Source: Streptantibioticus silvisoli (lineage in GTDB: Bacteria; Actinomycetota; Actinomycetes; Streptomycetales; Streptomycetaceae). Taken from it: DNA of 64,000 bases. Location of the stretch: contig NZ_JAAGKO020000003.1 in NCBI RefSeq assembly GCF_027947535.2, positions 1-64,000 of the forward strand. The letters are read 5' to 3'. A model generated the notes under the pieces. That model ran no database searches, was not told the DNA's origin, and saw only the letters and a list, made by a program, of their open reading frames with translations. Below are positions 1-64,000 of this stretch, piece by piece. Positions within the stretch are counted from its first letter, which is position 1. The number at the start of each line of letters is the position of its first letter. Both the position numbers and the translations under genes were made by a program.

Positions 1-759
1 TGGGTGGGGGGGCCGGTGGGCGGGCCCCGGGAGCGGACGGGACGGGGGGGGGTGCGGGACGCGGTGGGGGGCGGGCGGGGTGCGGGGGGGGCGGGCGAGT
101 ACCGCCCGCATGTCGCGCGCCGCGTGCCAGGTGCCGCGCCTGGTGCCGGTGACGTTGGACTTCCCGGTCCGCGGCGCGTAGGGGACGTCGTCCTCCTCGA
201 TCCGCCAGCCGGCGTCGGCGGCCGCGACCAGCATCTCCAGGGGGTAGCCGGAGCGGCGGTCGGCCAGGCCGAGGCCGAGCAGCGCCTCGCGGCGGGCGGC
301 CCGCATCGGGCCGAGGTCGTGCAGGCGCACGCCGGTGCGGCGGCGGACCAGGCGGGCCAGTTCGAGGTTGGCCAGCCGGGCGTGCGCCGGCCAGGCGCCG
401 CGCGAGACCGGCCGGCGGCGGCCCAGCACCAGGTCGGCCCGGCCGTCGAGCACCGGCGCGGCGATCCGCGTCAGCAGGGCCGGGTCGAGCGAGGCGTCGC
501 AGTCGCAGAAGGCCACCACGGGCGCGGTCGCCGCGGTCAGCCCGGCGTGGCAGGCGGAGCCGAAGCCGCGCCGGGGCTCGCGGACGACCAACGCGCCCAG
601 GGACGCGGCGAGTTCGGCCGAACCGTCGGTCGAGCCGTTGTCCACGACGATGGCCCGCCAGCCGGGAGGGACGCGTTCCAGCACCCACGGCAGGGCACCG
701 GCCTCGTCGAGACAGGGCAACACGACGTCGCCCACGGGGAGTTGGGGGTTCTTGATCAC
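1..759 (-). CDS. Family 2 glycosyltransferase, partial (3' end outside window)
   Basis: A GT-A fold glycosyltransferase that would move a sugar from a nucleotide or polyprenyl-phosphate donor at the cytoplasmic membrane face. Reading the minus strand from GTG at 759 gives an early VDNGSTDGS nucleotide-binding motif, then FCDCDASLD carrying the DxD-type metal site, as in dolichyl-phosphate-mannose-synthase-like GT2 proteins. GTG 759 is chosen because AAGG lies 8 bases upstream; GTG 768 is possible. The frame stays open to base 1 and its last ~30 visible residues are mostly Pro and Arg, an unusual tail. It follows the epimerase by about 47 bases on the same strand and is probably cotranscribed with it. 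The acceptor is unknown. Confidence 0.85.
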   Translation of the reverse strand, partial: MIKNPQLPVGDVVLPCLDEAGALPWVLERVPPGWRAIVVDNGSTDGSAELAASLGALVVREPRRGFGSACHAGLTAATAPVVAFCDCDASLDPALLTRIAAPVLDGRADLVLGRRRPVSRGAWPAHARLANLELARLVRRRTGVRLHDLGPMRAARREALLGLGLADRRSGYPLEMLVAAADAGWRIEEDDVPYAPRTGKSNVTGTRRGTWHAARDMRAVLARPPRTPPAPHRVPHPPPSRPLPGPAHRPPHP

Positions 760-806
760 GCGATTCACCTTACGGGGACATTTTTCGCATTACGGATGCT
801 CGTTCC

Positions 807-1898
807 TTACGAAACGCGGACGCCCGGCCGCGGTCCGGGCCGGGCGGCGGACGCCGCGCGCAGCGGGGCCGTGGCGAACTCGGCCATCCCGTCGGCGAAC
901 CCGATGCGGGAGGTCCAGCCGAGTTCGGCGCGGATCGCGGCGGAGGAGGCGGTGATGTGCCGGACGTCGCCGAGGCGGAAGCCGCCGGTGACGACGGGTG
1001 CGAGGCCGCCGTGCCGGGCGGCGAGGGCGGCGGCCATCTCCCCGATGGTGTGCGGGGTGCCGCTGCCCACGTTGTAGGCGCGCAGTTCGCCGCCGGGCGC
1101 GGGCGCGGCGAGCGCGACGGCGTTCGCGGCGGCCACGTCGGCGACGTGCACGAAGTCCCGGCGCTGGCCGCCGTCCTCGAAGACCTTCGGCGCCTCACCG
1201 CGTTCCAGCGCCGACCGGAACAGCGAGGCGACCCCCGCGTACGGCGTGTCCCGCGGCATGCCGGGGCCGTAGACGTTGTGGTAGCGCAACGAGACCGCGC
1301 TGCCGCCGGTGTCGCGGGCCCAGGCTGCGGCCAGGTGCTCCTGGGTGAGTTTGGTGGCCGCGTAGACGCTGCGCGGGTCGACCGGCGCGTCCTCGGTGAC
1401 CAGCCCGGGGCTGAGGGCGGCGCCGCAGTGCGGGCACGGCGGTTCGAACCGTCCCGCCGTCAGCGCCTCCACCGACCGGGGCCCGGGACGCACGACGCCG
1501 TGTTCGGCGCACGCGTACCGCCCCTCGCCGTAGACCACCATGGACCCGGCGAGCGCCAGGCGCCGCACGCCGCGGCCGGCCATGGCCGCCAGCAGCACGG
1601 CCGTGCCGAGGTCGTTGCAGCCCACGTAGTCGGGCGCGTCGGAGAAGTCCTTGCCCAGTCCGACCATGGCCGCCTGGTGGCAGACCGCGTCGATCCCGCG
1701 CAGCGCGCCGTCGACCGCGTCGCGGTCGCGCACGTCGGCGGTGACCATCTCGACGCCGGGCGGCGGCCCGGCCGGGGGGACGCGGTGCGCCGCGGGCAGC
1801 AGCGCGTCGAGGACGCGGACGTCGTGTCCGGCGGTGAGCAGTTCGTCGACGATCCGTGAACCGATGAATCCGGCGCCGCCGGTGACCAGTACATGCAT
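807..1898 (-). CDS. NAD-dependent epimerase/dehydratase (extended SDR)
   Basis: A sugar-nucleotide epimerase/dehydratase of the extended short-chain dehydrogenase family, cytosolic, probably supplying an activated sugar to the neighbouring glycosyltransferase. The 363-residue product starts MHVLVTGGAGFIGS with the TGGAGFIG Rossmann loop. It has the catalytic YAATK (YxxxK) after a serine-rich strand, and RYHNVYGPG typical of the family. An insertion near residues 125-160 carries a CPHC pair that could bind zinc. ATG 1898 is used because homologues begin at the Rossmann strand and upstream residues look non-coding. The ribosome binding site is weak. The exact substrate cannot be read from sequence. 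Confidence 0.9.
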   Translation of the reverse strand: MHVLVTGGAGFIGSRIVDELLTAGHDVRVLDALLPAAHRVPPAGPPPGVEMVTADVRDRDAVDGALRGIDAVCHQAAMVGLGKDFSDAPDYVGCNDLGTAVLLAAMAGRGVRRLALAGSMVVYGEGRYACAEHGVVRPGPRSVEALTAGRFEPPCPHCGAALSPGLVTEDAPVDPRSVYAATKLTQEHLAAAWARDTGGSAVSLRYHNVYGPGMPRDTPYAGVASLFRSALERGEAPKVFEDGGQRRDFVHVADVAAANAVALAAPAPGGELRAYNVGSGTPHTIGEMAAALAARHGGLAPVVTGGFRLGDVRHITASSAAIRAELGWTSRIGFADGMAEFATAPLRAASAARPGPRPGVRVS

Positions 1899-2233
1899 GC
1901 CCCGGACGCTACGGTTCCTGACGCGATACGGAGAGTGACACGGCCGCCTCGTCAGCCTTCTGTAAGGATCTCGGCCGACGGATGGTCCGGCGTCCGGGGG
2001 GCCGGCGGGCCGGAAACGCGCCACGAGGCGTTCGTATGATCGGATGACCAACGGAGTGCCTGAGGGCCCCGGTGGACGATCCTCCGGGACCGTCGCACGC
2101 CGGGCGGCCCCCGGTCGCCGGGATCGCGGCCGGGCGGTCGGCCGGGGACACCGCCGGCCGGCAAGGAGACGGGACGCCGACGGAAACGCCGACCGAAACG
2201 CCGCCGGGAACGCCGACGGAACGAGGAGGGGCC
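1899..2233. other. Divergent intergenic region with a 12-bp repeat
   Basis: About 335 bases between the divergent epimerase and serine hydrolase genes. Promoters for both must lie here, but I see no clear -35/-10 pair. Bases 2170-2220 hold four imperfect copies of a GCCGACGGAAAC-like 12-mer, which remain in frame with the hydrolase and would be translated if the upstream start at 2072 were used. Confidence 0.5.
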
Positions 2234-3559
2234 GTGCTGGAGGGGCTGGAGGCGTTCTGCGGGCGGGCGCTGGCGCGGTACGGGTGCCCGTCGGTGTCAG
2301 TGGGCGTGGCGGAGCGCGGGGAGGTCGCGCTGGCCGCGGCCTTCGGGGTGGCGGACCGCGCGACCGGCCGGCCCGCGACGCCGGGGACGGTGTACGGGCT
2401 CGGGTCGGTCACCAAGCCGGTCGTCGCCATCGCGGTCTGCGTCGCGGCCGATGCCGGGTTGCTGGACCTGGACGCGCCGGTGCCGTTCGACTTCGGCCTG
2501 AGCGCGCCGACCGTACGCCAACTGCTGGGCCACCGGGCCGGTTTCGCGCCGTACTACGACTTCGGCTACGCGGACGAGGCAGCACGGGTCGACGCGGCGC
2601 GGCACACCGTGCAGTTCGAGGAAGCGGGATCGGGCTTCACGTACGCCAACCTGGGATACCGGGTACTGGGACACCTGCTGGAGGCGGCCGGCGGACAGGA
2701 GGCGGGCGCGTTCGTGCGCGAGCGGGTCTTCGAGCCGCTGGGGCTGACCTCCTGGCACCTCGGCCCGGCGCACCCGGGCCCGGCGCCGGCCGCGGTCCGG
2801 TACACGCCCGACGGCCGGGCGTACCCGCCGTACACCTGCGGCCACCCCGCGGCGACGCTCGGCTGGGCGACGGCCGGCGAGCTCGCGCTGTTCACCGCCG
2901 CCTACGAGCGGCTGCTGCGGCCGGCGACGGCGGCGGCCGTGCTGACGGCCGAGCCGATCACCGCGCACACCGGCTACGGGCTCGGCTGGACGGTGTCGTC
3001 CGGCGACGGGCCGCTGGTGATCAGCCACAGCGGCGGCGGCCCCGGCGTCGCCGCGATGACGGTCGGCGTGCCCGAACGCGAGCTGGCCGTCTCGGTGTTG
3101 TGCGACTGCACCGACAAGTCGGCCCGTGACGCGGTCGTGCGGTACGTGCTGGACGAGCTGCTGGACGGCTTCGACCCCGCCGCGCTCGCCTCCCCGGTCC
3201 TCGATCCCGCCCGCCCCCTGGACCTGCCCGAGGGTCGCTGGTCCGGCTCGATCAGCACACCGGAGGGCGAGCTGCCGGTCACCCTGGAGGTACTGCCCGG
3301 CCGCCGCGTCACGGTGACGTTGCCCGGCGCCGGCACCGGGACGGTCCCCGCCACCGCCTCCGCCACCCGCGACCTGCGCGCCGACACCGCCCTCCAGCTG
3401 CCCACCGCCGACGCCCGCATCAACAGCCCCTCCCTCGCCTTCGCCCTCACCCTGCGCGACGGCGCTCTGACCGGACTCGCCCACGCGTACAAGGACGGCG
3501 ACCACGAGGGCCGCCTCGGCAACTTCCTCAGCCACCGGTGCGTGCTGCGGACCGACTGA
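2234..3559 (+). CDS. Serine hydrolase, beta-lactamase/class C family
   Basis: A penicillin-binding-protein-like serine hydrolase (PF00144 type) of 441 residues. The three active-site motifs are visible: S58-V-T-K61 (SxxK), Y137-A-N139 (YxN) and a late HSGGGPG that stands for the KTG-type motif. Such proteins act as esterases, D-amino-acid peptidases or beta-lactamases; I cannot separate these here. GTG 2234 is favoured because GAGGAGG lies just upstream. A longer in-frame start at 2072 would add a 54-residue extension built from a 12-base repeat (PTETPTETPPGTPTE). No signal peptide is visible from the chosen start, so it may be cytosolic. It is transcribed away from the epimerase. Confidence 0.85.
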   Translation: MLEGLEAFCGRALARYGCPSVSVGVAERGEVALAAAFGVADRATGRPATPGTVYGLGSVTKPVVAIAVCVAADAGLLDLDAPVPFDFGLSAPTVRQLLGHRAGFAPYYDFGYADEAARVDAARHTVQFEEAGSGFTYANLGYRVLGHLLEAAGGQEAGAFVRERVFEPLGLTSWHLGPAHPGPAPAAVRYTPDGRAYPPYTCGHPAATLGWATAGELALFTAAYERLLRPATAAAVLTAEPITAHTGYGLGWTVSSGDGPLVISHSGGGPGVAAMTVGVPERELAVSVLCDCTDKSARDAVVRYVLDELLDGFDPAALASPVLDPARPLDLPEGRWSGSISTPEGELPVTLEVLPGRRVTVTLPGAGTGTVPATASATRDLRADTALQLPTADARINSPSLAFALTLRDGALTGLAHAYKDGDHEGRLGNFLSHRCVLRTD

Positions 3560-3810
3560 ACGCGGGGGGCTGCGCCAGGTGCGGGGGCGGCGCCGGTGCG
3601 GGGCCTTCGCCGGTGCGGGAGTGCGGCGGTGCGGGAGTGCGGCGGTGCGGCGCGGGCGTGGGCTTCGCTCCGGTGCCGACGTCACCGCCGGTCAGAGCCG
3701 TGGCGGAGTACCGTGGAAGATACCGAGGGCAGTTCGTACGCAGGCATTCGCGTCGGCGTCGTCGTCGGTATGTGACCGCCGGGCCGCGGGTCCGGCTGGA
3801 AGGTCGCGTG

Positions 3811-4416
3811 ATGACCGCGACGATGCGCACCCCCACACCGCTCACCCCTCCGGTACCCAGGCTCCTGCCGATGGCGCGGGCCCGGCTGTGTCTGCTGTCG
3901 GAGGGCGCCGGGACCGAACGGCTCGACGGGGTGTGGTGGCCGCGGTCACGGAGTCTGGCGCGGGAGGTGCCGGCGTTGATCGCCGCCGCCGACCTGCGGT
4001 TCGGCTGGATCGACCGGGTCACCGTGCACACCGGGCGGTGGCCCGGGTCGCCGCGGCGGATCGCGGTGGCCGGGCGCACCATCGACGTGGGCCGCTTCCC
4101 CGCCGGGGGGCACGACGTCGAGGTGTGCGTGCTGTCCAACGACGCCGGCCGCTGGGACCTGCTCGTGGTGCCGCCGGAGAGCGAGTTCGCCGACGCCGAG
4201 ATGTCGATGGCCACCGCCACGGGCCTGCTGGACCGGCCCGCCGCGCAGCTGTGGCTGGCCCGGGCCGTCGCCGACCGGACCACCGCCGAGGACGACGCGG
4301 CGCGGGAGACCGCCTGGGAGTCCGAGGGCGGACCGGGAACGGCGACCGCGTCGGCCGTGCGCCGCACGGCCCGGTTCCCGCGCCGCCCGGTCGGCCGGGG
4401 CCGCTGGGAGCTGTGA
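3811..4416 (+). CDS. DUF5994 family protein
   Basis: A 201-residue actinobacterial protein of unknown function. It resembles DUF5994: an early RLDGVWWPRSRSL segment, then a region ending VTVHTGRWPGSPRRI, then VAGRTIDVGRF and a late LLVVPPESE segment. ATG 3811 follows GGAAGG at a good distance. The last 40 residues are Arg-, Ala- and Gly-rich and probably disordered. In streptomycetes members of this family often sit near stress-response or SpoIIE-type phosphatase genes, and here a SpoIIE phosphatase lies convergently downstream. No catalytic motif is evident, so no reaction is proposed. Confidence 0.75.
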   Translation: MTATMRTPTPLTPPVPRLLPMARARLCLLSEGAGTERLDGVWWPRSRSLAREVPALIAAADLRFGWIDRVTVHTGRWPGSPRRIAVAGRTIDVGRFPAGGHDVEVCVLSNDAGRWDLLVVPPESEFADAEMSMATATGLLDRPAAQLWLARAVADRTTAEDDAARETAWESEGGPGTATASAVRRTARFPRRPVGRGRWEL

Positions 4417-4552
4417 CCCCGGGCCGCGATCCGGCGGCCGGCAGCGGCCGGCCGGGACCACAAGGTGGGCGGGCGGGAACGAGAGCCGGGCGGCAGAGCT
4501 GAGTCGGCCGGCCGAACGTGCCGGGCAGCGACGTGCCTGTCCCGGAAGGTGA

Positions 4553-5818
4553 TCAGGACAGGTCGGGCAGGTCCGTGATGGCCGGCAGCACATCGGGGGT
4601 GTCCCCCCGCCACTCGATCATGAACATGGTCGCGTCGTCGCTCGTGACGCCGCCGCGCCGCTCCTTGAGGACGTGGGACAGGCCGCGCACCACCGCGCGC
4701 ACCTCGGTACGACGGCTCAGTACGCGGTTGGTCCACTCGATGAGCTGTTCCTCGCCGAACGTCTCACCGCCCGCCCGGTGTTCCTCGAACAGGCCGTCGG
4801 TGAAGCACAGCACCCGGTCCCCCCGGCGCAGCGCGCGTTCGGTGATCTCGGGGCGCCGGCCGCCGAAGCCCACCGGCAGCGTGGTGGGGCTGTCGAGCCG
4901 GCCCGCCACCACGCGGTTGCGGATCAGCAGCGGCGCGGGGTGACCGGCGTTGACCCACCGCAGGCGGCCGGTCACGACGTCCAGGGTCATCATCTGCGCC
5001 GTGACGAAGTGGTCGAGCCCGAACTGCTCGGCGATGGCCCGGTCCATGAACGCGTACACCTCCGACAGCTCGGTGTCGGCCCGCCGGGTGTGGCGGTAGG
5101 CGCCGATGGCCACCGTCGCCATCGTCGCGGCGTCCAGACCGTGGCCCATCGCGTCGATCATGGCGACGTGCAGCGTGGTGTCGTTGAGGGCGTAGTCGAA
5201 GCTGTCGCCGGCCACCGCGTAGGCCGGTTCGAGGATGCCGGCCACCTCGACCATGGGGGTGGTCATCGACAGCGGCGGCAGCAGCGACCACTGGATCTCG
5301 GCGGCCACGCTCATCGGGGCCCGGCGGCGGGCCTGGAAGAACAGGTCGGTGTAGGCGTCCTTGGTGACGATCATGTCGGCCACCAGGGCGGAGAGCCTGC
5401 GCAGCAGCCGCCGGTCGTCGTCGTCGACCACGTCCAGGGTGACGACCATGACCCCGATCTGATCACTGCCGTCGAGCAGCGGCAGGTACATCCGCACGCT
5501 GTCGCCCTCCGCCACCTCCACCAGCGCCCGCCGCAGGAACGCCTCGCCGGCCGGGGAGTCCTCGACCGGTTCGGGGGCACCGACCACCAGACCGGGGCCG
5601 GGCAGCGGCACCAGGAACATCTGCTCGTAGTCCTGGAGCAGGATGGTGACGTCGCGGCCGCCCATCCGGGCCACCTCCTCGGCGACCAGCGGGGCGATCA
5701 GCTGCGGCGGCATCTCGTGCGCCCGGTCCAGCAGCAGCCCCAGCAGCCGTTCTCCGTACCCCTCCGACCGGTCGACCCGGACCCGTTCACCGCCCGGTCC
5801 GCTCCCGCCTTCCGTCAT
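4553..5818 (-). CDS. PP2C-family (SpoIIE) serine/threonine phosphatase
   Basis: A 421-residue protein phosphatase of the SpoIIE/RsbU group, which typically dephosphorylates anti-anti-sigma factors in stress and development switches. Residues ~25-170 form a GAF-like sensor region. The PP2C core runs from ~185 to 410, with the metal-binding motifs VAGDSFDYAL, DAMGHGLDA, the NAGHPAPLL loop, TDGLFEEHRAGG and a final DDATMFMIEW, all intact. ATG 5818 is preceded by AAGGGA. No transmembrane segment, kinase domain or STAS partner is seen nearby, so its target lies elsewhere in the genome. It is convergent with the DUF5994 gene. Confidence 0.9.
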   Translation of the reverse strand: MTEGGSGPGGERVRVDRSEGYGERLLGLLLDRAHEMPPQLIAPLVAEEVARMGGRDVTILLQDYEQMFLVPLPGPGLVVGAPEPVEDSPAGEAFLRRALVEVAEGDSVRMYLPLLDGSDQIGVMVVTLDVVDDDDRRLLRRLSALVADMIVTKDAYTDLFFQARRRAPMSVAAEIQWSLLPPLSMTTPMVEVAGILEPAYAVAGDSFDYALNDTTLHVAMIDAMGHGLDAATMATVAIGAYRHTRRADTELSEVYAFMDRAIAEQFGLDHFVTAQMMTLDVVTGRLRWVNAGHPAPLLIRNRVVAGRLDSPTTLPVGFGGRRPEITERALRRGDRVLCFTDGLFEEHRAGGETFGEEQLIEWTNRVLSRRTEVRAVVRGLSHVLKERRGGVTSDDATMFMIEWRGDTPDVLPAITDLPDLS

Positions 5819-6065
5819 CGGTGCACTGTCCCTTCGGGCGTCGCTGAAGGAGGTGTCCGTCGGCGAGCCGGCGGGCCCCGGACACCACGGCCGCCTCCAC
5901 AGCCTGCTGGCGTACCCCGGGCCGCCGGGCTCATTACGCCAAAGACGGCATGTCGCGGCGACGGCGGTGCCGGCGCGGCCGGTGGCGGATCACGGTGCCG
6001 GGTGGTCCGCGATGGCGGTGGCGGATCGTTCGGGGGTACGGGACGTCGTCAGCGCTGACGGCGGT

Positions 6066-6743
6066 TCACCGGGGGGACCCGCAGACCCCGTTCTCCCAGG
6101 CCCACGCGGCGATCTGGACCCGGTTGCGGAGTCCCAGCCGGCGCTGGACGCTGCCCAGGTGGGTCTTGACGGTGGACAGCGTGACGTAGAGCGCGGCGGC
6201 GACCTCGTCGTTGGTGAGGCCGCGCGCGACGAGCCGGACAACGTCGAGTTCGCGCCGCGTCAGCGGTTCGGCGGCCGGAGCGGAACGGTCCCGCGGCGCG
6301 GCGGGGCCGGGGCGGCCGGGGGCCAGGTGGGCGAGCAGCCGGACGGTGACGGACGGGGAGATGAGGGAGTTGCCGGCGGCGGCGGCCCGGACCGCCTCGG
6401 TGAGCAGGCCGGGGGCGCCGTCCTTCAGCAGGAAGCCGCACGCGCCGTTGCGCAGGGCCCGGTAGACGTACTCGTCGAGGTCGAAGGTGGTGGCGATGAC
6501 CACGTTCAACGGGTCCTGGACGCCGGGGCCGGCCAGCAGCCGGGTGGCCTCCAGGCCGTCGAGCCGGGGCATCCGGATGTCCAGCAGGCAGACGTCGGGC
6601 CGCAGGCTCCGGGCCTGGCCGACCGCCGACGCGCCGTCCGCGGCCTCGGCGACGACCGACAGGTCCGGCTGGGAGTCGAGGATCATGCGGAACGCCGCGC
6701 GGACCATCTCCTGGTCGTCGGCGATGAGCACCCGGATCGTCAT
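6066..6743 (-). CDS. LuxR/NarL-family response regulator
   Basis: A 225-residue DNA-binding response regulator paired with the sensor kinase just upstream. It starts MTIRVLIADDQ with the acidic pair, has the phospho-acceptor D55 in LLDIRMP, and the conserved FLLKDGAP lysine. The C-terminal LuxR helix-turn-helix reads LTRRELDVVRLVARGLTN followed by LSTVKTHLGSVQRRL. ATG 6743 matches the usual start of homologues. An alternative GTG at 6785 has GAGGGG just upstream and overlaps the kinase stop, so coupled translation from there is possible. Target genes are unknown. Confidence 0.92.
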   Translation of the reverse strand: MTIRVLIADDQEMVRAAFRMILDSQPDLSVVAEAADGASAVGQARSLRPDVCLLDIRMPRLDGLEATRLLAGPGVQDPLNVVIATTFDLDEYVYRALRNGACGFLLKDGAPGLLTEAVRAAAAGNSLISPSVTVRLLAHLAPGRPGPAAPRDRSAPAAEPLTRRELDVVRLVARGLTNDEVAAALYVTLSTVKTHLGSVQRRLGLRNRVQIAAWAWENGVCGSPR

Positions 6744-6771
6744 GTGCCGATGATCGCAGGAGGTGTTCGGG

Positions 6772-8010
6772 TCACCGGACGCCACCGGGCCCCTCGGCCA
6801 GCGGGAGGACGGCCCGGACCCGCCAGCCCCCGTCCTCGGCGGCGCCGGCGGTGACGTGGCCGCCGGCCCGCTCGACGCGTTCGGTCAGGCCGACGAGCCC
6901 GAAGGTCCCCCCAACCGGCAGCTGCCGGGCGGCGGGGGCGGCACGGCCGTCGTCGGTCACCGACACCTCCAGGGTCTCGGACGCGCCGGTGAGCAGGTGG
7001 ACCCGCACCTCGACCCGGGTGGCCCCCGCGGCGTGCCGGTGGACGTTGGTCAGGGACTCGCGGACCACGTCACGGGCGGTGGCGGCGGTCTCCGGCGGCA
7101 GGCGGCGGTCGGCCAGACGCGGGTCGAGGACGAGGGCGGCGGGCGGTCCGGCGGCCGTGAACCGGTCGGTGAGGTCGCGCAGCGCGTCGATGGTGCCGAG
7201 GGGCCGGGTGGCGGCGGGGGCGGCGGTGTCGCGCAGGACGGTCACCATCGCGCGCATCGACGTCATCGCCTCCGAGCCGGCCCGCTCGATCGCGTCCAGC
7301 ATGTCGTCGAGCTGGGCGGGCGACTGCGCGTGGCCGCCGGCGGCGGCGAACCGGGCGGCCTTGGTCCGCACCACGACCGCGGTGATGTGGTGGGCGACGA
7401 AGTCGTGCAACTGCCTTGCGTGCTCCAGTCGTTGGTCCTGCCGGATGGCCTCGGCCCGGCGTTCGCGCACGGTGTCGTACAACCGCAGGCACAATCCGAG
7501 CACCACCGCGAACGGCACCGCGAAGACGACGACCAGGCCGACCATCGGGCCCAGGTCCTCGGCCCGGTCCTGGATGCGCAACGGGATCAGCACGGCGGCC
7601 AGCGCCGGGGCCGCCGCCGTCAGGACCGCGGCCGGCGGCGGCAGCCGGCGCACCGACCGGGCGACCGCCAGCAGCAGCGCGCACAACTCCACCATGCCCG
7701 GGGTGTTCTGCGGGCGCAGCGGCAGCCGGGCCTCCACGACGCTCAGCACCGCCGACGCCGAGGCGGCGGCCACCGCGAGCCGGACGAGGTGGTGGCGCGG
7801 GACGACGAGCGCCGCGACGCACAGCCCACCGGTGAGCACCGCCGCCACCACCACCGGCGGGTAGGGCGCGTTGAGCGCTTCGAGGACGACCAGGGCACCG
7901 GCCAGCACGCAGGCCAGCGCCACCAGCACCTTCCGGGGCCGGGCCAGGGCCGTCAACGACCGGCCCAGGGCCGTGAACGGGGAGGTCGGGGCGGTGAACG
8001 GGGAGGTCAT
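6772..8010 (-). CDS. Sensor histidine kinase (HisKA_3 type)
   Basis: A 412-residue membrane sensor kinase that would phosphorylate the adjacent LuxR regulator. Hydrophobic segments between residues ~27 and 178 suggest about six membrane helices with little extracellular loop, typical of DesK/NarL-type kinases that sense membrane state. The HisKA_3 dimerisation box has H202 in RQLHDFVAHHI. The HATPase domain has VVRESLTNVHRHA (N box) and a late FGLVGLTERV (G box). The N-terminus contains two copies of TSPFTA, a short direct DNA repeat. The kinase and regulator form a two-gene operon with 28 bases or less between them. Confidence 0.92.
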   Translation of the reverse strand: MTSPFTAPTSPFTALGRSLTALARPRKVLVALACVLAGALVVLEALNAPYPPVVVAAVLTGGLCVAALVVPRHHLVRLAVAAASASAVLSVVEARLPLRPQNTPGMVELCALLLAVARSVRRLPPPAAVLTAAAPALAAVLIPLRIQDRAEDLGPMVGLVVVFAVPFAVVLGLCLRLYDTVRERRAEAIRQDQRLEHARQLHDFVAHHITAVVVRTKAARFAAAGGHAQSPAQLDDMLDAIERAGSEAMTSMRAMVTVLRDTAAPAATRPLGTIDALRDLTDRFTAAGPPAALVLDPRLADRRLPPETAATARDVVRESLTNVHRHAAGATRVEVRVHLLTGASETLEVSVTDDGRAAPAARQLPVGGTFGLVGLTERVERAGGHVTAGAAEDGGWRVRAVLPLAEGPGGVR

Positions 8011-8138
8011 GGCAGGTGACGCTACGCCCGCCCCGCAGCCGCCCGCCTCGGCCGTTCGGCCGATGGCCGGGCAGGCGGCGGACGACCCGGACCCGGACGG
8101 CGTGTCGGCCGACGGCGGAAGTGCTGTCCCGGCCGGGG

Positions 8139-9134
8139 TCAGAAGACCCGGATCGGCGTCTCGGCGGGGTCGGTGAGCAGGCTCTCGATCTCGTCGTCCA
8201 GCCGTACCAGGGTGATGGACGCGCCGGCCATGTCGAGCGAGGTGCAGTACTCGCCGACGTAGGAGCGGTGGATGTCGATGCCGCGTTCGGTGAGCTGCTG
8301 GTGGGCGAGTCCGTGGACGAGGTACAGCTCGCTGATCGGTGTGCCGCCGAGGCCGTTGACCATCAGGGCGACGCCGTCACCGGAGGCGTAGGGCAGGTCG
8401 TCGACGACGGCGGTGACCAGTTCGGCGACCATCTCGTCGGCCGACTGGAGCTTCTCGCGCTTGCGGCCGGGTTCGCCGTGGATGCCGACGCCCATCTCGA
8501 TCTCGTCGTCGGGCAGTTCGAACAGCGGGGAGCCCTTGGCCGGCGGTGTGCAGGCGGTGAGGGCCATGCCCATGGTGCGGGTGACCGAGTTGACCTTCTC
8601 GCCGATCCGGTGCACCTCGTCGAGGCCGGCACCGCGTTCGGCCGCCGCGCCGACCGCCTTCATGACGAAGAAGTTGCCGGCCACCCCGCGGCGCCCGACG
8701 GTGTACGTCGAGTCCTGCACGGAGACGTCGTCGTCGACGTACAGCGTGCGCACCTCGACGTCGTCGGCCTGCGCGAGCTCCTCGGCCATCTCGAACGCCA
8801 TCCGGTCGCCGGTGTAGTTGTTGACCAGCAGCAGGACGCCCCGGGGGGAGGCGACCAGCTTGACCGTCTCGTAGACGTAGTCGGCGGGCGGCGCGGAGAA
8901 GACGTCGCCGGGGCAGGCGGCGTCCAGCATGCCCTTGCCGACGCACATCACGTGGGCCGGTTCGTGACCGGAGCCGGACCCCTGGACGACGGAGACCTTG
9001 TCCGGCCGCGGGGCGCCGGCCCGCATGATCAGGTTGTGGCGCGGCTCGTACGTGAGGGTGTCGGGGTTGGCCAGCGCCAGCCCCCGCAGCATCTCGGGGA
9101 CGAAGTTCTTCGGATCGTTGACGAACTTCTTCAT
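8139..9134 (-). CDS. dhaK: Dihydroxyacetone kinase subunit DhaK
   Basis: The dihydroxyacetone-binding subunit of a two-subunit DHA kinase, cytosolic, making DHAP together with DhaL. The product has 331 residues with GSGSGHEPAH at 52-61, and H219 in GVGIHGEPG at the position of the histidine that binds the substrate carbonyl in the family. It is the last gene of a four-gene operon (aldolase, HAD phosphatase, dhaL, dhaK), 63 bases after dhaL. No dhaM phosphotransferase gene is visible nearby, so the phosphoryl donor cannot be decided here. Some actinobacterial members of this family phosphorylate erythrulose rather than DHA. Confidence 0.93.
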   Translation of the reverse strand: MKKFVNDPKNFVPEMLRGLALANPDTLTYEPRHNLIMRAGAPRPDKVSVVQGSGSGHEPAHVMCVGKGMLDAACPGDVFSAPPADYVYETVKLVASPRGVLLLVNNYTGDRMAFEMAEELAQADDVEVRTLYVDDDVSVQDSTYTVGRRGVAGNFFVMKAVGAAAERGAGLDEVHRIGEKVNSVTRTMGMALTACTPPAKGSPLFELPDDEIEMGVGIHGEPGRKREKLQSADEMVAELVTAVVDDLPYASGDGVALMVNGLGGTPISELYLVHGLAHQQLTERGIDIHRSYVGEYCTSLDMAGASITLVRLDDEIESLLTDPAETPIRVF

Positions 9135-9197
9135 GCGATCGCTCCTTGTCTCACCGGTGGGCCACGGGGACGGACCGGGTGGTGGGGTTCGCGGTGG

Positions 9198-9851
9198 TCA
9201 CGGGCGCGCCGGCCAGGTGTCGGCGACGCGTTCCGCCATGACGGCGACCGCCACCGCGCCGGCGTCCGGCGAGCCGATGCTGCGCTCGCCGGTGTAGCTG
9301 GGCCGGCCGCGCAGCGCCTGCATCGAGGTGGTGGCGTCGGCGGCGGTGCGGGCGGCGGACGCGGCGGTCCTGGCCAGGGCGGCCGGGTCGGCGGACCGCG
9401 GCCCGCCGGCGTCGACCGCCTGCTCCAGCGCGTCGGTCATCGGGATCAGCGCGTCCAGCAGGGTCTTGTCGCCCAGGTCGGAGCGGCCGCGGGTCTTGAT
9501 GCCCTCGGCGGCGGCGCGCAGCATGGCCACGGCGTCCCGGCCGGTCAGGTCGGTCCGCCCGCCCAGCGCCGCGGCCGCCCGCAGGAACGCGGTGCCCCAC
9601 AGCGGTCCCGAGGTGCCGCCGACGCGCAGGGAGATCACCAGGGCCACCTTCTTCAGGAACGCCGCCGGGGTCGCGCGGTCGAAGGTCTCCCAGTCGGCGA
9701 GCACGATCTCGAAGCCGCGGGCGAGCGAGTAGCCGAAGTCCCCGTCGCCGACGACGGCGTCGAGGTCGCAGAACTCGCGTTCGTTGGCGACGGCGGTGCC
9801 GGCGATGGTGTGGACGACGAACTCCAGGTCCTGGTCGGTTGTCTTCTGCAT
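9198..9851 (-). CDS. dhaL: Dihydroxyacetone kinase subunit DhaL
   Basis: The nucleotide-binding subunit of DHA kinase, 217 residues. It carries the metal-ADP motif DAVVGDGDFG with D31, D36 and D38 matching the three aspartates of the family. The phosphate-contact strand LRVGGTSGPLWG follows, with MQALRGRPSYTGERSIGSPDAGA near the C-terminus. It follows the HAD gene by about 20 bases and precedes dhaK. Together they would phosphorylate a small ketose released by the upstream aldolase. Confidence 0.93.
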   Translation of the reverse strand: MQKTTDQDLEFVVHTIAGTAVANEREFCDLDAVVGDGDFGYSLARGFEIVLADWETFDRATPAAFLKKVALVISLRVGGTSGPLWGTAFLRAAAALGGRTDLTGRDAVAMLRAAAEGIKTRGRSDLGDKTLLDALIPMTDALEQAVDAGGPRSADPAALARTAASAARTAADATTSMQALRGRPSYTGERSIGSPDAGAVAVAVMAERVADTWPARP

Positions 9852-9871
9852 GACTCTCCCGGGGTGTGGCG

Positions 9872-10675
9872 TCAGTCCGGTCCCGCGGTGGGGGCCGTGA
9901 GCAGGAAGGCGAGGTCGGCGAGCGTCACGTAGGAGCCGGGGCGGATCCGCGACGGGTCGCTGAGTACCTCGGCCGCGCTCCCGTCGGGGCCGGGGTCGCC
10001 GAGGGTGGAGACGACCAGCGCCGCGCCGGTGAAGTCCTCGTCGGCGGTGTAGGCGCTGGTGGTGACGACGCAGCCGAGTCCGGCGTCGAGCGCGGCCCGC
10101 ATCCCGTTGTGGCTGTCCTCGATCACCACGGCGTGCGAACGGTCCACGTCGAGGTGGTCCACGGCGTACTCGTAGATGTCGGGAGCCGGCTTCTTGCGCG
10201 GCACCACGTCACCGGCGAACACGCTGAAGCGGGCGGCGAGTTCGGCTCCCATGGCCAGGTCGAGCACGCTGTGCACGGCGGCCTGCGCCGAGGTGGAGGC
10301 GACGGCCAGCGTCCAGCCCTCGGCGGCGGCCTGCGCGGCGATCCGCCGCACGCCGGGGCGCGGCGGGACGGCGCCGCTCGCGATGATCCCGGTGTAGATC
10401 TCGGTCTTGCGCCGGTGCCAGCGGGCGACCTCGGCGTCCAGCGCCGCGGGGTCCTCGGGCAGTCCGGCCCCGGCGACGAACTGCGGGGTCAGCAGGGCCC
10501 GCATGCGCTCCTTGCCGCCGCCGACCTTGACCAGCCGCGCGTAGTCGCGGTCGCTCCAGCGCACCGGCAGGCCGAACTCCTCGAAGGTCCGGTTGAACGC
10601 GGGCAGGTGTCCGTCGCGCTCGGTGTCGGCCAGCACGCCGTCGCAGTCGAAGACCAGGGCGGGCACCGCCGTCAC
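9872..10675 (-). CDS. HAD phosphatase, CbbY-like
   Basis: A 267-residue haloacid-dehalogenase-fold phosphatase. FDCDGVLADTE at residues 9-19 holds the nucleophile D10 and acid D12. The cap has the VGGGKER signature (residues 51-57) found in CbbY, the xylulose-1,5-bisphosphate phosphatase, rather than in phosphoglycolate phosphatases. VASTS and RKKPAPDIY supply motifs II and III, and IEDSHNGM motif IV. GTG 10675 overlaps the aldolase stop by four bases (GTGA), which indicates translational coupling. In this operon it may remove a dead-end or intermediate sugar (bis)phosphate. Confidence 0.9.
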   Translation of the reverse strand: MTAVPALVFDCDGVLADTERDGHLPAFNRTFEEFGLPVRWSDRDYARLVKVGGGKERMRALLTPQFVAGAGLPEDPAALDAEVARWHRRKTEIYTGIIASGAVPPRPGVRRIAAQAAAEGWTLAVASTSAQAAVHSVLDLAMGAELAARFSVFAGDVVPRKKPAPDIYEYAVDHLDVDRSHAVVIEDSHNGMRAALDAGLGCVVTTSAYTADEDFTGAALVVSTLGDPGPDGSAAEVLSDPSRIRPGSYVTLADLAFLLTAPTAGPD

Positions 10676-11532
10676 CGGCCCCGGCCCGCGCTGCCGAACA
10701 ACGTCATCAAGGAGCCGCTCAGGCCCATGACGTCGTCGCGCACCGCCCGGAACAGCGACGGCGGATCCCACTTCTGCTCGCGGGCGGCGGTTTCCAGGAA
10801 GACCAGGTTCGCCTTCATGAACGTCTCCTTCAGGGCGGTGGAGATGTTGACCTTGGCGCAGCCGCGGGCGATGAGGTCGCGGAACTGCTCGTCGGACAGG
10901 CCGCTGCCGCCGTGCAGCGCGATGGGCAGCGGGTGGGCCGCCACCAGGTCCGAGACACGGTCGGCGTCGAGCACGGGTGCCCGTTTGTAGCTGCCGTGCG
11001 CGTTGCCGATGGCGGGGGCGAAGACGTCGACCCCGGTGGTCTCCAGGAACTCCAGCGCCACGTCCAGGTCCTGCTGGGCGGCGGCGCGGTCGCTGCCGAC
11101 GCCGTCCTCGACGCCGGTGATGGACTCGATCTCCCCCTCGACGTGGGCGCCGTGCGCGCGCGCCTCGGCGACGACCTCGACGGTCTGCCGCATGTTCTCC
11201 TCCACCGGCAGCCGCGAGGCGTCGAACAGCACCGAGTTCCAGCCGAGGCCCAGGCACTCGGTGATGACCTCGCGGTCCGGGCAGTGGTCCAGGTGCAGGG
11301 CGACGGGCACCTCGATCCCGGCGGTCATCGCCTTCCACAGCGCGTAGAACGTCGCACCGCCGACCGACCTGACCGTCTTGACGGACGTCTGCACGATCAG
11401 CGGTGAGGAGCGGTCGACGGCGGCGGCCAGGACGCCTTCCAGCGTGAGGTCGTTGAACACGTTGATGGCCGGCACGCCGTACCGTTCCTTGAACGCGCCG
11501 GACAGGATGTCGGTCAGCGGTACGACAGGCAC
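10672..11532 (-). CDS. Class II (zinc) ketose-bisphosphate aldolase
   Basis: A 286-residue class II aldolase, closer to the KbaY/GatY and FbaA-like group that releases DHAP. It shows PAINVFNDLTLEG at the substrate end, the catalytic/zinc HLDHCPD, EGEIESITGVEDG, the AIGNAHGSYK zinc histidine and ALHGGSGLSD. GTG 11532 is preceded by GGGAG at five bases. It is the first gene of the operon that continues with the CbbY-like phosphatase, dhaL and dhaK. Its true substrate is not decidable: fructose-, tagatose- or a shorter ketose phosphate are all possible, and the company of DHA kinase suggests a catabolic rather than glycolytic role. Confidence 0.88.
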   Translation of the reverse strand: MPVVPLTDILSGAFKERYGVPAINVFNDLTLEGVLAAAVDRSSPLIVQTSVKTVRSVGGATFYALWKAMTAGIEVPVALHLDHCPDREVITECLGLGWNSVLFDASRLPVEENMRQTVEVVAEARAHGAHVEGEIESITGVEDGVGSDRAAAQQDLDVALEFLETTGVDVFAPAIGNAHGSYKRAPVLDADRVSDLVAAHPLPIALHGGSGLSDEQFRDLIARGCAKVNISTALKETFMKANLVFLETAAREQKWDPPSLFRAVRDDVMGLSGSLMTLFGSAGRGR

Positions 11533-11851
11533 GTGGACTCCCGGGATCGATGGCGTCGTGCGGGGCCGGTTACGCCTTGCCCCATCGACGCTAACGGGCG
11601 CCGGCGCGCGCGTCGGGCGGGATCGTCCCCATCTCGCGGTAGGGAATCCCCCTACGGTTGCGGGGGGCGGGTTGCGGTTGCGGGTTGCCGGCGGGTTGCG
11701 GTTGCGGGTTCGGCGGCCTGCTGCGACGGGTTGCGGACGCCGGACCACGGGTTACGGGCCGTGGGCGCCGAGCCACCGGCCGTGGGCGCCGTCGGACCCC
11801 GCGCGACGAGCCGTGGACACCGGCCCCGGGCCTCGCCGCTGCCCCGCCGGG
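11533..11851. repeat. Intergenic region with GGGTTGCGGTTGC repeats
   Basis: About 320 bases between the aldolase start and the 3' end of the fused kinase, both on the minus strand. The aldolase operon promoter should be here. Bases 11660-11745 carry several imperfect copies of a GGGTTGCGGTTGC unit, and 11758-11795 repeats CCGTGGGCGCCG. No gene seen. Confidence 0.6.
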
Positions 11852-13903
11852 TCAGTGGCCCTGGCGGGCCGCGCGGTGGGCCACGGCGGTGCGGTTGGGG
11901 GCGCCGGTCTTGCGCAGGACCGCGCCAACGTGTTTCTCCACGGTCTTGACGGAGATCCCCAGCGCGGTGGCGATCCGCTTGTCCGGCAGGCCGCGTTCCA
12001 CCAGCGCGCTCACCTCCCGCTCCCGGCAGGTGAGCGGGTCGGGGCCCGGGTGGTCCCGGTCGGCGAAGCCTCGCAGCACGCGTTCGGTCAGCAGGACGTC
12101 GCCACGGGTGGCGGCGAGCACCGAGCGGACCAGTCCGGGGCCGTCGAGGTCGGAGCCGACGCAGCCGCGCGCGCCGGCGTGCACGGCTTCCTTCAGCAGT
12201 TCGTCGCCGAGGTCGTCGGTCATCACCAGCACCGCGGTCTCCGGGCTGGCGGAGCGGATGTAGGACGTCAGCCGGGCGCCGTCCAGCCCCGGCATCCGCA
12301 GGTCCAGCAGGACGACGTCGGGGCCCAACTCGCGTACCGCCGGCACGACCTGCCGGGCGTCGTCGATCTCACCCACCACGTGGATCTCCGGTTCGGCCCC
12401 CGCCAGCAGCCGCGCCAGCCCGGCCCGCACCACCGGCCGCCGGTCGACGACCAGCACCCGCCAGGGCGTGGCCGGACCGGCCGGGCCCCGCGGTCCCGCC
12501 GCGTACGGGATGCGGGCCCGTATCCGGGTGCCCCAGCCCGGGGTGGACTCGATCCGCAGGTCGGCGCCGAACTGCCCGGCCCGCGCGACCAGGCCGGTCA
12601 GGCCCGTTCCGCCGCGCCGCACGCCCGCGTCGGCCGGGTCGAAGCCGCGCCCGTCGTCCTCGACGACGACGGCCAGCTCGTCCGCGTCGTACATCACGCC
12701 CACCCGCACGAGCCGGGCGCGGGCGTGGGCGACGACGTTGGTCAGCGCCTCCTGGACCAGCCGCAGCGCGTGGGCCGCGGCGCCGGGCGCCGTCGGGCGG
12801 CGGTCGCCGGTGACCACCAGGTCCGTCCGGACGCCGGCCGTGGAACGCACCCAGGCCAGTTCGGCGCCGATGGCCTCGTCGAGCGAACCCAGTTCCAGCA
12901 GCGCGGGGTCCAGGCCCAGCACGGTCCGGCGGGTCTCGGTCAGCGCGGCGCGGGCCGCCGCGCGGGCGGCTTCGAGCCGGGGTGCCCGGCCGGGGACCTC
13001 CAGCGCGTCGATGTGCGCCAGGATCGAGCCGAGCGCGCGGGCCACGGTGTCGTGGACGTCGCGCGCCACGCGTTCGCGCTCGGCGCCGACGGCGAGGCGG
13101 CGGGCCCGGTCCTCGGCCTCCTGGTGCAGTCGCGCGTTGGTGATGGCGATGGCGGCGTGCTTGGCGAACACGTCCAGCAGCTCGACGTCCTGCGTGCCGA
13201 ACCGGGTCAGCGGGTCGGTGCTGAAGACGACGCACACGCCGATGATCTCCTCGCGCCATTCGATCGGCACCGCGACGGTGGCGTGCAGCCGCTCGCGGTC
13301 GGCGGTGCCGACGTGGCCGCCGGGCACCTCGGCGTAACTGTCGAAGACCCGCGGCCCGCGCCGCGCCACCACGGCCCCCGTCGCCCCCTCGGCCAGCGGG
13401 AAGACGGTGCCCTCCTGGCATCCGACGCCGAGGTCGGCCTCCTTGCGGTACGTGCCGGCCTTCTCGTCGACGGTGCTGATCGAACCGGCGCCGGCGCCCA
13501 GCAGGCTCACCGCCCGCCGCAGGATCCGGTGCAGCAGCGGCTGGAGCGCGAACTGCCCCGCCAGGTCCTCCACGGCACCGGTCAACGCGTCGACCTGCGC
13601 GTTCGGACTCGTCCGGGGGGCCGCCGCGCGCGGGGCGCTGTCGCGGGATGCCGGGGCCACGGTGCCCGGGGCGCTGTCGCGGGCCGCCGGGGCCACGATC
13701 CGTTCGCGGTCCGCCGGGCCCTCTGCGTCCGTGACGTTGTCGCGGGCCGCCGGGGCCACTGCTCCGCCCGCGATCCGGCCGCGGTCCGCAGCCTCCGCGT
13801 TCGCACGGCGGCCCGCGTTCGCGGCACGATCCGGGTTCGCACGGCGGCCCGCGTTCGCGGCACGGCCCGCGACGGCGCTCACCGCGCGGCCGGCGTCACG
13901 CAT
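11852..13903 (-). CDS. GAF-histidine kinase-receiver-LuxR fusion regulator
   Basis: One 683-residue chain holds a complete two-component pathway. Residues 1-100 are a repetitive Ala/Arg/Pro tail. A GAF domain spans ~105-265, a HisKA_3 box has H284 in RDVHDTVA, and the HATPase domain (~375-465) has VQEALTNVVAHA and DDGRGFDP. A receiver domain (~482-600) has D534 in LLDLRMPGLDG, and a LuxR helix-turn-helix (~622-680) has LTCREREVSALVERGLPD. The receiver lacks two usual residues: the acidic pair is D487-R488 and the conserved lysine strand reads GCVGS. No membrane segment is seen. It probably senses a cytosolic ligand through GAF and binds DNA directly. The start at 13903 has only a weak ribosome site. 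Confidence 0.88.
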   Translation of the reverse strand: MRDAGRAVSAVAGRAANAGRRANPDRAANAGRRANAEAADRGRIAGGAVAPAARDNVTDAEGPADRERIVAPAARDSAPGTVAPASRDSAPRAAAPRTSPNAQVDALTGAVEDLAGQFALQPLLHRILRRAVSLLGAGAGSISTVDEKAGTYRKEADLGVGCQEGTVFPLAEGATGAVVARRGPRVFDSYAEVPGGHVGTADRERLHATVAVPIEWREEIIGVCVVFSTDPLTRFGTQDVELLDVFAKHAAIAITNARLHQEAEDRARRLAVGAERERVARDVHDTVARALGSILAHIDALEVPGRAPRLEAARAAARAALTETRRTVLGLDPALLELGSLDEAIGAELAWVRSTAGVRTDLVVTGDRRPTAPGAAAHALRLVQEALTNVVAHARARLVRVGVMYDADELAVVVEDDGRGFDPADAGVRRGGTGLTGLVARAGQFGADLRIESTPGWGTRIRARIPYAAGPRGPAGPATPWRVLVVDRRPVVRAGLARLLAGAEPEIHVVGEIDDARQVVPAVRELGPDVVLLDLRMPGLDGARLTSYIRSASPETAVLVMTDDLGDELLKEAVHAGARGCVGSDLDGPGLVRSVLAATRGDVLLTERVLRGFADRDHPGPDPLTCREREVSALVERGLPDKRIATALGISVKTVEKHVGAVLRKTGAPNRTAVAHRAARQGH
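13633..13880. repeat. 36-bp coding repeats in the kinase N-terminus
   Basis: Two families of 36-bp direct repeats lie inside the 5' end of the fused kinase gene. One is a unit starting GGGGCGCTGTCGCGGG (13633 onward, about three copies). The other starts GCACGGCGGCCCGCG (~13807 onward, two copies). Thirty-six bases are 12 codons, so the reading frame is kept and the repeats give the APAARDSAPGTV-like and AANAGRRAN-like peptide repeats. Confidence 0.75.
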
Positions 13904-14017
13904 GAGCCCGGCAGCAGGTAGTCATACGTCCAGATTATCCCGGTTCGACATGGCCCACCGGGCAGCCACCGCCGGGCGGCGACCCGGCGGTGGACCCGCC
14001 TTGACGCCGCTCAACCA

Positions 14018-14047
14018 AGCTATCTAACGTAACTATCTTACATAGCT
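14018..14047. promoter_or_regulatory. AT-rich inverted repeat upstream of isochorismatase gene
   Basis: AGCTATCTAA (14018-14027) and TTACATAGCT (14038-14047) form a 10-bp inverted repeat with one mismatch and a 10-base spacer, in an otherwise very GC-rich setting. It lies 25 bases before the start codon at 14072, where a MarR-type repressor or the -10 region would be expected. The sub-sequence GCTATCTAA recurs on the minus strand at ~22739-22747. Confidence 0.6.
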
Positions 14048-14071
14048 TTCATCGGAAAGAGTCAGCCCCTG

Positions 14072-14659
14072 ATGGCAGTGACCACGATCGACCCCACGAC
14101 CGCGCTCGTGCTGATCGATCTTCAGAACGGCGTCATGGCGGCCCCCGCCGTCCCGCACACCCCCGCGCAGGTCGTGGAACGCGCGGTCGCGCTGGCCGGC
14201 GCCTTCCGCGAGCGGGACCTCCCGGTCGTCCTGGTGCGGGTCACCTCCTCGCCCGGCTCCGGCACCCGCGGACGCACCGACCGCTCCGGCCGCCGTTCCG
14301 GTCCCCGCGAGCGCCCCGAGGGCTGGGACGTCATCGTCGACGACCTCGCCGGGCACCCCGGGGACATCACCGTCACCAAGCGCAACTGGGGCGCCTTCCA
14401 CGGCACCGACCTCGACCTGCGACTGCGGCGCCGCGGCATCACGCAGATCGTGCTCGGCGGGATCGCCACCAGCATCGGCGTGGAGTCCACCGCCCGCGCC
14501 GCGCACGAACACGGCTACCACGTCACCCTGGCCACCGACGTCATGGCCGACATCGACGAGGCGGCCCACCGCCGCAGCGTCGAGCAGATCTTCCCCCGCC
14601 TCGGGGAGACCGGCACCGCCGCGCAGATCCTGGACCTGCTGCGCCGCGACCACTCCTGA
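14072..14659 (+). CDS. Isochorismatase-fold hydrolase lacking the catalytic cysteine
   Basis: A 195-residue cysteine-hydrolase-superfamily protein. D16 in LVLIDLQNG and K103 in TVTKRNWGAF match the Asp and Lys of the usual Asp-Lys-Cys triad. The third motif reads GGIATSIGVESTARAA, with glycine at 136 where amidases such as nicotinamidase have cysteine. True isochorismatases of the EntB/PhzD kind also lack this cysteine and hydrolyse a vinyl ether. No siderophore or phenazine genes are nearby, so the substrate is unknown. GGAAAGAG upstream supports the start. It is probably monocistronic and controlled at the inverted repeat just upstream. Confidence 0.88.
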   Translation: MAVTTIDPTTALVLIDLQNGVMAAPAVPHTPAQVVERAVALAGAFRERDLPVVLVRVTSSPGSGTRGRTDRSGRRSGPRERPEGWDVIVDDLAGHPGDITVTKRNWGAFHGTDLDLRLRRRGITQIVLGGIATSIGVESTARAAHEHGYHVTLATDVMADIDEAAHRRSVEQIFPRLGETGTAAQILDLLRRDHS

Positions 14660-14837
14660 GCCGATCCCCGGTCCCCTGGGCCGTTCGGGCCCCCTGCTGG
14701 CATTTCGGCGCGGCGACCGCGCCGTCACGCGGTTTGCTGTCGTGGTGCGGGCGAGCCCGGCGCCGACGGTCCCGGACACGCCACCGGCCGCGCCGCTGGC
14801 CAGGAGATCGCCCCGGACGCCGAGGAAGGGCACCAGG

Positions 14838-15317
14838 ATGCGTCGCGACAAGCTCGGGATCTACCTCAACGACCACCTGGCCGGCGCCACCGCGGGCGGC
14901 GGGCTCGCGCGGCGCGTCGCCGACCAGCACCGCCGCTCGGCACGCCACGGCGACCTGGAGCGGGTCGCCGAGCAGATCGAGCAGGACCGGCGGGCCCTGC
15001 TCGACATCATGGACGCGCTCGGCGTGCCGGTCCGCCGGTACAAGGTCTGCGCCGGCTGGGCGGCCGAGCGGCTGGGGCGGTTCAAGCCGAACGGCCAGGT
15101 CCGCCGGCGGTCCGGTCTGAGTTCGGTCGTCGAACTGGAGGGCCTGCGGCTCGGCGTCGAGGGCAAGGTCCTGCTCTGGCGCGCGCTGCTCGCCGTGGCC
15201 GAGCACGAGGAACGGCTGTCCGCCGCCGGGCTCACCGATCTGCTGGCCCGCGCCCGGGACCAGGCCGACCTCCTGGAGACCCTGCGCGTCAACGCGGCGA
15301 AGGCGGTCTTCTCCTGA
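14838..15317 (+). CDS. Conserved actinobacterial protein of unknown function
   Basis: A 159-residue, mostly helical protein. It opens LGIYLNDHLAGATAGGGLA, continues with charged helices (VAEQIEQDRRALLDIM), a Trp/Lys stretch KVCAGWAAERLGRFKPNG and a late LETLRVNAAKAVF. The pattern of long amphipathic helices suggests a ferritin-like or four-helix bundle, but no metal ligands are clear. ATG 14838 has AAGGG eight bases upstream. The 3' end of the gene, including its stop codon, is the first copy of a 36-bp tandem repeat that continues downstream. I do not recognise a named family with certainty. Confidence 0.75.
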   Translation: MRRDKLGIYLNDHLAGATAGGGLARRVADQHRRSARHGDLERVAEQIEQDRRALLDIMDALGVPVRRYKVCAGWAAERLGRFKPNGQVRRRSGLSSVVELEGLRLGVEGKVLLWRALLAVAEHEERLSAAGLTDLLARARDQADLLETLRVNAAKAVFS

Positions 15318-15442
15318 CGTACGCGTGACATGCCGAACGCGGTCTTCCGCCGACGTACGCGTGACATGCCGAAGGCGGTCTTCCGTCGACGTACGCATGA
15401 CGTGCCGAAGGCGGTCTTCCTCCGACGTACGCGTGACATGCC
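15299..15442 (+). repeat. 36-bp tandem repeat copied from a gene's 3' end
   Basis: Four GACGTACGCGTGACATGCC segments begin at 15316, 15352, 15388 and 15424, exactly 36 bases apart and separated by GAAGGCGGTCTTCC-like halves. The first half-unit is the last codons and stop of the upstream gene, so the array looks like repeated duplication of that gene end. No unique spacers are present, so it is not a CRISPR array. Bases 15443-15549 up to the acyl-CoA dehydrogenase stop are G-rich with no gene. Confidence 0.85.
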
Positions 15443-15549
15443 CGGGGAGGGGTGGGGCGGACGGGGGCGGGGTGCCCCGGGAGGGGTGGAACGGGGTGAC
15501 GGGGGCGGGGCGCCCGGGGTCAGGCGCCGCCGCACCGACCGCCTCCGGA

Positions 15550-16716
15550 TTACGGGAGGTTGCGTGCCATGACGATGCGCTGGACCTGGTTGGTGCCCTC
15601 GTAGATCTGGGTGATCTTCGCGTCGCGCATCATCCGCTCCAGCGGATAGTCGCGCGTGTACCCGTAACCGCCCAGCAACTGCACCGCGTCCGTGGTGATC
15701 TCCATCGCCGCGTCCGAGGCGAAGCACTTCGCCGCCGCACCGAAGAACGTCAGATCCTCCTTGCCCGACCCCCGCGAGACCCGCTCCGAACGCGCCGCCG
15801 CCGCATACGTCAACTGCCGCGCCGCCTCCAGCTTCATCCCCATGTCCGCCAGCATGAACTGCACACCCTGGAAATCACCCACCGGCTTGCCGAACTGCTT
15901 GCGCTCACGCACATACCCCTTCGCGTAGTCCAACGCCCCCTGCGCGATCCCCAACGCCTGCGCCGCGATCGTGATCCGCGTGTGATCCAGCGTCCTCATC
16001 GCCGTCGCGAACCCCGTCCCCTCCGCACCGATCATCCGATCCGCCGGAATCCGCACCCCGTCCAGATACACCTCACGCGTCGGCGACCCCTTGATCCCCA
16101 ACTTCCGCTCCGGCGCACCGAACGACACCCCCTCGTCCGACTTCTCCACCACGAACGCGCTTATCCCCTTCGACCGCTTGTCCGGATCGGTCACCGCCAT
16201 CACCGTGTAGTACTCACTCACCCCCGCATTCGTGATCCACCGCTTCACCCCGTCCAGCACCCAGAAATCCCCGTCCCGCACCGCACGCGTCCGCATCCCC
16301 GCCGCATCCGAACCCGCCTCCGGCTCCGACAGGCAGTACGAGAACAACCCCTCACCCCGCGCCAACGGCCCCAGATACCGCCGCTTCAACTCCTCCGAAC
16401 CCGACAACATCACCGGCAACGACCCCAACTTGTTCACCGCCGGAATCAACGACGAAGAGGCACACACCCGCGCCACCTCCTCGATCACCACCACCGTCGC
16501 CAGCGCATCCGCCCCCGCACCCCCGTACACCTCCGGCACATGCACCGCGTGCAGATCGTTCGCCACCAGCGCATCCAGCGCCTCCTGCGGAAAACGAGCC
16601 TGCTCATCCACCTCCGCGGCGAACGGCGCGATCTTCGCCTCCGCCAGCGCACGCACCGCCTCCCGGAGCATCTCGTGCTCCTCGGACGGCCGGTAGAGGT
16701 CGAAGGCGTCGCTCAT
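15550..16716 (-). CDS. Acyl-CoA dehydrogenase
   Basis: A 388-residue FAD enzyme that oxidises acyl-CoA to trans-2-enoyl-CoA and passes electrons to ETF. It has FSYCLSEPEAGSD and KRWITNAG (FAD/substrate signature), FGAPERKLGIKGSPT, and DHTRITIAAQALGIAQGAL. The C-terminal QLLGGYGYTRDYPLER is followed by QIYEGTNQVQRI with the catalytic base Glu near residue 373, as in short- and medium-chain enzymes. ATG 16716 is preceded by GGGAG. It is divergent from a TetR regulator and shares a large palindromic operator with it, so it is probably repressed until an acyl-CoA appears. Confidence 0.95.
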   Translation of the reverse strand: MSDAFDLYRPSEEHEMLREAVRALAEAKIAPFAAEVDEQARFPQEALDALVANDLHAVHVPEVYGGAGADALATVVVIEEVARVCASSSLIPAVNKLGSLPVMLSGSEELKRRYLGPLARGEGLFSYCLSEPEAGSDAAGMRTRAVRDGDFWVLDGVKRWITNAGVSEYYTVMAVTDPDKRSKGISAFVVEKSDEGVSFGAPERKLGIKGSPTREVYLDGVRIPADRMIGAEGTGFATAMRTLDHTRITIAAQALGIAQGALDYAKGYVRERKQFGKPVGDFQGVQFMLADMGMKLEAARQLTYAAAARSERVSRGSGKEDLTFFGAAAKCFASDAAMEITTDAVQLLGGYGYTRDYPLERMMRDAKITQIYEGTNQVQRIVMARNLP

Positions 16717-16742
16717 GTCGTCTGGTCTCCCTCTCGAAGGAA

Positions 16743-16786
16743 ATGCGGCACTCAGTTCCCCACCATAAGGGAACTGAGTGCCGCAT
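16743..16786. promoter_or_regulatory. Perfect 18-bp-arm palindrome, TetR operator
   Basis: ATGCGGCACTCAGTTCCC (16743-16760) and its exact reverse complement (16769-16786) flank an 8-base spacer. It sits between the divergent starts of the acyl-CoA dehydrogenase (16716) and the TetR gene (16827). The GGCACTCAGTTCC core resembles operators of TetR regulators of fatty-acid genes. The position allows one repressor to control both genes. Confidence 0.85.
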
Positions 16787-16826
16787 GGAAGCCTTGAGCC
16801 ACCGGCCCGGGTGCTATGTTCCCCGC

Positions 16827-17576
16827 ATGAGCGCCTCACAAGGTCCCAGGTCAGGAGCCGGCGGCACCGCGGACAAGCCCGCGATGCGCGACGCCCTCGT
16901 CGAAGCCGCCTTCCAGCTCTTCGCGGAGCGGGGCTTCGACGGGACCACCGTGGACGACATCGTGGGGCTCGCCGGGGTCGGCCGGCGCTCCTTCTTCCGC
17001 TACTTCCCCGCCAAGGAGGACGTGGTCTTCCCCGACCACGAGCGGTGCGTGGCCGACATGACCGCGTTCCTCCGGGCCAGCGGCGACGCCGACGACCCGG
17101 TGGAGCGGGTGTGCGACGCGGCCCGGCTGGTCCTGCGGATGTACGCGGACAACCCGGGCTTCTCCGTGCGGCGCTACCGCCTGACCAAGCAGGTGCCCGG
17201 GCTGCGCGCCCACGAGCTGTCGGTGGTGTGGCGCTACGAACGGGCACTGGCGGACCACCTGCGCCAGCGGTACGCCGCCCGGCCCGACGGCAGGCTGCGC
17301 GCCGACGTGGTCGCCGCCGCGGTGGTCGCCGCCCACAACCACGCGCTGCGGTCCTGGCTCCGCTCGGGCGGCCGCGACGACGTGACCGCCGACGTCGACG
17401 CCGCCCTGGAATACGTGCGCGCCGCGTGGAGCGACACCCCCGGCGGCGAGCGCCCCGACACCGAGCCGGAGGACGTCGTCGTCATCGTCTCGCGCCGCTC
17501 CGCCCCTCTGTGGAAGGTGGTACGGAGCGTCGAGACCGCCCTGGACGGCACCGGCCCCGGGGCTTCGACCGACTAG
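16827..17576 (+). CDS. TetR-family transcriptional regulator
   Basis: A 249-residue repressor. The N-terminal helix-turn-helix occupies about residues 20-70 with AAFQLFAERGFDGTTVDDI and GVGRRSFFRYFPAKEDVV. The remaining helices form the ligand-binding and dimer domain. A tail after ~residue 205 (ERPDTEPEDVVVIVSRR) is longer than usual. ATG 16827 lies 40 bases after the palindrome. Divergence from the acyl-CoA dehydrogenase points to an acyl-CoA-like ligand and autoregulation. Related ACTCAGT sites also follow the gene (17579-17611) and lie at 20701. Confidence 0.92.
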   Translation: MSASQGPRSGAGGTADKPAMRDALVEAAFQLFAERGFDGTTVDDIVGLAGVGRRSFFRYFPAKEDVVFPDHERCVADMTAFLRASGDADDPVERVCDAARLVLRMYADNPGFSVRRYRLTKQVPGLRAHELSVVWRYERALADHLRQRYAARPDGRLRADVVAAAVVAAHNHALRSWLRSGGRDDVTADVDAALEYVRAAWSDTPGGERPDTEPEDVVVIVSRRSAPLWKVVRSVETALDGTGPGASTD

Positions 17577-17578
17577 CG

Positions 17579-17611
17579 CACTCAGTACCCCTTTGATGGG
17601 TACTCAGTACC
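17579..17611. promoter_or_regulatory. Two direct ACTCAGTACCC boxes with a hairpin
   Basis: GCACTCAGTACCCC and GGTACTCAGTACCC follow the TetR stop directly. They repeat the core of the upstream operator (GCACTCAGTTCCC) with one change. Between them GTACCC and GGGTAC form an inverted repeat with a 7-base loop. This may be a second operator or a weak hairpin for termination. Confidence 0.55.
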
Positions 17612-17665
17612 CTGTCGCGTCGGGGTCGTTCCGCGCCGAACCGGTCCGGGGGCCCGGGCGTGCCC

Positions 17666-17767
17666 GGTGACCGGTGGGGCTTGGTGACCGATGGGGCTTG
17701 GAAACCGGCGGGACACGGTGACCGGCGAAGCTTGGGGACCGGCGAGACGCGGTGAGCGGCCGGACCC
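17666..17767 (+). repeat. 17-bp tandem repeat, six copies
   Basis: Six consecutive 17-base units of the form GGTGACCGGTGGGGCTT, GGTGACCGATGGGGCTT, GGAAACCGGCGGGACAC and so on, with about 60-90% identity. They lie between the convergent 3' ends of the TetR gene and the large membrane protein. The rest of 17612-17907 contains no gene. Confidence 0.75.
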
Positions 17768-17907
17768 AATGGCCGGCCGGAGCAGTCCACCGTGGCCGAC
17801 CGGAGCGGGACGCATCGTGCCGGCGCGATCGGCGCGCGCGTTCCGCTCCCCCGCTCCCCCGTTCCCCCGCTGCCCCCGTTTCCACCGCGCCCGGGCGATC
17901 CGCCGCG

Positions 17908-20655
17908 TCAGCCCAGGCGGCGCAGGGCGTCCCGCAGGCGGCGGGCGTCGCGCAGGCGTTTGTCGTACGTGGTCCCCACCGCCAGCAGCAAAGCACCGGC
18001 CAGGGCGAGCGGCAGCCAGCGCGGCAGGGCACCGACCACCTGCACGACGTAGGGCGCCAGTTCGTGCAGGGCGTCGAGCGCCAGCACCGCTCCGCCGAGC
18101 AGCAGCGGGGCCTGGAGGCGGCGCCGGGCGCCCAGCAGGGTGACGGCCAGCGCGGCGGCGCCCAGCAGCAGGGGACGGACGCCGTGCGCGTCGCCCCAGG
18201 CGGCGGCCAGGCTCGGCAGCAGCGTCACCGCGAGCCCCGGCCCGTACACCTCCCAGGACGAAACGGCCGCGTCACGCCTGCGGCGCAGCCCGCCCACGGT
18301 GAGCGCGGCCAGCGTCACCGGCAGGGTGTACGCCTCCGGGGCGGTCACGTTCCAGGCGCCCAGCCGCACCCAGCAGGCCAGTGTCAGCAGGGCGACAGCC
18401 AGATACCCGGCGGCGGGGCGGCGGTCGGCGCGCAGGGCGACGGCCGCGGCCAGCACCCCGGCGAGCGCCAGCACCGCGGCCAGGACACCGGTGTCACCGA
18501 ACGCCAGGGCGACCGCCAGCAGCGCGGTGCCGCCCCCGGCGTATTCCACGGGCGGCGCCGGGAGCAGGTAGGCGGCGCCCTGGGCGAGCGCGGCGACGGC
18601 CAGCACGCCGAAGGCGGCGTCGTGGGCGGGCCATCCGGCAGCCGCCGCGGCCGCCCAGGCCAGTCCGGCCGCGGCGGCGACCGCGACGCTCCCGGCGACC
18701 GCGGAGCTTTCCGCGACCGCCCGCCGCCAGGCGTCGCCGCCCGGGACGGCCGCGCCGGCGAGCTTCACCGCAGCGACGGCGAAAGCGAGCGTCAGCAGAG
18801 CGAGGACGGCCACGGTGGCGGCCGGTTCGGCCAGTGCCCAGCCGACCGCCGTCACCGCGACGCCGATCGCGCCCACCAGCGCGGCACGCGCCACCTCGGC
18901 GCGGCGCGGCCTCAGCACCGCCCCGGCCAGGAGCAGCACGGCCAACGCGGTCCGCGTCCACACCGCCACCGGGTACGGCAGGTCGAACGCGGCCGGCAGC
19001 CCGGCGACCACGAGGACGCCCAGTCCCACCGCACCGCCGAACGCCCTTGCCGCCCAGGCCCGTTGCCACCACCCCGCCGCCGCGAGCGTCACGGCCACCA
19101 CCGCGGCGGTCAGCACGGCCGCCGCCGGTCCGGACCACGTGACGCCCGGCACGGTCGCCGCCCGCGCACCGGCCGGCACGCCCGTCCAGACCGATCCGGC
19201 CCAGCCGAGCGGCCCGAGCAGGGCGACCGTCAGCGGAACCAGGGCCCACAGCGTGGCGAGCGCCGAGGCTGCCGCCAGCCCGGCCGCCGTACCGGCGACC
19301 ACCCGGTGCCGCGCCCCGGCCCGCCGGAGCGCGGCGGTCGCGGCCAGCAGCAGCGCCGCGCAGGCCGCGTACCCCGGCACCGCCCACTCCCCCACGGTGA
19401 ACACCCGCACCACGCCGCCCGTTCCGACGACCGCGGCGACCCCGGCCGCCACCCCCAGCACGAACGCCCACGACACCGCCGGGCCGGCGCCCCGACCGCC
19501 CGTGCTCCCCGGTACCGCGTCCTCGGCGGACCCGGACGACCGCGCGTCCCCCTCGATTCCGGACGACTTCGGCACGGTGGCGTTGGCGGTCCCGGCGGTC
19601 TTCGGCGCCGTGGTCCCGGTGGTCTTCGGCAGCGCGTCCTCGGAGGACTTCGACGCCGCCTCCCCGGCCGGCTCGGGCGGCGCCGGCAACCGGTACGCCA
19701 CTGCCAGCGCGCAGGCCGCGGCGCCCAGCAGCAGTGCGGCGGCACGCAGCGCGGCGCCGGGGCCGACGGCACGCAGCGACAGTTCGGCGGCGACCAGCAG
19801 GCCCAGCAGCCCGGTCACCGCGCCGGCGACGACCGCCGTGGGCAGCAGACGGCTCATCGCCGCCCGGTCGCCGGCCAGCAGCACGAGCGCGTCGAGGAGC
19901 GCCGTCGCCAGCAGTGCGGCGGCGGTGGCGTCACCCGAGTGAGCGGTGAACGACCAGAGCGGAAGCGGCAGTTGGGCCAGAACGAGCGCCAGGTGGGGCG
20001 GCAGGCGCAGCCCGCGGCGTTCGGCGCGCGGGCGCAGCGCGACGGCGTAGGCCGCCCACACGACGGCGGTCACCGCGGCGGTCCCGGCCTCGTAGACCGT
20101 GGTGCCGGGTCCGGGCAGCAGCGTGCGGCGTACCGCGTAGGAGTCGAGGAGGAGCAGTACCAGGCCGAGGCAGGCGACGACTTCGGCGGTCGCGCCGAGC
20201 GCCCGGCGCAGCAGGAGGGCGGGCACGCCCGTCGCGGTCAGGGTGAGGACGGCGAGGACAGCGGAACGGCCGGCGATGCCGAGGTGACCCCAGCTGATCA
20301 CGGTGAACGCCACCGCCGCGACGGCCAGCAGCGTCCCGCCGAGCCAGAGCAGCACGTCACGCGCCTCGACGGTGCCGGTCTCCCGCGTACCGCCCGGGCC
20401 GGGCACCGCAGTTGGCCGGGCGGGCGTCGGCGGGATGGGCACCGGCCGGACGGGCAGCGCGTGGGCCAGCAGGTGGGCGCGGCGGCTCAGCAGGCGGTGG
20501 CGTTCGGCGTCGACGGCTGCCAACGCCGCCCCGATGTGCCGCAGTTCGGCCGTGATCGGCCCGTCCACCGGAAGGCCGCACCGCACGCAGGCGGTGCCGC
20601 GCGCCGGCACGGACCAACCGCAGGCGGGACAACTGTCGGACGGTGTGGTGTGCAT
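17908..20655 (-). CDS. Large zinc-ribbon multi-pass membrane protein
   Basis: A 915-residue integral membrane protein. The first 35 residues form a zinc ribbon with two Cys-x2-Cys knuckles (CPACG, CVRCG). A short coiled segment follows (ELRHIGAALAAVDAERHRLL), then from about residue 95 some 20 or more hydrophobic stretches, interrupted by a Pro/Ser/Thr-rich cytoplasmic loop near 330-385. It resembles conserved streptomycete proteins annotated as SCO-type membrane proteins or DUF2157-like, with no known function. A TetR-type half site (GTACTCAGTTCC) lies about 46 bases before the start. It is probably monocistronic. Confidence 0.8.
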   Translation of the reverse strand: MHTTPSDSCPACGWSVPARGTACVRCGLPVDGPITAELRHIGAALAAVDAERHRLLSRRAHLLAHALPVRPVPIPPTPARPTAVPGPGGTRETGTVEARDVLLWLGGTLLAVAAVAFTVISWGHLGIAGRSAVLAVLTLTATGVPALLLRRALGATAEVVACLGLVLLLLDSYAVRRTLLPGPGTTVYEAGTAAVTAVVWAAYAVALRPRAERRGLRLPPHLALVLAQLPLPLWSFTAHSGDATAAALLATALLDALVLLAGDRAAMSRLLPTAVVAGAVTGLLGLLVAAELSLRAVGPGAALRAAALLLGAAACALAVAYRLPAPPEPAGEAASKSSEDALPKTTGTTAPKTAGTANATVPKSSGIEGDARSSGSAEDAVPGSTGGRGAGPAVSWAFVLGVAAGVAAVVGTGGVVRVFTVGEWAVPGYAACAALLLAATAALRRAGARHRVVAGTAAGLAAASALATLWALVPLTVALLGPLGWAGSVWTGVPAGARAATVPGVTWSGPAAAVLTAAVVAVTLAAAGWWQRAWAARAFGGAVGLGVLVVAGLPAAFDLPYPVAVWTRTALAVLLLAGAVLRPRRAEVARAALVGAIGVAVTAVGWALAEPAATVAVLALLTLAFAVAAVKLAGAAVPGGDAWRRAVAESSAVAGSVAVAAAAGLAWAAAAAAGWPAHDAAFGVLAVAALAQGAAYLLPAPPVEYAGGGTALLAVALAFGDTGVLAAVLALAGVLAAAVALRADRRPAAGYLAVALLTLACWVRLGAWNVTAPEAYTLPVTLAALTVGGLRRRRDAAVSSWEVYGPGLAVTLLPSLAAAWGDAHGVRPLLLGAAALAVTLLGARRRLQAPLLLGGAVLALDALHELAPYVVQVVGALPRWLPLALAGALLLAVGTTYDKRLRDARRLRDALRRLG

Positions 20656-21277
20656 GGTCGGGAGTATGCGCAGCGGGGTGCGGTACGGACATGAGTGCGG
20701 GTACTCAGTTCCGCGGATGGTGCGGGCTCAGGGGGACGGGGAGGTACGCACGTCGGTGGGCGGGCGGCAGGGGCCGGGTCACGCGTGGTGTTGTCGCGGG
20801 TCGCGAACGGCGTTGCTCTCTGCGGGGGTTGACCGCGTGCGTGGAGTGCGTGACCGGCGTCTCGCTGTGACCGCGTGCGGGATGAGCCCGACGGAGTGGG
20901 GGTCCGCGTCAAGGGACGGACCAACGCTGGCCACGGCGGCGGTCCCGGGTACGCTTCGCCGCGCCACGGTAGGCACCGCTCAAGGTCGGCGTCCGGTCGG
21001 GGCGCCACGTCCCCGACGTACCCCTCGGGCGTCACCGCTCCGGTGTCACCGTTCAGACGTTGTTCCTCCGACGTCACCGCTCCGGCCGCGGGTCGCCGCT
21101 GTGAACGGCGGCCCGCGGCGCGGTCGTTGGCCCGCGTACGTCGGCCGGCCCGACGTCGACGGGCCGGCGACGAGGTGCCGCCCTCGGGACAGCGGGCCGG
21201 AGCAGCGGCCTCGCCACAGCACGTCAGCAGGTCAGGGCGTCGGCCTCAAGACACCGCGGACCGGAGCGGGGGCAGCG
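20656..21277. other. 620-base non-coding stretch with TetR-like half site
   Basis: Between the divergent membrane-protein start and the FMN-reductase 3' end. GTACTCAGTTCC at 20701-20712 matches 11 of 12 bases of the TetR operator half at 16748, with a facing GAGTGC five bases before it. CGTCACCGCTCCGG occurs twice (~21028 and ~21074). Reading frames here have poor codon structure, so I see no gene. Confidence 0.5.
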
Positions 21278-21832
21278 TCAGCAGGCCGGGGCGAGGGCGT
21301 CGGGCGTGCCGAGGGCGGCGGCGAACTGGTCGAGCACCTGGTCGAGTCCCTTGGCCGCCACCGGGGCGATCTCCAGGGAGCCGTCCGGCGCCGCGGTGAT
21401 CTCGCGGTCCAGGACGAACCAGCCCTGGACGATGTGCGAGGCGCCCATCGACGACAGCACCGGCCGCAGGGCGTAGTCGATGGCCAGCACGTGCGCGGTG
21501 CTGCCGCCGGTGGCCAGCGGCAGCACCGTCTTGCCGGCCAGCGCGTACTGCGGGAGCAGGTCGAGCAACGACTTCAGCAGCCCGGAGTACGCCGCCTTGT
21601 AGACCGGCGTGCCCACCACGACCGCGTCGGCCCGTTCGAACAGCGCCGTGGCCCGCACGATCTCCGGGTGGCCGAAGTCGGCGCCCAGCAGCGCGTCGGC
21701 GGGCAGGTCGCGGACGTCCAGCGGGACGACCTCGTGCCCGCGGCTGGCGAGGCGGGCGTCGAGATGCCGCAACAGGCGTGCGGTACGGGAGGTGGGGGAC
21801 GGACTTCCGGACACGGAAAGGACAATGGCCAT
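21278..21832 (-). CDS. NADPH-dependent FMN reductase, SsuE-like
   Basis: A 184-residue flavodoxin-fold reductase that supplies reduced FMN to a monooxygenase, classically the alkanesulfonate monooxygenase during sulfur starvation. It opens VLSVSGSPSPTSRTARLL (phosphate loop), then VVVGTPVYKAAYSGLLKSLLDLLPQ, the FMN-contact LPLATGGSTAHVLAIDYALRPVL, and a late VQGWFVLDREI, all typical of SsuE/MsuE proteins. ATG 21832 has GAGGA five bases upstream. A cysteine-rich leader peptide sits 310 bases upstream on the same strand, which supports a role in sulfur acquisition and control by cysteine supply. No ssuD or transporter genes are in the window. Confidence 0.9.
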   Translation of the reverse strand: MAIVLSVSGSPSPTSRTARLLRHLDARLASRGHEVVPLDVRDLPADALLGADFGHPEIVRATALFERADAVVVGTPVYKAAYSGLLKSLLDLLPQYALAGKTVLPLATGGSTAHVLAIDYALRPVLSSMGASHIVQGWFVLDREITAAPDGSLEIAPVAAKGLDQVLDQFAAALGTPDALAPAC

Positions 21833-22142
21833 GAATCCTCGATTCGGGGCAGGGCGGATCAGCGGTGGCGAACGATGGCGCGCGACGTCGGCGTGCCGGG
21901 CGCGGGGCGCGCGGGACACGTCGGGTACGCGAGGCACGTCGGACTTGCGAGCACGTCGGACTTGCGGGGCACGCGGGGCACGTCGGGGCACGTCGGGGCA
22001 CGCGAAAGGAGGCGTCGCGTGGAGGGCGGCGAATTCCCGCCGTGGAAAAGGGATCAGTGCGCCGAGGAAAAGGGCGGAACCGGGTCCGCGGGCGGGATCA
22101 AACCGCCCGCAACCGGCGCGGCGCACCGGAGATCGACGAAGG
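21833..22142 (-). promoter_or_regulatory. Leader region of the FMN reductase with attenuator-like hairpin
   Basis: A 310-base untranslated stretch between the leader peptide stop and the reductase start. At 22088-22110 GCGGGCGG and CCGCCCGC form a perfect 8-bp stem with a 7-base loop, 33 bases after the leader stop, a good place for an attenuator. Bases 21902-22008 repeat a GGCACGTCGG-like unit about eight times. No U-tract follows the hairpin. Confidence 0.55.
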
Positions 22143-22220
22143 TCAGCGACAACAGAACGTGCTGGAGACGCGAGCCAGATCTATGTGGCGTCGTCGTGTC
22201 AGGCCCAGTCGCGGGTTCAT
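22143..22220 (-). CDS. Cysteine-type regulatory leader peptide
   Basis: A 25-residue reading frame from ATG 22220, ending RRRHIDLARVSSTFCCR before TGA. The RHIDL-x-R-x-x-S pattern followed by adjacent cysteine codons matches leader peptides found upstream of sulfur-assimilation genes in actinobacteria, where ribosome stalling at Cys codons reports cysteine shortage. It lies on the same strand as the SsuE-like reductase and a hairpin follows. I recognise the motif from the family; the length and the two UGU codons are seen directly. It is too small to be a structural protein. Confidence 0.8.
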   Translation of the reverse strand: MNPRLGLTRRRHIDLARVSSTFCCR

Positions 22221-22267
22221 AGCGTCACAGTCCAACAGACGTCCGCCGCCCGGTCAAGGAGCCGACC

Positions 22268-22303
22268 GGCCGGGCGCTCCTCCCCGCAGTGAAGCGCCCG
22301 GCC
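22268..22303. terminator. Hairpin with 11-bp perfect stem
   Basis: GGCCGGGCGCT (22268-22278) pairs exactly with AGCGCCCGGCC (22293-22303) across a 14-base loop. It lies between the small Ala-rich gene and the leader peptide, both minus strand, so it probably ends the transcript of the former. There is no T-tract, as is usual in streptomycetes. Confidence 0.65.
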
Positions 22304-22390
22304 CGCCGTGCGCGACCGGCGCCTCCCTCGGGCGGCCCCGGCGCCGACTGCCGGAACGTCCCGCTCGGCGCGGGGCGGCCCGGCGTCCGG

Positions 22391-22600
22391 TCAGTGGTTT
22401 TCGTCCGACGCGGGGGCGGTCGATGCGGGGGCGGGTGCCTCGGGGGCGGCCGCCTCGGGAGTAGCTGCCTCGGGGGCGGCTGAGGCAGCGGTGGCTGAGA
22501 CGGGGGCGGCTGAGGCAGCGGTGGCTGAGACGGCGAAGGCCGGGCCGGGCGAGGTGGCGACGACAGTTCCGGAGGCGATCGACTTCTTCAGCAGGCTCAT
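22391..22600 (-). CDS. Small Ala/Pro-rich protein of unknown function
   Basis: A 69-residue product starting MSLLKKSIASGTVVATS and ending in acidic DENH, with GGAGAAGAG just before the ATG. The middle holds two perfect copies of VSATAASAAP, encoded by a 30-bp direct repeat at 22471-22530, then further Pro/Ala/Glu stretches. The two lysines followed by a mildly hydrophobic run could be a short export signal or an amphipathic helix. It could also be a precursor peptide, but no modification enzyme is nearby. It faces the Cys-peptide/DsbA pair across a shared upstream region. Confidence 0.55.
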   Translation of the reverse strand: MSLLKKSIASGTVVATSPGPAFAVSATAASAAPVSATAASAAPEAATPEAAAPEAPAPASTAPASDENH

Positions 22601-22739
22601 TGCGTGCTCTTCTCCGTCCGCGAGTCCGTCTGCTCGATCTGCGTTTGGTGCGCTCCGTGCGATCCGTGCGATCCGTGGATTCCGTGCGTTCCGCGTTTTC
22701 CGTGCTCAATCGGAGGTTCGCCGGATGAATGAAGGCTCA

Positions 22740-22758
22740 TTAGATAGCCAGCTACTAA
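22740..22758. promoter_or_regulatory. TTAG-TAGC imperfect palindrome
   Basis: TTAGATAGC and GCTACTAA face each other around CA, giving an inverted repeat with one bulged base. It sits in the region between the Ala-rich gene (minus) and the Cys-peptide gene (plus). Its minus-strand reading contains GCTATCTAA, the same 9-mer as the operator before the isochorismatase gene. Confidence 0.45.
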
Positions 22759-22992
22759 CCAACCGTGATGATACGTACGGGAGTTGGGTCAGGCAATGGC
22801 GTCTCCTGGGGCGTCGTGCCGGACCTCTGGGGCGTCGCGCCGGTTTTCGCGAACCCTCCGGAGCGCGACGCGGGACGTATCACGGCCGCGGTCCCGGACC
22901 CACGGTGCCCAGGCTCGCGGACGGGCGGCGGAATGTCCGCGAGCCGTTCACCGTTGCACCGGAGGACGACATCTTCTCGAGTGAGGCAGGCC

Positions 22993-23142
22993 ATGGACAT
23001 CCCTCCGCCCGCAGCGGCCACCGAGCCGCACGGCGACGTGACGGCACCGGACGCCGACGGCGACCGCCCGCCGGACATGCGCCTCATCCCGCTCGGTGAC
23101 ACGGGCGGCCCCGGCTGCGAGGACGGGGTGTGCCGGTGGTGA
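22993..23142 (+). CDS. Small protein with C-terminal Cys-x4-Cys, coupled to DsbA
   Basis: A 49-residue reading frame with strong G/C third-position bias and GAGG upstream of ATG 22993. It starts MDIPPPAAATEPHGD, is Pro/Asp-rich, and ends PLGDTGGPGCEDGVCRW, with the only two cysteines near the end. Its stop lies 13 bases inside the oxidoreductase gene, so translation is coupled. It could be a redox partner or substrate of that enzyme, or a short regulatory peptide. I do not recognise a named family. Confidence 0.6.
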   Translation: MDIPPPAAATEPHGDVTAPDADGDRPPDMRLIPLGDTGGPGCEDGVCRW

Positions 23143-23810
23143 ACGCGACGGACAAGGCGGTGCGCGTCGAGATCTGGTCCGACGTGGTCTGCCCCTGGTG
23201 CTACATCGGCAAGCGGCGTCTGGAGCAGGCGCTCGCGTCGTTCGAGCACGCCGAGGACGTGGAGATCGTCTGGCGCAGCTTCCAGCTCGACCCGTCCTTC
23301 CCGAGCGGCGTCCGGCGGCCGGCGCTCGACGTGCTGATGGAGAAGACCGGCGGCAGCCGGGAGCAGGCGCGCGAGATGACCGCCCACGTCAGCAAACTGG
23401 CCGCCGACGTGGGCCTGGAATACCGGCTCGACGAGTCCGTCATGGTCAACACCCTTGACGCGCACCGGCTGACACGCCTGGCCACGGCGCACGGACTCGG
23501 CAGCCAGGCCCACGAACGGCTGCTGCGCGCCCAACTGGTGGAGAGCCAGGTACTCGACGACACCGAGACCCTGGTCCGGCTCGGCGTCGAGATCGGCCTG
23601 CCGGAGGGCGAGACACGCACGGTCCTCAGCGGCGACGGATACCGCGACGAGGTCGAGGACGACATCCGCGAGGGGCAGCGCATCGGCGTCAGCGGCGTGC
23701 CGTTCTTCGTACTCAACCGCGCCTACGGCCTGTCCGGTGCGCAGCCGGCGGAGACCTTCCTCCAGGCCCTGCGAACCGTTCACGACGAACAACCGGCCGC
23801 CCGGGCGTGA
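23130..23810 (+). CDS. DsbA/FrnE-family thiol oxidoreductase
   Basis: A 226-residue thioredoxin-fold protein of the DsbA/2-hydroxychromene-2-carboxylate isomerase group, like FrnE. The active site is C21-P-W-C24 in DVVCPWCYIGKRRLE, and the cis-proline loop is ISGVPFFV-like (VSGVPFFVLN). The helical insertion has MTAHVSKLAADVGL. No signal peptide is present, so it acts in the cytosol, for example in polyketide chemistry or oxidative stress. The start GTG 23130 has GAGGACGGG upstream and overlaps the small Cys protein gene. The C-terminal AARA tail is short. Confidence 0.9.
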   Translation: MPVVNATDKAVRVEIWSDVVCPWCYIGKRRLEQALASFEHAEDVEIVWRSFQLDPSFPSGVRRPALDVLMEKTGGSREQAREMTAHVSKLAADVGLEYRLDESVMVNTLDAHRLTRLATAHGLGSQAHERLLRAQLVESQVLDDTETLVRLGVEIGLPEGETRTVLSGDGYRDEVEDDIREGQRIGVSGVPFFVLNRAYGLSGAQPAETFLQALRTVHDEQPAARA

Positions 23811-24339
23811 CGCCGATCGTCGGCGGGGGGACGGGCGCCGAGCGCCACCGGGCCGCCGTTCGCGTCGCCGGCACCGTTCGCGTCGCCGGCACTGTTTGCC
23901 TCGCCGGCACCGTTCGCATCGCCGGCACCGTTTGCCCCGCTGGCGCCGTCGGCGCCCTTCGCGTCGGACACTCGGCACCGGCGGCCGGGCGGTCTCGCCA
24001 GGGCCCCCGGGGCGTCGCGGTGTGACCGCCGCACGGTCGGGCGGTGGGCCGACCGTGCGGCGATCACGGGTGGCCGCCAACTCCCTTTGCCATGAGTCGG
24101 GTTGAGCGTTGGGCAAGGCTTGCGACCCGTGTGGTGCGCGCGGCGGCTCTCTGAAATCTCCACGCCGTGGATGCCGCACGGCGCTGCAACCCGGTCCGCT
24201 CCCCACCCGTTCCACTCGGCCCGGTCTGCCCGGCGACCGGGCCAAACAATTGTTGAGTAAATTATTAGCCAATAGTGTCCATGAGTATGCTGGGCCCGCG
24301 CTGCCGGACAGGCGCTGCGACGAGAAGGGGTGGGCGCCC
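23811..24339. repeat. Intergenic region with 18-bp tandem repeat (23856-23963)
   Basis: Bases 23856-23945 hold five 18-base units like CCGTTCGCGTCGCCGGCA, and a sixth, decayed unit follows to 23963. Read on the minus strand they would give a Gly-Asp-Ala-Asn-Gly-Ala hexapeptide, but the surrounding frame does not look coding. An AT-rich patch at 24244-24285, unusual here, contains the perfect palindrome AACAATTGTT (24245-24254). This patch is probably the promoter and operator of the MarR gene at 24340. Confidence 0.65.
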
Positions 24340-24837
24340 ATGGCGGATTCGGCGAGTTCGGCTCTGCCGGACGACGGCTCACGGTGCCCGAGCCCGGAGG
24401 ACGTCATCCTGCTGCGTCGCTGGTCCAGCATGCAGGCCGCGTTGCGTCGGCTGACCCAGCAGACCCTGGACGACATCGAGGAGAAGACCGGCCAGGCCGG
24501 GTCCTCGTTCCAGGTGCTGTGGTACCTGCTGTCGGCTCCCGGGCAGGTGGCGCCGATGAAGCAGCTGGCCGCCACCCTCGGGTTCACCACCGCCGGAACC
24601 ACCAAGGTCGCCGACCGCCTCTGCGACGCCGGTCTGATCGAACGCCGCCCCCAGCCGGGCGACCGCCGGGTCACGCTGGCCGCGTTGACCCCGCAGGGCA
24701 GGGAGACGGCCATCGCTGCCTCCCTCGTGCTGGCCGGCGCCCTGCGCGAACGCGTCGTCGGCCCGCTGGGCCCGGACCGCTTCTCCGCGATCGTGGACGC
24801 GTTCGGCGCCATCGACCCACTGGCCCGCGCGACCTGA
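24340..24837 (+). CDS. MarR-family transcriptional regulator
   Basis: A 165-residue winged-helix regulator. The recognition helix region reads LAATLGFTTAGTTKVADRL, and the wing IERRPQPGDRRVTLAALTPQG with the DRR motif of MarR proteins. ATG 24340 follows GAAGGGG. The AT-rich region upstream with AACAATTGTT and TAAATTATTAG is a likely autoregulatory site. Nearby candidates for its regulon are the DsbA gene, the Ala-rich gene and the isochorismatase gene, which share TAGC/TTAG-type AT-rich boxes. The ligand is unknown. Confidence 0.9.
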   Translation: MADSASSALPDDGSRCPSPEDVILLRRWSSMQAALRRLTQQTLDDIEEKTGQAGSSFQVLWYLLSAPGQVAPMKQLAATLGFTTAGTTKVADRLCDAGLIERRPQPGDRRVTLAALTPQGRETAIAASLVLAGALRERVVGPLGPDRFSAIVDAFGAIDPLARAT

Positions 24838-25121
24838 CGCCGCACGGCGTGGACGTTGACGGGTCCGCGGGGGCGCGGCGCACGATCGCGGTGCGCACGG
24901 CTCGGCTCTTCCGTACCGACCCGGTCAGGTCCCAGAGGTACGGCGCCCGATCGCGGTGTGTCCAGTCCGGGGCCGTGCGGTCCGGTCCACGCCGATCCGG
25001 TGCGTGCGGCCGGCCCGCCCCGATCCGGTTGGTCGCGGGCGCCGGGCACGACTCCCGCCGTCCGAGTTCCCCCGAGTCCGACCCCGTAGGCACCGCTGAT
25101 CACGACCCGAGGGGCCTCGGC

Positions 25122-25155
25122 ATCCGTCAATGGCGTGGGGAGTTGATTGACGGAT
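25122..25155. promoter_or_regulatory. 10-bp inverted repeat upstream of YciI gene
   Basis: ATCCGTCAAT (25122-25131) and ATTGACGGAT (25146-25155) are exact reverse complements with a 14-base spacer. A second perfect palindrome, GTCCAC-A-GTGGAC, lies at 25214-25226, 42 bases before the YciI start. Either could bind a regulator. The rest of 24838-25267 shows no gene. Confidence 0.5.
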
Positions 25156-25267
25156 CGATTGCCGGGCAAGGTTTCGCTCAGGGTTGCCCTGGAGCGCCGC
25201 AGTCCATAATGGCGTCCACAGTGGACATCGCGGGCGAACGTTACGCAGACGAATCGAGGAGTGTGCG

Positions 25268-25666
25268 ATGACAGCTCGGCGCATGCCGTGGGACGAACTC
25301 GTCCAGTGGTCCAGGGATCGCAATCTGCTGGCCAAGCGGCTCTACCTGGTGATCTCCGAACCCACCGACGGCATCGGCCCGGTCCTGGACAACCTCGAAC
25401 CGCACGTCGCCTACCAGACGCAGCTGGAGAACCAGGGTGTGATGTTCGGCGCCGGACCGATGGCCGACGACGCCGAGGAGGAGTGGCCGGGCGACGGCCT
25501 CTTCATCTACCGGGCCGGCTCCCGCGACGAGGCGCTCAAACTCGCCGAGGCCGACCCCATGCACATCGCCGGCGCCCGCCGCTTCGTGGTGCGGCCGTGG
25601 CTGATGAACGAGGGCACCGTCAGCGTCCGCCTCTTCTACTCCGGCGGCCGCCCCGAGATCGACTGA
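25268..25666 (+). CDS. YciI-family protein
   Basis: A 132-residue protein of the dimeric alpha-beta barrel YCII family. LYLVISEPTDG starts the first strand, EPHVAYQTQLENQGVMFGAG is the family signature with a conserved His, and LFIYRAGSRDEALKLAEADP closes the barrel. Members are implicated in ring-cleavage-like or lactone chemistry, but most have no known reaction. ATG 25268 has GAGGAG nine bases upstream. It stands alone with its own upstream inverted repeats. Confidence 0.88.
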   Translation: MTARRMPWDELVQWSRDRNLLAKRLYLVISEPTDGIGPVLDNLEPHVAYQTQLENQGVMFGAGPMADDAEEEWPGDGLFIYRAGSRDEALKLAEADPMHIAGARRFVVRPWLMNEGTVSVRLFYSGGRPEID

Positions 25667-26189
25667 CGCCACGGCGAGGTCACCGGCAGCGGTTCCTGAC
25701 AAAACTCCGCAGGCCAACGGGTTCGCGGGCACCGTCACCGGTGGCCCGAGGTGGGACGGGACCGCGGGACTGGAGAGGCCTGCCCCGGCACGGACTCCGG
25801 CGGGCGGTCACTGGGAGATCGCCATCCGACGTTCGACGGCGTTCGTCGGCGCGCACGTCGAGTCGTCGAGGGCGTAGGGCCGCCGGGCCACGGAGAAGAC
25901 CCGGCAGGTGCCGTGCCGATGGAACGAACAGGAGAGCAGGTCCCCGCCGCCCGGCCCTTCGACGTATGCCCCGCACCGCCGAACGCCCGGCGTGGTACGC
26001 CGCGGGAGGCTGTCACCTGGCTTGTTCTACATCTGCCAGGATCTTCCGGGCTTGCCGATGGCCTTGAGGGTCTCAAAGACCAAAGGGCCGAGTCGGCGCC
26101 GGGTAGGCGGCCCGCACGGTTCCGCCGACGTGGTGGACAGCTGCGGCCCGCTGCTGATGCTGGAACCGCTTGGACTGTCCCCTTGACGG
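25667..26189. other. 523-base stretch without a gene
   Basis: Between the YciI gene and the DUF6221 gene. Codon structure is poor in all frames. The minus-strand segment near 26027-26130 reads LGPLVFETLKAIGKPG, which could be a scrap of an old transposase, but I cannot confirm it. It marks the left edge of the mobile-element region. Confidence 0.4.
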
Positions 26190-26447
26190 CTACGGGCGCC
26201 ATTCCTGCTGGTAGGCGGGGTGTTCGGCGTATGACTGGCCAAGGACTCGCAGCGCGTGTGCCAGGCCGGCCGAGCGGGAGTCCGAGGGGTCCATGGCTTT
26301 GTAGCTGTTCGCCAGTTGCTCGATCAGGTCGAGCATGGGGAGATGGCGGTCGAGAAGGGCCTCGCCGCTCAGGGTGCCGGCCGCGTAGGCGTAGGCGTGG
26401 TTGTCGTCCATGATGCGCGCGACGAGGAACTCCAAAAGATCGTCCAT
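26190..26447 (-). CDS. DUF6221-like small protein
   Basis: An 85-residue product starting MDDLLEFLVARIMDDNHAY and ending LGQSYAEHPAYQQEWRP. The start, the helix LDLIEQL and the closing YAEHPAYQQEWRP are characteristic of the actinomycete DUF6221 family, often found in accessory or phage-like DNA. Family members usually have a longer middle region, so this copy may be shortened. GAGATGG precedes the ATG. It sits directly downstream of a broken IS5 transposase on the same strand. Function unknown. Confidence 0.65.
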   Translation of the reverse strand: MDDLLEFLVARIMDDNHAYAYAAGTLSGEALLDRHLPMLDLIEQLANSYKAMDPSDSRSAGLAHALRVLGQSYAEHPAYQQEWRP

Positions 26448-26479
26448 GTGGCCATCTCGCGGGCAAGGCGCTTCGGTGG

Positions 26480-27150
26480 TCGAGCGGCTGTCCGGATGAG
26501 GATGGCGGCGAGGTGGAGTCCGGCCCGGTGGACGATGGCGAGCTCGTCCGTTCGCATGGCCGGGCCGCGCCATTGCTTGAGGCGGTTGATGTGGGCTGCT
26601 TGTACGCCTCGGCGTCGAAGGGCGGTGGGCGGCCTCCGTCGCGGCCTCGCCGCAGCCGGTGGCCGCCCGGGCACCGCTGTCGCCGGCGAGGTGAACTTTC
26701 GTACTCCGGCCGCCGCGGGAGCGTCCGAGGCCGTGATCGTCAGGTTCGGCCCGGCCCGGCGCCCCTTTGTCCTGGCACCGGCAGACGGTGGAGTCCACCG
26801 AGAAGGTCCAGTCGATGTCGGCACCAACGTCGGCCGCTGCCAGAACTGCGGCGAGGACGCGCTCCCAGGTGCCGCCATGGCCCACCCGATCAGGCGTTCA
26901 TGAGCGGTCTGGAACGAGCCGAACTCGCCCGGCAGATCCCGCCGGGGAGAGCAGGTGCGGTACTTCTACGCGACGGCTTCCAGGGACCGGCGGTGGTCGG
27001 CCCATCGCCGAGCGCGGACCGCACGTTCTTCCGGTTCGGCCGGATGGAGCGTTGGGTCGCTGTGGGCGAATGGCGATTGCCCCGGCGTGTCGGACGACAA
27101 CGACCGTGCCCCTTCGCGAATTCGTTGACTGGTCATTGCCGATGTCAACG
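26480..27150 (-). pseudogene. Degenerate IS5-family transposase
   Basis: Minus-strand fragments of an IS5-family DDE transposase lie in several frames. From 5' to 3' they are WADHRRSLEAVA (then an in-frame stop), LPGEFGSFQTAHERLIGWA, DIDWTFSVDSTVCRCQDKG with the first catalytic Asp, GLGRSRGGRSTKVHLAGD, and INRLKQWRGPAMRTDELAI. At least one stop and two frameshifts separate them, and the second catalytic Asp region is missing or scrambled. It is inactive. A long imperfect palindrome borders it on the right. Confidence 0.75.
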
Positions 27151-27195
27151 GTTTGATGGCACATAGCCGTTGTCGAAGTCAACGACCAGTCAACG
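27123..27195. repeat. Nested inverted repeat next to IS remnants
   Basis: CGTTGACTGGTC (27123-27134) and GACCAGTCAACG (27184-27195) are exact reverse complements. Inside them CAACGG and CCGTTG form a second pair. The 73-base structure lies between the IS5 and IS3 remnants and may be a fused or folded pair of terminal repeats. Confidence 0.6.
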
Positions 27196-27873
27196 GTTTC
27201 AGTAAGTGGCGATGCTCCTCCGGGCCGACACGCCGTTCCGTAATGCAGGGTCATGTCCTGAGTGGGCTCGATCCGCTTTGACGGACATCCGAGATCAGGG
27301 GTTCGTCCCCGGGACGATGCCCATCATGGAGAGCATGGGGAAGAAGCAGCCTCGCCGTCGCCGCTTGTTCACGATGGAGTTCCAGGCCGAGAGCGTGGAG
27401 CTGTGCCGGCGTGGTGACCACTCGGTCGGTCAGGGCGCCAAGGACCTTCGATCCGACCGGTCCCGCGGAACCTACGGCGTTCCCCTCGTCCATGCCGCTC
27501 TCCGGCGCGAGGGCGCCGCATGCGGGCGCCGCCGTGTCGCACGGCTGACACGTTCGGCCGGCCCGACCGGCCGGCACCGCGGATGGCGGCACCTGACCAC
27601 AGTCCCTGATCCGCGCGCTTCCACCCGTCCCGATCGCACCGTCCGCAACATCCAGCCCGATCCCGACGGGCTGGATGCCCGCCGGTGCGGCGACATCACC
27701 TACGTCCCGACCGACGAGGGCCAGCTCTACCTGACCACCGTTGTCGACATCGCCCCCGTCCGGTGATCTTTCCCTCGGACCGCGGAAGCCAGTACACCAG
27801 CCGGCAATTCGCCACCCTGGCGCAGCAGTTCGGGATGCGCCTCTCAGTCGGCCGCACCGGCCAATGCTGGGAC

Positions 27874-28131
27874 TGTCAGGCTTTTCGCACCGGATCCCGC
27901 AAGGATCGGGTAGCCCCGGCCGAGGTGGTCTGACTCTTGCTTATGACTGACCCCACGGGTGTCCTGGCGTTGATCTGTCGACCGCCCGGCCGGGCACGCA
28001 GCAAGCGCTGCCGCCGGACGGACGTGACCTGATGGGAGCCTGGAGCCGACTCGCCAAAGCGTCCCCGTGACAGTCCTGTCCGTTCGGTCGGCGACAGCGT
28101 GAACTCCACGCTACCGACCGGAAGGAACCCC
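27874..28131 (+). ncRNA. Candidate bridge RNA region of the IS110 element
   Basis: In IS110-group elements a structured bridge (seek) RNA that pairs with donor and target DNA is encoded in the non-coding left end before the recombinase gene. This element has such a 258-base left end. ACTCGCC at 28049-28055 equals part of the target just right of the insertion (29224-29230). AGCGTC at 28058-28063 equals the last six bases of the element. GACAG-TC-CTGTC near 28069-28080 can form a short stem. The assignment rests on family knowledge and these short matches. Confidence 0.5.
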
Positions 28132-29202
28132 GTGCAGACCGGCGAGCAGCCCAGGTCCGGGCATGTCGTGATCGGCGTCGACACGCACTTGCACGTGCAC
28201 GTCGCAGCGGTGATGGACACGATCGGCGGGATCCTGGCCCCCCTGACGATAGCCACCGACGCCGACGGCTTCCAGCAACTGGCGGACTGGGCAGCCTCGT
28301 TCGGCACGGTGCTGGCGTTCGGGACAGAAGGCTCCGGCTCCTACGGCGCCACGATGACCTCATTCCTGCGCAGGACCGGCCACAAGGTCGTCGAGGCCGG
28401 ACGCCCGGACCGGCGACTGCGGCGCACGAATGGCAAGTCCGACACCTTGGACACCGAGAACGCCGCCCGCGCGGTGCTGGCCGGGTTCGCGACCGCCACA
28501 CCGAAGACCGCCGACGGCGAGGCGGAGGAGATCCGCCAGCTCAAGGTCGCCCATGACCAGGCCGTTGAACAGCGTGCCTCGGCGATGGTCACGATGAAGG
28601 CGATGCTGGTCCACGCCCCGGACGCCCTGCGCCGGGAGACTGCCCGCAAGACACAGATCACTCTGGCACGGCAGCTGGCAGCTCTGCGTCCTCGCCGTCC
28701 GGAAGGACCCGAGGACGCGCTTCGTCACACCCTGCGGACGCTCGCCAGGCGGTGGCAGTACCTGGATGCCGAGGCCAGAGAACTCACGAAGATGATCGGC
28801 AACCTGGTCCAACGGGCTGCCCCGCAGCTGCTCGATCCCTTCGGCATCGGCGTGGACACCGCCGCGGAAATCCTCATCGTTGCCGGTGACAACCCCGAAC
28901 GGATCAAGTCCGAGGCCGCTCTCGCCAAGCTCGCGGGCATCGCTCCGGTGCCCACCGGCTCCGGCATGACCAGCGGCAGGCACCGCATCAACCACGGCGG
29001 CCACCGCCAGCTCAACGCCGCCATCTACCGAACCGTCATCGTCCGGATGCGGTTCCACCAGCCCACGATCGACTACATTGCCCGCCGGACCACCGAGGGC
29101 AAGACCAAACGAGAGATCATTCGCTGCCTCAGGCGCTACGTCATCCGCGAGGTCTACCACCTGCTCCGACCCACCCCACAAACGGCCTCCGCGGCGAGTT
29201 GA
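28132..29202 (+). CDS. IS110-family DEDD recombinase (transposase)
   Basis: A 356-residue transposase that looks intact. The RuvC-like DEDD domain has D17 in VIGVDTH, the Glu in FGTEGSGSYG and aspartates in GKSDTLDTENAAR. The C-terminal IS116/IS110/IS902 domain has FGIGVDTAAEILIVAGDN and APVPTGSGMTSGRHRINHGG with the catalytic serine. GTG 28132 is preceded by GGAAGGA at five bases; an upstream in-frame GTG at 28099 is less well placed. It lies inside the IS3 remnant in the same orientation. Confidence 0.9.
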   Translation: MQTGEQPRSGHVVIGVDTHLHVHVAAVMDTIGGILAPLTIATDADGFQQLADWAASFGTVLAFGTEGSGSYGATMTSFLRRTGHKVVEAGRPDRRLRRTNGKSDTLDTENAARAVLAGFATATPKTADGEAEEIRQLKVAHDQAVEQRASAMVTMKAMLVHAPDALRRETARKTQITLARQLAALRPRRPEGPEDALRHTLRTLARRWQYLDAEARELTKMIGNLVQRAAPQLLDPFGIGVDTAAEILIVAGDNPERIKSEAALAKLAGIAPVPTGSGMTSGRHRINHGGHRQLNAAIYRTVIVRMRFHQPTIDYIARRTTEGKTKREIIRCLRRYVIREVYHLLRPTPQTASAAS

Positions 29203-29300
29203 CAACTATAGGAGCGTCAACGCACTCGCCGAATCGTTCTTCGCCACCATCACACGTGAACTGCTCCACACCACCGCCTGGCCCAGCCGGACCGCACCGC

Positions 29301-29714
29301 CGCCACGTGAACGTGCACGTCACGATGGGTCCGATCGCCCACATCCTGCGGATCTCGCCGACCATGCCGGGCCGTTGTCACGACCTGACCGCGGCACGCA
29401 CTCACCGGATCATCCGCATCGGTGAACACCAAGGCGTCCCCGTACCGGCCGACCGCGCCTACCGGAAGGCGGGCCCGTGGGTGGCCACCGGCCGCAGACG
29501 CCTTCCCGGCAGGGAACCCACTCCCACCCAGCGCACGGTCAACCGAGCACTGACCCGGGCCAGGGCGCCCGTCGAGCGCGGGATGGCACGCCTGAACTCC
29601 TGGCAGACCTTCCGCAGATCCCGCAGCAACCCCCGTCGGATGACGCCAGTCACCGCAGCGATCCTCACCCCGAAGGCAACGCTGAAAACGCTCGCCGGTC
29701 CAATGAGTGCGTAG
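29301..29714 (+). pseudogene. C-terminal fragment of a DDE (IS5-type) transposase
   Basis: An open frame continuing to TAG 29714 carries PTMPGRCHDLTAARTHRII, VPVPADRAYRKAGPWVAT with the second catalytic Asp, TVNRALTRARAPVERGMAR with the catalytic Glu region, and LNSWQTFRRSR. These are the last ~130 residues of an IS5-family transposase. The N-terminal half is absent, replaced by the IS3 tail, so it is a dead fragment. Confidence 0.75.
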
Positions 29715-29859
29715 CCCGCCGCCAAGCGTTCAAGAACAACATCAACTACGCTCACACCGGCCGATCACCCGTGTCCACAATCCGGGCTCAAGGCCCAACA
29801 CCACCTGGCACCTACAGCATCCAGCCTGGGATTCGGCTCCAGTCAGACCTGCTGGCGAC

Positions 29860-30245
29860 GTCTGGAGCCGTGGCAGAGCGACCGCACCGCAACCTGCTCG
29901 CCGAACCGATCGCCGTTGGCGCGCTCGACTGGTCCCGCGCGGGCGGGGACGACTCCCACATCCGCGCGGAGAAAGGGGGCGCCGACACGGGCCCAGTGCC
30001 GGTCGACCGTAAGGCGGCGGCCAGCAAGCATCACCTGGTCTGCACCGCACGCGGCACGCCACTCAAGGTCATCCCCACCACGGCCAACGTCAACGACATC
30101 ACCCGGACTCTCGCCTTGGTCGATGGCATCCCGCCCGGAGCCGGCCGCCGTGGCCACCCCCGCAGACAGCCCGACGCCCTGCTCGTCGGCGACAAGGGCT
30201 GCGTCTCCCCCGCCGACCAGTGTGATCTGCGAAGACGCGGGCCCC
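29860..30245 (+). pseudogene. Internal fragment of a second IS5-family transposase
   Basis: A plus-strand segment reads AVGALDWSRAGGDDSHIR with the first catalytic Asp, GPVPVDRKAAASKHHLVC, GTPLKVIPTTANVNDITRT and DALLVGDKGC with the second Asp. This is the middle of an IS5-family transposase of the SKHHL type. Both ends are missing and the following sequence is unrelated, so it cannot be functional. Confidence 0.75.
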
Positions 30246-30401
30246 TGCCCGCCACTCCCCCGCGGCCGGGCCGATCGGGCCGTGAGCGGATCGGCGGGGG
30301 CCCGGTTCCCGACCCGGCGGTGCCGGTGGTGACGGCCGTAACCGTGGCGGAGGGCCAAGGTCAAGAGGCCAGGGTCGGGGCGCCCATGCGGTCGGGGGCA
30401 G

Positions 30402-30446
30402 GACGCACCAGACGCACCAGACGCACAGGACGCACAGGACGCACAG
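30402..30446 (+). repeat. 9-bp tandem repeat, five copies
   Basis: Five consecutive nonamers, GACGCACCA twice and GACGCACAG three times. They lie in the ~300-base non-coding stretch (30246-30551) between the IS5 fragment and the MFS transporter 3' end, where I see no gene. Confidence 0.8.
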
Positions 30447-30551
30447 GACAGCGTGGCCACGCTCCGGTAGGAGTCCGCGAGTCCGCTCGGCGGCGGAGTG
30501 ATCCTGGTGGCCTTCAACCCGCCGTGGGCCCAGCGGTGCGGACCGACAGCG

Positions 30552-32000
30552 TCACGGCGTGGGTCGCCCACCGTCCTCACCCGCTACGTACCGAGCAGCC
30601 GGCCCCGGGGCGGGGACCTGGTGGGGGCGGGCTGCCAGTAGGCCGACGACCAGTTCGGCCGCGGTTGCGAGGAGCAGGACGAGGACGGGGGCCCGCCAGC
30701 CGCCGGTGAGGGCGTGCAGGGAGCCGACGGCCAGTGGTCCGAGGGCCGCGACGACGTACCCGACGCCCTGGGCGAGGGCGGAGAGCGACGCGGCGACGGC
30801 CGGGGTGGCGGCGCGGGCCATCACGAAGTAGAGGGCGAGCGCGAGCCCGGCGCCCTGGCCGAGGCCGAGCAGTGGCATGAGGGCGAGGCCCGCGTTCACC
30901 GGTGCCAGGAGGGCCGCGCTGATGCCCGCCGCGCAGAGGACGACGGTGGCGATCATGAGGAGCCGGGCGGCGCGGGCCGAGCGGTGGGCGATCATCGGGG
31001 TGCCGAACGCCGACACCAGGCCGCCGACGCTGAGCAGCGATCCGACCAGGCCGCTCTGCGACGGTGCCAGGCCGCGGGAGAGGAAGAGGTCGGGAAGGAA
31101 GGACAGCGTGGCGTAGTACGTCATGCTCTGCAGGCCCATGAACGCGGTGACCTGCCAGGCCAGCCGGTGTCGCCGCACGTGGCCGCGGGGCAGCCGCTGC
31201 GAGGCGCCGGGCGGCAGGGACGCGGCGCGCCGGGCGGTGCCGTACCGCAGTTGGGGCAGCCACGCCAGGAGTGCGACGACCATGGGGACCGCGGACATCC
31301 CGAGGGTGACGGCCAGTGAGCCGTGGGTGGAACGGTAGACGGGGACCACGATCGCGGAACTGGTGATGGCCCCGGTGTACAGCATCACCATGTACAGGCT
31401 CAGCAGCCGGCCGGCGCGGCGGGGTTCGCGGCGCTTGATCAGGCTCGGCAGCAACACGTTCATGAACGCGATGGCGCCGCTGACGACGACCGTGCCGGCC
31501 AGCAGGAGTGCGCCCGGCAGCAGGGCGCGCATCAGCAGTCCGGCGGCGCCGGCGGCCAGGGCGCCGCCGAGGGCGCGTTCCTCGCCGAAACGGCGGGCCG
31601 TCAGGGCGGCGACCGGTGAGAACAGGCCGAAGCACAGCACCGGGATCGTCGCCAGCAGCGTGACGTCGACCGACGACAGCGCCAGCCGGTCCTGGAGCTG
31701 GGTGAAGATCGGCGGCAGACCGGCCACGGCGGGACGCAGGTTGACGCACAGGACCATGACGCCGAAGACCAGCGCGGCACGTTCGGCCCGGCCGGAGCGA
31801 ACAGGGTGCCCCGGGGCGGGGGATGGTTCCGGGCCGGGGCAGACGTCCGGGGCGGTGGAAGGTTCCGGCGGGATCGGCGGCGGCGTCGGGGTGGCCGGCA
31901 CCAACGGGTCGGCGGCGGCGCGAGGTTCACGGGTGGGTTCAGGGCGCGGGTCGCCGCCGGTCACAGGGTGCGGTCGGCCGGCCGGTTCATCGCCGGTCAT
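30552..32000 (-). CDS. MFS transporter, CynX/NimT-like
   Basis: A 482-residue major facilitator superfamily permease with 12 predicted membrane helices from about residue 75 onward, in the inner membrane. LCVNLRPAVAGLPPIFTQL in the first helix region and the YYATLSFLPDLFLSRG loop resemble the cyanate/nitroimidazole (CynX/NimT) subfamily. The first 70 residues are Pro/Glu-rich and cytosolic, unusually long. ATG 32000 overlaps the regulator stop as ATGA with GGAGG nine bases upstream, so the GntR gene and transporter are coupled. It probably exports or imports the regulator's ligand, a small organic anion. Confidence 0.9.
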   Translation of the reverse strand: MTGDEPAGRPHPVTGGDPRPEPTREPRAAADPLVPATPTPPPIPPEPSTAPDVCPGPEPSPAPGHPVRSGRAERAALVFGVMVLCVNLRPAVAGLPPIFTQLQDRLALSSVDVTLLATIPVLCFGLFSPVAALTARRFGEERALGGALAAGAAGLLMRALLPGALLLAGTVVVSGAIAFMNVLLPSLIKRREPRRAGRLLSLYMVMLYTGAITSSAIVVPVYRSTHGSLAVTLGMSAVPMVVALLAWLPQLRYGTARRAASLPPGASQRLPRGHVRRHRLAWQVTAFMGLQSMTYYATLSFLPDLFLSRGLAPSQSGLVGSLLSVGGLVSAFGTPMIAHRSARAARLLMIATVVLCAAGISAALLAPVNAGLALMPLLGLGQGAGLALALYFVMARAATPAVAASLSALAQGVGYVVAALGPLAVGSLHALTGGWRAPVLVLLLATAAELVVGLLAARPHQVPAPGPAARYVAGEDGGRPTP

Positions 32001-32677
32001 CGGTCATCGTCCTCCCCCAGGACGCGCAGGTTGTCGCTGAGGTTGTCGAACGCGGCTGCCGCGGCGGCGTCCGGGTCGCCGTCCTCGACGGCTCGCAGGA
32101 GCGCCGCGTGCCAGACGTCGCTGCGTTCCACCGACGCCGGATCGTGCAGGGTCGCCCTGACGCTGCACGCGACCTGTCCGGTGAGGCTGGCGTAGATCTC
32201 GGCCAGGACCGGGTTGTGCGCGGCGTCGGCGACCGCCTGGTGGAAGCGCAGGTCGGCGTCGACGAAGGCGGTGGGGTCGTGCCGGCCGGCGGTGGCCCGC
32301 GCCGCGAAGGTCTCCCGCAGCCGGTCGAGGTCGGCGGGCGTGCGGCGGCTCGCGGCGAGCCGGGCGGCCTCGGCCTCCAGCCCGCGGCGTACCTCGTGGA
32401 CGTGCCGGGCCGCGGCCCAGCCGGCCCGGCGGCGCAGCGTCGCCTCCACCTCGTTGGCGCTGTGCACGAAGGTGCCCTCGCCGTGCCGGGTCTCCAGCAG
32501 CCCCGCGTAGGTCAGTGCCTTGACGGCCTCGCGGACGGTGTTGCGCCCGAGCCCGGTCAGCACGACGAGTTCGGCCTCGGCCGGGATGCGTTCCCCGACC
32601 TGCCACTCCCCGCCGGTGATCTTCTCCCGCAGCCAGGCCGTCGCCTGCTCGGCGAGCGAAGTTCTGACGATCACCAT
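31997..32677 (-). CDS. GntR-family regulator, FadR/FCD type
   Basis: A 226-residue regulator. The winged helix at residues ~5-70 has ERIPAEAELVVLTGLGRNTVREAVKALTYAGLLE. The C-terminal FCD all-helical domain has LRFHQAVADAAHNPVLAEIYASL with the metal/ligand histidines and HAALLRAVEDGD. ATG 32677 is chosen because GAGAGGGG lies eight bases upstream; ATG 32695 is possible. It forms a coupled operon with the MFS transporter and probably represses it through the palindrome directly upstream. Confidence 0.92.
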   Translation of the reverse strand: MVIVRTSLAEQATAWLREKITGGEWQVGERIPAEAELVVLTGLGRNTVREAVKALTYAGLLETRHGEGTFVHSANEVEATLRRRAGWAAARHVHEVRRGLEAEAARLAASRRTPADLDRLRETFAARATAGRHDPTAFVDADLRFHQAVADAAHNPVLAEIYASLTGQVACSVRATLHDPASVERSDVWHAALLRAVEDGDPDAAAAAAFDNLSDNLRVLGEDDDR

Positions 32678-32700
32678 GCCGTTCACCCCTCTCATCGGCT

Positions 32701-32731
32701 CATAGGATATCCGGTCATGGGATGTCCTATG
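32701..32731. promoter_or_regulatory. GntR operator palindrome
   Basis: CATAGGATATCC (32701-32712) and GGATGTCCTATG (32720-32731) form a 12-bp inverted repeat with one mismatch and a 7-base spacer, just upstream of the regulator start. The ATAGGAYATCC form is typical of FadR-type GntR sites. Confidence 0.75.
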
Positions 32732-32899
32732 ACGAAGGGGAGGCGGCGGCCGCCGGAACGGGGCGGGGCCGGACGCCCGGTCCACCGGTACGCGTCCAGC
32801 CCCCGCAGCGAGCGGATCTGCGGTTACCAGCAGCTCGCCGCCCGCCCGCGACCCGCACGGCACCGTGATCCACACGGCACGGTGCCCCCGCTGGCACCG

Positions 32900-33076
32900 T
32901 GCCCCGGCCGACACCGCCACGCGCACGGCACCGTCACCCGTCCGGCACTGTCACCCACAAAGCACCGCCGCCCACACAGCACCGTCCACCCGCACAACAT
33001 CATCACCCGCAAAGCACCGTCACCCACACAGCACCGCCACCCACACAGCACCGTCACCCACACAGCACCGCGCCCC
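32900..33076 (+). repeat. 17-bp-period CACAGCACCG repeats
   Basis: About ten imperfect copies of a unit like CACACAGCACCGTCACC follow each other with mostly 16-17 base spacing. The last three are nearly identical. They lie just downstream of the amino-acid permease stop in a stretch with no gene (32740-33157). Confidence 0.75.
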
Positions 33077-33157
33077 CTCCAACCGAGGGGACGGCCTGCG
33101 GGACAAGGCAGAACCGCCCGCCCACCAGCCACCCCCTCGGCCCCGCGGCCACGTCCC

Positions 33158-34774
33158 CTACCCCACCTCCGCGTCCTGCGGAGCCGCGGCCAAGTGGCGG
33201 GCGCCGGACATGACCGCCCACCAGAAGACCGCCAGGGCGAACACCGCGACCGTCAGCGAGTCCCAGGGGGCGGAGAGGTGGCCGGCGCCGCCGAAGCTGC
33301 CCAGCCAGGACAGCACGGTGATGACGGCGAGGTAGACCACCAGCCAGGCGCCGTCGCGCAGTTCGGCGGCCAGCGGGGTGCTGGAGGCGTCCCGGCGCAG
33401 GAAGAGGAAGAGCGGCAGCCCGACCAGGACCAGTGGAAGCACCAGGCGCAGGTCGTGCCAGCCGGACCAGTAGACGAACTCGGAGGCGACCACGAAGGCC
33501 ACCGGGGAGATCCAGCGCAGACCGGGCACCCAGCCGGAGAGCCGGTCGCGGGCGGCGACCCGGAAGACCGAGGCGGCGACCGCGGAGGAGGCGTAGATGA
33601 GCAGGTACATGTCGCCCATCACGCTGACGATGTTCTGCCAGCCGCCGAACGGCAGCAGGAAGACCACGATCACCGCGAGGTTCAGCGCCAGCGCCCGGTT
33701 GGGGATGCCGAACCGCTCGTTGACCCGCATGAAGAAGCGCGGCAGCAGTCCGTTCTTGGCCAGCGCGTAGGTGTGCCGGGCGTCGATCGCCACCCCGACG
33801 TAGGCCGAGCCGCCGGGCGAGACCACCGCGTCGGCGTAGAGCAGGCTGGAGAGCCACTGGAGGTTGAGCAGCAGAGCCAGCTGGCCGAACGGGGAGTCGA
33901 AGTTGACGCCGTGCCAGCCGTGGCCCAGCAGCCCGTCCGGGACCGCGTAGAGGAAGGCCAGTTGCAGGCCGAGGTACATCAGTACCGACAGGCCGATGCC
34001 GCTCAGGACCGAGGCCGGGATGCTGCGCCGCGGGTTGCGGGCCTCACCGGAGAAGTCCAGCGGGGCCTGGAAGCCGTTGACCGAGTAGACGATGCCGCCG
34101 GCGGACAGCGCGCTCAGGCAGGCCGCGTAGCCGTAGGGGGCGAAGCCGCCGTGCGCGGTCAGCCGGTCCGGGGAGTGCAGTCCGGAGGCGAACAGCGCGA
34201 TCACCGTGATGACCGGGACCACGACCTTGAAGACCGAGACCGCGTTGTTGACCCGGGAGAACAACCGCACGCCGAACCAGTTGAGCCCGGTCAGCAGCAC
34301 GCTCAGCCCGAGGGCCAGCCCCAGGCCGGTGAAGGTCAGGGTGTGGCCGTTGTACAGGCCCGGCAGGTAGTGCGCGGCGTACTGCATGATGGCGGTGATC
34401 TCGGCCGCGGTGCCGCCGACCGACAGCAGCACCGACCAGCCGACCATGGTGCCGACCAGCCGGCCGCTGGCGTACAGCGGCCAGCGCACGGTGCCGCCGC
34501 CCTCCGGCCGGGAGGCGCCCAGCTCCACCATGACCAGGGCCACCAGCGCGCACAGCAGACCGGCGGCCACCCAGGACAGCAGGGCGGCCGGCCCGGCGGT
34601 CTGCGCCGCGTACATCGCGGCGAACAGCCAGCCGGAGCCGAGGATGTTGGAGAAACCGATCGCGGTCAGGCCCCAATACCCCAGGTGGCGTTGGAGCCGG
34701 CCCTCCTCGGCGGCGACCGATTGCTCCCGGACCGCGGTCCCCGCCGGCCCGCCCGGCGACTGCTCTTGCGACAC
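33158..34774 (-). CDS. APC-family amino acid permease
   Basis: A 538-residue membrane transporter of the amino acid-polyamine-organocation superfamily with about 12 hydrophobic helices. The first helix has GLTAIGFSNILGSGWLFAA, with the G-S-G break that binds the amino-acid backbone. NGFQAPLDFSGEARNPRRSIP is the typical helix 6/loop sequence of this family. GTG 34774 has GAGGAG six bases upstream; an in-frame ATG at 34798 also exists. The gene stands alone, divergent from a secreted arabinofuranosidase. The substrate is not predictable. Confidence 0.9.
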   Translation of the reverse strand: MSQEQSPGGPAGTAVREQSVAAEEGRLQRHLGYWGLTAIGFSNILGSGWLFAAMYAAQTAGPAALLSWVAAGLLCALVALVMVELGASRPEGGGTVRWPLYASGRLVGTMVGWSVLLSVGGTAAEITAIMQYAAHYLPGLYNGHTLTFTGLGLALGLSVLLTGLNWFGVRLFSRVNNAVSVFKVVVPVITVIALFASGLHSPDRLTAHGGFAPYGYAACLSALSAGGIVYSVNGFQAPLDFSGEARNPRRSIPASVLSGIGLSVLMYLGLQLAFLYAVPDGLLGHGWHGVNFDSPFGQLALLLNLQWLSSLLYADAVVSPGGSAYVGVAIDARHTYALAKNGLLPRFFMRVNERFGIPNRALALNLAVIVVFLLPFGGWQNIVSVMGDMYLLIYASSAVAASVFRVAARDRLSGWVPGLRWISPVAFVVASEFVYWSGWHDLRLVLPLVLVGLPLFLFLRRDASSTPLAAELRDGAWLVVYLAVITVLSWLGSFGGAGHLSAPWDSLTVAVFALAVFWWAVMSGARHLAAAPQDAEVG

Positions 34775-34911
34775 CACACACTCCTCGACTGACGGCATCT
34801 TGATCTTGCGCCGCCCCACCCTGCCACGCGCGGGCCCGGCAGAAATGAACGGAAGAATAATTGCGCGGCCCCGCACGGTCGTTGACGGGGGAACGTGGTG
34901 CTTGCTGGTTG

Positions 34912-34924
34912 ATTTTGTCAAAAT
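34912..34924. promoter_or_regulatory. ATTTTG-T-CAAAAT palindrome
   Basis: A perfect 13-base palindrome in an AT-rich patch between the permease and arabinofuranosidase starts. It is flanked by TTGATT and TATTGTCG. It is a candidate operator for the secreted hydrolase or permease. The remainder of 34775-35076 has no gene. Confidence 0.5.
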
Positions 34925-35076
34925 TTCGTGGGCAACATTGATCGCTATTGTCGTTTTACGTGGAGTGACGTTCACTCTCCTTTCACGGGAGCGGGTCTTG
35001 GACTGGACCACGGCCGTTCGCCATGCCGCGCGGTTCCGCCCCGCTCAGGTGTTCTTCGATGGAGAAGAGGTCGGCC

Positions 35077-36558
35077 ATGTCCGCTCCGCCGTGGTTGAGG
35101 TATCTCAGAAAGTGGCTGCTGTCCGTAGGGGTGGTCGGTCTGCTGGCCGCCGGTCTGCTGGGCGGTACGGCGGGCACGTCCGCGGCCGCCGGTTCGCTGC
35201 CGTGTGACATCTACGCGGCGGCCGGTACCCCGTGTGTCGCCGCGCACAGCACGACCCGGGCGTTGTTCTCCGCCTACGACGGCCCGCTCTACCAAGTCAC
35301 CCGGGCCTCCGACAACACCACCACCGACATCGGCCTGCTGGCCACCGGCGGCTACGCCAACGCCGCAGCCCAGGACACCTTCTGCGCCAACACCACCTGC
35401 CGCATCACCAAGATCTACGACCAGACCTCCCGCCACAACGACCTCAACCCCGGCCCCGCCGGCACCTCCGGCATGGGCGCCGACCGCGGCGCCGACGCCG
35501 CCGAACTGTCGGTCACCGCCGGCGGCCACAAGGTCTACGGCATCTGGATCTCCCCCGGCGTCGGCTACCGCTCCAACGGCGCAGCCTCCGGCACCGCCAC
35601 CAACGGCCAGGCCGAAGGCGCCTACATGGTCGCCAGCGGCACCCACGTCGGCTCCGCCTGCTGCTTCGACTACGGCAACGCCGAAAGCACCCCCGCCGAC
35701 ACCGGCAACGGCCACATGGACGCCGTCAGCATCGCCACCACCTGCTACTTCTCCCCCTGCACCGGCAACGGCCCCTGGGTCGAGGCCGACATGGAAAACG
35801 GCATGTTCCAAGGCGACAACGGCTCCAACACCGCCAACGCCGGCAACAACACCCCCTTCGTCACCGCCGTACTGAAGAACAACGGACAGACCACCTACGC
35901 CATCAAGGGCGGCAACTCCCAAAGCGGCAACCTGTCCACCTGGTGGAACGGCGCCCTGCCCACCCGCGGCGGCTACACCCCCATGCACCAGGAAGGCGGC
36001 ATCATCCTGGGCACCGGCGGCGACAACAGCAACTGGAACATGGGCACCTTCTTCGAAGGCGTCATGGTCGCCGGCTACCCCACCGACGCAGCCGAGAACG
36101 CCGTCCAGGCCAACATCGTCTCCGTCGGCTACACCGGCGAGACCAACATCCCCAACGGCCCCCAGGGCACCATCACCGGCCCCGGCGGACAATGCGTCGA
36201 CGTCGCCGCCGACGACACCGGCGTCGACGGCGCAGCCGTCCAACTGTGGAACTGCCAGACCTACGCCGAAGACCAGCACTGGACCCACAACTCCGACAAC
36301 TCCCTGTCCACCATCGGCCGCTGCCTCGACATCGACGGCAACGGCACCGCCAACGGCACCAAAGTCGAACTGTGGGACTGCAACGGCGTCGGCGGACAGA
36401 AATGGGTCCAGCAGTCCGACGGCTCACTCCTCAACCCCCAGTCGGGACGCTGCCTGGACTCCCCCAGCGGCGCCACCGCCAACGGCACCCTGCTGCAGAT
36501 CTACGACTGCAACGGCTCCGCCGCGCAGAAGTTCACCCTCAACCCCCCGGTTTCCTGA
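35077..36558 (+). CDS. Secreted GH54-type alpha-L-arabinofuranosidase with ricin-B domain
   Basis: A 493-residue exported enzyme that should release arabinose from plant arabinoxylan or arabinan. Residues 1-33 are a signal peptide (LRKWLLSV core, cleavage near TSAAA). The GH54 (ArabFuran-catal) domain follows at ~35-365, with LPCDIYAAAGTPCVAAHST, QVTRASDNTTTDIG, YDQTSRHND and EGGIILGTGGDNS. A CBM13/ricin-B trefoil spans ~370-490, with GQCVDVAADD, GRCLDIDGNG and GRCLDSPSG starting the three lobes. Fungal GH54 enzymes carry CBM42 instead. ATG 35077 has GAGAAGAGG six bases upstream. A strong hairpin terminator follows. Confidence 0.92.
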   Translation: MSAPPWLRYLRKWLLSVGVVGLLAAGLLGGTAGTSAAAGSLPCDIYAAAGTPCVAAHSTTRALFSAYDGPLYQVTRASDNTTTDIGLLATGGYANAAAQDTFCANTTCRITKIYDQTSRHNDLNPGPAGTSGMGADRGADAAELSVTAGGHKVYGIWISPGVGYRSNGAASGTATNGQAEGAYMVASGTHVGSACCFDYGNAESTPADTGNGHMDAVSIATTCYFSPCTGNGPWVEADMENGMFQGDNGSNTANAGNNTPFVTAVLKNNGQTTYAIKGGNSQSGNLSTWWNGALPTRGGYTPMHQEGGIILGTGGDNSNWNMGTFFEGVMVAGYPTDAAENAVQANIVSVGYTGETNIPNGPQGTITGPGGQCVDVAADDTGVDGAAVQLWNCQTYAEDQHWTHNSDNSLSTIGRCLDIDGNGTANGTKVELWDCNGVGGQKWVQQSDGSLLNPQSGRCLDSPSGATANGTLLQIYDCNGSAAQKFTLNPPVS

Positions 36559-36605
36559 GGGCGTTGACCCCGGGCGGATGAACACCCGCCCCGCTCGCGC
36601 ATGAC

Positions 36606-36657
36606 GAGGACCTCCGTGTGGTGCGGCCGTTCACGACGGCACCACACGGAGGTCCTC
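36606..36657. terminator. Terminator hairpin with 19-bp perfect stem
   Basis: GAGGACCTCCGTGTGGTGC (36606-36624) pairs exactly with 36639-36657 over a 14-base loop, 48 bases after the arabinofuranosidase stop. There is no T-tract. The rest of 36658-37031 has no gene; a 25-base direct repeat around CCTGCGATC occurs at ~36722 and ~36756. Confidence 0.85.
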
Positions 36658-37031
36658 TGCCGTTACGAGGAAACGGCGCCGAACGCGCCCGCGACCGGGG
36701 GCCGGAAGCCGTGATGAACACGCCTGCGATCGGGCCGGACGTCGCGGTGAACACACCTGCGATCCGGCCGGAGGCCGAAGGCTTCACGCGGGCGCCTCCG
36801 GCGTGCGGGGGCGCGTCGCCCGGCGCGTTGTCGGGCGCCGTTTCCCCAGGTCACCCCGGCCCCAACTGGCTTGCCACGCACGGCTGTTCACTCTTTCCGG
36901 TGAACCGTGCACCGGGGCGGGGGCGGTACCGCCGTCGGCTGTGACAGTGGGAATCCGACGTCTCCCGGATTCCGGAGGAAGCCGGGAGACGGCCCGCCCT
37001 CCACAACAGCCCGACGAAAGGTGAGACCCCG

Positions 37032-37565
37032 ATGCGGACCGAGGCAGTCAACCGGATCAAGCTGATCTTCGCCCTGCTGGACGCCGACGGCAACGGATAC
37101 CTCGAACCGGACGACTTCGAACTCATGGCGAGCCGGGTCAACGAGGCCGCCCCCGGCACCGGCACCGCTTCGCAACGGGCGATGCTGGCCGCGTTCCGGC
37201 GGTACTGGTCGACGCTGGCCGGTGAACTGGACGCCGACCACGACGGCCGGATCAGCTTCGACGAGTACGCGGCCTGCGTCCTGGCACCGGAGCGTTTCAA
37301 CGGGGCGATCGGCGACTTCGCCGACGCGCTGGCGTCCCTGGGCGACCCGGACGGCGACGGACTCATCGAACGGCCGCTCTTCGTCGCCCTGATGACGGCC
37401 ATCGGCTTCCAACTCGCCAACATCCACACGTTGTTCGACGCCTTCGAGCCCGACGCGTCGGACCGGATCACGGTGGCCGTGTGGGCGCACGGCATCAAGG
37501 AGTACTACTCCCCCGACAAGGCGGGCATCCCCGGCGACCACCTGGTCGACGGCCTGACCGCCTGA
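37032..37565 (+). CDS. EF-hand calcium-binding protein
   Basis: A 177-residue calmodulin-like protein, like the actinomycete calerythrins, acting as cytosolic calcium buffer or sensor. Three good EF-hand loops are visible: DADGNGYLEPDDF (17-29), DADHDGRISFDEY (67-79) and DPDGDGLIERPLF (105-117). A fourth near residues 138-150 (EPDASDRITVAVW) has lost its pattern. AAGGTGAG lies upstream of ATG 37032. It stands alone. Confidence 0.92.
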   Translation: MRTEAVNRIKLIFALLDADGNGYLEPDDFELMASRVNEAAPGTGTASQRAMLAAFRRYWSTLAGELDADHDGRISFDEYAACVLAPERFNGAIGDFADALASLGDPDGDGLIERPLFVALMTAIGFQLANIHTLFDAFEPDASDRITVAVWAHGIKEYYSPDKAGIPGDHLVDGLTA

Positions 37566-37710
37566 CCGCGCCCCGGCCGCGCCGACCTGTCGACCGCACC
37601 GCTGCGTCGACCGCGTCGCCCCGGCCGGGGCGACGCCGCGCCCCGGCCCGCGGGGCACCCTTCCACCCGTTCACACGGGCCGTTCCACCCGGGCCTCCGC
37701 CTGGACCCTG

Positions 37711-38517
37711 CTACGCGGGCCGGCGACCACTCGCCGTGCACAGCACCAGCGACAGCTCGTGGGTGCCGGGATCGCGCAGATAACGCAACGCCTCGTCCAC
37801 GGCGCCGGGTTCGACGAGGCCGAGTTCGATCAGGCGCGGAGCGGTCTGCCGGATCGTGAGTTCCCAGAAGCGGGCCATCGGGCTGTCGGCGGTGACGACG
37901 GGCAGGTCGACGGCGAGCGTCACGCCGGTCAGTCCGCACTCGGCCAGCAGCCCCGGGTAGCGGCGGCCGTGGTTGGTGTCGGTGCCGATGGTCACGTCCA
38001 GCAGCCGCGACAGCCCGGTGAGCGTGGCGCGGTAGGCCGGGTGGGTGGAGGAGGCCCCGCCCAGTTCGGCCGAGTCGCTCATCACCATCAGCCCGCCCGG
38101 CTTGAGCCAGCCGACCATGCGCCGCAGCATCGCCTCGTGCTCGCGTACGTGCATCAGCACCATGCGCGAGTGCACCAGGTCGAACCGCCCGGCACCGGCG
38201 TCGAACGCGGTCAGGTCCGTCTCGTGGACGGTCAGCCGGGGGTCGTGATGTGCCCGCAGGTGCCGGGCGTCCCGGTCGACCGCGGTGACCGAACCCGTGG
38301 GCCCGACGCGGTCGGCCAGCCACCGCGCCATCGTCCCGGCCCCGGAGCCGACGTCCAGGCAGTGCCAGCCGGGCCCGGCGCCGAACGCGGTGAGGTGACC
38401 GCGGCTCGCCGGATCGAACGTCGCCGCGAGTGCCGCGAGCCGCTCCCCCTCGGTGTCGTCCTCGGGACTGAAGACCCGCTGCCCGTAGCGTTCCGACTGG
38501 TCGACGGAAGGGATCAC
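37711..38517 (-). CDS. SAM-dependent methyltransferase
   Basis: A 268-residue class I methyltransferase. The SAM-binding motif I is CLDVGSGAGTMARWLADRV, followed by VTAVDRDARHL (motif acidic residue), LTAFDAGAGRFDLVHSRMVL and WLKPGGLMVMSDSAE. GTG 38517 is chosen as the first start before the conserved core; its ribosome site is weak. The C-terminal part from ~170 is the substrate cap. Neighbours give no hint about the substrate. Confidence 0.88.
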   Translation of the reverse strand: MIPSVDQSERYGQRVFSPEDDTEGERLAALAATFDPASRGHLTAFGAGPGWHCLDVGSGAGTMARWLADRVGPTGSVTAVDRDARHLRAHHDPRLTVHETDLTAFDAGAGRFDLVHSRMVLMHVREHEAMLRRMVGWLKPGGLMVMSDSAELGGASSTHPAYRATLTGLSRLLDVTIGTDTNHGRRYPGLLAECGLTGVTLAVDLPVVTADSPMARFWELTIRQTAPRLIELGLVEPGAVDEALRYLRDPGTHELSLVLCTASGRRPA

Positions 38518-38932
38518 GACGCACCGCCCGGTGGGGAGGAACGGACTCCGGCACGCGGGAACTCCGTTGGGAATCCGGTCAGTTGGACCCCGGAACAGCG
38601 ACTGCGGAACGGGGACTGAGCGGAGCATCGCAACACGCCAGGGCGTTGCCAAGTTCTCCGGTGGGGATTCCACCGGCTTCCGGCCAGTCGCCGCCAGCTC
38701 GTCGCGAGGTGCCCGGCACGCGGTCCCCGTCACACGGCCCCGGCACGACGCCCCCGTCACGACGCCGGCGACATGGCCCCGCCGTTCGTCCGCCCGCACG
38801 CGTCACGCCTCGGCGCCGTGCGCGCCCACCCGCACCCCTGCACCCCCGCACCCCCGCCGTAAGCCCACCCGCGCCCCCGCGCCGTTCGTCCGCCCCCGCA
38901 TCGTGAGTCCCCTACGCCCCACCGGCACGACG
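38518..38932. other. 415-base C-rich stretch without a gene
   Basis: Between the methyltransferase start and the metallo-beta-lactamase stop. It contains CACCC/CGCCC runs with an irregular 8-14 base period around 38805-38900 and GACGCCCCCGTCACGACGCC-type duplications near 38740-38770. No convincing gene or promoter is seen. Confidence 0.4.
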
Positions 38933-39574
38933 TCACACCGTCAGGGACTCCCCCGCCGCGAGCAGGGTGACCGGCGTGCCGGTGAGGCCGTCCTCGCCGA
39001 GGAGGGTGGCGGTGGAGCGCTGTCCCAGTTCGCTGAGCATGAGTTCGTGGATCTGGATCAGGCGGCTCGGACGAACCGCGCGCACGTAGTCCGCGGCCTC
39101 CCCCAGCTTCGTCCACGGGCCGCTGGTCGGCAGCAGCAGCGTCTCGACCGGTTCGCGGGGCACGAAGTAGGCGTCGCCGGGGTGGAAGACCGCGTCGTCG
39201 ACGAGGTAGCCGACGTTGTCGACGCAGGGGATGTCCGGGTGGATGAGCGCGTGCCGTTCGCCGCGGACCGCGACGCGGAGGCCGCCGACGGTGAAGGTGT
39301 CACCGGCCGCCACCGCCGTGACCCGGCCGCCGTGCCTCCCGAGCCGGTCGGCCACCGCGGCGGGGCCGAACACCAGCAGGTCGGGCCGGTCCGCCAGCGC
39401 CGCGGTGAGCAGGTCGGCGTCGAAGTGGTCGAAGTGCTCGTGCGTGACGAGCACCGCGGCCGCCGCGCCCACCGCCTCACCGGCCCCGGGGGTGAGGGTG
39501 CCCGGATCGAGCACCACCGTGACGCCGTCCTTCTCCAGGGCGACGCAGGCGTGGGCGTACTTGGTGAGCTTCAT
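38933..39574 (-). CDS. Metallo-beta-lactamase-fold hydrolase
   Basis: A 213-residue MBL-fold protein of the UlaG/L-ascorbate-6-phosphate lactonase-like group. The metal motif is THEHFDHFDAD (H45, H47, D49, H50). HALIHPDIPCVDNVGYL and AVFHPGDAYFVP give the further metal ligands, and LLPTSGPWTKLGEAADY follows. GGAGAGG lies seven bases before ATG 39574. It is downstream of a MarR gene on the same strand, separated by a repeat array and a palindrome matching the MarR operator. The substrate is unknown. Confidence 0.88.
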   Translation of the reverse strand: MKLTKYAHACVALEKDGVTVVLDPGTLTPGAGEAVGAAAAVLVTHEHFDHFDADLLTAALADRPDLLVFGPAAVADRLGRHGGRVTAVAAGDTFTVGGLRVAVRGERHALIHPDIPCVDNVGYLVDDAVFHPGDAYFVPREPVETLLLPTSGPWTKLGEAADYVRAVRPSRLIQIHELMLSELGQRSTATLLGEDGLTGTPVTLLAAGESLTV

Positions 39575-39605
39575 CGTGGAGCCTCTCCGGCCGGCGATTG
39601 CTTGG

Positions 39606-39620
39606 TACAGCAAAACTGTA
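39606..39620. promoter_or_regulatory. TACAG-N5-CTGTA operator before the MBL gene
   Basis: TACAG-CAAAA-CTGTA, 32 bases before the MBL start codon. The same 15-base architecture occurs before the MarR gene at 40323-40337, so it is very likely the MarR binding site. Confidence 0.75.
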
Positions 39621-39654
39621 CACCTTCGCTGCACATCGATCGCGGTATCACTCC

Positions 39655-39874
39655 CCCGTGTACGTCAGCCCGTGTACGTGAGCCTCGCGTACGTCTGCCT
39701 CTGGCCGGCCGGCCCGTGTACGTCAGCCCCTTGTCCGCCAGCCCGTGTACGTCTGCCTGCGAACGTCACCCCGTATACGTCAGCCTCGCGTACGTCAGCC
39801 CCCCGCCGGCCGGCCCGCGTACGTCAGCCCCTCGCCGGCCGGCCCGCGTACGTCAGCCCCTCGCCGGCCGGCCC
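39655..39874 (+). repeat. 14/15-bp tandem repeat array, about 16 units
   Basis: Alternating units such as CCCGTGTACGTCAG, CCTCGCGTACGTCTG and CCCCTCGCCGGCCGG run for 220 bases and stop exactly at the MarR stop codon. The last four units form two identical 29-base pairs. It separates the MarR and MBL genes. There are no unique spacers. Confidence 0.85.
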
Positions 39875-40312
39875 CTACTCCTGCTCGTCGGCGGTGTGGG
39901 ACGCCAGCTTGTTCAGCAGGTCCGGCACGGTCGCGAGCCGGGCGCGCTCGTCCGGGGTGAGGGCCCGCGCGATCGCCCGCGCCATCCCGTCCCGGCGGGC
40001 GCGGCGGTCGCGGTCCAGGGCCTCGCGTCCGGCGTCGGTCAGCGCGACCAGCAGGGCCCGGCGGTCCCCGGGGTCCGGGTGGCGGCCCACGTGGCCGGCG
40101 GCCAGCAGCTCCATCACCGTGCGGCTGGCGCTCTGGTGGCGTACGCCGCGGCGTTGCGCGAGCGCGGCGATCGTCATGTCCCCCTCACGCCCGAGCAGTC
40201 CGAGCAACGCGGAGTGCGGCGGCGGGAGCGAGTCGGCGTGCGCACGCGTGACGCGCACCAAGCGGCCGATGGACTCCCGCAGGCGCTCGGCCAGGGCATC
40301 GTCGTTTCCCAT
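39875..40312 (-). CDS. MarR-family transcriptional regulator
   Basis: A 145-residue winged-helix regulator with IAALAQRRGVRHQSASRTVMELLAAG as recognition region and VGRHPDPGDRRALLVALTDAG as the wing (DRR motif). The perfect TACAGCG-C-CGCTGTA palindrome lies 10 bases upstream of its start, and a matching site precedes the MBL gene downstream. It therefore probably represses itself and the MBL gene. The ligand is unknown. Confidence 0.92.
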   Translation of the reverse strand: MGNDDALAERLRESIGRLVRVTRAHADSLPPPHSALLGLLGREGDMTIAALAQRRGVRHQSASRTVMELLAAGHVGRHPDPGDRRALLVALTDAGREALDRDRRARRDGMARAIARALTPDERARLATVPDLLNKLASHTADEQE

Positions 40313-40322
40313 CCGCCGACAA

Positions 40323-40337
40323 TACAGCGCCGCTGTA
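40323..40337. promoter_or_regulatory. TACAG-N5-CTGTA operator before the MarR gene
   Basis: TACAG-CGCCG-CTGTA, in fact a perfect 15-base palindrome apart from the central base, 10 bases upstream of ATG 40312. It shares both half sites with the palindrome at 39606. Confidence 0.75.
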
Positions 40338-40483
40338 CAGCCGCCACCGGACGCGATCCGGTCCCCGGACGGCGGGCGGGCGTTCGGGGGGCGGCCTTCC
40401 GGGGCGAGGCGGGGCGGGGCGGCGAGCGGGACGCCGTCCGCTCCCGTCCTGCCGCGCCGGCGGCAGCCCCCGCGCGCAGAACC

Positions 40484-41740
40484 TCAGCGGGCGCCCGAGC
40501 GGGTCCGGTCGGCCAGGACCTGGCGGGCGGCGCGGGCGCCGGAGGCCAGTGCGCCCTGCACGGAGCCGGTGGCCCGGTGGTCGCCGCAGACGTAACGGCC
40601 GGGCGCGGTACGGCAGTCGCGGGTCAGCGGGTGCGGCGGCGGCATGGCGGACAGCGCGCCGCGGACGGTGTAGCGCGCGACCAACTCCCAGCCGTCGGTC
40701 GGCGCGTCGTAGAGGCGGGCCAACTCCCGCCGCACGACTGCCTCGTGGGCGTCGTCGTGGGCGCCGAGGAGGGAAGTGGACACCAGGGAGCGGGAGTCGG
40801 CGGCGTAGCCGGGCACCACCTGGGTCAGCACGCAGGTGTTGAGCAGGCGGTGTTCGCCGTCCAGCAGCAACGTCGGTTCGCGCAGGGGTGGTTGGGACGC
40901 GGCGTGGTAGTAGGTCGTCACGGTGCGGCTGCCGGGTACGTCGAGACCGGGGATCAGGCGGCCGGCGGCGGCCGCGTCGGTGGCGACGACGACGGTGGGC
41001 GCGGTGCGTTCGGCGCCGTCGGCCAGCAGCACGCCGTCGTCGGTCAGCGCGGCGACCGGGGACTCCAACATGACGCAGCCGTCCGGGAGTTGAGCGGCCA
41101 GCGCCTGGGGAACGGCACCGATGCCCCGGCCGGGCAGGCACAGGGTGCCGCGCAGCATGCTGCGCCACACGAGGTGGAAGACCCGGCTGGAGGTCTCCAG
41201 GTCGTCCTCCAGGAACACGCCGGACAGGAACGGGCGCAGCACCGCGTCGACGATGTCCTGCGACAGTCCGGCGGCGGCCAGTTCGGTGGCGGTGGTGCGG
41301 TCGGGGCCGCGTTTGATCAGCCGGGCCGGCAGGAACATGTCGCGGGCGCTGAGCACGCCGAGGGCGGCGAGGTCGCGGGCGGAGGCGGCGCGGCCGGGCA
41401 GCAGGGCGCCGGCGTCGCGCGGGTGCCGGGTGGGGTCGGCGAACCGGCGCAGGCCGTCCGGGCCGCGTACCAGCAGGCCGGCGGTGAACGGGCGCAGCCG
41501 CAGCGCCCGCAGGTCCAGCCGCGACTTCACCTGCGGGTAGGAGGTGTTGAAGACCTGGAAGCCGCGGTCCAGGGTGAAGCCGTCGCGGTGGTCGGTGCGC
41601 ATCCGGCCGCCGACGCCGTCGGATGCCTCCAGCACCCGGACGGTCAGCCCGCGGGCGGTGAGGTCGTGCGCACAGGCCAGTCCGGCCAGTCCGGCGCCGA
41701 CCACGAGCACGTCGGTCCGGCTGTCGGTGTCAGCGCTCAC
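40484..41740 (-). CDS. FAD-dependent amine oxidase/desaturase-like oxidoreductase
   Basis: A 418-residue flavoprotein. The N-terminal dinucleotide fold reads VLVVGAGLAGLACAHDLTARG, then LEASDGVGGRMRTD, and the C-terminal FAD motif is RYVCGDHRATGSVQGALASG. The overall pattern matches protoporphyrinogen oxidase/phytoene desaturase-like NAD(P)-binding proteins conserved in actinobacteria. GTG 41740 opens just before the Rossmann strand. It has no obvious operon partner. The substrate is unknown; a carotenoid role is possible in principle but no carotenoid gene is near. Confidence 0.88.
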   Translation of the reverse strand: MSADTDSRTDVLVVGAGLAGLACAHDLTARGLTVRVLEASDGVGGRMRTDHRDGFTLDRGFQVFNTSYPQVKSRLDLRALRLRPFTAGLLVRGPDGLRRFADPTRHPRDAGALLPGRAASARDLAALGVLSARDMFLPARLIKRGPDRTTATELAAAGLSQDIVDAVLRPFLSGVFLEDDLETSSRVFHLVWRSMLRGTLCLPGRGIGAVPQALAAQLPDGCVMLESPVAALTDDGVLLADGAERTAPTVVVATDAAAAGRLIPGLDVPGSRTVTTYYHAASQPPLREPTLLLDGEHRLLNTCVLTQVVPGYAADSRSLVSTSLLGAHDDAHEAVVRRELARLYDAPTDGWELVARYTVRGALSAMPPPHPLTRDCRTAPGRYVCGDHRATGSVQGALASGARAARQVLADRTRSGAR

Positions 41741-41938
41741 GGGGTCGCCGCCTCTCGTTCGCCGCGGTGGGCCGGCGGTGCCGCCGGCACGGGACGGGTC
41801 ACCCGCCGCCGGGGTGACCCGCGGGGCTCACCCACCGCAGGGTCACCCGCCGGGCAGCCTACGACGCCTCCGCCCCGCGGCCGGGGCGGCGCGCGGGGCG
41901 GGCGGCGCGGCCGTATCCGCTGCGCAGGGGTCAGCCGG

Positions 41939-42739
41939 TCAGCTGGCGTTCTCCCAGGTGACGCCGAAGTCGCCACCGGACAGGGTGCCCGGCGAGGCCA
42001 TGACGTCACCGCTGTCGCTGTTCTGCATGGTGATCTTCTCGGGCGAGGCGCCGCTGAGGCTGGAGCCGTTGGCGGTCGAGCCGGTGAAGTTGACCGAACC
42101 GAAGTTCGACAGGTTGGCGATCGAGCCGCCGACCGAGGTGGCTTCGGCGATGACCTCGGCGGAGCTGTCCTGGTAGCCGGAGGAGCCCGCGTGGGTGGTG
42201 GTCTTCGTCCAGCCCTGGGTGCTGTCGGCCAGGGTCATGGTGAAGGTGCCGTCACCGTTGTCGGTCACCGTGGCGGTCAGCTGGTCGCCGGGGGCCACCG
42301 TCACCGAGTAGGGGGACTCGGCGGCGGGCAGGACCTCCCACCAGGCGCCGTACTGGGCCTGGCCGCCGATGCAGTCGGCCTCGGTGCCGGTCTGCTCCAG
42401 CGCGGAGTTGTTCAGGCCGTCCAGGCCCACCCAGAACGACGAGTAGGTGTCGGACGAGCCGCAGGTGATCGACGGCTGGGTCCACGAGGAGGACACCGAG
42501 GTATCGCTGCCCTGGGAACCGCTCGCCGCGTAGCCCGACCAGTTGCCCGAGCTCATGTCGTTCTTCTTGACGTCCGCGCTGTGGCGCAGGTCGTGGCTCT
42601 CGGTCCGGGCCACGGAAGCGCTCACCTGGGCGGGGTGAGCGGAGTGCGGGGTGGCGGCGTGGGCCGCCGGCGCCACGAACGCCATCGCGGCCGCACCGGC
42701 GACGACGGCGACAATACGAGCAGAACCCTTCTGGGGCAT
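41939..42739 (-). CDS. Secreted G1-family glutamic endopeptidase
   Basis: A 266-residue exported protease. Residues 1-28 are a signal peptide (IVAVVAGAAAMAFVAPAAHA). The mature G1/eqolisin domain starts NWSGYAASG and holds Q88 in SSWTQPSI and E199 in SAEVIAEATS, at the positions of the catalytic Gln-Glu dyad of scytalidoglutamic peptidase. WVGLDGLNNSALEQTGTE and QYGAWWEVLPA are family signatures. These enzymes work at acid pH. ATG 42739 has GGAG upstream. It is divergent from the SDR gene with a 620-base gap. Confidence 0.92.
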   Translation of the reverse strand: MPQKGSARIVAVVAGAAAMAFVAPAAHAATPHSAHPAQVSASVARTESHDLRHSADVKKNDMSSGNWSGYAASGSQGSDTSVSSSWTQPSITCGSSDTYSSFWVGLDGLNNSALEQTGTEADCIGGQAQYGAWWEVLPAAESPYSVTVAPGDQLTATVTDNGDGTFTMTLADSTQGWTKTTTHAGSSGYQDSSAEVIAEATSVGGSIANLSNFGSVNFTGSTANGSSLSGASPEKITMQNSDSGDVMASPGTLSGGDFGVTWENAS

Positions 42740-43361
42740 GGGGTGACTCCATACGGTTCGTGGGGGGTGCTGTGGGGGGGTACCGGGCGGCTGCGCGCCG
42801 ATCCGCCCGGGTCGTACGGGTGGTGCGGTCCAGCTGTGGGGGTGTCCTCCGGAGTGGGCCCGACACCGGGTGACGGACGAAAGCTTGCGCGACAGAACAT
42901 GAACATGGCAAGGACTTTCCGAACATTCAGGATTGAGCGAATTGGCGTCCAGAGAATGCGCCGACGGTGAGATCGGGACGTTTCGCCGCGAATCACGACC
43001 ACCAGGGTCGTTGTTCTCATCACCCGCTCTGACCTGCGACAACGCGGGAACGTAATAGCGCTGGGACCGATATGAAACGCGAGGTTCGCCAATTCTCCAC
43101 AGTTGTGCAGGTGTTGCAACCGAGTGTAGACCCCGGGAAACCGGGTAAGGCAAGGGGTGTGACGTGAACTCGCGGGAAACTGTCGGCGCGTCAATTCCCG
43201 AAGTCATTTCCCAAGAGCCGCTGGTTATTGCCGTATTCAGGTCCGCGAAGTGCGGTCGACGGCCGCGCGAACCGCTGTCGCGGCCGGGTCGGCGGGCGTG
43301 CGGAAAGCGTTCCGCGTGGCGGAGTTGACCTGGAGCGCGCTCCAATCCGTAGCCTCGCCGC
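42740..43361. other. 620-base divergent region
   Basis: Between the G1 peptidase and SDR starts. The left third is GC-rich. Bases 42880-43250 are lower in GC than their surroundings and contain several TTG/AAT-rich patches that could hold the peptidase promoter, but no consensus pair stands out. No gene is seen. Confidence 0.45.
43325..43355 (+). promoter_or_regulatory. MerR-type promoter with 19-bp spacer
   Basis: TTGACC (43325-43330) and TAGCCT (43350-43355) are separated by 19 bases, two more than optimal, which is the hallmark of promoters activated by MerR-family proteins. TTGGAGCGCGCTCCA-type dyad (CTGGAGCGCGCTCCAA) fills the spacer. The start codon comes six bases after the -10, so the transcript is leaderless or nearly so. 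Confidence 0.75.
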
Positions 43362-44327
43362 ATGACCACGACTCAGCACAGGATTGGCTCCGGCTTCGGC
43401 CCCCGCAGCACCGCCGCCGAGGTTCTCGACGGCATCGACCTGACCGGGCGGCTCGCCGTCGTCACCGGCGGATATTCCGGCCTCGGCCTGGAGACCACCC
43501 GGGCGCTCGCCGCGGCCGGCGCCCGGGTGGTCGTGCCGGCCCGGCGGCCGGACGTGGCCCGCGCGGCGCTGGCCGGCGTGGACGGCCACGGACGTGTGGA
43601 GATCGACGCGCTCGACCTGGGCGACCTCGGCAGCGTCGAGGCGTTCGCCGACCGGTTCCTGGCCTCGGGCCGCGACATCCACCTGATGATCGACAACGCG
43701 GCCGTCATGGCCTGCCCGGAGACCCGGCTCGGCCCGGGCTGGGAGGCGCAGTTCGCCACCAACCACCTCGGGCACTTCGCGCTCGTCAACCGGTTGTGGC
43801 CGGCCGTCGAGCGCGGCGCGGGCCGCGTGGTGGCGGTCTCCTCCTCCGGCCATCGCATCAGCGCGATCCGCTGGGAGGACCCGCACTTCGAGCACGGCTA
43901 CGACAAGTGGCAGGCGTACGGCCAGGCCAAGACCGCCAACGCGCTGTTCGCCCTGCACCTGGACTCGCTGGCCGCCGACCGCGGCGTGCGGGCCTTCTCG
44001 GTCCACCCCGGCGGCATCCTCACACCGCTCCAGCGGCACCTGTCCCGCCAGGAGCAGGTGGACCGCGGCTGGATCGACGAGGACGGCAAGCAGATCAACG
44101 ACGCCTTCAAGTCCCCCGAGCAGGGCGCCGCCACCCAGCTGTGGGCGGCGACCTCACCCCGGCTGGACGGTCTGGGCGGCGTCTACTGCGAGGACTGCGA
44201 CATCGCGGAACCGGTGGTGGAGGAGGGGGCCACGAGCGGCGTCGCGTCCTGGGCCACCGACCCGGCCGAGGCCGCCCGGCTGTGGACGCTGTCGGCGCAG
44301 CTGACCGGCGTCAACGCGTTCGCCTGA
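43362..44327 (+). CDS. Short-chain dehydrogenase/reductase
   Basis: A 321-residue classical-type SDR, longer than usual and closest to retinol-dehydrogenase-like/oxidoreductase homologues in actinobacteria. VVTGGYSGLGLETTRAL is the TGxxxGxG cofactor loop, DNAAVMACPETRLG is the NAG-type motif, SSSGHRIS supplies the Ser and YGQAK the Tyr-x3-Lys. PGGILTPLQRHL follows. ATG 43362 is directly behind a MerR-type promoter, so a MerR regulator encoded elsewhere should induce it. The substrate is unknown. Confidence 0.92.
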   Translation: MTTTQHRIGSGFGPRSTAAEVLDGIDLTGRLAVVTGGYSGLGLETTRALAAAGARVVVPARRPDVARAALAGVDGHGRVEIDALDLGDLGSVEAFADRFLASGRDIHLMIDNAAVMACPETRLGPGWEAQFATNHLGHFALVNRLWPAVERGAGRVVAVSSSGHRISAIRWEDPHFEHGYDKWQAYGQAKTANALFALHLDSLAADRGVRAFSVHPGGILTPLQRHLSRQEQVDRGWIDEDGKQINDAFKSPEQGAATQLWAATSPRLDGLGGVYCEDCDIAEPVVEEGATSGVASWATDPAEAARLWTLSAQLTGVNAFA

Positions 44328-44703
44328 CCGGCACCGCACGGCCGGCCCGCGCACACCGCGCAGCCGACGCACCCCGCACACCGCACCGCCGGCCGACGCA
44401 CCGCACCGCCGACCCGCGCGCACCGCACCGCCGGCCAGCGCACCACCGCGCCAACCCGCGCACCGCCGCGCCGGCCCACGCACCGCACCGCCGACCCGCG
44501 CACACCGCCGCGCCCGGCCCGGGACCACTCCCCCGGCGCCGGGCGCGGCGCGCTTCCGGCGACGCGGCGCCGCTCAAGCGGCAGCCGGCGCGGCTCAAGC
44601 GCTCCGGCGCGGCACGGCACCGGCGTGGCTCAAGCGCTCCGGCGCGGCACCGGCACGGCATCGGCACGGCTCAAGCGGCCCGGCGCATACGGTCCGGCGC
44701 GGC
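44328..44703 (+). repeat. Degenerate CGCACCGCACCGCC and GGCTCAAGC repeats
   Basis: Between the convergent SDR and CitE stops. Bases 44335-44515 are built of CGCACCGCACCGCCGGCC-like units. Bases 44570-44710 hold at least five copies of GGCTCAAGC within a 30-55 base unit containing GCTCCGGCGCGGCAC. The last GGCTCAAGC includes the CitE stop codon, so the array seems to derive from that gene end. No gene. Confidence 0.65.
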
Positions 44704-45561
44704 TCAAGCCGCCACCCGGTCGGCCAGCGCCAGCACCCGGCGGGCGCCCTCGACGACGGCCGCGTCGACGAAACGGCCGTCGGGCAGCGCGAGGGCGCCC
44801 TCCACCTCGCGGGCGGCGGCGACCACCTCGGCGGCCCGTTCGATCTCCTGCTCGGTCGGCAGGTAGGCGCGCACGATGGTCCCCAGTTGCCGGGGGTGGA
44901 TCGCGGTACGGCCCAACAGGCCCAGGGCGCGGCCGCGTTCGCACGACCTGGCCAGTCCGTCGAGGTCGCGTACGTCGGGGTAGACCGACTGGGCGGGCGC
45001 GGGCAGTCCGGCCGCGCGGGCGGCGACCACCAGCCGGGAACGGCACCAGTCCAGGCCCGGGTCCGGGGGCACCCCGAGGTCGGCGCCCAGGTCCGCCTCG
45101 CCCAGGGCGATCCCGGCGACCCGCGGGTGGGCGGTGGCGACGGCGTAGGCGTTCTCCATGCCGAGCGCCGACTCCAGCAGCGGGTACAGGCCGGCCGGCG
45201 GCAGCGTGCCGCGGACCTCGGCGGCGAGCGCGGCGACCTGCCGTACCGCGGCCGGGTCGGCGACCTTGGGCAGCCGCAGGCCGCTCACCCCGGGCAGCGC
45301 GGCGACCGCCGTGACGTCGTCGCGCCAGCGCGGTCCGTCGAGCGCGTTGACCCGCACGTGCACCGCCGGGCCGCCGGCCGCGGGTTCGGCGAACAGGTCG
45401 CGGACCGCGTCGCGGGCGTAGGACTTGCGGTCGGCGGGGACGGCGTCCTCCAGGTCGACCAGGACCACGTCGCTGCCGGCGTCGAGCGCCTTGGTGACCA
45501 CGCCGGGCCGGTCGCCGGGGACGTAGAGCCAGGTCAGCCAGGGCTGGGCGGCGGCGTTCAC
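44704..45561 (-). CDS. HpcH/HpaI aldolase/citrate lyase (CitE-like)
   Basis: A 285-residue TIM-barrel lyase or thioesterase of the CitE family acting on acyl-CoA such as citramalyl-, malyl- or 3-hydroxyacyl-CoA. WLYVPGDRPGVVTKALDAG is the CoA-side start, DVVLVDLEDAVP holds the metal acidic residues, VRVNALDG the conserved Arg, and ALGEADLGADLG and GLLGRTAIHPRQL follow. GTG 45561 overlaps the CoA-transferase stop as GTGA. The two proteins probably activate a dicarboxylate as CoA thioester and then cleave it. Confidence 0.9.
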   Translation of the reverse strand: MNAAAQPWLTWLYVPGDRPGVVTKALDAGSDVVLVDLEDAVPADRKSYARDAVRDLFAEPAAGGPAVHVRVNALDGPRWRDDVTAVAALPGVSGLRLPKVADPAAVRQVAALAAEVRGTLPPAGLYPLLESALGMENAYAVATAHPRVAGIALGEADLGADLGVPPDPGLDWCRSRLVVAARAAGLPAPAQSVYPDVRDLDGLARSCERGRALGLLGRTAIHPRQLGTIVRAYLPTEQEIERAAEVVAAAREVEGALALPDGRFVDAAVVEGARRVLALADRVAA

Positions 45562-46805
45562 AGCACCCCCCGTTCGCGCAGGCCGGCCAACTCCTCGTCG
45601 GCCAGGCCGAGGCCGCCCAGGACGCTGTCGGTGTCGGCGCCGTGCGGGCGTCCCGCCCAGCGGATGCCGCCGGGGGTCCGCGACAGCCGGAAGAGCACGT
45701 TCTGCATCTTGACGCTCCCGAGTTCGTCGTCCTTGACCTCGGTGATGCTGCCGAGGGCGGCGTACTGCGGGTCGCGCATGACGTCGGTGACGTCGTAGAC
45801 GGGCGCGACCGCGGCCTGGGCCGCCTCGAAGGCGGCGACCACCTCCTCGCGGGTGCGCAGCGCGACCCAGGCGCCGACCGCCTCGTCGAGTTCGTCGGCG
45901 TGCAGGGCCCGGGTGGCACCGCTGCCGAACCACTCCTGGTCGACGAGTTCGGGCCGGCCGACCAGCCGCATGACGCGTTCGGCGATGTTCTGCGACGAGG
46001 TGGAGACCGCGACCCACTTGTCGTCGCTGGTGCGGTAGGTGTTGCGCGGCGCGTTGTTGGCCGAGCGGTTGCCGGTGCGCGGCTGGACGTGGCCCAACTG
46101 GTCGTACCACAGCGGTTGCGGGCCCAGGACGGTCAGGATCGGCTCGATGATGGCCATGTCGATGACCTGGCCGGTGCCGGTGCGGTCCCGGCCGGCCAGC
46201 GCGGTCATCACCGCGTAGGCCGTGGTGAGCGCGGCGATGGAGTCGGCGAGGCCGAACGGCGGCAGGGTGGGCGGGCCGTCGGGTTCGCCGGTGATGGCCG
46301 CGAAGCCGCTCATCGCCTCGGCCAGGGTGCCGAACCCGGGGCGGCGGCTGTACGGGCCGGTCTGGCCGAAGCCGGTCACCCGGGCCAGCACCAGCCCGGG
46401 GTTGGCGGCGGACAGCCGGTCGTAGCCGAGGTTCCAGCGCTCCAGGGTGCCGGGGCGGAAGTTCTCGATGACGACGTCGGCGGTCTCCGCGAGCCGGACC
46501 AGCAGGTCCTGGCCCTCGGGGGCGGACAGGTCCAGGGTGACGGTGGACTTGTTGCGGCCCAGCAGCTTCCACCACAGGCCGACGCCGTCCTTGCTGGGGC
46601 CGTGACCGCGGGAGGGGTCGGGGCGGCGCGGGTGCTCGATCTTGATGACCTCGGCGCCGAAGTCGCCCAGCATGGTGGCGGCCAGCGGTCCGGCGAACAG
46701 CGTCGCCAGGTCCAGCACGCGCAGCCCGGCCAGCGGACCACCGCCGGCCGCGGGCTCCTCGGGGCGGTCGGCGGGGCCGGGGGCGCAGGTGGGGTGGGTG
46801 CTCAC
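45558..46805 (-). CDS. CaiB/BaiF family III CoA-transferase
   Basis: A 415-residue CoA-transferase. LAGLRVLDLATLFAGPLAATMLGDFGAEVIKIE is the classic family start, shown here in its ends LAGLRVLDLATLFAGP and GAEVIKIEHP. VVIENFRPGTLERW follows, with the region near residue 150-175 (GFGTLAEAMSGFAAITGE) around the expected catalytic aspartate zone. GTG 46805 has GAGGA nine bases upstream. It forms a translationally coupled pair with the CitE-like lyase, suggesting conversion of an organic acid such as citramalate or malate to its CoA ester and cleavage. No dedicated regulator is adjacent. Confidence 0.92.
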   Translation of the reverse strand: MSTHPTCAPGPADRPEEPAAGGGPLAGLRVLDLATLFAGPLAATMLGDFGAEVIKIEHPRRPDPSRGHGPSKDGVGLWWKLLGRNKSTVTLDLSAPEGQDLLVRLAETADVVIENFRPGTLERWNLGYDRLSAANPGLVLARVTGFGQTGPYSRRPGFGTLAEAMSGFAAITGEPDGPPTLPPFGLADSIAALTTAYAVMTALAGRDRTGTGQVIDMAIIEPILTVLGPQPLWYDQLGHVQPRTGNRSANNAPRNTYRTSDDKWVAVSTSSQNIAERVMRLVGRPELVDQEWFGSGATRALHADELDEAVGAWVALRTREEVVAAFEAAQAAVAPVYDVTDVMRDPQYAALGSITEVKDDELGSVKMQNVLFRLSRTPGGIRWAGRPHGADTDSVLGGLGLADEELAGLRERGVL

Positions 46806-47196
46806 GGTCGCTTGTCCTCGCAGATGCCTGGAACGGTGCGGTCCCGCGCGGCGGACCCGGCCGGGTCCGCGGCGCGGCGGAATCCCGCGGTGCTGGAACG
46901 GTCCGCCGCCGCGGTCGGCGGCGGGGGCGGAAGGGCGGATCGGGCCGGGCCGGGGCCCCCGGGGGCGTGCCGTGCGCCGCGCCCGGCCCGGCGGGCGGCG
47001 GGCGGTCTTGCGCGGTGGGCGGCTGTCCAACGGTGACCGGCTGCCCCGCGGTGGGCGGCTGTCCAACGGTGACCGGCTGTCCGGCGGCGCGCGGCGGCGT
47101 ACGTCCCGGATCGGAGGACGAGACGGCACGCGGCGTACGTCCCCCACCGGAGGCCGGATCGGTGGGCGCCCGGCGTGGGGGGACGCGGCGGCGGGG
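46806..47196 (+). repeat. Intergenic region with 36-bp duplication (47011-47082)
   Basis: CGCGGTGGGCGGCTGTCC followed by AACGGTGACCGGCTGCCC is repeated at 47011 and 47047 with a 36-base period. Partial copies of GACGGCACGCGGCGTACGTCCC occur near 47095 and 47131. The region separates the CoA-transferase start from the end of the DraG operon. No gene seen. Confidence 0.65.
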
Positions 47197-48594
47197 TCAC
47201 GGGGTGTCCCCGGGCGGGCGTCGCAGCAGGGCCAGGGTGCGGTCGGCCAGCGTGTCGAAGCCGGTGCCGTCGAAGCCGGCCACGCTGCTGGCCAGCCGGT
47301 TGCGCAGCGGCGCGGTCCACACCTCCGGCAGGGCGGCGGCGCCGGTGAGCAGGCCGGTGACGGCGCCGACGGTGGCGCCGTTGGAGTCGGTGTCGCAGCC
47401 GTCGGCCACCACGCGGGTGACGCTCGCGGTGAAGTCGCCGCGGCCGTGCACCAGGGCGGCGGCGACCAGGGCGGCGTTGGGCAGTACGTGGACCCAGTGC
47501 AGGTGGCCGGTCTCCGCCTCGATCCGGTCCACGACGCGTTCCCAGTCGGCCTCCTCGCCGGCCGCGCGCACCGCCGTGCGGACCGCGGCGGCCAGCCGGG
47601 AGTCCGGCGGCACCACGCTCAGGCCGGCTTCGACGCACCGGGCGGGGTCGTCCAGGACGACGGCGGCGGCCGACAGCGCGGCGGTGAACATCGCGCCGTA
47701 CAGCCCGTTGGCGGTGTGGGTGAGCGCGGCGTCGCGCCAGGCGGCGCGGGCGGCGTCGCCGGGCCGGCCGGGGTGGACCCAGCCGAGGACGTCGGCGCGG
47801 ATCTGCGCGCCGATCCACTCGCGGAACGGGTTGCGGCGGCGGGCGGTCAGCGGTGGTTCGACGCCGTCGAGCAGGTTGCGGTAGGCGACGCGTTCGGCGG
47901 TGAAGGTGCGGCCGGCCGGGAGTTCCTCCAGCCAGACCCGCGCGACGTCGGCGGTGGTGAACCCGGTGCCGTGCCGCTCCAGCAGCAGCAGGGCGAGCAG
48001 CGGGTAGTTGAGGTCGTCGTCCTCGGGCATCCCGTCGATGTTCTCCACCAGGCTGGTGGGGGCGCTGCGGCGGTTCCACGGCCAGCGGTGCGCGACGCCG
48101 GCGGGCAGGCCGACCGCGGTGAAGTAGCCGGACAGCGGCCAGTTGCCGGTGGCCTCGGCGATCTCACGGATGCCGGCCCGCGGGATCTTCTCCACCGGTT
48201 TGCCCAGCAGGCAGCCGGCGGCCCGGCCGAGCCAGGCGCCGTGCAGCCGGTCGCGCAGTGCGGCGGGGCCGGGCGGTGCGACGTCCAGCGTCTCGGTCCA
48301 GCCGGGGCAGGCGGCCTCGATGGCGGCCAGGGCGTCCGGTTCGGCGGTGGCGCGCGGTGCGGGCAGCGCGTCGAGTTCGTCGAGCAACTCCTGCGCCAGC
48401 GCCCGCAGTCCGGCCCCGGCCGGCTGGTCGGAGGCGCCCTTGCGGGCCGGTGCCGCGCTGCCTCCGGCGCGGGTCCAGCGGTCCGCGATCGCGCGGACGG
48501 CCGGGCCGTGGCGGCCGTCCTCGGCGGCCTGGCGCAGTTCGTGGCCGACGAGGTCCTCCGGCTGGACCCACGACAGCCGCAGGGCGGCGGACAT
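47197..48594 (-). CDS. ADP-ribosylglycohydrolase-family protein 1
   Basis: A 465-residue member of the DraG/ARH fold with a ~120-residue N-terminal extension before the core (GAWLGRAAGCLLGKPVEKIP). The metal motifs are EDDDLNYPLL in place of TDDT, HTANGLYGAMF, and VADGCDTDSNGATVGAV near the C-terminus, all with acidic ligands kept. The longer form resembles bacterial DraG relatives of unknown substrate that cleave O- or N-ribosyl bonds. ATG 48594 shares its A with the upstream stop (TGATG). It is the last gene of the ABC transporter operon. Confidence 0.9.
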   Translation of the reverse strand: MSAALRLSWVQPEDLVGHELRQAAEDGRHGPAVRAIADRWTRAGGSAAPARKGASDQPAGAGLRALAQELLDELDALPAPRATAEPDALAAIEAACPGWTETLDVAPPGPAALRDRLHGAWLGRAAGCLLGKPVEKIPRAGIREIAEATGNWPLSGYFTAVGLPAGVAHRWPWNRRSAPTSLVENIDGMPEDDDLNYPLLALLLLERHGTGFTTADVARVWLEELPAGRTFTAERVAYRNLLDGVEPPLTARRRNPFREWIGAQIRADVLGWVHPGRPGDAARAAWRDAALTHTANGLYGAMFTAALSAAAVVLDDPARCVEAGLSVVPPDSRLAAAVRTAVRAAGEEADWERVVDRIEAETGHLHWVHVLPNAALVAAALVHGRGDFTASVTRVVADGCDTDSNGATVGAVTGLLTGAAALPEVWTAPLRNRLASSVAGFDGTGFDTLADRTLALLRRPPGDTP

Positions 48595-49745
48595 CAGGCG
48601 CCCGCCTGCCCGGTCAGGCCGAGGAAGGCGGTGCGGTGGTCGGCGGTGCGGCGTTCGTCCGCGCTCCAGACGGCGCGGGCGACGGCGGCCATCGTGGTGC
48701 CGGGGGCGTCCAGGTCGAGGCGGCTGGCCTCGGCGACCGGTCCGGCCCAGTCGGCGGGCACGGCACCGCGGCCGTGCAGGGCGCCGGCGACCGCGCCGGC
48801 CATGGTGGCGATGGAGTCGCAGTCGCGGCCGTAGTTGACCGCGCCGATGACCGCCTGGCGCAGGTCGCCGCCGGTGGCGACCAGCATGCCGAGGGCGACG
48901 GGCAGTTCCTCGATGGCGTGCAGCCGGCTGGGGCGGCGGGCGCCCAGGCCGGGCTGCCGGTAGGTGTCGCCGACGGTGTCGTAGGGGCGTACCGCCTCGC
49001 GCAGCGCGGGGACGGCCGGCTCCCAGCCGTCGCAGTTCGCGGCGGCCTCGCAGACCGCCTCGATGGCGGCGCGGGTGCCGTCCTTGGCCAGGGCCAGGCA
49101 GGCGGCCACCACGGAGGCGGTGTCCGCGCCGGGCACGCAGGCGGCGGCGACGGCGGCGGCGAAGACGGCGGCGGCCTCGCGGCCGTAGGAGGACTGGTGG
49201 GCGCCGGCGATCTCGACGGCCTCGGCGTACGCGGCGCGCGCGTTGCCGGCGTTGGCCAGGCCGACGGGCGCCATGTACATCGCGGCACCGCAGTTGACGA
49301 TGTTGCCGACGCCGGCCTCGCGCGGGTCGACGTGGCCGTAGTGCAGGCGGGCGACGATCCACTTCTCGGCGAGGAAGATGCGTTGCAGCGGCAGTGCCTC
49401 GGCCTCCAGTTCCGGGATCCAGCGCGGGGTGGTCATCAGCTCGGGCACGAAGTGCTCGGCGACGTGGTAGGCGTCGAGGTGGTCGCGGACGGTGTCGTAG
49501 ACGCGGACCAGGGCGTGCGTCATCAACGTGTCGTCGGTGACGTGCCCGTCGCCCTTGTGGTACGGCGCGATGGGCCGGGCGGTGCGCCAGTCGTCGTAGT
49601 AGGGCGGGACGGGGCCGGTGACGGGGCCGTTCCAGCGCTCGCGGATCTGTTCGGGGGTCCAGCCCTCGGCAGGGCCGCCCAGGGCGTCACCGACCGCCGC
49701 TCCGACCAGGCAGCCGCGGGCGCGATCCTCCAAAGGCGTGGTCAT
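48594..49745 (-). CDS. ADP-ribosylglycohydrolase-family protein 2
   Basis: A 383-residue DraG-family hydrolase with complete dinuclear-metal motifs. GCLVGAAVGDALGGPAEG opens the fold, GHVTDDTLMTHALV gives the first TDDT cluster, HQSSYGREAAAVFAA the middle loop, and VNYGRDCDSIATMAGAVAG the last cluster. It therefore should be an active glycohydrolase, cleaving the ribose C1 bond of an ADP-ribosyl or other ribosyl substrate. ATG 49745 overlaps the preceding stop by ATGA. It is the third of four paralogues in a row. Confidence 0.92.
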   Translation of the reverse strand: MTTPLEDRARGCLVGAAVGDALGGPAEGWTPEQIRERWNGPVTGPVPPYYDDWRTARPIAPYHKGDGHVTDDTLMTHALVRVYDTVRDHLDAYHVAEHFVPELMTTPRWIPELEAEALPLQRIFLAEKWIVARLHYGHVDPREAGVGNIVNCGAAMYMAPVGLANAGNARAAYAEAVEIAGAHQSSYGREAAAVFAAAVAAACVPGADTASVVAACLALAKDGTRAAIEAVCEAAANCDGWEPAVPALREAVRPYDTVGDTYRQPGLGARRPSRLHAIEELPVALGMLVATGGDLRQAVIGAVNYGRDCDSIATMAGAVAGALHGRGAVPADWAGPVAEASRLDLDAPGTTMAAVARAVWSADERRTADHRTAFLGLTGQAGA

Positions 49746-50923
49746 GCTGAGTCCAATCTGGCGTTGCGGGGTCCGCAGGGCGGGTGGGGGGCGAGGGCGG
49801 CCAGCCGGGCGGCGGTGGCCGCCAGGTCGTGCCCTTCGAGGTCGGGGTGGGCGCAGCCGAGCAGGGTGGCGCAGGTCCGGGCCCAGGGGTCGGGCAGGGT
49901 GTCGATGCCGCCGACGGCGCCGGTGAGGGCACCGGTCAGCGAGGGCGCGGAGTCGGCGATCCGCGACAGGCAGGCGGCCGCCGGGACGGCCGCGGTCAGG
50001 TCGCCGCCGGACGCCCAGGTCAGGGCGAGGGCGACGGGGACGGTCTCGGCGGCGGCGACGCCGTAGCTGTAGACGTGGTCGATGATGCGGGGTTCGAGCA
50101 GGGGGACGGCGGTGAACGCGGCGCGGTGGCCGGGTCCGCCGCTGCGGGCGACGGCGTCGCGGGCGATGTCGAGGGCGGCGGCGGCGTTGCGGCCGATCTC
50201 GGTGTCGGGGGGCAGTTGGCGCACCGCGGCGCGTACGGCCTGGTGGGTGCCGGCGCCGCCGAGGGCCGCGGCGACGGCGGCGGCGACGGCCCGGGCGCCA
50301 TGCACCCCGTCGCCGTCCTGGGTGTAGCGGGCGTCGACGGCGGCCAGGTCGGCGGCGCGTTCGGGTTCGCCGGGGCGCAGGGCGGCGAGCACGACGGCGC
50401 GCGGGCAGGCGGCGTCGTCGAAGTAGTGCGGGTTGTCGTGGCCGGTGACCGGCGGGCGCAGTCCGGCGGCGAGGTTGGCCAGCGCGGCCCGCACCGAGAT
50501 GCGGGCCCGCAGTCTGCGGTGGGCGGGCACCGGGTCGGCATCGTCGGCCCGGTCGGCCAGCGCCAGCCAGGCGGTGCGCAGCGCGGCGGCGATCGCCTCG
50601 TCGCCGGTGCCGTCGGCGGCCAGGACGGCCAGCGCGGTCCAGGCGGCCCACTCCGCGTCGTCGGACGGCCCGAGGGCCAGCGGCGCGGGTGAGACGTTCA
50701 GGGCCAGCGGCACCGGCAGCGCGGTGGTGCCCTCCAGTTCGGCGAACCGGTCGAGTTCGCCGGCCAGCCGCCGGGTCCACGGCGGCAGGACGGCGGACCG
50801 GTGCCGGGCGGCGGGCCAGCCGGCCGCGTCGCCGGCGGCCAGGCCCAGCACGGCGCCGGCGATGCGGCGGGCGGTCTCGTCGCGGCCGCCGGGCAGGACG
50901 GCCAGGGCGGGGTCGGTGGTCAT
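49742..50923 (-). CDS. ADP-ribosylglycohydrolase-family protein 3, degenerate active site
   Basis: A 393-residue DraG-fold protein. GAVLGLAAGDAAGWPAA and YTQDGDGVHGARAVAAAVAAA show the family. The first metal cluster is reduced to PSDDAEW, losing the final Thr. The last cluster reads SRIADSAPSLTGALTGAVGG in place of the usual G-R-D-x-D-T/S, losing one acidic ligand. It may be a regulatory or scaffolding paralogue, or have a changed specificity. ATG 50923 has AGGAG seven bases upstream and overlaps the preceding stop by ATGA. It is the second of the four. Confidence 0.88.
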   Translation of the reverse strand: MTTDPALAVLPGGRDETARRIAGAVLGLAAGDAAGWPAARHRSAVLPPWTRRLAGELDRFAELEGTTALPVPLALNVSPAPLALGPSDDAEWAAWTALAVLAADGTGDEAIAAALRTAWLALADRADDADPVPAHRRLRARISVRAALANLAAGLRPPVTGHDNPHYFDDAACPRAVVLAALRPGEPERAADLAAVDARYTQDGDGVHGARAVAAAVAAALGGAGTHQAVRAAVRQLPPDTEIGRNAAAALDIARDAVARSGGPGHRAAFTAVPLLEPRIIDHVYSYGVAAAETVPVALALTWASGGDLTAAVPAAACLSRIADSAPSLTGALTGAVGGIDTLPDPWARTCATLLGCAHPDLEGHDLAATAARLAALAPHPPCGPRNARLDSA

Positions 50924-51984
50924 CGGGCGCTCCTGTCCGCGACGCGGTCGGTGGCGGGCCGGGCGGCCACCAGGGCGTCGGCGACGTCGAGGATGTGCCG
51001 GCCCTTGACCCAGGCCAGGCAGCTGCCGGAGACCGGGCCGATGGCGGCGGCCCAGGCGGCGGGGATGCCGGCGGTGCCGGCCAGGGCGCCGGCCACCGCG
51101 CCGGCGACGGCGGCGGTGGTGTCGGCGTCGCGGCCCATGTTGACGGCCGTCAGCACGGTGGGGCGGAACCGCCCGTCGCAGGCGGCCAGTGCGCCGAAGG
51201 CCAGGCCGACGGCTTCGGGGGCCAGGTCGGTCCACGGGTAGCCGCGGACCACGGCGGCCCGCAGCACGGCGCGTTCGACCTCCTCGCGGCCGCGGGCGGT
51301 GCCGGTGTCGGCGGTGCGGCGGGCCTCGCGGACCGCGGTGACGGTACGGGCGAGGGTGCGGGCGGTCCAGGAGTCGGCGGGGACCGCGGCGAGGGCGGCG
51401 GCCACGCAGGCGTCGAGGTCGCCGCCGGCCACCGCGACGGCGACGGCCGCGGCGACCGCCCGGCCGCCGTGGATGCCCTCCCCGTCGTGGCTGACGCTGC
51501 CGTCGATCGCGATGAGGCGGGCGGCCTCGGCGGGGTCGCCGGCCGCGAAGACGCCGAACGGCGCGGCCCGCATGGCCAGTCCGTCGCTCCAGGCGTGCCG
51601 GTGCTGGGCGGACTGCGGGGCGGTCAGGCCCCGGCGCAGGTTCTCCACGGTGCCGCGTTCGCTGAATCCGGCGCCGCGGAAGGGTCCTTCGGCGCCGTCG
51701 GCGATCCGGGTGCGCCAGGCCGCCTCGACGTGCGCGGGGGTCAGGGCGTGGCCGTGCTGGGCGAGCAGCAGGGCGGAGAAGATCGTGTACTCGGTGTCGT
51801 CGGTTCCGGCGGGCGCGTCGAGCACGAAGTCCTCGACGCGCCCCCAGCGGGCCCGGATCTCCTCGGGGGTGAGGTTCTCCGCCGGGGCCCCCAGGGCGTC
51901 GCCGACGGCGAGGCCGAGCAGGGCTCCGCGGGCCCGGTCGTGCGGTGCGGTCCCCGGCGGGGCCGGGGTGGTGCTGGAGTTCAT
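50920..51984 (-). CDS. ADP-ribosylglycohydrolase-family protein 4
   Basis: A 354-residue DraG-family hydrolase with all motifs. GALLGLAVGDALGAPAEN, then APAGTDDTEYTIFSALLL, SVSHDGEGIHGGRAVAAA and VNMGRDADTTAAVAGAVAG match the ARH/DraG dinuclear magnesium site. It starts two bases after the stop of the substrate-binding protein gene, so transport and hydrolysis are directly linked. It is first of the four glycohydrolase genes and the one nearest to canonical family members. Confidence 0.92.
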   Translation of the reverse strand: MNSSTTPAPPGTAPHDRARGALLGLAVGDALGAPAENLTPEEIRARWGRVEDFVLDAPAGTDDTEYTIFSALLLAQHGHALTPAHVEAAWRTRIADGAEGPFRGAGFSERGTVENLRRGLTAPQSAQHRHAWSDGLAMRAAPFGVFAAGDPAEAARLIAIDGSVSHDGEGIHGGRAVAAAVAVAVAGGDLDACVAAALAAVPADSWTARTLARTVTAVREARRTADTGTARGREEVERAVLRAAVVRGYPWTDLAPEAVGLAFGALAACDGRFRPTVLTAVNMGRDADTTAAVAGAVAGALAGTAGIPAAWAAAIGPVSGSCLAWVKGRHILDVADALVAARPATDRVADRSAR

Positions 51985-51986
51985 GA

Positions 51987-53270
51987 TCAGCGGTTCTGCG
52001 CCAGCACGTCGTTGCCGTCCTTGACCAGTTTGGCGGTCAGCTGGGCGAGGGTGATCCTGCCGCTGTAGTACTCCTGGAAGGCGGGCGTGGCGATCTTGTT
52101 CTCCCACTCGGGGTAGCCGTTGAAGGCCTGGGCGGGTTCGGCGACCAGGTTCTTCTGCATGCCGGTGCCGGTGTTCCAGCCGTCGGTGGCGGTGTTGAGC
52201 GCCGGGGCCTTGGCGGCCTGGGTGCTGGTCGGCAGCATCCAGTCGCCCTGGGCCAGTTGCACCTGGTGGGCCGGGTCGAGCAGGAACGCCAGGAACTGCA
52301 TGGCCTGCGACTGGTTGGGGCTGGTGGCGGAGACCGACAGGGTCTGCGGGCTCACGCCCTGGTCGGCGCTGGTGCCGACCGGGGAGGGCAGCGCGACCCA
52401 GTCGAAGCCCTTGGGCGCCTGCTGGGCGACCTGCTGGCGGTAGGACATGCCCAGCGGGACCATGGCGTACTTGCCGGCGAAGAAGCCGGGCAGCGCGTCG
52501 GAGCCGCTCATGCCGAGTGCCTGGGGGGCGGCGGTGTGGTCGACGTTGACCTCGTCGTGGATCTGCCGGGGGACCGCCTGCTCGGCCGCGCCGAACTTGA
52601 CGACCGCGTTCTTGCCGTCCTGGTACAGGTAGTGGCCGTTGTAGCCCATGGACAGGTTGAGGGTGGCGCTGACCGGTTCCTTCATGGCCCAGGCCACGCC
52701 GTAGGTGGAGCCGTGGGTGAGCTTCTTGGCGTCGGCGTCGAACTGCGCCCAGGTCCACGGCTTGGCGGCGGTGGGCAGGGCGATGCCGGCCTTCTTCAGC
52801 AAGGTGGCGTTGGCCATCACCATGCGCGGCTCCTGGAGGAACGGGATGCCGTAGACGCCCTTGCCGAAGGTGGTCGTGCCCCAGGACCGGGCCGGGATGT
52901 CGTCGCGCAGGGCGGCGGGGACCTTGCCCTGGATGTTCTCCAGGTAGCCCTGCTGGGCGAAGCCGACGATGTCGTCGGCGGCGTCGGCGATGATGTCGGG
53001 CGCGTCGCCGCCCTCGAAGGAGGTGACGAGCTGGTCGTGGATGTTGTCCCAGTTGCCCTGGACGTACTGGACCTGGATCTTGGGGTGGGACTTGTTCCAC
53101 TCGGCGACCAGTGCCTTGTTGGCCTTGACGGAGTCCGTCTGCCAGGCGAGGGATTCGTACTTCAGGTGGATCACGCCGTTGGAGGCGTGCGACGAGCCGC
53201 CGCCGCAGCCGGTGAGGACTGAGGCACCGAGCGCGGCGATGGCCACTGCGGTGAGGGTGGTGCGGCGCAT
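51987..53270 (-). CDS. ABC transporter substrate-binding lipoprotein
   Basis: A 427-residue CUT1-type sugar-binding lipoprotein. The lipobox is LTGC with C22, after a short signal peptide. The mature part has the usual cluster-B fold signs: VQGNWDNIHDQLVTSFEGGDAPDI in pieces, DIIADAADDIVGFAQQGYL, FLQEPRMVMANATLLKKAG and MQFLAFLLDPAHQVQLAQG. It delivers the substrate to the two permeases encoded upstream. Ninety-six bases separate it from the second permease gene. Ligands of this family are sugars and glycosides, so the cargo is probably a (ribosyl) glycoside. Confidence 0.93.
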   Translation of the reverse strand: MRRTTLTAVAIAALGASVLTGCGGGSSHASNGVIHLKYESLAWQTDSVKANKALVAEWNKSHPKIQVQYVQGNWDNIHDQLVTSFEGGDAPDIIADAADDIVGFAQQGYLENIQGKVPAALRDDIPARSWGTTTFGKGVYGIPFLQEPRMVMANATLLKKAGIALPTAAKPWTWAQFDADAKKLTHGSTYGVAWAMKEPVSATLNLSMGYNGHYLYQDGKNAVVKFGAAEQAVPRQIHDEVNVDHTAAPQALGMSGSDALPGFFAGKYAMVPLGMSYRQQVAQQAPKGFDWVALPSPVGTSADQGVSPQTLSVSATSPNQSQAMQFLAFLLDPAHQVQLAQGDWMLPTSTQAAKAPALNTATDGWNTGTGMQKNLVAEPAQAFNGYPEWENKIATPAFQEYYSGRITLAQLTAKLVKDGNDVLAQNR

Positions 53271-53366
53271 GACCGGTTCTCCTGTGGGGTGGTGCGAGGC
53301 GGTACGGCCTCGTGGTGCGGGTAAGGGGTTGCTGCGTTTCGGGGCCGGGCGGGCCGGCGGGGCGGG

Positions 53367-54215
53367 TCAGCCCTTGACGGCGCCGCCGAGCAGGCCGGAG
53401 GTGAGTCTGCGCTGGATGAGGGCGAAGAACAGCAGGCTGGGGAGGGTGGCCAGCACCGCCGCCGCGGCGAGCGGGCCGAGGCTGGCCACGCCGTCGGCGC
53501 CGATGAAGCGGATCAGGATCAGCGGCAGGGTCATCTTGTCGGGCGTCTTCAGCAGCACCAGGGCGAAGAAGAACTCGTTCCAGGAGTTGATGAAGGCGAA
53601 CAGCGTGGTGGCGACCACGCCGGGGGCCAGCAGCGGGAAGACGACGGACACCAGGGTCCGCAGCCGTCCGGCGCCGTCAACCGCGGCGGCCTCCTCCAGC
53701 ACCGGCGGCACCGCCTGGACGTAGCTGCGCAGCATCCACAGGGCGAACGGCATGTTCCACACGACGTAGACCAGCACCAGGCCGACCAGGGAGTTGATCA
53801 GCTGGAACTGCTTGAGGACCAGGAAGAGCGGGATGACGATGAGGATGAACGGGAAGATCTGGCTGAGCAGGACCCAGCCGAGGGTGCCCCGGCTGACGGC
53901 GTTGCGGTGCCGGGCCAGCACGTAGGCGGCCGGGGCGGCGAGGACCACGGTGATCAGCGACGCGCAGACAGCGACCACGAGGCTGTTGCCGGCGCCGTGC
54001 AGGATCGGCTGGAGGTCGAAGGCGTCGGAGAAGTTGCGCAGGGTCGGCGAGCGCGGGATCCAGTGCGGGTGGATCTGCGCGATCTCCCGCGGTCCCTTGA
54101 ACGCGGTGGAGATCAGCCAGCCGAGCGGGAAGACCAGGAAGACCAGGTAGCCGAGCAGGGCGAGGTACTGCAGGCCGCGGACGGCGGGGCGGGTGCGGGT
54201 GTGGGGGGAACTCAT
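53367..54215 (-). CDS. Carbohydrate ABC transporter permease (MalG-like)
   Basis: A 282-residue inner-membrane permease with six hydrophobic helices (the first is LQYLALLGYLVFLVFPLGW). The EAA loop reads EEAAAVDGAGRLRTLVSVVFPLLAPG, typical of CUT1 permeases, seen as EEAAAVDGAG and VFPLLAPG. ATG 54215 overlaps the stop of the first permease gene as ATGA. No ATPase gene lies in the operon; streptomycete CUT1 importers usually share the multi-sugar ATPase MsiK encoded elsewhere. Confidence 0.93.
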   Translation of the reverse strand: MSSPHTRTRPAVRGLQYLALLGYLVFLVFPLGWLISTAFKGPREIAQIHPHWIPRSPTLRNFSDAFDLQPILHGAGNSLVVAVCASLITVVLAAPAAYVLARHRNAVSRGTLGWVLLSQIFPFILIVIPLFLVLKQFQLINSLVGLVLVYVVWNMPFALWMLRSYVQAVPPVLEEAAAVDGAGRLRTLVSVVFPLLAPGVVATTLFAFINSWNEFFFALVLLKTPDKMTLPLILIRFIGADGVASLGPLAAAAVLATLPSLLFFALIQRRLTSGLLGGAVKG

Positions 54216-55159
54216 GACCGCTCCCCCCGGCTCTGGGCCCGCATGTACACCACGAGCAGGACGGCGATGACGACGACCATGACGTCGCCCAGCGCGGCCG
54301 CGTAGCCGAAGTGGCCGTAGCGGAACGCCTCCATGTAGGCGAAGAGCATGGGCAGTTGGGTCTTGCCGCCGGGTCCGCCGGCGGTCAGTACGTAGACCAG
54401 GCCGAACTCGTTGAAGTTCCAGATGAAGTTCAGCGTGGTGATGGAGACGACCACCGGCTTGATGGCCGGCCAGCTCACCACCCGGAACCGGGCCCAGGCG
54501 CCGGCGCCGTCGAGGGCGGCGGCCTCGCCGAGTTCGCCGGGCACGCCCTGGAGGGCGGCGAGCAGCGTGACGGTGGTCTGCGGCATCCCGGTCCACACCC
54601 CGACCACGATGACGGCGGGCAGCGCGATGGCGAAGCCGGACAGCCAGTCGACGTTGTGGTGCAGCACGCCGACGCTCTGCAGCGTCTGGTTCAGGATGCC
54701 GGCGTCCGGGTGGTAGACCAGCCGCCACATGATGCCGATGACCACCGGCGGCATGGCCCACGGCACCAGGGCCAGCACCCGGGCCAGGCCGCGGAAGCGC
54801 AGGCCCTCGACGTTGAGCAGCAGCGCCAGGCCCAGGGACAGGACGAACTGCAGCACGGTGACGGACACCGCCCAGACCAGTCCGATCTTGAACGAGCTCC
54901 AGAACAGGTCGTCGTGGACGAGTTCCTTGAAGTTGGCCAGGCCGATGAAGTCGGTGGGCACGTACAGCCCGGCGCGCGCGTCGGTGAAGCCGAGGTAGAC
55001 GCCGTAGATCAGCGGGCCCAGGCTCAGCACCACGATGGGTATCAGCGCGGGCAGCAGCAGTACCCATACGTCCGGTGTCATCCGGCCACCTGACCGCCCG
55101 CGGCGGTGGGGCGGGCGCCCGGCCGCCGGGGCGGTCGGCGCTTGGGCTACGGCGCTCAC
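54212..55159 (-). CDS. Carbohydrate ABC transporter permease (MalF-like)
   Basis: A 315-residue permease with six membrane helices, the first being LLLPALIPIVVLSLGPLIYG after a 28-residue basic cytosolic end. The EAA motif is GEAAALDGAGAWARFRVVSWP, present as EAAALDGAG followed by the WPAIKP loop. GTG 55159 has AAGGAG five bases upstream and overlaps the LacI stop as GTGA. The regulator, permeases, binding protein and four glycohydrolases thus form one coupled transcription unit. Confidence 0.93.
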   Translation of the reverse strand: MSAVAQAPTAPAAGRPPHRRGRSGGRMTPDVWVLLLPALIPIVVLSLGPLIYGVYLGFTDARAGLYVPTDFIGLANFKELVHDDLFWSSFKIGLVWAVSVTVLQFVLSLGLALLLNVEGLRFRGLARVLALVPWAMPPVVIGIMWRLVYHPDAGILNQTLQSVGVLHHNVDWLSGFAIALPAVIVVGVWTGMPQTTVTLLAALQGVPGELGEAAALDGAGAWARFRVVSWPAIKPVVVSITTLNFIWNFNEFGLVYVLTAGGPGGKTQLPMLFAYMEAFRYGHFGYAAALGDVMVVVIAVLLVVYMRAQSRGERS

Positions 55160-56208
55160 GACATCTCCTTGTGCGTAGCCGTGGTTCCCGCGGTGCTGCC
55201 GCAGGAGCCACGGACGACCAGCCGCGGCTGGACCGCGAGCCGGCTGACCGGGGGCCGGCCGGAGGCGTCCAGCCGGGCGATCAGGAGTTCGGCGGCCAGC
55301 CGGCCGCGCTCCTGGGATCCGAGGTCCACGCTGGTCAGCGGGGGCCAGCAGGCCTCGGCGAGATCGGTGTTGTCCACGCCCACCACGGCCACGTCCGCCG
55401 GCACGTCGCGGCCGGTGCCGCGCAACGCGCGCAGCGCGCCGACCGCGATCAGGTCGTTGGCGCAGAACAGCGCGTCCACGCCGGGCACCCGTGCCAGCAG
55501 GTCGCGGGCGGCCGCCTCACCGGAGACGGCGTCGAACCGGCCGAACGACGTCAGGGCGGGGTCGTGGGGCAGGCCGCAGACCTCCAGCCCCCGTTCGTAC
55601 CCGCGGTGCCGGGCGGCGCCGGGCACGGTGTCGGCGGGACCGTTGAGCAAACCGATCCGGCGGCGGCCGGCCGCAACGAGGTGGCGCACGGCGAGTTCGG
55701 CGCCGGTGACCGAGTCGGCCCGGACGCTGTCGACCGGCACCTCTTCCGGTACCGATCCGATGACGACCACCGGGGCGGCGGACCGGGCGAGCTCCTCCAG
55801 GTGGGCCGGGGTGACCCGGATCGGGCAGAGGATGAGCCCGTCGGAGTGCCGGTCGGCCAGGGCGCGCAGCGCGGCGAGCTCCTCGGCCGGGTCGGCGCCG
55901 GTGGAGTGCAGCAGCAGCCGGTATCCGGCGGCGCGCACGACCTGCTGGATCCGGCGGACCATCGCGATGTAGACGGGGTTGCCGATGTCCGGCATCGCGA
56001 AGGTGACCTGGCGGGACTGGCCGCCGCGCAGCGAGCGGGCCATCGCGTTGGGCACGTAGCCCAGTTCGGTGGCCGCGGCCCGCACCCGGGCGACGGTATC
56101 GGGCCGGCCGCCCAGGCCGCGCAGCACCCGGGAGACGGACGCGGTGGACACTCCCGCGTGGCGCGCGATCGTCTCGATCGTGGGCGCCGTTCCAGGCCGT
56201 GAGTGCAC
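55156..56208 (-). CDS. LacI-family regulator 1 (of the ABC/DraG operon)
   Basis: A 350-residue LacI/GalR repressor. The helix-turn-helix is TIETIARHAGVSTASVSRVL and the hinge helix ELGYVPNAMARSLRGG. The periplasmic-binding-like domain follows (ALFCANDLIAVGALRAL-type segment). GTG 56208 is preferred because GGAGG lies five bases upstream; a TTG at 56223 is possible. Two LacI-type operators lie directly upstream. Being first in the operon it should be autoregulated, and its inducer is probably the imported compound or a product of the glycohydrolases. Confidence 0.93.
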   Translation of the reverse strand: MHSRPGTAPTIETIARHAGVSTASVSRVLRGLGGRPDTVARVRAAATELGYVPNAMARSLRGGQSRQVTFAMPDIGNPVYIAMVRRIQQVVRAAGYRLLLHSTGADPAEELAALRALADRHSDGLILCPIRVTPAHLEELARSAAPVVVIGSVPEEVPVDSVRADSVTGAELAVRHLVAAGRRRIGLLNGPADTVPGAARHRGYERGLEVCGLPHDPALTSFGRFDAVSGEAAARDLLARVPGVDALFCANDLIAVGALRALRGTGRDVPADVAVVGVDNTDLAEACWPPLTSVDLGSQERGRLAAELLIARLDASGRPPVSRLAVQPRLVVRGSCGSTAGTTATHKEMS

Positions 56209-56231
56209 GTCCGCCTCCGACAAAATGGGAC

Positions 56232-56278
56232 AGTAATCGATTACAGCAACCTCGTTCGCGTAACTGCAAACGATTACA
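56232..56278. promoter_or_regulatory. Two LacI-type operators
   Basis: AGTAATCGATTACA (56232-56245), containing the perfect palindrome GTAATCGATTAC, and TGCAAACGATTACA (56265-56278). The second fits the LacI-family consensus TGNAANCGNTTNCA at every fixed position and the first at all but one. Their centres are 33 bases apart, about three helical turns. They lie 24-70 bases before the LacI 1 start. Confidence 0.85.
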
Positions 56279-56378
56279 GTGGGATGCGGCCAGCGTGGCC
56301 GCCCGCCGCCGGGGCTGTCAACAGAAGTTAAGGATTTGTTTCCTGAGCCGCCTTCAGGCCGGCGGGCGTTCGTCCGCT

Positions 56379-57401
56379 TTAGTCACTATTCTTCATCGGG
56401 GGCGAATCACCGCATCCGGTACGCCACAGCCACGGCCAGGCCCAGTCGCAACCGGGCCGCCACACCGTCCAGTCGTGGCCGCCGGGCAGCACCCGCAGAC
56501 CGCTGTCGGCACCGCGGTCGGCCAGCGCCCGGTGCAGCGCCCGCGCCTCGCGCAGCCCCGGCACTTCGGCGTCGCCCACCGCGACCGCCACCCGCAGCGG
56601 CCACCGCCGGTCCCGGGCGGCGATCAGCACGGCGTGGTTGACCCGCCGCCAGCGCGCCTCGTCGAACGCGGTGGTGGCGTCTCCGAACGCCCCGAAGACG
56701 CGGATGTTCGACCCGGGCGGTGGCAGCGCCTCGTATACGGCCGGGCTCAGCGCCAGCACCCGGGAGAACGCCCGCGGGCGCAGCAAGGCCAGCCGCAGCG
56801 CGCCGGCCGCGCCCATCGACCAGCCGCCGACCGCCCGTGTCCGCCGGTCGGCGCGGACCGGCAGCGCCGCCTCCAGGGCGGGCAGCACGTCGTCGAGCAG
56901 CGCGGTGGCGACCGGCCGGCCGCGCGGATGGACGGAGTCGGCGTACCAGCCGGCCCGGTCGCTCCACGGGGCGTCGATCCCGGTCACGACGTGCGGCGGC
57001 ACCCGCCCGGCGGCCTCCGCCGCCCGGATCCGCTCCAGCAGCCGCAGGGTGTGCGCGTAGCCGCTGCCCCGGCCGTGCAGCAGGTGCAGCACGGGGTAAC
57101 CGCTGTCCGCGTCGGCCGGGGCGTCGGGAACGGACGCCCAGCAGGCGACGCGTTCACCGAGCACGGGCGAGGCGACGGTGAGGGGGTGGGCGGTGCCGGG
57201 GGGCGGTGGAGCCGGCGGCGGCGGGGAGCCGGGAGGCGCGGAGCCGGACCGGGACGTGGCCGATGGCGGAGTGGCGGGTGGCGACGTACCCGGGTTCGGG
57301 GTACCGGGGAGTGGCGAGCCGGACCGGGACGTGCCCGGCGGCGGGGTGCCCGACGGCGGAGTGGCGGGGGGCGGGAAGTCCGGCGGTGGGGAGTCCCGCA
57401 T
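56379..57401 (-). CDS. Alpha/beta-hydrolase esterase (esterase D-like) with Pro-rich start
   Basis: A 340-residue protein. Residues 1-75 are a Pro/Ser/Gly/Thr repeat-like region with no signal peptide. The PF00756-type esterase fold follows: HLLHGRGSGY (oxyanion region), GGWSMGAAGAL with the nucleophile Ser, a central VAVGDAEVPGLREA and the catalytic His in LPGGHDWTVWRP. It starts one base after the ribokinase stop (TGACATG). It could deacylate a sugar ester or thioester before or after ribosyl cleavage. The repeats in the first 75 codons are 15-33 bases long. Confidence 0.85.
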   Translation of the reverse strand: MRDSPPPDFPPPATPPSGTPPPGTSRSGSPLPGTPNPGTSPPATPPSATSRSGSAPPGSPPPPAPPPPGTAHPLTVASPVLGERVACWASVPDAPADADSGYPVLHLLHGRGSGYAHTLRLLERIRAAEAAGRVPPHVVTGIDAPWSDRAGWYADSVHPRGRPVATALLDDVLPALEAALPVRADRRTRAVGGWSMGAAGALRLALLRPRAFSRVLALSPAVYEALPPPGSNIRVFGAFGDATTAFDEARWRRVNHAVLIAARDRRWPLRVAVAVGDAEVPGLREARALHRALADRGADSGLRVLPGGHDWTVWRPGCDWAWPWLWRTGCGDSPPMKNSD

Positions 57402-57402
57402 G

Positions 57403-58404
57403 TCAGTCGGTGGTGGGCAGGCCGGCCAGCCGCGTCAGCGTGGCGAGGTCCACCATGCCTTCGCGGGCGCCCTCGTGCTCGGTGGAGGCGGACGCGGCGG
57501 CGACCGCGACGCGGGCGGCCTCGACCAGTTCGGTGTCGCGGGCCAGGCACCAGGCGAGGGTGCCGTTGAAGGCGTCGCCGGCGCCGGTGGTGTCGCGGAC
57601 GGCGACCCGGGGCGCGGCGACCCGGTCGGCGCCGTCCTCCCGGTGGCCGGCGACCAGGGCCCCGTCGCCGCCGAGGGTGGCCACGACGGTGCCGCGCAGG
57701 TCGGCGGCGAGCCGGCGGGCGCCGATCCCGGGGGCGTCGGCGGAACCGCCGGTGAGGGCGGCGAGTTCGTGGGCGTTGGGGGTGAACAGGCAACCGTCCG
57801 GCCACCTCCCGGTCAGCCGTGCGGTGGCCGGCGCCGGGTTGACGATCACCTGCCAGCCGGCGTCGGCGGCCAGCCGGGCGGCGGCCCGGACCTCGTCGAG
57901 CGGCACCTCGAAGCAGGCGACCAGCACGCCGGGTTCCCGTTCGGCCAGCACCGGCGCCAACTGGGCCGCGCGGACGGTGGCGTTGGCGCCCGGGGCGACG
58001 GTGATGGCGTTGTCGCCGGCGTCCTCGACGATGACGACGGCGGTCCCGGTCGGGGTGCCCGGCACCACGGCGACGTGACGGCGGTCGACCCCGTCCGCGT
58101 CGAGCGCGGCGAGCGCCTCGCGGCCGGTGACGTCGTCGCCCACCGCGCCGACGAACAGCACCGGTCCGCCGCCGAGCCGGGCCGCGGCCACCGCCTGGTT
58201 GGCGCCCTTGCCGCCCCAGCGGCTGGTGAGTTCGGCACCGCCGACCGTCTCACCGGGGCGGGCGATGCGCTCGGCGGCCAGCCGGATGTCGCGATTGAGC
58301 GAGCCGAAGACGACGACGGGCCGGGGGGTGTCGGACCGGCTGGCGGGGGGCCGGGGAGCGGCGGGCCGGGCGGGCGGCTCGGGTGGCGTTTCACCGGTGT
58401 TCAT
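57403..58404 (-). CDS. rbsK: Ribokinase (PfkB family)
   Basis: A 333-residue sugar kinase that should convert ribose to ribose-5-phosphate. The first PfkB signature is SRWGGKGANQAVAAARLGG, and the second DTTGAGDAFNGTLAWCLA holds the catalytic Asp and anion hole. The ribose-binding start FGSLNRDI and NPAPA are as in RbsK. Residues 1-28 are a Pro-rich extension. ATG 58404 overlaps the LacI 2 stop as ATGA. It links the nearby glycohydrolases to central metabolism by trapping released ribose; another pentose or 2-deoxyribose is possible. Confidence 0.9.
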   Translation of the reverse strand: MNTGETPPEPPARPAAPRPPASRSDTPRPVVVFGSLNRDIRLAAERIARPGETVGGAELTSRWGGKGANQAVAAARLGGGPVLFVGAVGDDVTGREALAALDADGVDRRHVAVVPGTPTGTAVVIVEDAGDNAITVAPGANATVRAAQLAPVLAEREPGVLVACFEVPLDEVRAAARLAADAGWQVIVNPAPATARLTGRWPDGCLFTPNAHELAALTGGSADAPGIGARRLAADLRGTVVATLGGDGALVAGHREDGADRVAAPRVAVRDTTGAGDAFNGTLAWCLARDTELVEAARVAVAAASASTEHEGAREGMVDLATLTRLAGLPTTD

Positions 58405-59678
58405 GGCGTGCGGGTTCCTTCCGGGGGCGGCGCGCAGGAGGCGCGGACGACGAGTTCGGTGGGGAGGCTGACGAGGACGGGCGCGGCGGGGTGCGGCAGG
58501 TCCGCGTCCGGCTCGGCGGGGTGCGGTGCGGGGGCGTTCCGTACGTCGGAGTGCGGCGCGGAGGGGTCTGCGGCGCGGGTGGAGGACCCGGCGACGGTGG
58601 AGTCCCGCGCGCCGGCGGAATCCGAGGCACCGGCGGAGTCTGCGGCGCCGGTGGAGTCCCGCGCGCCGGTGGAGCCCCGCGCGCCGGCGGAGTCCCGCGC
58701 ACCGACGGAGTCCCCGGCACCGGCGCAGTCGTCCGCGCCGGCGGGGGCCGGGAACCCCGCGGGGTCCGGCGGGCGGGGGCCGAGCAGGAACTCCATGGCC
58801 CGGGCGGCGATCCGGCGGACCGGCTGGCGGACGGTGGTCAGGGCCGGGCTGGTCAGCGCGGACAGCGCGATGGCGTCGAAACCGCAGACCGAGATGTCGT
58901 CGGGGACGCGCAGACCGCGGTTCAGGCAGGCGTGCAGGACGCCGATGGCCTGCTGGTCGCTGCCGGCCAGGATCGCGGTCGGCGGGCGGTCGAGGTCGAG
59001 CAGTTCGCGGGCGGCACGCTGGCCGGTCGCGTAGTCGAAGGGGCCGCGTACGACCGGGCCGTGGCCCTCGGGGGTGCCGCCGGTCAGGGCGAGGTAGCCG
59101 GCCAGCCGCTCGTCGGCGGCGTGCACGCCCGGCGGTCCGGCGAGACAGGCGATGCGCCGGTGGCCCAGGCCCATCAGGTAGGCGGTCGCCGCGCTGGCGC
59201 CCTGGCGGTTGTCGCTGACGACGGTCGGCGCCGCACCGCCCGGGAGCCGGCGGTCGCAGACCACGAGCGGCACGTCGCCGGTCGCCGGCAGGGCGGTGGT
59301 ACCGGCGGTGGGGACCACGACGATGCCGCTGGGGCGGTGGTCGAGCGCGGAGAGCAGCGCGTCGTACTCGGTGGCGGGCGACTCCATCGAGTTGCGCAGC
59401 ACCAGCTGGTATCCGCGGGCGGCGCAGTCGAGTTCGAGTTCCCTGGCGAGTTCGGCGAAGAAGGGGTTGGTGATGTCGGGCACCACCAGCGTCACCAGCC
59501 GGCTGCGGCGGGCCCGCAGGCCCTGCGCCAGCGGGTCGGGCCGGTAGCCCAGTTCGCGGGCGGCCGTCCGGACCCGTTCGCGGATCTCCGGCCGCACGCC
59601 GGGATGCCCGTTGACCACGCGGGACGCGGACCCCATGGAGACGCCCGCCCGCGCCGCGACATCGCTGAGCCGGACCAC
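58401..59678 (-). CDS. LacI-family regulator 2 with an internal repeat insertion
   Basis: A 425-residue LacI/GalR repressor, about 90-100 residues longer than normal. The helix-turn-helix is LSDVAARAGVSMGSASRVVN and the hinge ELGYRPDPLAQGLRARRS. The effector domain runs to MEFLLG (residues 295-300). An Ala/Ser/Asp/Gly insertion follows, then the fold resumes with PVLVSLPTELVVRASC at 400. The insertion is made by an 18-bp tandem repeat. GTG 59678 has GGGGTGG upstream. The gene leads the ribokinase-esterase operon and probably controls it together with LacI 1. Confidence 0.9.
   Translation of the reverse strand: MVRLSDVAARAGVSMGSASRVVNGHPGVRPEIRERVRTAARELGYRPDPLAQGLRARRSRLVTLVVPDITNPFFAELARELELDCAARGYQLVLRNSMESPATEYDALLSALDHRPSGIVVVPTAGTTALPATGDVPLVVCDRRLPGGAAPTVVSDNRQGASAATAYLMGLGHRRIACLAGPPGVHAADERLAGYLALTGGTPEGHGPVVRGPFDYATGQRAARELLDLDRPPTAILAGSDQQAIGVLHACLNRGLRVPDDISVCGFDAIALSALTSPALTTVRQPVRRIAARAMEFLLGPRPPDPAGFPAPAGADDCAGAGDSVGARDSAGARGSTGARDSTGAADSAGASDSAGARDSTVAGSSTRAADPSAPHSDVRNAPAPHPAEPDADLPHPAAPVLVSLPTELVVRASCAPPPEGTRTP
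58573..58734 (+). repeat. 18-bp tandem repeat inside LacI 2, nine copies
   Basis: Nine consecutive 18-base units such as GCGCCGGTGGAGTCCCGC lie between the effector core and last strand of the regulator. On the coding strand each gives a G-A-x-D-S-x hexapeptide (GARDST, GAADSA, GASDSA). The frame is kept. Confidence 0.9.
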
Positions 59679-59690
59679 GTACCACCCCGG

Positions 59691-59704
59691 TGAATCGATT
59701 CCAG
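59691..59704. promoter_or_regulatory. LacI 2 operator-like palindrome
   Basis: TGAATCGATTCCAG contains the perfect GAATCGATTC (59692-59701), 13 bases before the LacI 2 start. It shares the AATCGATT core with the LacI 1 operator at 56232. The remainder of 59705-59974 contains no gene; an AT-richer patch at 59883-59937 may hold the sigma-factor promoter. Confidence 0.65.
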
Positions 59705-59974
59705 AACGGGGTCATCCTGCGGCGCCCGACCGCGACTGTCAAGGTCACACCCGTGCGGACCTGCGGGTTCATCGAGCACCGGGTGGCGGGCGCGGCAGCA
59801 GGCGCACGGGACCGGCTGGAACCGATTCACCGGTGACGTCAGGGGTCCGGGGCGCGGCGCGGCGGGTCCGGTGACGGCCGCGCCGAATTGTTCGCCGCCA
59901 CGTTCAACGTTTCGCCGGCGCGTTACGTATTCACCTGCGGGACGCGGATCGACAGGTCGAGGGTGGGGAACGGG

Positions 59975-60526
59975 ATGTGGCAGACGCGGCGCTCCGCGGC
60001 ACCGGCCCGGGGGTGCGGGGAGTCGCTGCGCACCCCGCAGGATGTCCGGGACGCCTACGAGCGGTACGGCGGCGAGTTGTTCGGTTTCGTGTTGAAGACG
60101 CTGGACGACCGGTGGCTGGCGGAGGACGTCGTGCAGGAGACGTTCGTCCGCGCCTGGCGGACCGGCCGGCGCCCCGCCCCGGCCCGCGGCACGCTGCGTT
60201 CCTGGCTGTTCGCCATCGCCCGCGACGCGATGGCGGACGCCGCCGGCCACCGCGGGACCGGGCCGGCGTCCGGGGGCCCGCGGGCGCGACGCACCGGTGG
60301 CGCCGACCCGTTCGACCGGCTGCTGTCGAACATCCAGCTGGACGAGGCGCTGCGGCGGCTGAGCCCGGAGCACCGCAGGACGGTGGTGGAGGTCTACTAC
60401 AACGGACGCACCGGCGCGGACCTCGCGCGCCGCCTCGGGGTACCCGCGTCCGCGGTGCGCGGCCGGCTGTACTACGGGGTCCGGGCGCTGCGGCTGGTGC
60501 TGGAGGAGAACGGATGGCTGGCCTGA
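59975..60526 (+). CDS. ECF-type RNA polymerase sigma factor
   Basis: A 183-residue sigma-70 family protein. Region 2 has YERYGGELFGFVLKTLDDRWLAEDVVQETFVRAWRT, visible as LAEDVVQETFVRAW, and region 4 has LRRLSPEHRRTVVEVYYNGRTGADLARRLG with PASAVRGRLYYGVRAL. ATG 59975 follows GGGTGGGGAACGGG; an in-frame start at 59888 is less likely. It overlaps by 13 bases the following zinc-finger anti-sigma gene, the arrangement seen for SigL/RslA-like pairs. It probably controls an envelope or redox response. Confidence 0.9.
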   Translation: MWQTRRSAAPARGCGESLRTPQDVRDAYERYGGELFGFVLKTLDDRWLAEDVVQETFVRAWRTGRRPAPARGTLRSWLFAIARDAMADAAGHRGTGPASGGPRARRTGGADPFDRLLSNIQLDEALRRLSPEHRRTVVEVYYNGRTGADLARRLGVPASAVRGRLYYGVRALRLVLEENGWLA

Positions 60527-61188
60527 CCGGCGGCCCGCCCTGCCACCCGGTGCGGCTGGAGGCGACCGAGTACCTGATGCTGCGGCTGCCGCTGCCGGAG
60601 CGGCTGGTACGGCACCTGGCCTGCTGCGCGGAGTGCGCGGCCGACATCGAGGGCACCGAGCAGGTCCTGCGGACGTTCCGGTACGCGGAGTACGTGCCGC
60701 CGGGCGCCGCAGGACCACGCCCGGCGCCCAGTGCGGGCCTGGGCGACCTCGTGGTGCGCCGGGTCCGGGGCGCCCGGTCGGCGCGGCGGTGCGCGGTGCT
60801 GCTCGCGGCGGCGCTGACGGCGGCGGGCTTCCTGGGCACCGGCGCGCTGGTGCTGCGGGCTCACGGCGCCGGGCCGCCCGCACCGGGGGCCGCGCCGCGG
60901 GTGACGCTGACCCGGACCGGGCCGCCGGTGGCCGAACCGTGGGGCACCCGGGTCCCGGTGGCCCTGTCCGGGCTGCTGCCGGGCCGCACGTATCACGTCG
61001 TGACGCGCGACGCGGCCGGCCACCGCACCCCGGCCGGCAGCGTGTGCGTCGCCCGTTCCGGCACCGGCGCGGTACGGATCGAACTGGTCAGCGCGATGAG
61101 CCGCGACGCGATCGTCACCCTGATCGTCGACGACGCGAAGGGCCACGAGGTCGCCGAGACGGGGGTCCCGCCGGAGGTCGGGGGGTGA
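60514..61188 (+). CDS. Zinc-binding anti-sigma factor, single-pass membrane protein
   Basis: A 224-residue protein. The N-terminal half has the ZAS motif H-x3-C-x2-C (RHLACCAECAADI) with an upstream CH pair (PPCHPVRLEA) completing zinc binding. One hydrophobic helix (CAVLLAAALTAAGFLGTGAL, ~residues 88-108) follows, then an extracellular beta-rich domain (PVALSGLLPGRTYHVV) similar to the sensor part of RslA-like anti-sigmas. ATG 60514 has GGAGGAG upstream within the sigma gene. It should hold the sigma factor at the membrane until a signal arrives. Confidence 0.88.
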   Translation: MAGLTGGPPCHPVRLEATEYLMLRLPLPERLVRHLACCAECAADIEGTEQVLRTFRYAEYVPPGAAGPRPAPSAGLGDLVVRRVRGARSARRCAVLLAAALTAAGFLGTGALVLRAHGAGPPAPGAAPRVTLTRTGPPVAEPWGTRVPVALSGLLPGRTYHVVTRDAAGHRTPAGSVCVARSGTGAVRIELVSAMSRDAIVTLIVDDAKGHEVAETGVPPEVGG

Positions 61189-61386
61189 GTTGAGGGGGGC
61201 GGGGCGGGCGGTGCGGGGCGGACGCGACCGTGAACCGCACACGGCCGTGATCGTCCACGACACCACCGGCGAGGCCGCCGGACCGACCGCATCCTCGTCC
61301 GGCTCGACGCCGGTCCGGATGGGCTTCGGCCACGGGCCGCCCGGAAACGGTGACGGACCGGCAGGCGCCTCGTGGGTCCCGCGGGG

Positions 61387-61701
61387 TCATGACGGCCGGG
61401 CGGCGATCCGCCGGCGGGCGGCCTCCCAGACCTCCTCGAACTCGTCGCGGGTCAGCGGCTGCGGATCGTGGCCTTCCCACTCGGGGACGGGCAGTTCCGC
61501 GGTGAGCCCGAACCTGTTGTCGTAGTCGCCGAGGCGGCCTGCGGCGCAGGCCCGCTGCCATTCCACGAGAGAGGCCGCCGCGATCGGGGTCAGCCCAGGT
61601 CCTTCGAGTTCGCTCTGCCGGGTCACCCGGCCTTCGGTGTCGACCTCGAAGAGGAACCAGACGTCTTCCTCGCCCCAGTGGCACCGCATCCATGGCGTCA
61701 C
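61387..61701 (-). CDS. Small conserved hypothetical, DUF6881-like
   Basis: A 104-residue acidic protein. TPWMRCHWGEEDVWFLFEVDTEG is the recognisable start (seen as CHWGEEDVWFLFEVD), then RQSELEGPGLTPIAAASLVEW and a late LTRDEFEEVWEAARRR. The pattern is like the DUF6881/immunity-type proteins of streptomycetes, but I am not sure. GTG 61701 is used; an ATG at 61689 is possible. It stands between the anti-sigma gene and the aldo/keto reductase, on the opposite strand. Confidence 0.65.
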   Translation of the reverse strand: MTPWMRCHWGEEDVWFLFEVDTEGRVTRQSELEGPGLTPIAAASLVEWQRACAAGRLGDYDNRFGLTAELPVPEWEGHDPQPLTRDEFEEVWEAARRRIAARPS

Positions 61702-61878
61702 GTGACCATGATGAGGCCGAATTCCAGGGTGGCCGATCCAGGGGGCCCTGCGCCGGAAAGGGAGAACGCTCCGGCCGGGGAGTCTCACCGGCGGTACCCA
61801 TCCCGCCGTGCTGCCGTCGCGGCCGAAGGCGGGTGGTGGTGACGCGGCGGTGTGGTTGAACGCCGTACGATTCGGGGC

Positions 61879-62862
<984 letters not shown>

Positions 62863-63290
62863 CGGGGGCGTCCTGCGCCGGGGGCGGTGGGCGGCGGACC
62901 GCGGTGGCCGGTCTCCCGGCGGGGGCGATGGCGGTGCCGGCGGGCGGGGTCGCGGTCCCGGCCGCTGCGGCGTTCCGCGGGCGCGGGCCGAACCGGAAGG
63001 CGTCACGCGGTCCTGGCTCCGGCGCCGCCCCGGTCCGGTACGTCGCCGGTCCTGCCGCGGGGCAAACGTCGTGGGCCGGGCGTCATACGGACGGGCGGGG
63101 CTCGGGACGGGGGCACGACGATTCCCGCCCCCGTCCGTTCACCCGGCTCCGGCACGCGTGGCCGCCCGGCTCCCGTTGCGTCGACTCAGTACGTCAACTC
63201 ACTGCGTCAACGTTCGGCCCGGCGCTTCGTCAACTCGCCGCGTCCATCCGTGGCGTCAACTCATCGCGTCAACCTGAGTCCCGTCACGTG
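62863..63290. repeat. Intergenic stretch with GCGTCAACTC repeats
   Basis: No gene is seen. Bases 63177-63285 contain six imperfect copies of a GCGTCAACTCAC-like unit at irregular 13-22 base spacing, between the convergent aldo/keto reductase and VOC genes. Confidence 0.55.
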
Positions 63291-63674
63291 TTACAGGGGC
63301 TGGAGCCGGGCGTTCAGGAGGCAGAACTCGTTGCCTTCCGGGTCGATCAGGACGTGCCAGTTCTCGGTGCCGCTCTGGCCGATGTCGGCGGGCCTGGCGC
63401 CGAGGTCGAGCAGGCGCTGGAGCTCGGCGGCCTGGTCGCGGTCCGTGGCGTTGACGTCGATGTGCAGTCGAAGCTTCCCGGGCCGCGGGTCGCTGTTGAG
63501 GCTGAAGATGAGGGTGGGCTGCGGACCGCCGAAGCCGACGCCGGCCGGCCCGATCTCGATGCTTCCGTCACTTTCCCGGCTGAGTTCGACGTAGTCGAGG
63601 ACCTCGCTCCAGAACGCGGCCAACCGTTCGGGGTCGGCGGTGTCGATGATCAACTCACTGATGCGGCATGCCAT
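63291..63674 (-). CDS. VOC-fold (glyoxalase/bleomycin resistance-like) protein
   Basis: A 127-residue vicinal-oxygen-chelate protein. ISELIIDTADPERLAAFWSEVL is the family start and LLDLGARPADIGQSGTENWHVLIDPEGNEFCLL the end (as WHVLIDPEGNEFCLL). The possible metal ligands are the His in LRLHIDVNA and the Glu in GNEFCLL; the N-terminal ligand is less clear. In this family such proteins isomerise, bind or sequester small molecules. ATG 63674 starts next to the conserved strand. Confidence 0.9.
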   Translation of the reverse strand: MACRISELIIDTADPERLAAFWSEVLDYVELSRESDGSIEIGPAGVGFGGPQPTLIFSLNSDPRPGKLRLHIDVNATDRDQAAELQRLLDLGARPADIGQSGTENWHVLIDPEGNEFCLLNARLQPL

Positions 63675-64000
63675 GCCCGTCAGTGTACGGAGACCGCCCG
63701 GGAGTCGACCGCCGGAGGCGAACCTGCCGGAACGTTGCGGTGCGGTGCGGCGCGCTTCGTGGTGCTTCGGTTCGGTTCCGTTCGTTCCGGTTCCGTTCGG
63801 TTACGGAAGGACGTCCGCAGCCGGCTGCGGACCGGACCGCCTGCCGCCGACGCACCCCACCGAGACGGTGTCACCCATCCGTGGCACATGTCCGGTACCG
63901 GGGAATAGCAGGGCGGACCGGGCGGCTGGAACGGTGAGCGACGCGGTGCACACGCGCCGGGGAGTGGGACGTCGGGGCGGGACGAGTCGACTGGGAACGT
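63675..64000. other. Window end, no gene seen
   Basis: About 325 bases with short GGTTCCGTTCG repeats at 63764-63802. Open frames here have no recognisable protein features. A gene may start beyond the window. Confidence 0.4.

Follow-up and report, generated by a model that had tools for sequence, protein, structure and literature searches.

The window, the whole 64,000-nucleotide stretch of Streptantibioticus silvisoli DNA analysed here, carries a regulator in which a sensor domain, a histidine kinase, a receiver and a LuxR-type DNA-binding domain share one chain, upstream of an aldolase and dihydroxyacetone kinase operon. Comparison of orthologous sequences indicates that the phosphate-relay parts of its family are decaying and have vanished altogether in some species, whereas sensor, DNA site and sugar-kinase operon stay unchanged. 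The reading that we prefer, with a probability of roughly two in three, is that the protein acts as a class II activator of the aldolase-HAD-DhaL-DhaK operon driven by a ligand of its GAF domain, in which phosphotransfer has become weakened and dispensable and the receiver functions as a pseudo-receiver.

The fused protein and its residues

The regulator and its domains are located as follows.

11852..13903, minus strand: fused regulator GAF-HisKA_3-HATPase-REC-LuxR HTH, 683 aa as called, with the homologous part from about residue 100 (about 13606)
13130..13546, minus strand: GAF sensor domain, residues 120-258 (Pfam)
12902..13081, minus strand: HisKA_3 domain with H284 (13052-13054) and R289 (Pfam and residue reading)
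12503..12772, minus strand: HATPase_c domain with N389, D416, G418 and G420 present (Pfam and residue reading)
12104..12463, minus strand: degenerate receiver with D487-R488 (12440-12445), D534 (12302-12304), T562 and S584 (12152-12154)
11870..12040, minus strand: LuxR/GerE HTH with the helix TVEKHV (Pfam)

A preliminary description of this DNA, in which no strand was named, had placed five domains in one frame of 683 residues, which was borne out on the minus strand, as all five Pfam matches exceed their curated cut-offs (GAF_2, 1.8e-12; HisKA_3, 1.2e-8; HATPase_c, 4.4e-10; Response_reg, 1.4e-18; GerE, 4.2e-12). The plus-strand reading of 11852..13903 gives another protein and was set aside. 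The N-terminal 100 or so residues consist, by eye, of low-complexity repeats, and the matches of the two closest relatives among the best 80 of 109 loci begin at residues 92 and 80 of the window protein, so its true start is uncertain. The same description had named H284, D534, a DR in place of DD and the lack of a conserved Lys, and the residue reading agrees: D487-R488 replaces the acidic pair and S584 the Lys, while D534 and T562 are retained. R289 occupies what we take to be the position of the phosphatase-motif Gln.

At residues 465-485, where a stop or frameshift was to count as a refutation, none was seen. The two closest relatives among the best 80 of 109 loci, L017 (a 627-codon frame, 82% identity to the window protein) and L018 (a 654-codon frame, 76%), run through the kinase-receiver junction in one frame, which rules out a sequencing error or a chance frame; the third closest, L019 (68%), has a stop farther upstream, in the part that separates the phospho-His region from the ATPase. 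Nor are these two genes fused by a single accident, an idea that was rejected since the fused form is the rule in the family.

The window protein resembles NarL-type two-component systems in possessing a phospho-accepting His and an intact ATP site (H284, N389, D416, G418 and G420), but its receiver does not hold the full set of acidic pair, Asp, Thr/Ser and Lys, and kinase and regulator form one frame rather than two proteins. Sensor and DNA-binding domain lie within one chain, as in one-component regulators, GAF and GerE sharing the frame. The receiver is recognised as such (Response_reg, 1.4e-18) with the Lys and one acid absent, in line with the description of pseudo-receivers as domains recognised as receivers that are without key phosphotransfer residues (PMC12632262), and it is not aspartate-less, because D534 is retained. 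No membrane segment was apparent by eye in the window protein. A structure prediction of the whole chain as a monomer gave a pTM of 0.51, at which the domain arrangement is uncertain, and the individual domain folds were predicted confidently (mean pLDDT 87.6).

The neighbouring operon and the family survey

Four genes lie downstream of the regulator on the same strand, followed by a further two-gene system.

10672..11532, minus strand: class II fructose-bisphosphate-aldolase family gene, GTG start; predicted first target gene
9872..10675, minus strand: HAD hydrolase, beta-phosphoglucomutase-like, start approximate
9198..9851, minus strand: DhaL, dihydroxyacetone kinase subunit (TIGR02365 over cut-off)
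8139..9134, minus strand: DhaK, dihydroxyacetone kinase subunit (TIGR02363 over cut-off)
6066-8010: split kinase/regulator pair just beyond DhaK

Among the best 80 of 109 loci, obtained by searching with the full protein, an aldolase match is present in the stretch of 75 of the 80 relatives (73 at 60% identity or more), HAD in 75, DhaL in 70 and a DhaK that is at least 60% identical in 69. The operon is uncommon: of 396 genomes sampled across the phylum, 7 have an aldolase match with E <= 1e-70, and four of these, the window's own included, reach an identity of at least 66%. No DhaM was found among the operon genes searched. The DhaM model has matches elsewhere in 16 of the 18 genomes tried, 14 of them over the cut-off and that of the window's own genome just under it (97.2 vs 98.25 bits). 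PTS-linked signalling via DhaM was considered, and such matches elsewhere in the genomes do not decide it.

To collect orthologues, genome contigs were scanned with the fused protein and the best 80 of 109 loci were kept, a set that favours full forms because the fused protein was the query. For this reason a second sample was drawn by the neighbouring aldolase and is free of that bias; it comprises 40 stretches (L148-L187) in which the aldolase is 60% identical or better, and their surroundings were checked for regulator domains. Removal of duplicates left 115 distinct loci, window included (L158 and L091 are the same locus). A regulator was found in 96 of the 114 non-window loci and none was seen in 18. 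These regulators include 79 full one-frame forms, 7 GAF-HTH forms, 3 with a wrecked kinase and receiver, 2 kinase-less ones with a receiver, 4 that stops or shifts interrupt and 1 cut by the end of its stretch. L083, from a Cellulomonas MAG, is interrupted between ATPase and receiver and could be either a split pair or a frameshift.

The operon-anchored 40 stretches yielded 20 full forms (one stop-interrupted), 3 with wrecked kinase and receiver, 1 kinase-less, 7 GAF-HTH and 9 with none or a partial one, so that 11 of 31 regulators in this sample have the kinase, the receiver or both lost or wrecked. Five of these, L150, L152, L162, L158 and L161, are reduced to little more than GAF and HTH, joined by a linker of roughly 9-40 residues. 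The two domains are separated in L177 and L185 by about 130 residues of debris, in which ATPase-like remnants can be recognised by eye.

The preliminary description had also stated that related systems usually encode kinase and LuxR regulator as two genes. This fits the paralogues in the window's own genome, where each of the 40 other matches either fails to cover both kinase and HTH or has an internal stop, and the fused form is therefore unusual; uninterrupted matches that hold the HTH begin there at query residue 428 or later. It does not hold for the orthologues, among which a comparison of fused against split forms found the fused form to be the norm, with 79 of 96 regulator loci full-length in one frame, the first 80 loci having been sought with the fused protein.

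Decay of the phosphate relay

Residues were counted in 80 full-length proteins, window included, from which the interrupted regulators L019, L024, L083 and L085 were excluded. Of these proteins, 5 retain the receiver Lys, 7 the acidic pair, 47 the phospho-Asp and 76 the phospho-His, and a fully canonical receiver is found in two, L096 (Thermoleophilia bacterium) and L186. The Asp is thus missing in 33 of 80 and the His in 4 of 80, compared with reported background rates of 2.0% of receivers and 0.3% of HisKA_3 domains, respectively (PMC12632262). All four His-less proteins are also Asp-less, and the His is retained in 29 of the 33 Asp-less and in 47 of the 47 Asp-bearing proteins. The order of residue loss is a tendency and not a rule, as L055 still has its Lys although both Asp and His are gone, and L042 retains the acidic pair with Glu in place of Asp. 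None of the 80 full-length proteins, the four His-less ones included, has lost any of the ATP-site residues N389, D416, G418 and G420, yet the site is not permanent, because N389 is gone in the three wrecked forms. As well, Arg stands at the position of the phosphatase-motif Gln in 67 of 80.

The idea of an altered phosphotransfer, or of direct conformational control in its place, finds good support in the family, where 78 of 80 receivers are non-canonical, 33 of 80 have lost the phospho-Asp and seven GAF-HTH relatives, with kinase and receiver gone or reduced to remnants, stand at the same operon. For the window protein itself it is less certain, as this protein retains H284, an intact ATP site, D534 and T562 and may still carry out weak phosphotransfer. 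A rather unlikely, though far from negligible, explanation is a relay that still works within one chain, in which GAF would control the autophosphorylation of H284, the phosphate would be handed on to D534 inside the dimer, and the lack of the Lys and of one acid would do no more than shorten or weaken the signal. Besides the residues just named (H284, N389, D416, G418, G420, D534 and T562), this explanation draws on the Asp and Thr that the window protein shares with its four closest relatives among the best 80 of 109 loci (L017, L018, L019 and L033), and on the retention of His in every Asp-bearing protein. It is opposed by the absence of the Lys and of one metal-binding acid, by the Arg that is so common at the phosphatase-motif position, and by relatives without Asp, without kinase or without both that serve the same operator.

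The receiver without Asp is under selection rather than drifting, since its pooled dN/dS is 0.168 in 8 close pairs without Asp vs 0.145 in 13 pairs with Asp. Before pooling, 13 of 34 pairs were left out by hand, 12 of them with dN > 0.2, and the other, L075/L057, omitted though eligible, has a receiver dN/dS of 0.16.

A tree of GAF plus HTH was computed with IQ-TREE from 76 rows, excluding 16 close relatives and the cut L159, and it requires 3 changes to GAF-HTH and 5 to the kinase-lost or wrecked state. Such repeated losses, like the remnants between GAF and HTH in L177 and L185, would be expected if receiver and kinase were functionless, drifting remnants heading for deletion. We regard this as improbable, given the low dN/dS of receiver and kinase even without Asp, the ATP-site residues found in every one of the 80 full-length proteins and the confidently predicted domain folds (mean pLDDT 87.6).

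Trees that force the seven GAF-HTH proteins into one clade were rejected (AU p 0.003), but a clade of L161 and the other four of its group was not (AU p 0.146); in the operon tree, the short L161 is sister to the full L155 with a support of 0.994. The rejected clade and this sister relationship support at least two independent losses to GAF-HTH, with three being most parsimonious. The change is polarised from full to short by the two canonical forms, which fall outside the group holding L150, L152, L162, L091 and L161, and by the ATPase-like remnants seen by eye in L177 and L185. The reverse direction, in which GAF-HTH would be ancestral and the kinase-receiver block inserted later, could account for short forms in several lineages and for the outermost place of the long-branched L177 and L185 under midpoint rooting, which was used for drawing only and leaves the root uncertain. 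The rejected clade of seven (five of one group could still form one), the L161/L155 pair, the position of the canonical forms and the debris in L177 and L185 make this direction highly improbable.

Putting these changes in order is tentative, and we give somewhat less than even odds to the following course. Within a single orthologous series in which operon, operator and promoter geometry are retained, a two-component pathway would have turned stepwise, by natural change, into a one-component regulator, with the receiver chemistry lost first, then the phospho-His, and then kinase and receiver; meanwhile the pseudo-receiver would have been kept for cooperative binding at a second operator, and the ATP site as a nucleotide-dependent switch able to outlive both phosphorylated residues.

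Predicted operator, input and mode of action

The promoter elements before the aldolase gene were predicted as follows.

11638..11655, minus strand: predicted distal operator GTAGGGGGATTCCCTACC, score 16.6 (palindrome matrix)
11615..11632, minus strand: predicted proximal operator ATGGGGACGATCCCGCCC, scoring 7.0 and centred near -42.5 relative to the predicted transcription start
11588..11593, minus strand: -10-like TAGCGT, 21 bp past the proximal operator

The palindrome model has the consensus GTGGGGGAATTCCCCCAC, and the commonest operator site with short forms is GGTAGGGAAACCCCCCAT. In 95 of 100 aldolase promoters the operator scores higher than 99% of 426 background windows, a count that is descriptive because the matrix was trained on the same promoters; aldolase matches below 60% identity were left out of this set, and the operator and spacing cut-offs were chosen after inspection of the data. 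These 95 include promoters with each kind of regulator, whether full, wrecked, kinase-less or GAF-HTH, and none of the 7 GAF-HTH loci is missing from them; L154 has a full regulator with a weak site of 8.2, below the 99th percentile. A TANNNT element lies 21-23 bp past the proximal site in 81 of 100 promoters, vs a mean of 0.2 and at most 1 in letter shuffles (30 shuffles, score cut-off 3), and a stricter count gave 68 of 95. The in-phase -10 element is found at 5 of the 7 GAF-HTH loci, the exceptions being L177 and L185. The site therefore covers the -35 region at a fixed -10 spacing, as in class II activation of the DevR kind, relative to a transcription start that is predicted near 11581, some 49 nt ahead of the aldolase start codon; the DevR promoters analysed in PMC3029386 likewise have close-packed sites with the proximal one over -35.

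No operator was found at L149, L153, L163 and L171 (best scores 5.2 and below), and their genomes, one of which is only 86% complete, gave no match to the GAF domain of the family at E <= 1e-5. Four comparison genomes gave one match each in the same search, that of G770 being only 36% identical. Operator and regulator thus appear to be absent together in four genomes. Within the 100 loci of the family, 145 sites score above 12.5, of which 123 lie before the aldolase gene, 11 before the regulator and 11 elsewhere. Across the window's own genome the operator is not enriched (31 matches vs 38 in the reversed control), and no further regulon targets are claimed for this reason.

GAF-HTH relatives at the same operator imply that signalling can proceed there without phosphotransfer. 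These forms indicate that the relay can be dispensed with, which says nothing of idleness where it remains; autophosphorylation, or transfer to another partner, may still matter, as 29 of the 33 proteins that lack the Asp retain their His. The same count would suit a kinase acting in trans, which would phosphorylate a separate response regulator and use its own receiver as a scaffold only, and the split pair at 6066-8010 just past DhaK offers a candidate system. Such a role is improbable, since among the best 80 of 109 loci L053 alone has a match to the kinase of the split pair (E <= 1e-10, 32%), and the kinase-less GAF-HTH forms retain both operator and operon.

The number of operator sites varies with the state of the receiver. 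With a score of at least 0 for the partner, a second site is found 21-26 bp away in 37 of 37 promoters of Asp-bearing receivers, and single-site promoters make up 15 of 34 where Asp or receiver is lost vs 0 of 37 where Asp is kept; this difference also speaks for a working relay, in that an Asp-bearing receiver may behave differently. When the partner has to score at least 1.5, two sites are present in 43 of 45 Asp-bearing full forms and in 18 of 30 Asp-less ones. The GAF-HTH loci L150 and L152 are two-site at both cut-offs, with a weak partner site. Tree-aware pairing on the starred branches gave 5 pairs, on average 1.2 for, 0 against and 3.8 with no difference, which are too few to test, and a Fisher test (p 0.001), run on counts entered by hand, takes no account of relatedness and is not counted as support. 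According to PMC3029386, cooperative binding of DevR to a second site requires its receiver domain. Together with this, the pattern, although dependent on the cut-off, suggests that the receiver may be kept for cooperativity at the second site.

Under the preferred reading of a GAF-driven activator, we infer the following mode of action. The window protein would be a local cytoplasmic activator of the aldolase-HAD-DhaL-DhaK operon, whose dimer would bind one or two palindromes before the aldolase gene, and the proximal palindrome, at about -42.5 and over the -35 region, would aid initiation by RNA polymerase in the class II manner. The GAF domain would bind a small signal, probably a metabolite of the triose pathway, and the resulting conformational change would be relayed along the long GAF exit helix to the HTH. 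Kinase and receiver would descend from a fused NarL-type two-component protein and would now mainly couple input to output by conformation, with the ATP site as a nucleotide-dependent switch, the pseudo-receiver as an element of dimerisation or cooperativity, and phosphotransfer weakened and dispensable.

The mycobacterial DosS/DosT-DosR (DevS-DevR) system combines the same domain classes, a GAF-HisKA_3-HATPase kinase and a NarL-type regulator, and DevR is the best solved sequence match to the REC-HTH part of the window protein (3c3w, E 5.6e-24). DosS and DosT kinases have two GAF domains. Their system consists of two proteins with a receiver phosphorylated at Asp54, whereas the window protein is one chain with one GAF and a degenerate receiver, beside a different operon. 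Hybrid two-component systems of Bacteroidetes also combine a sensor kinase with a receiver and a DNA-binding domain in a single chain, but they are known as membrane-bound proteins with AraC-type output and a HisKA kinase; the window protein has HisKA_3 and LuxR output, and by eye no membrane segment.

Pseudo-receivers and aspartate-less receivers are a known kind (PMC12632262, PMC4395418), and their receiver fold without phosphotransfer residues is comparable to that found here, although the aspartate-less ones have the Asp replaced and the window receiver keeps it. ShkA and CikA are described in these sources as hybrid kinases with a pseudo-receiver, and the available parts of both mention no DNA-binding chain whose own kinase decays in one orthologous series. 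Across 53 actinobacterial species, a census of the LuxR family lists no kinase-receiver-LuxR chain in its accessible text, from which the words GAF and HisKA are absent (PMC3466318); the accessible part of PMC9239204, on the evolution of signalling, describes no two- to one-component conversion of such a kind, and the open-licence literature, mainly at the level of abstracts, gave no prior description of the family or its decay series. How pseudo-receivers are turned on and off was called the central unanswered question about them in a 2025 review (PMC12632262). The present family makes pseudo-receiver function directly testable, as its orthologues range from a canonical receiver to none beside the same operon and the same operator, mostly with the same -10 spacing, so that one reporter could compare the forms side by side. 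It also offers a concrete route from a two-component to a one-component system, and a candidate regulator and operator for the actinobacterial aldolase/dihydroxyacetone kinase operon.

With regard to the input, full, wrecked and minimal forms have the GAF core and the HTH helix in common. The HTH has the highest mean pairwise identity of any domain in the family, and in the GAF core Y152, K154 and C162 are each conserved in 92 and H197 in 93 of 93 aligned rows, each being invariant wherever the residue is aligned. The GAF fold (model of L091, mean pLDDT 90.2) resembles ptsP, PDE10A and DosS/DosT, the last of which are among the fold matches of the family; a heme GAF like that of DosS was considered and set aside, as the fold alone was seen to be shared and no heme ligand was identified.

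DhaR of Escherichia coli is of the GAF-PAS-AAA+-Fis, sigma-54 type. The GAF-kinase-receiver-LuxR architecture of the window regulator differs from this, and its Pfam matches include no AAA+ sigma-54 activator domain. The E. coli protein, which is activated by dihydroxyacetone (DHA) and in turn activates the dhaKLM dihydroxyacetone kinase operon, has an analogous role, without the window protein being a member of its family; a title cited in the same source states that dihydroxyacetone kinase controls expression by binding DhaR (PMC6643234). DHA is described there as reactive and able to become methylglyoxal, and this reactivity, together with the response of E. coli DhaR to DHA, makes a triose metabolite no more than a fair guess for the signal of the GAF domain.

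Start and integrity of the regulator gene

The two closest relatives of the window regulator, the fused GAF-HisKA_3-HATPase-receiver-LuxR protein, give matches that start at residues 80 and 92, and the called start of its gene may therefore lie too far upstream, as judged from these alignments. To the eye, roughly 100 codons at the 5' end of the gene as called (13606-13903) resemble low-complexity direct repeats.

Among the relative loci, a Cellulomonas metagenome-assembled genome (L083, 1593-3494) has its regulator divided between two frames that overlap, one with GAF, kinase and ATPase and the other with receiver and HTH; this may be a genuine pair of separate genes or the result of a frameshift. 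The regulator frame is truncated, or interrupted by a stop or shift, in L019, L024, L085, and L088, which could be due to decay or sequencing error. In a Propionicimonas metagenome-assembled genome (L059, 7983-10766), a single 927-codon frame spans both regulator and aldolase. As well, Arthrobacter-like versions of the regulator are found in L064 and L085 on contigs titled Vibrio cholerae strain 35D, an assembly that is probably mislabelled or contaminated.

Genes in and around the operon

The window also carries a separate kinase-regulator pair, immediately after the gene of the dihydroxyacetone kinase subunit DhaK:

6066-8010, minus strand: split pair of HisKA_3 kinase and LuxR regulator

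Its kinase has a match in only one locus (L053) of the 80 best among 109 loci. In L035, L036, L056, L063, L156, and L185, the best DhaK match reaches just ~38-39% identity, and by this comparison the usual DhaK is replaced or joined by a different DhaK type.

The same operon, with aldolase identity of 57-60%, is present in L188 (compare L189-L191), where a search for the family regulator found none. Immediately upstream in L188, a SorC/DeoR-like regulator, recognized by eye, takes its place.

Operator-like sites upstream of the regulator

Sites resembling the palindromic operator ahead of the aldolase gene (score >12.5) occur upstream of the regulator gene in 10 loci:

L035, L036, L042, L043, L044, L052, L056, L058, L073, L074

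Their position suggests that the regulator controls its own expression at these loci.
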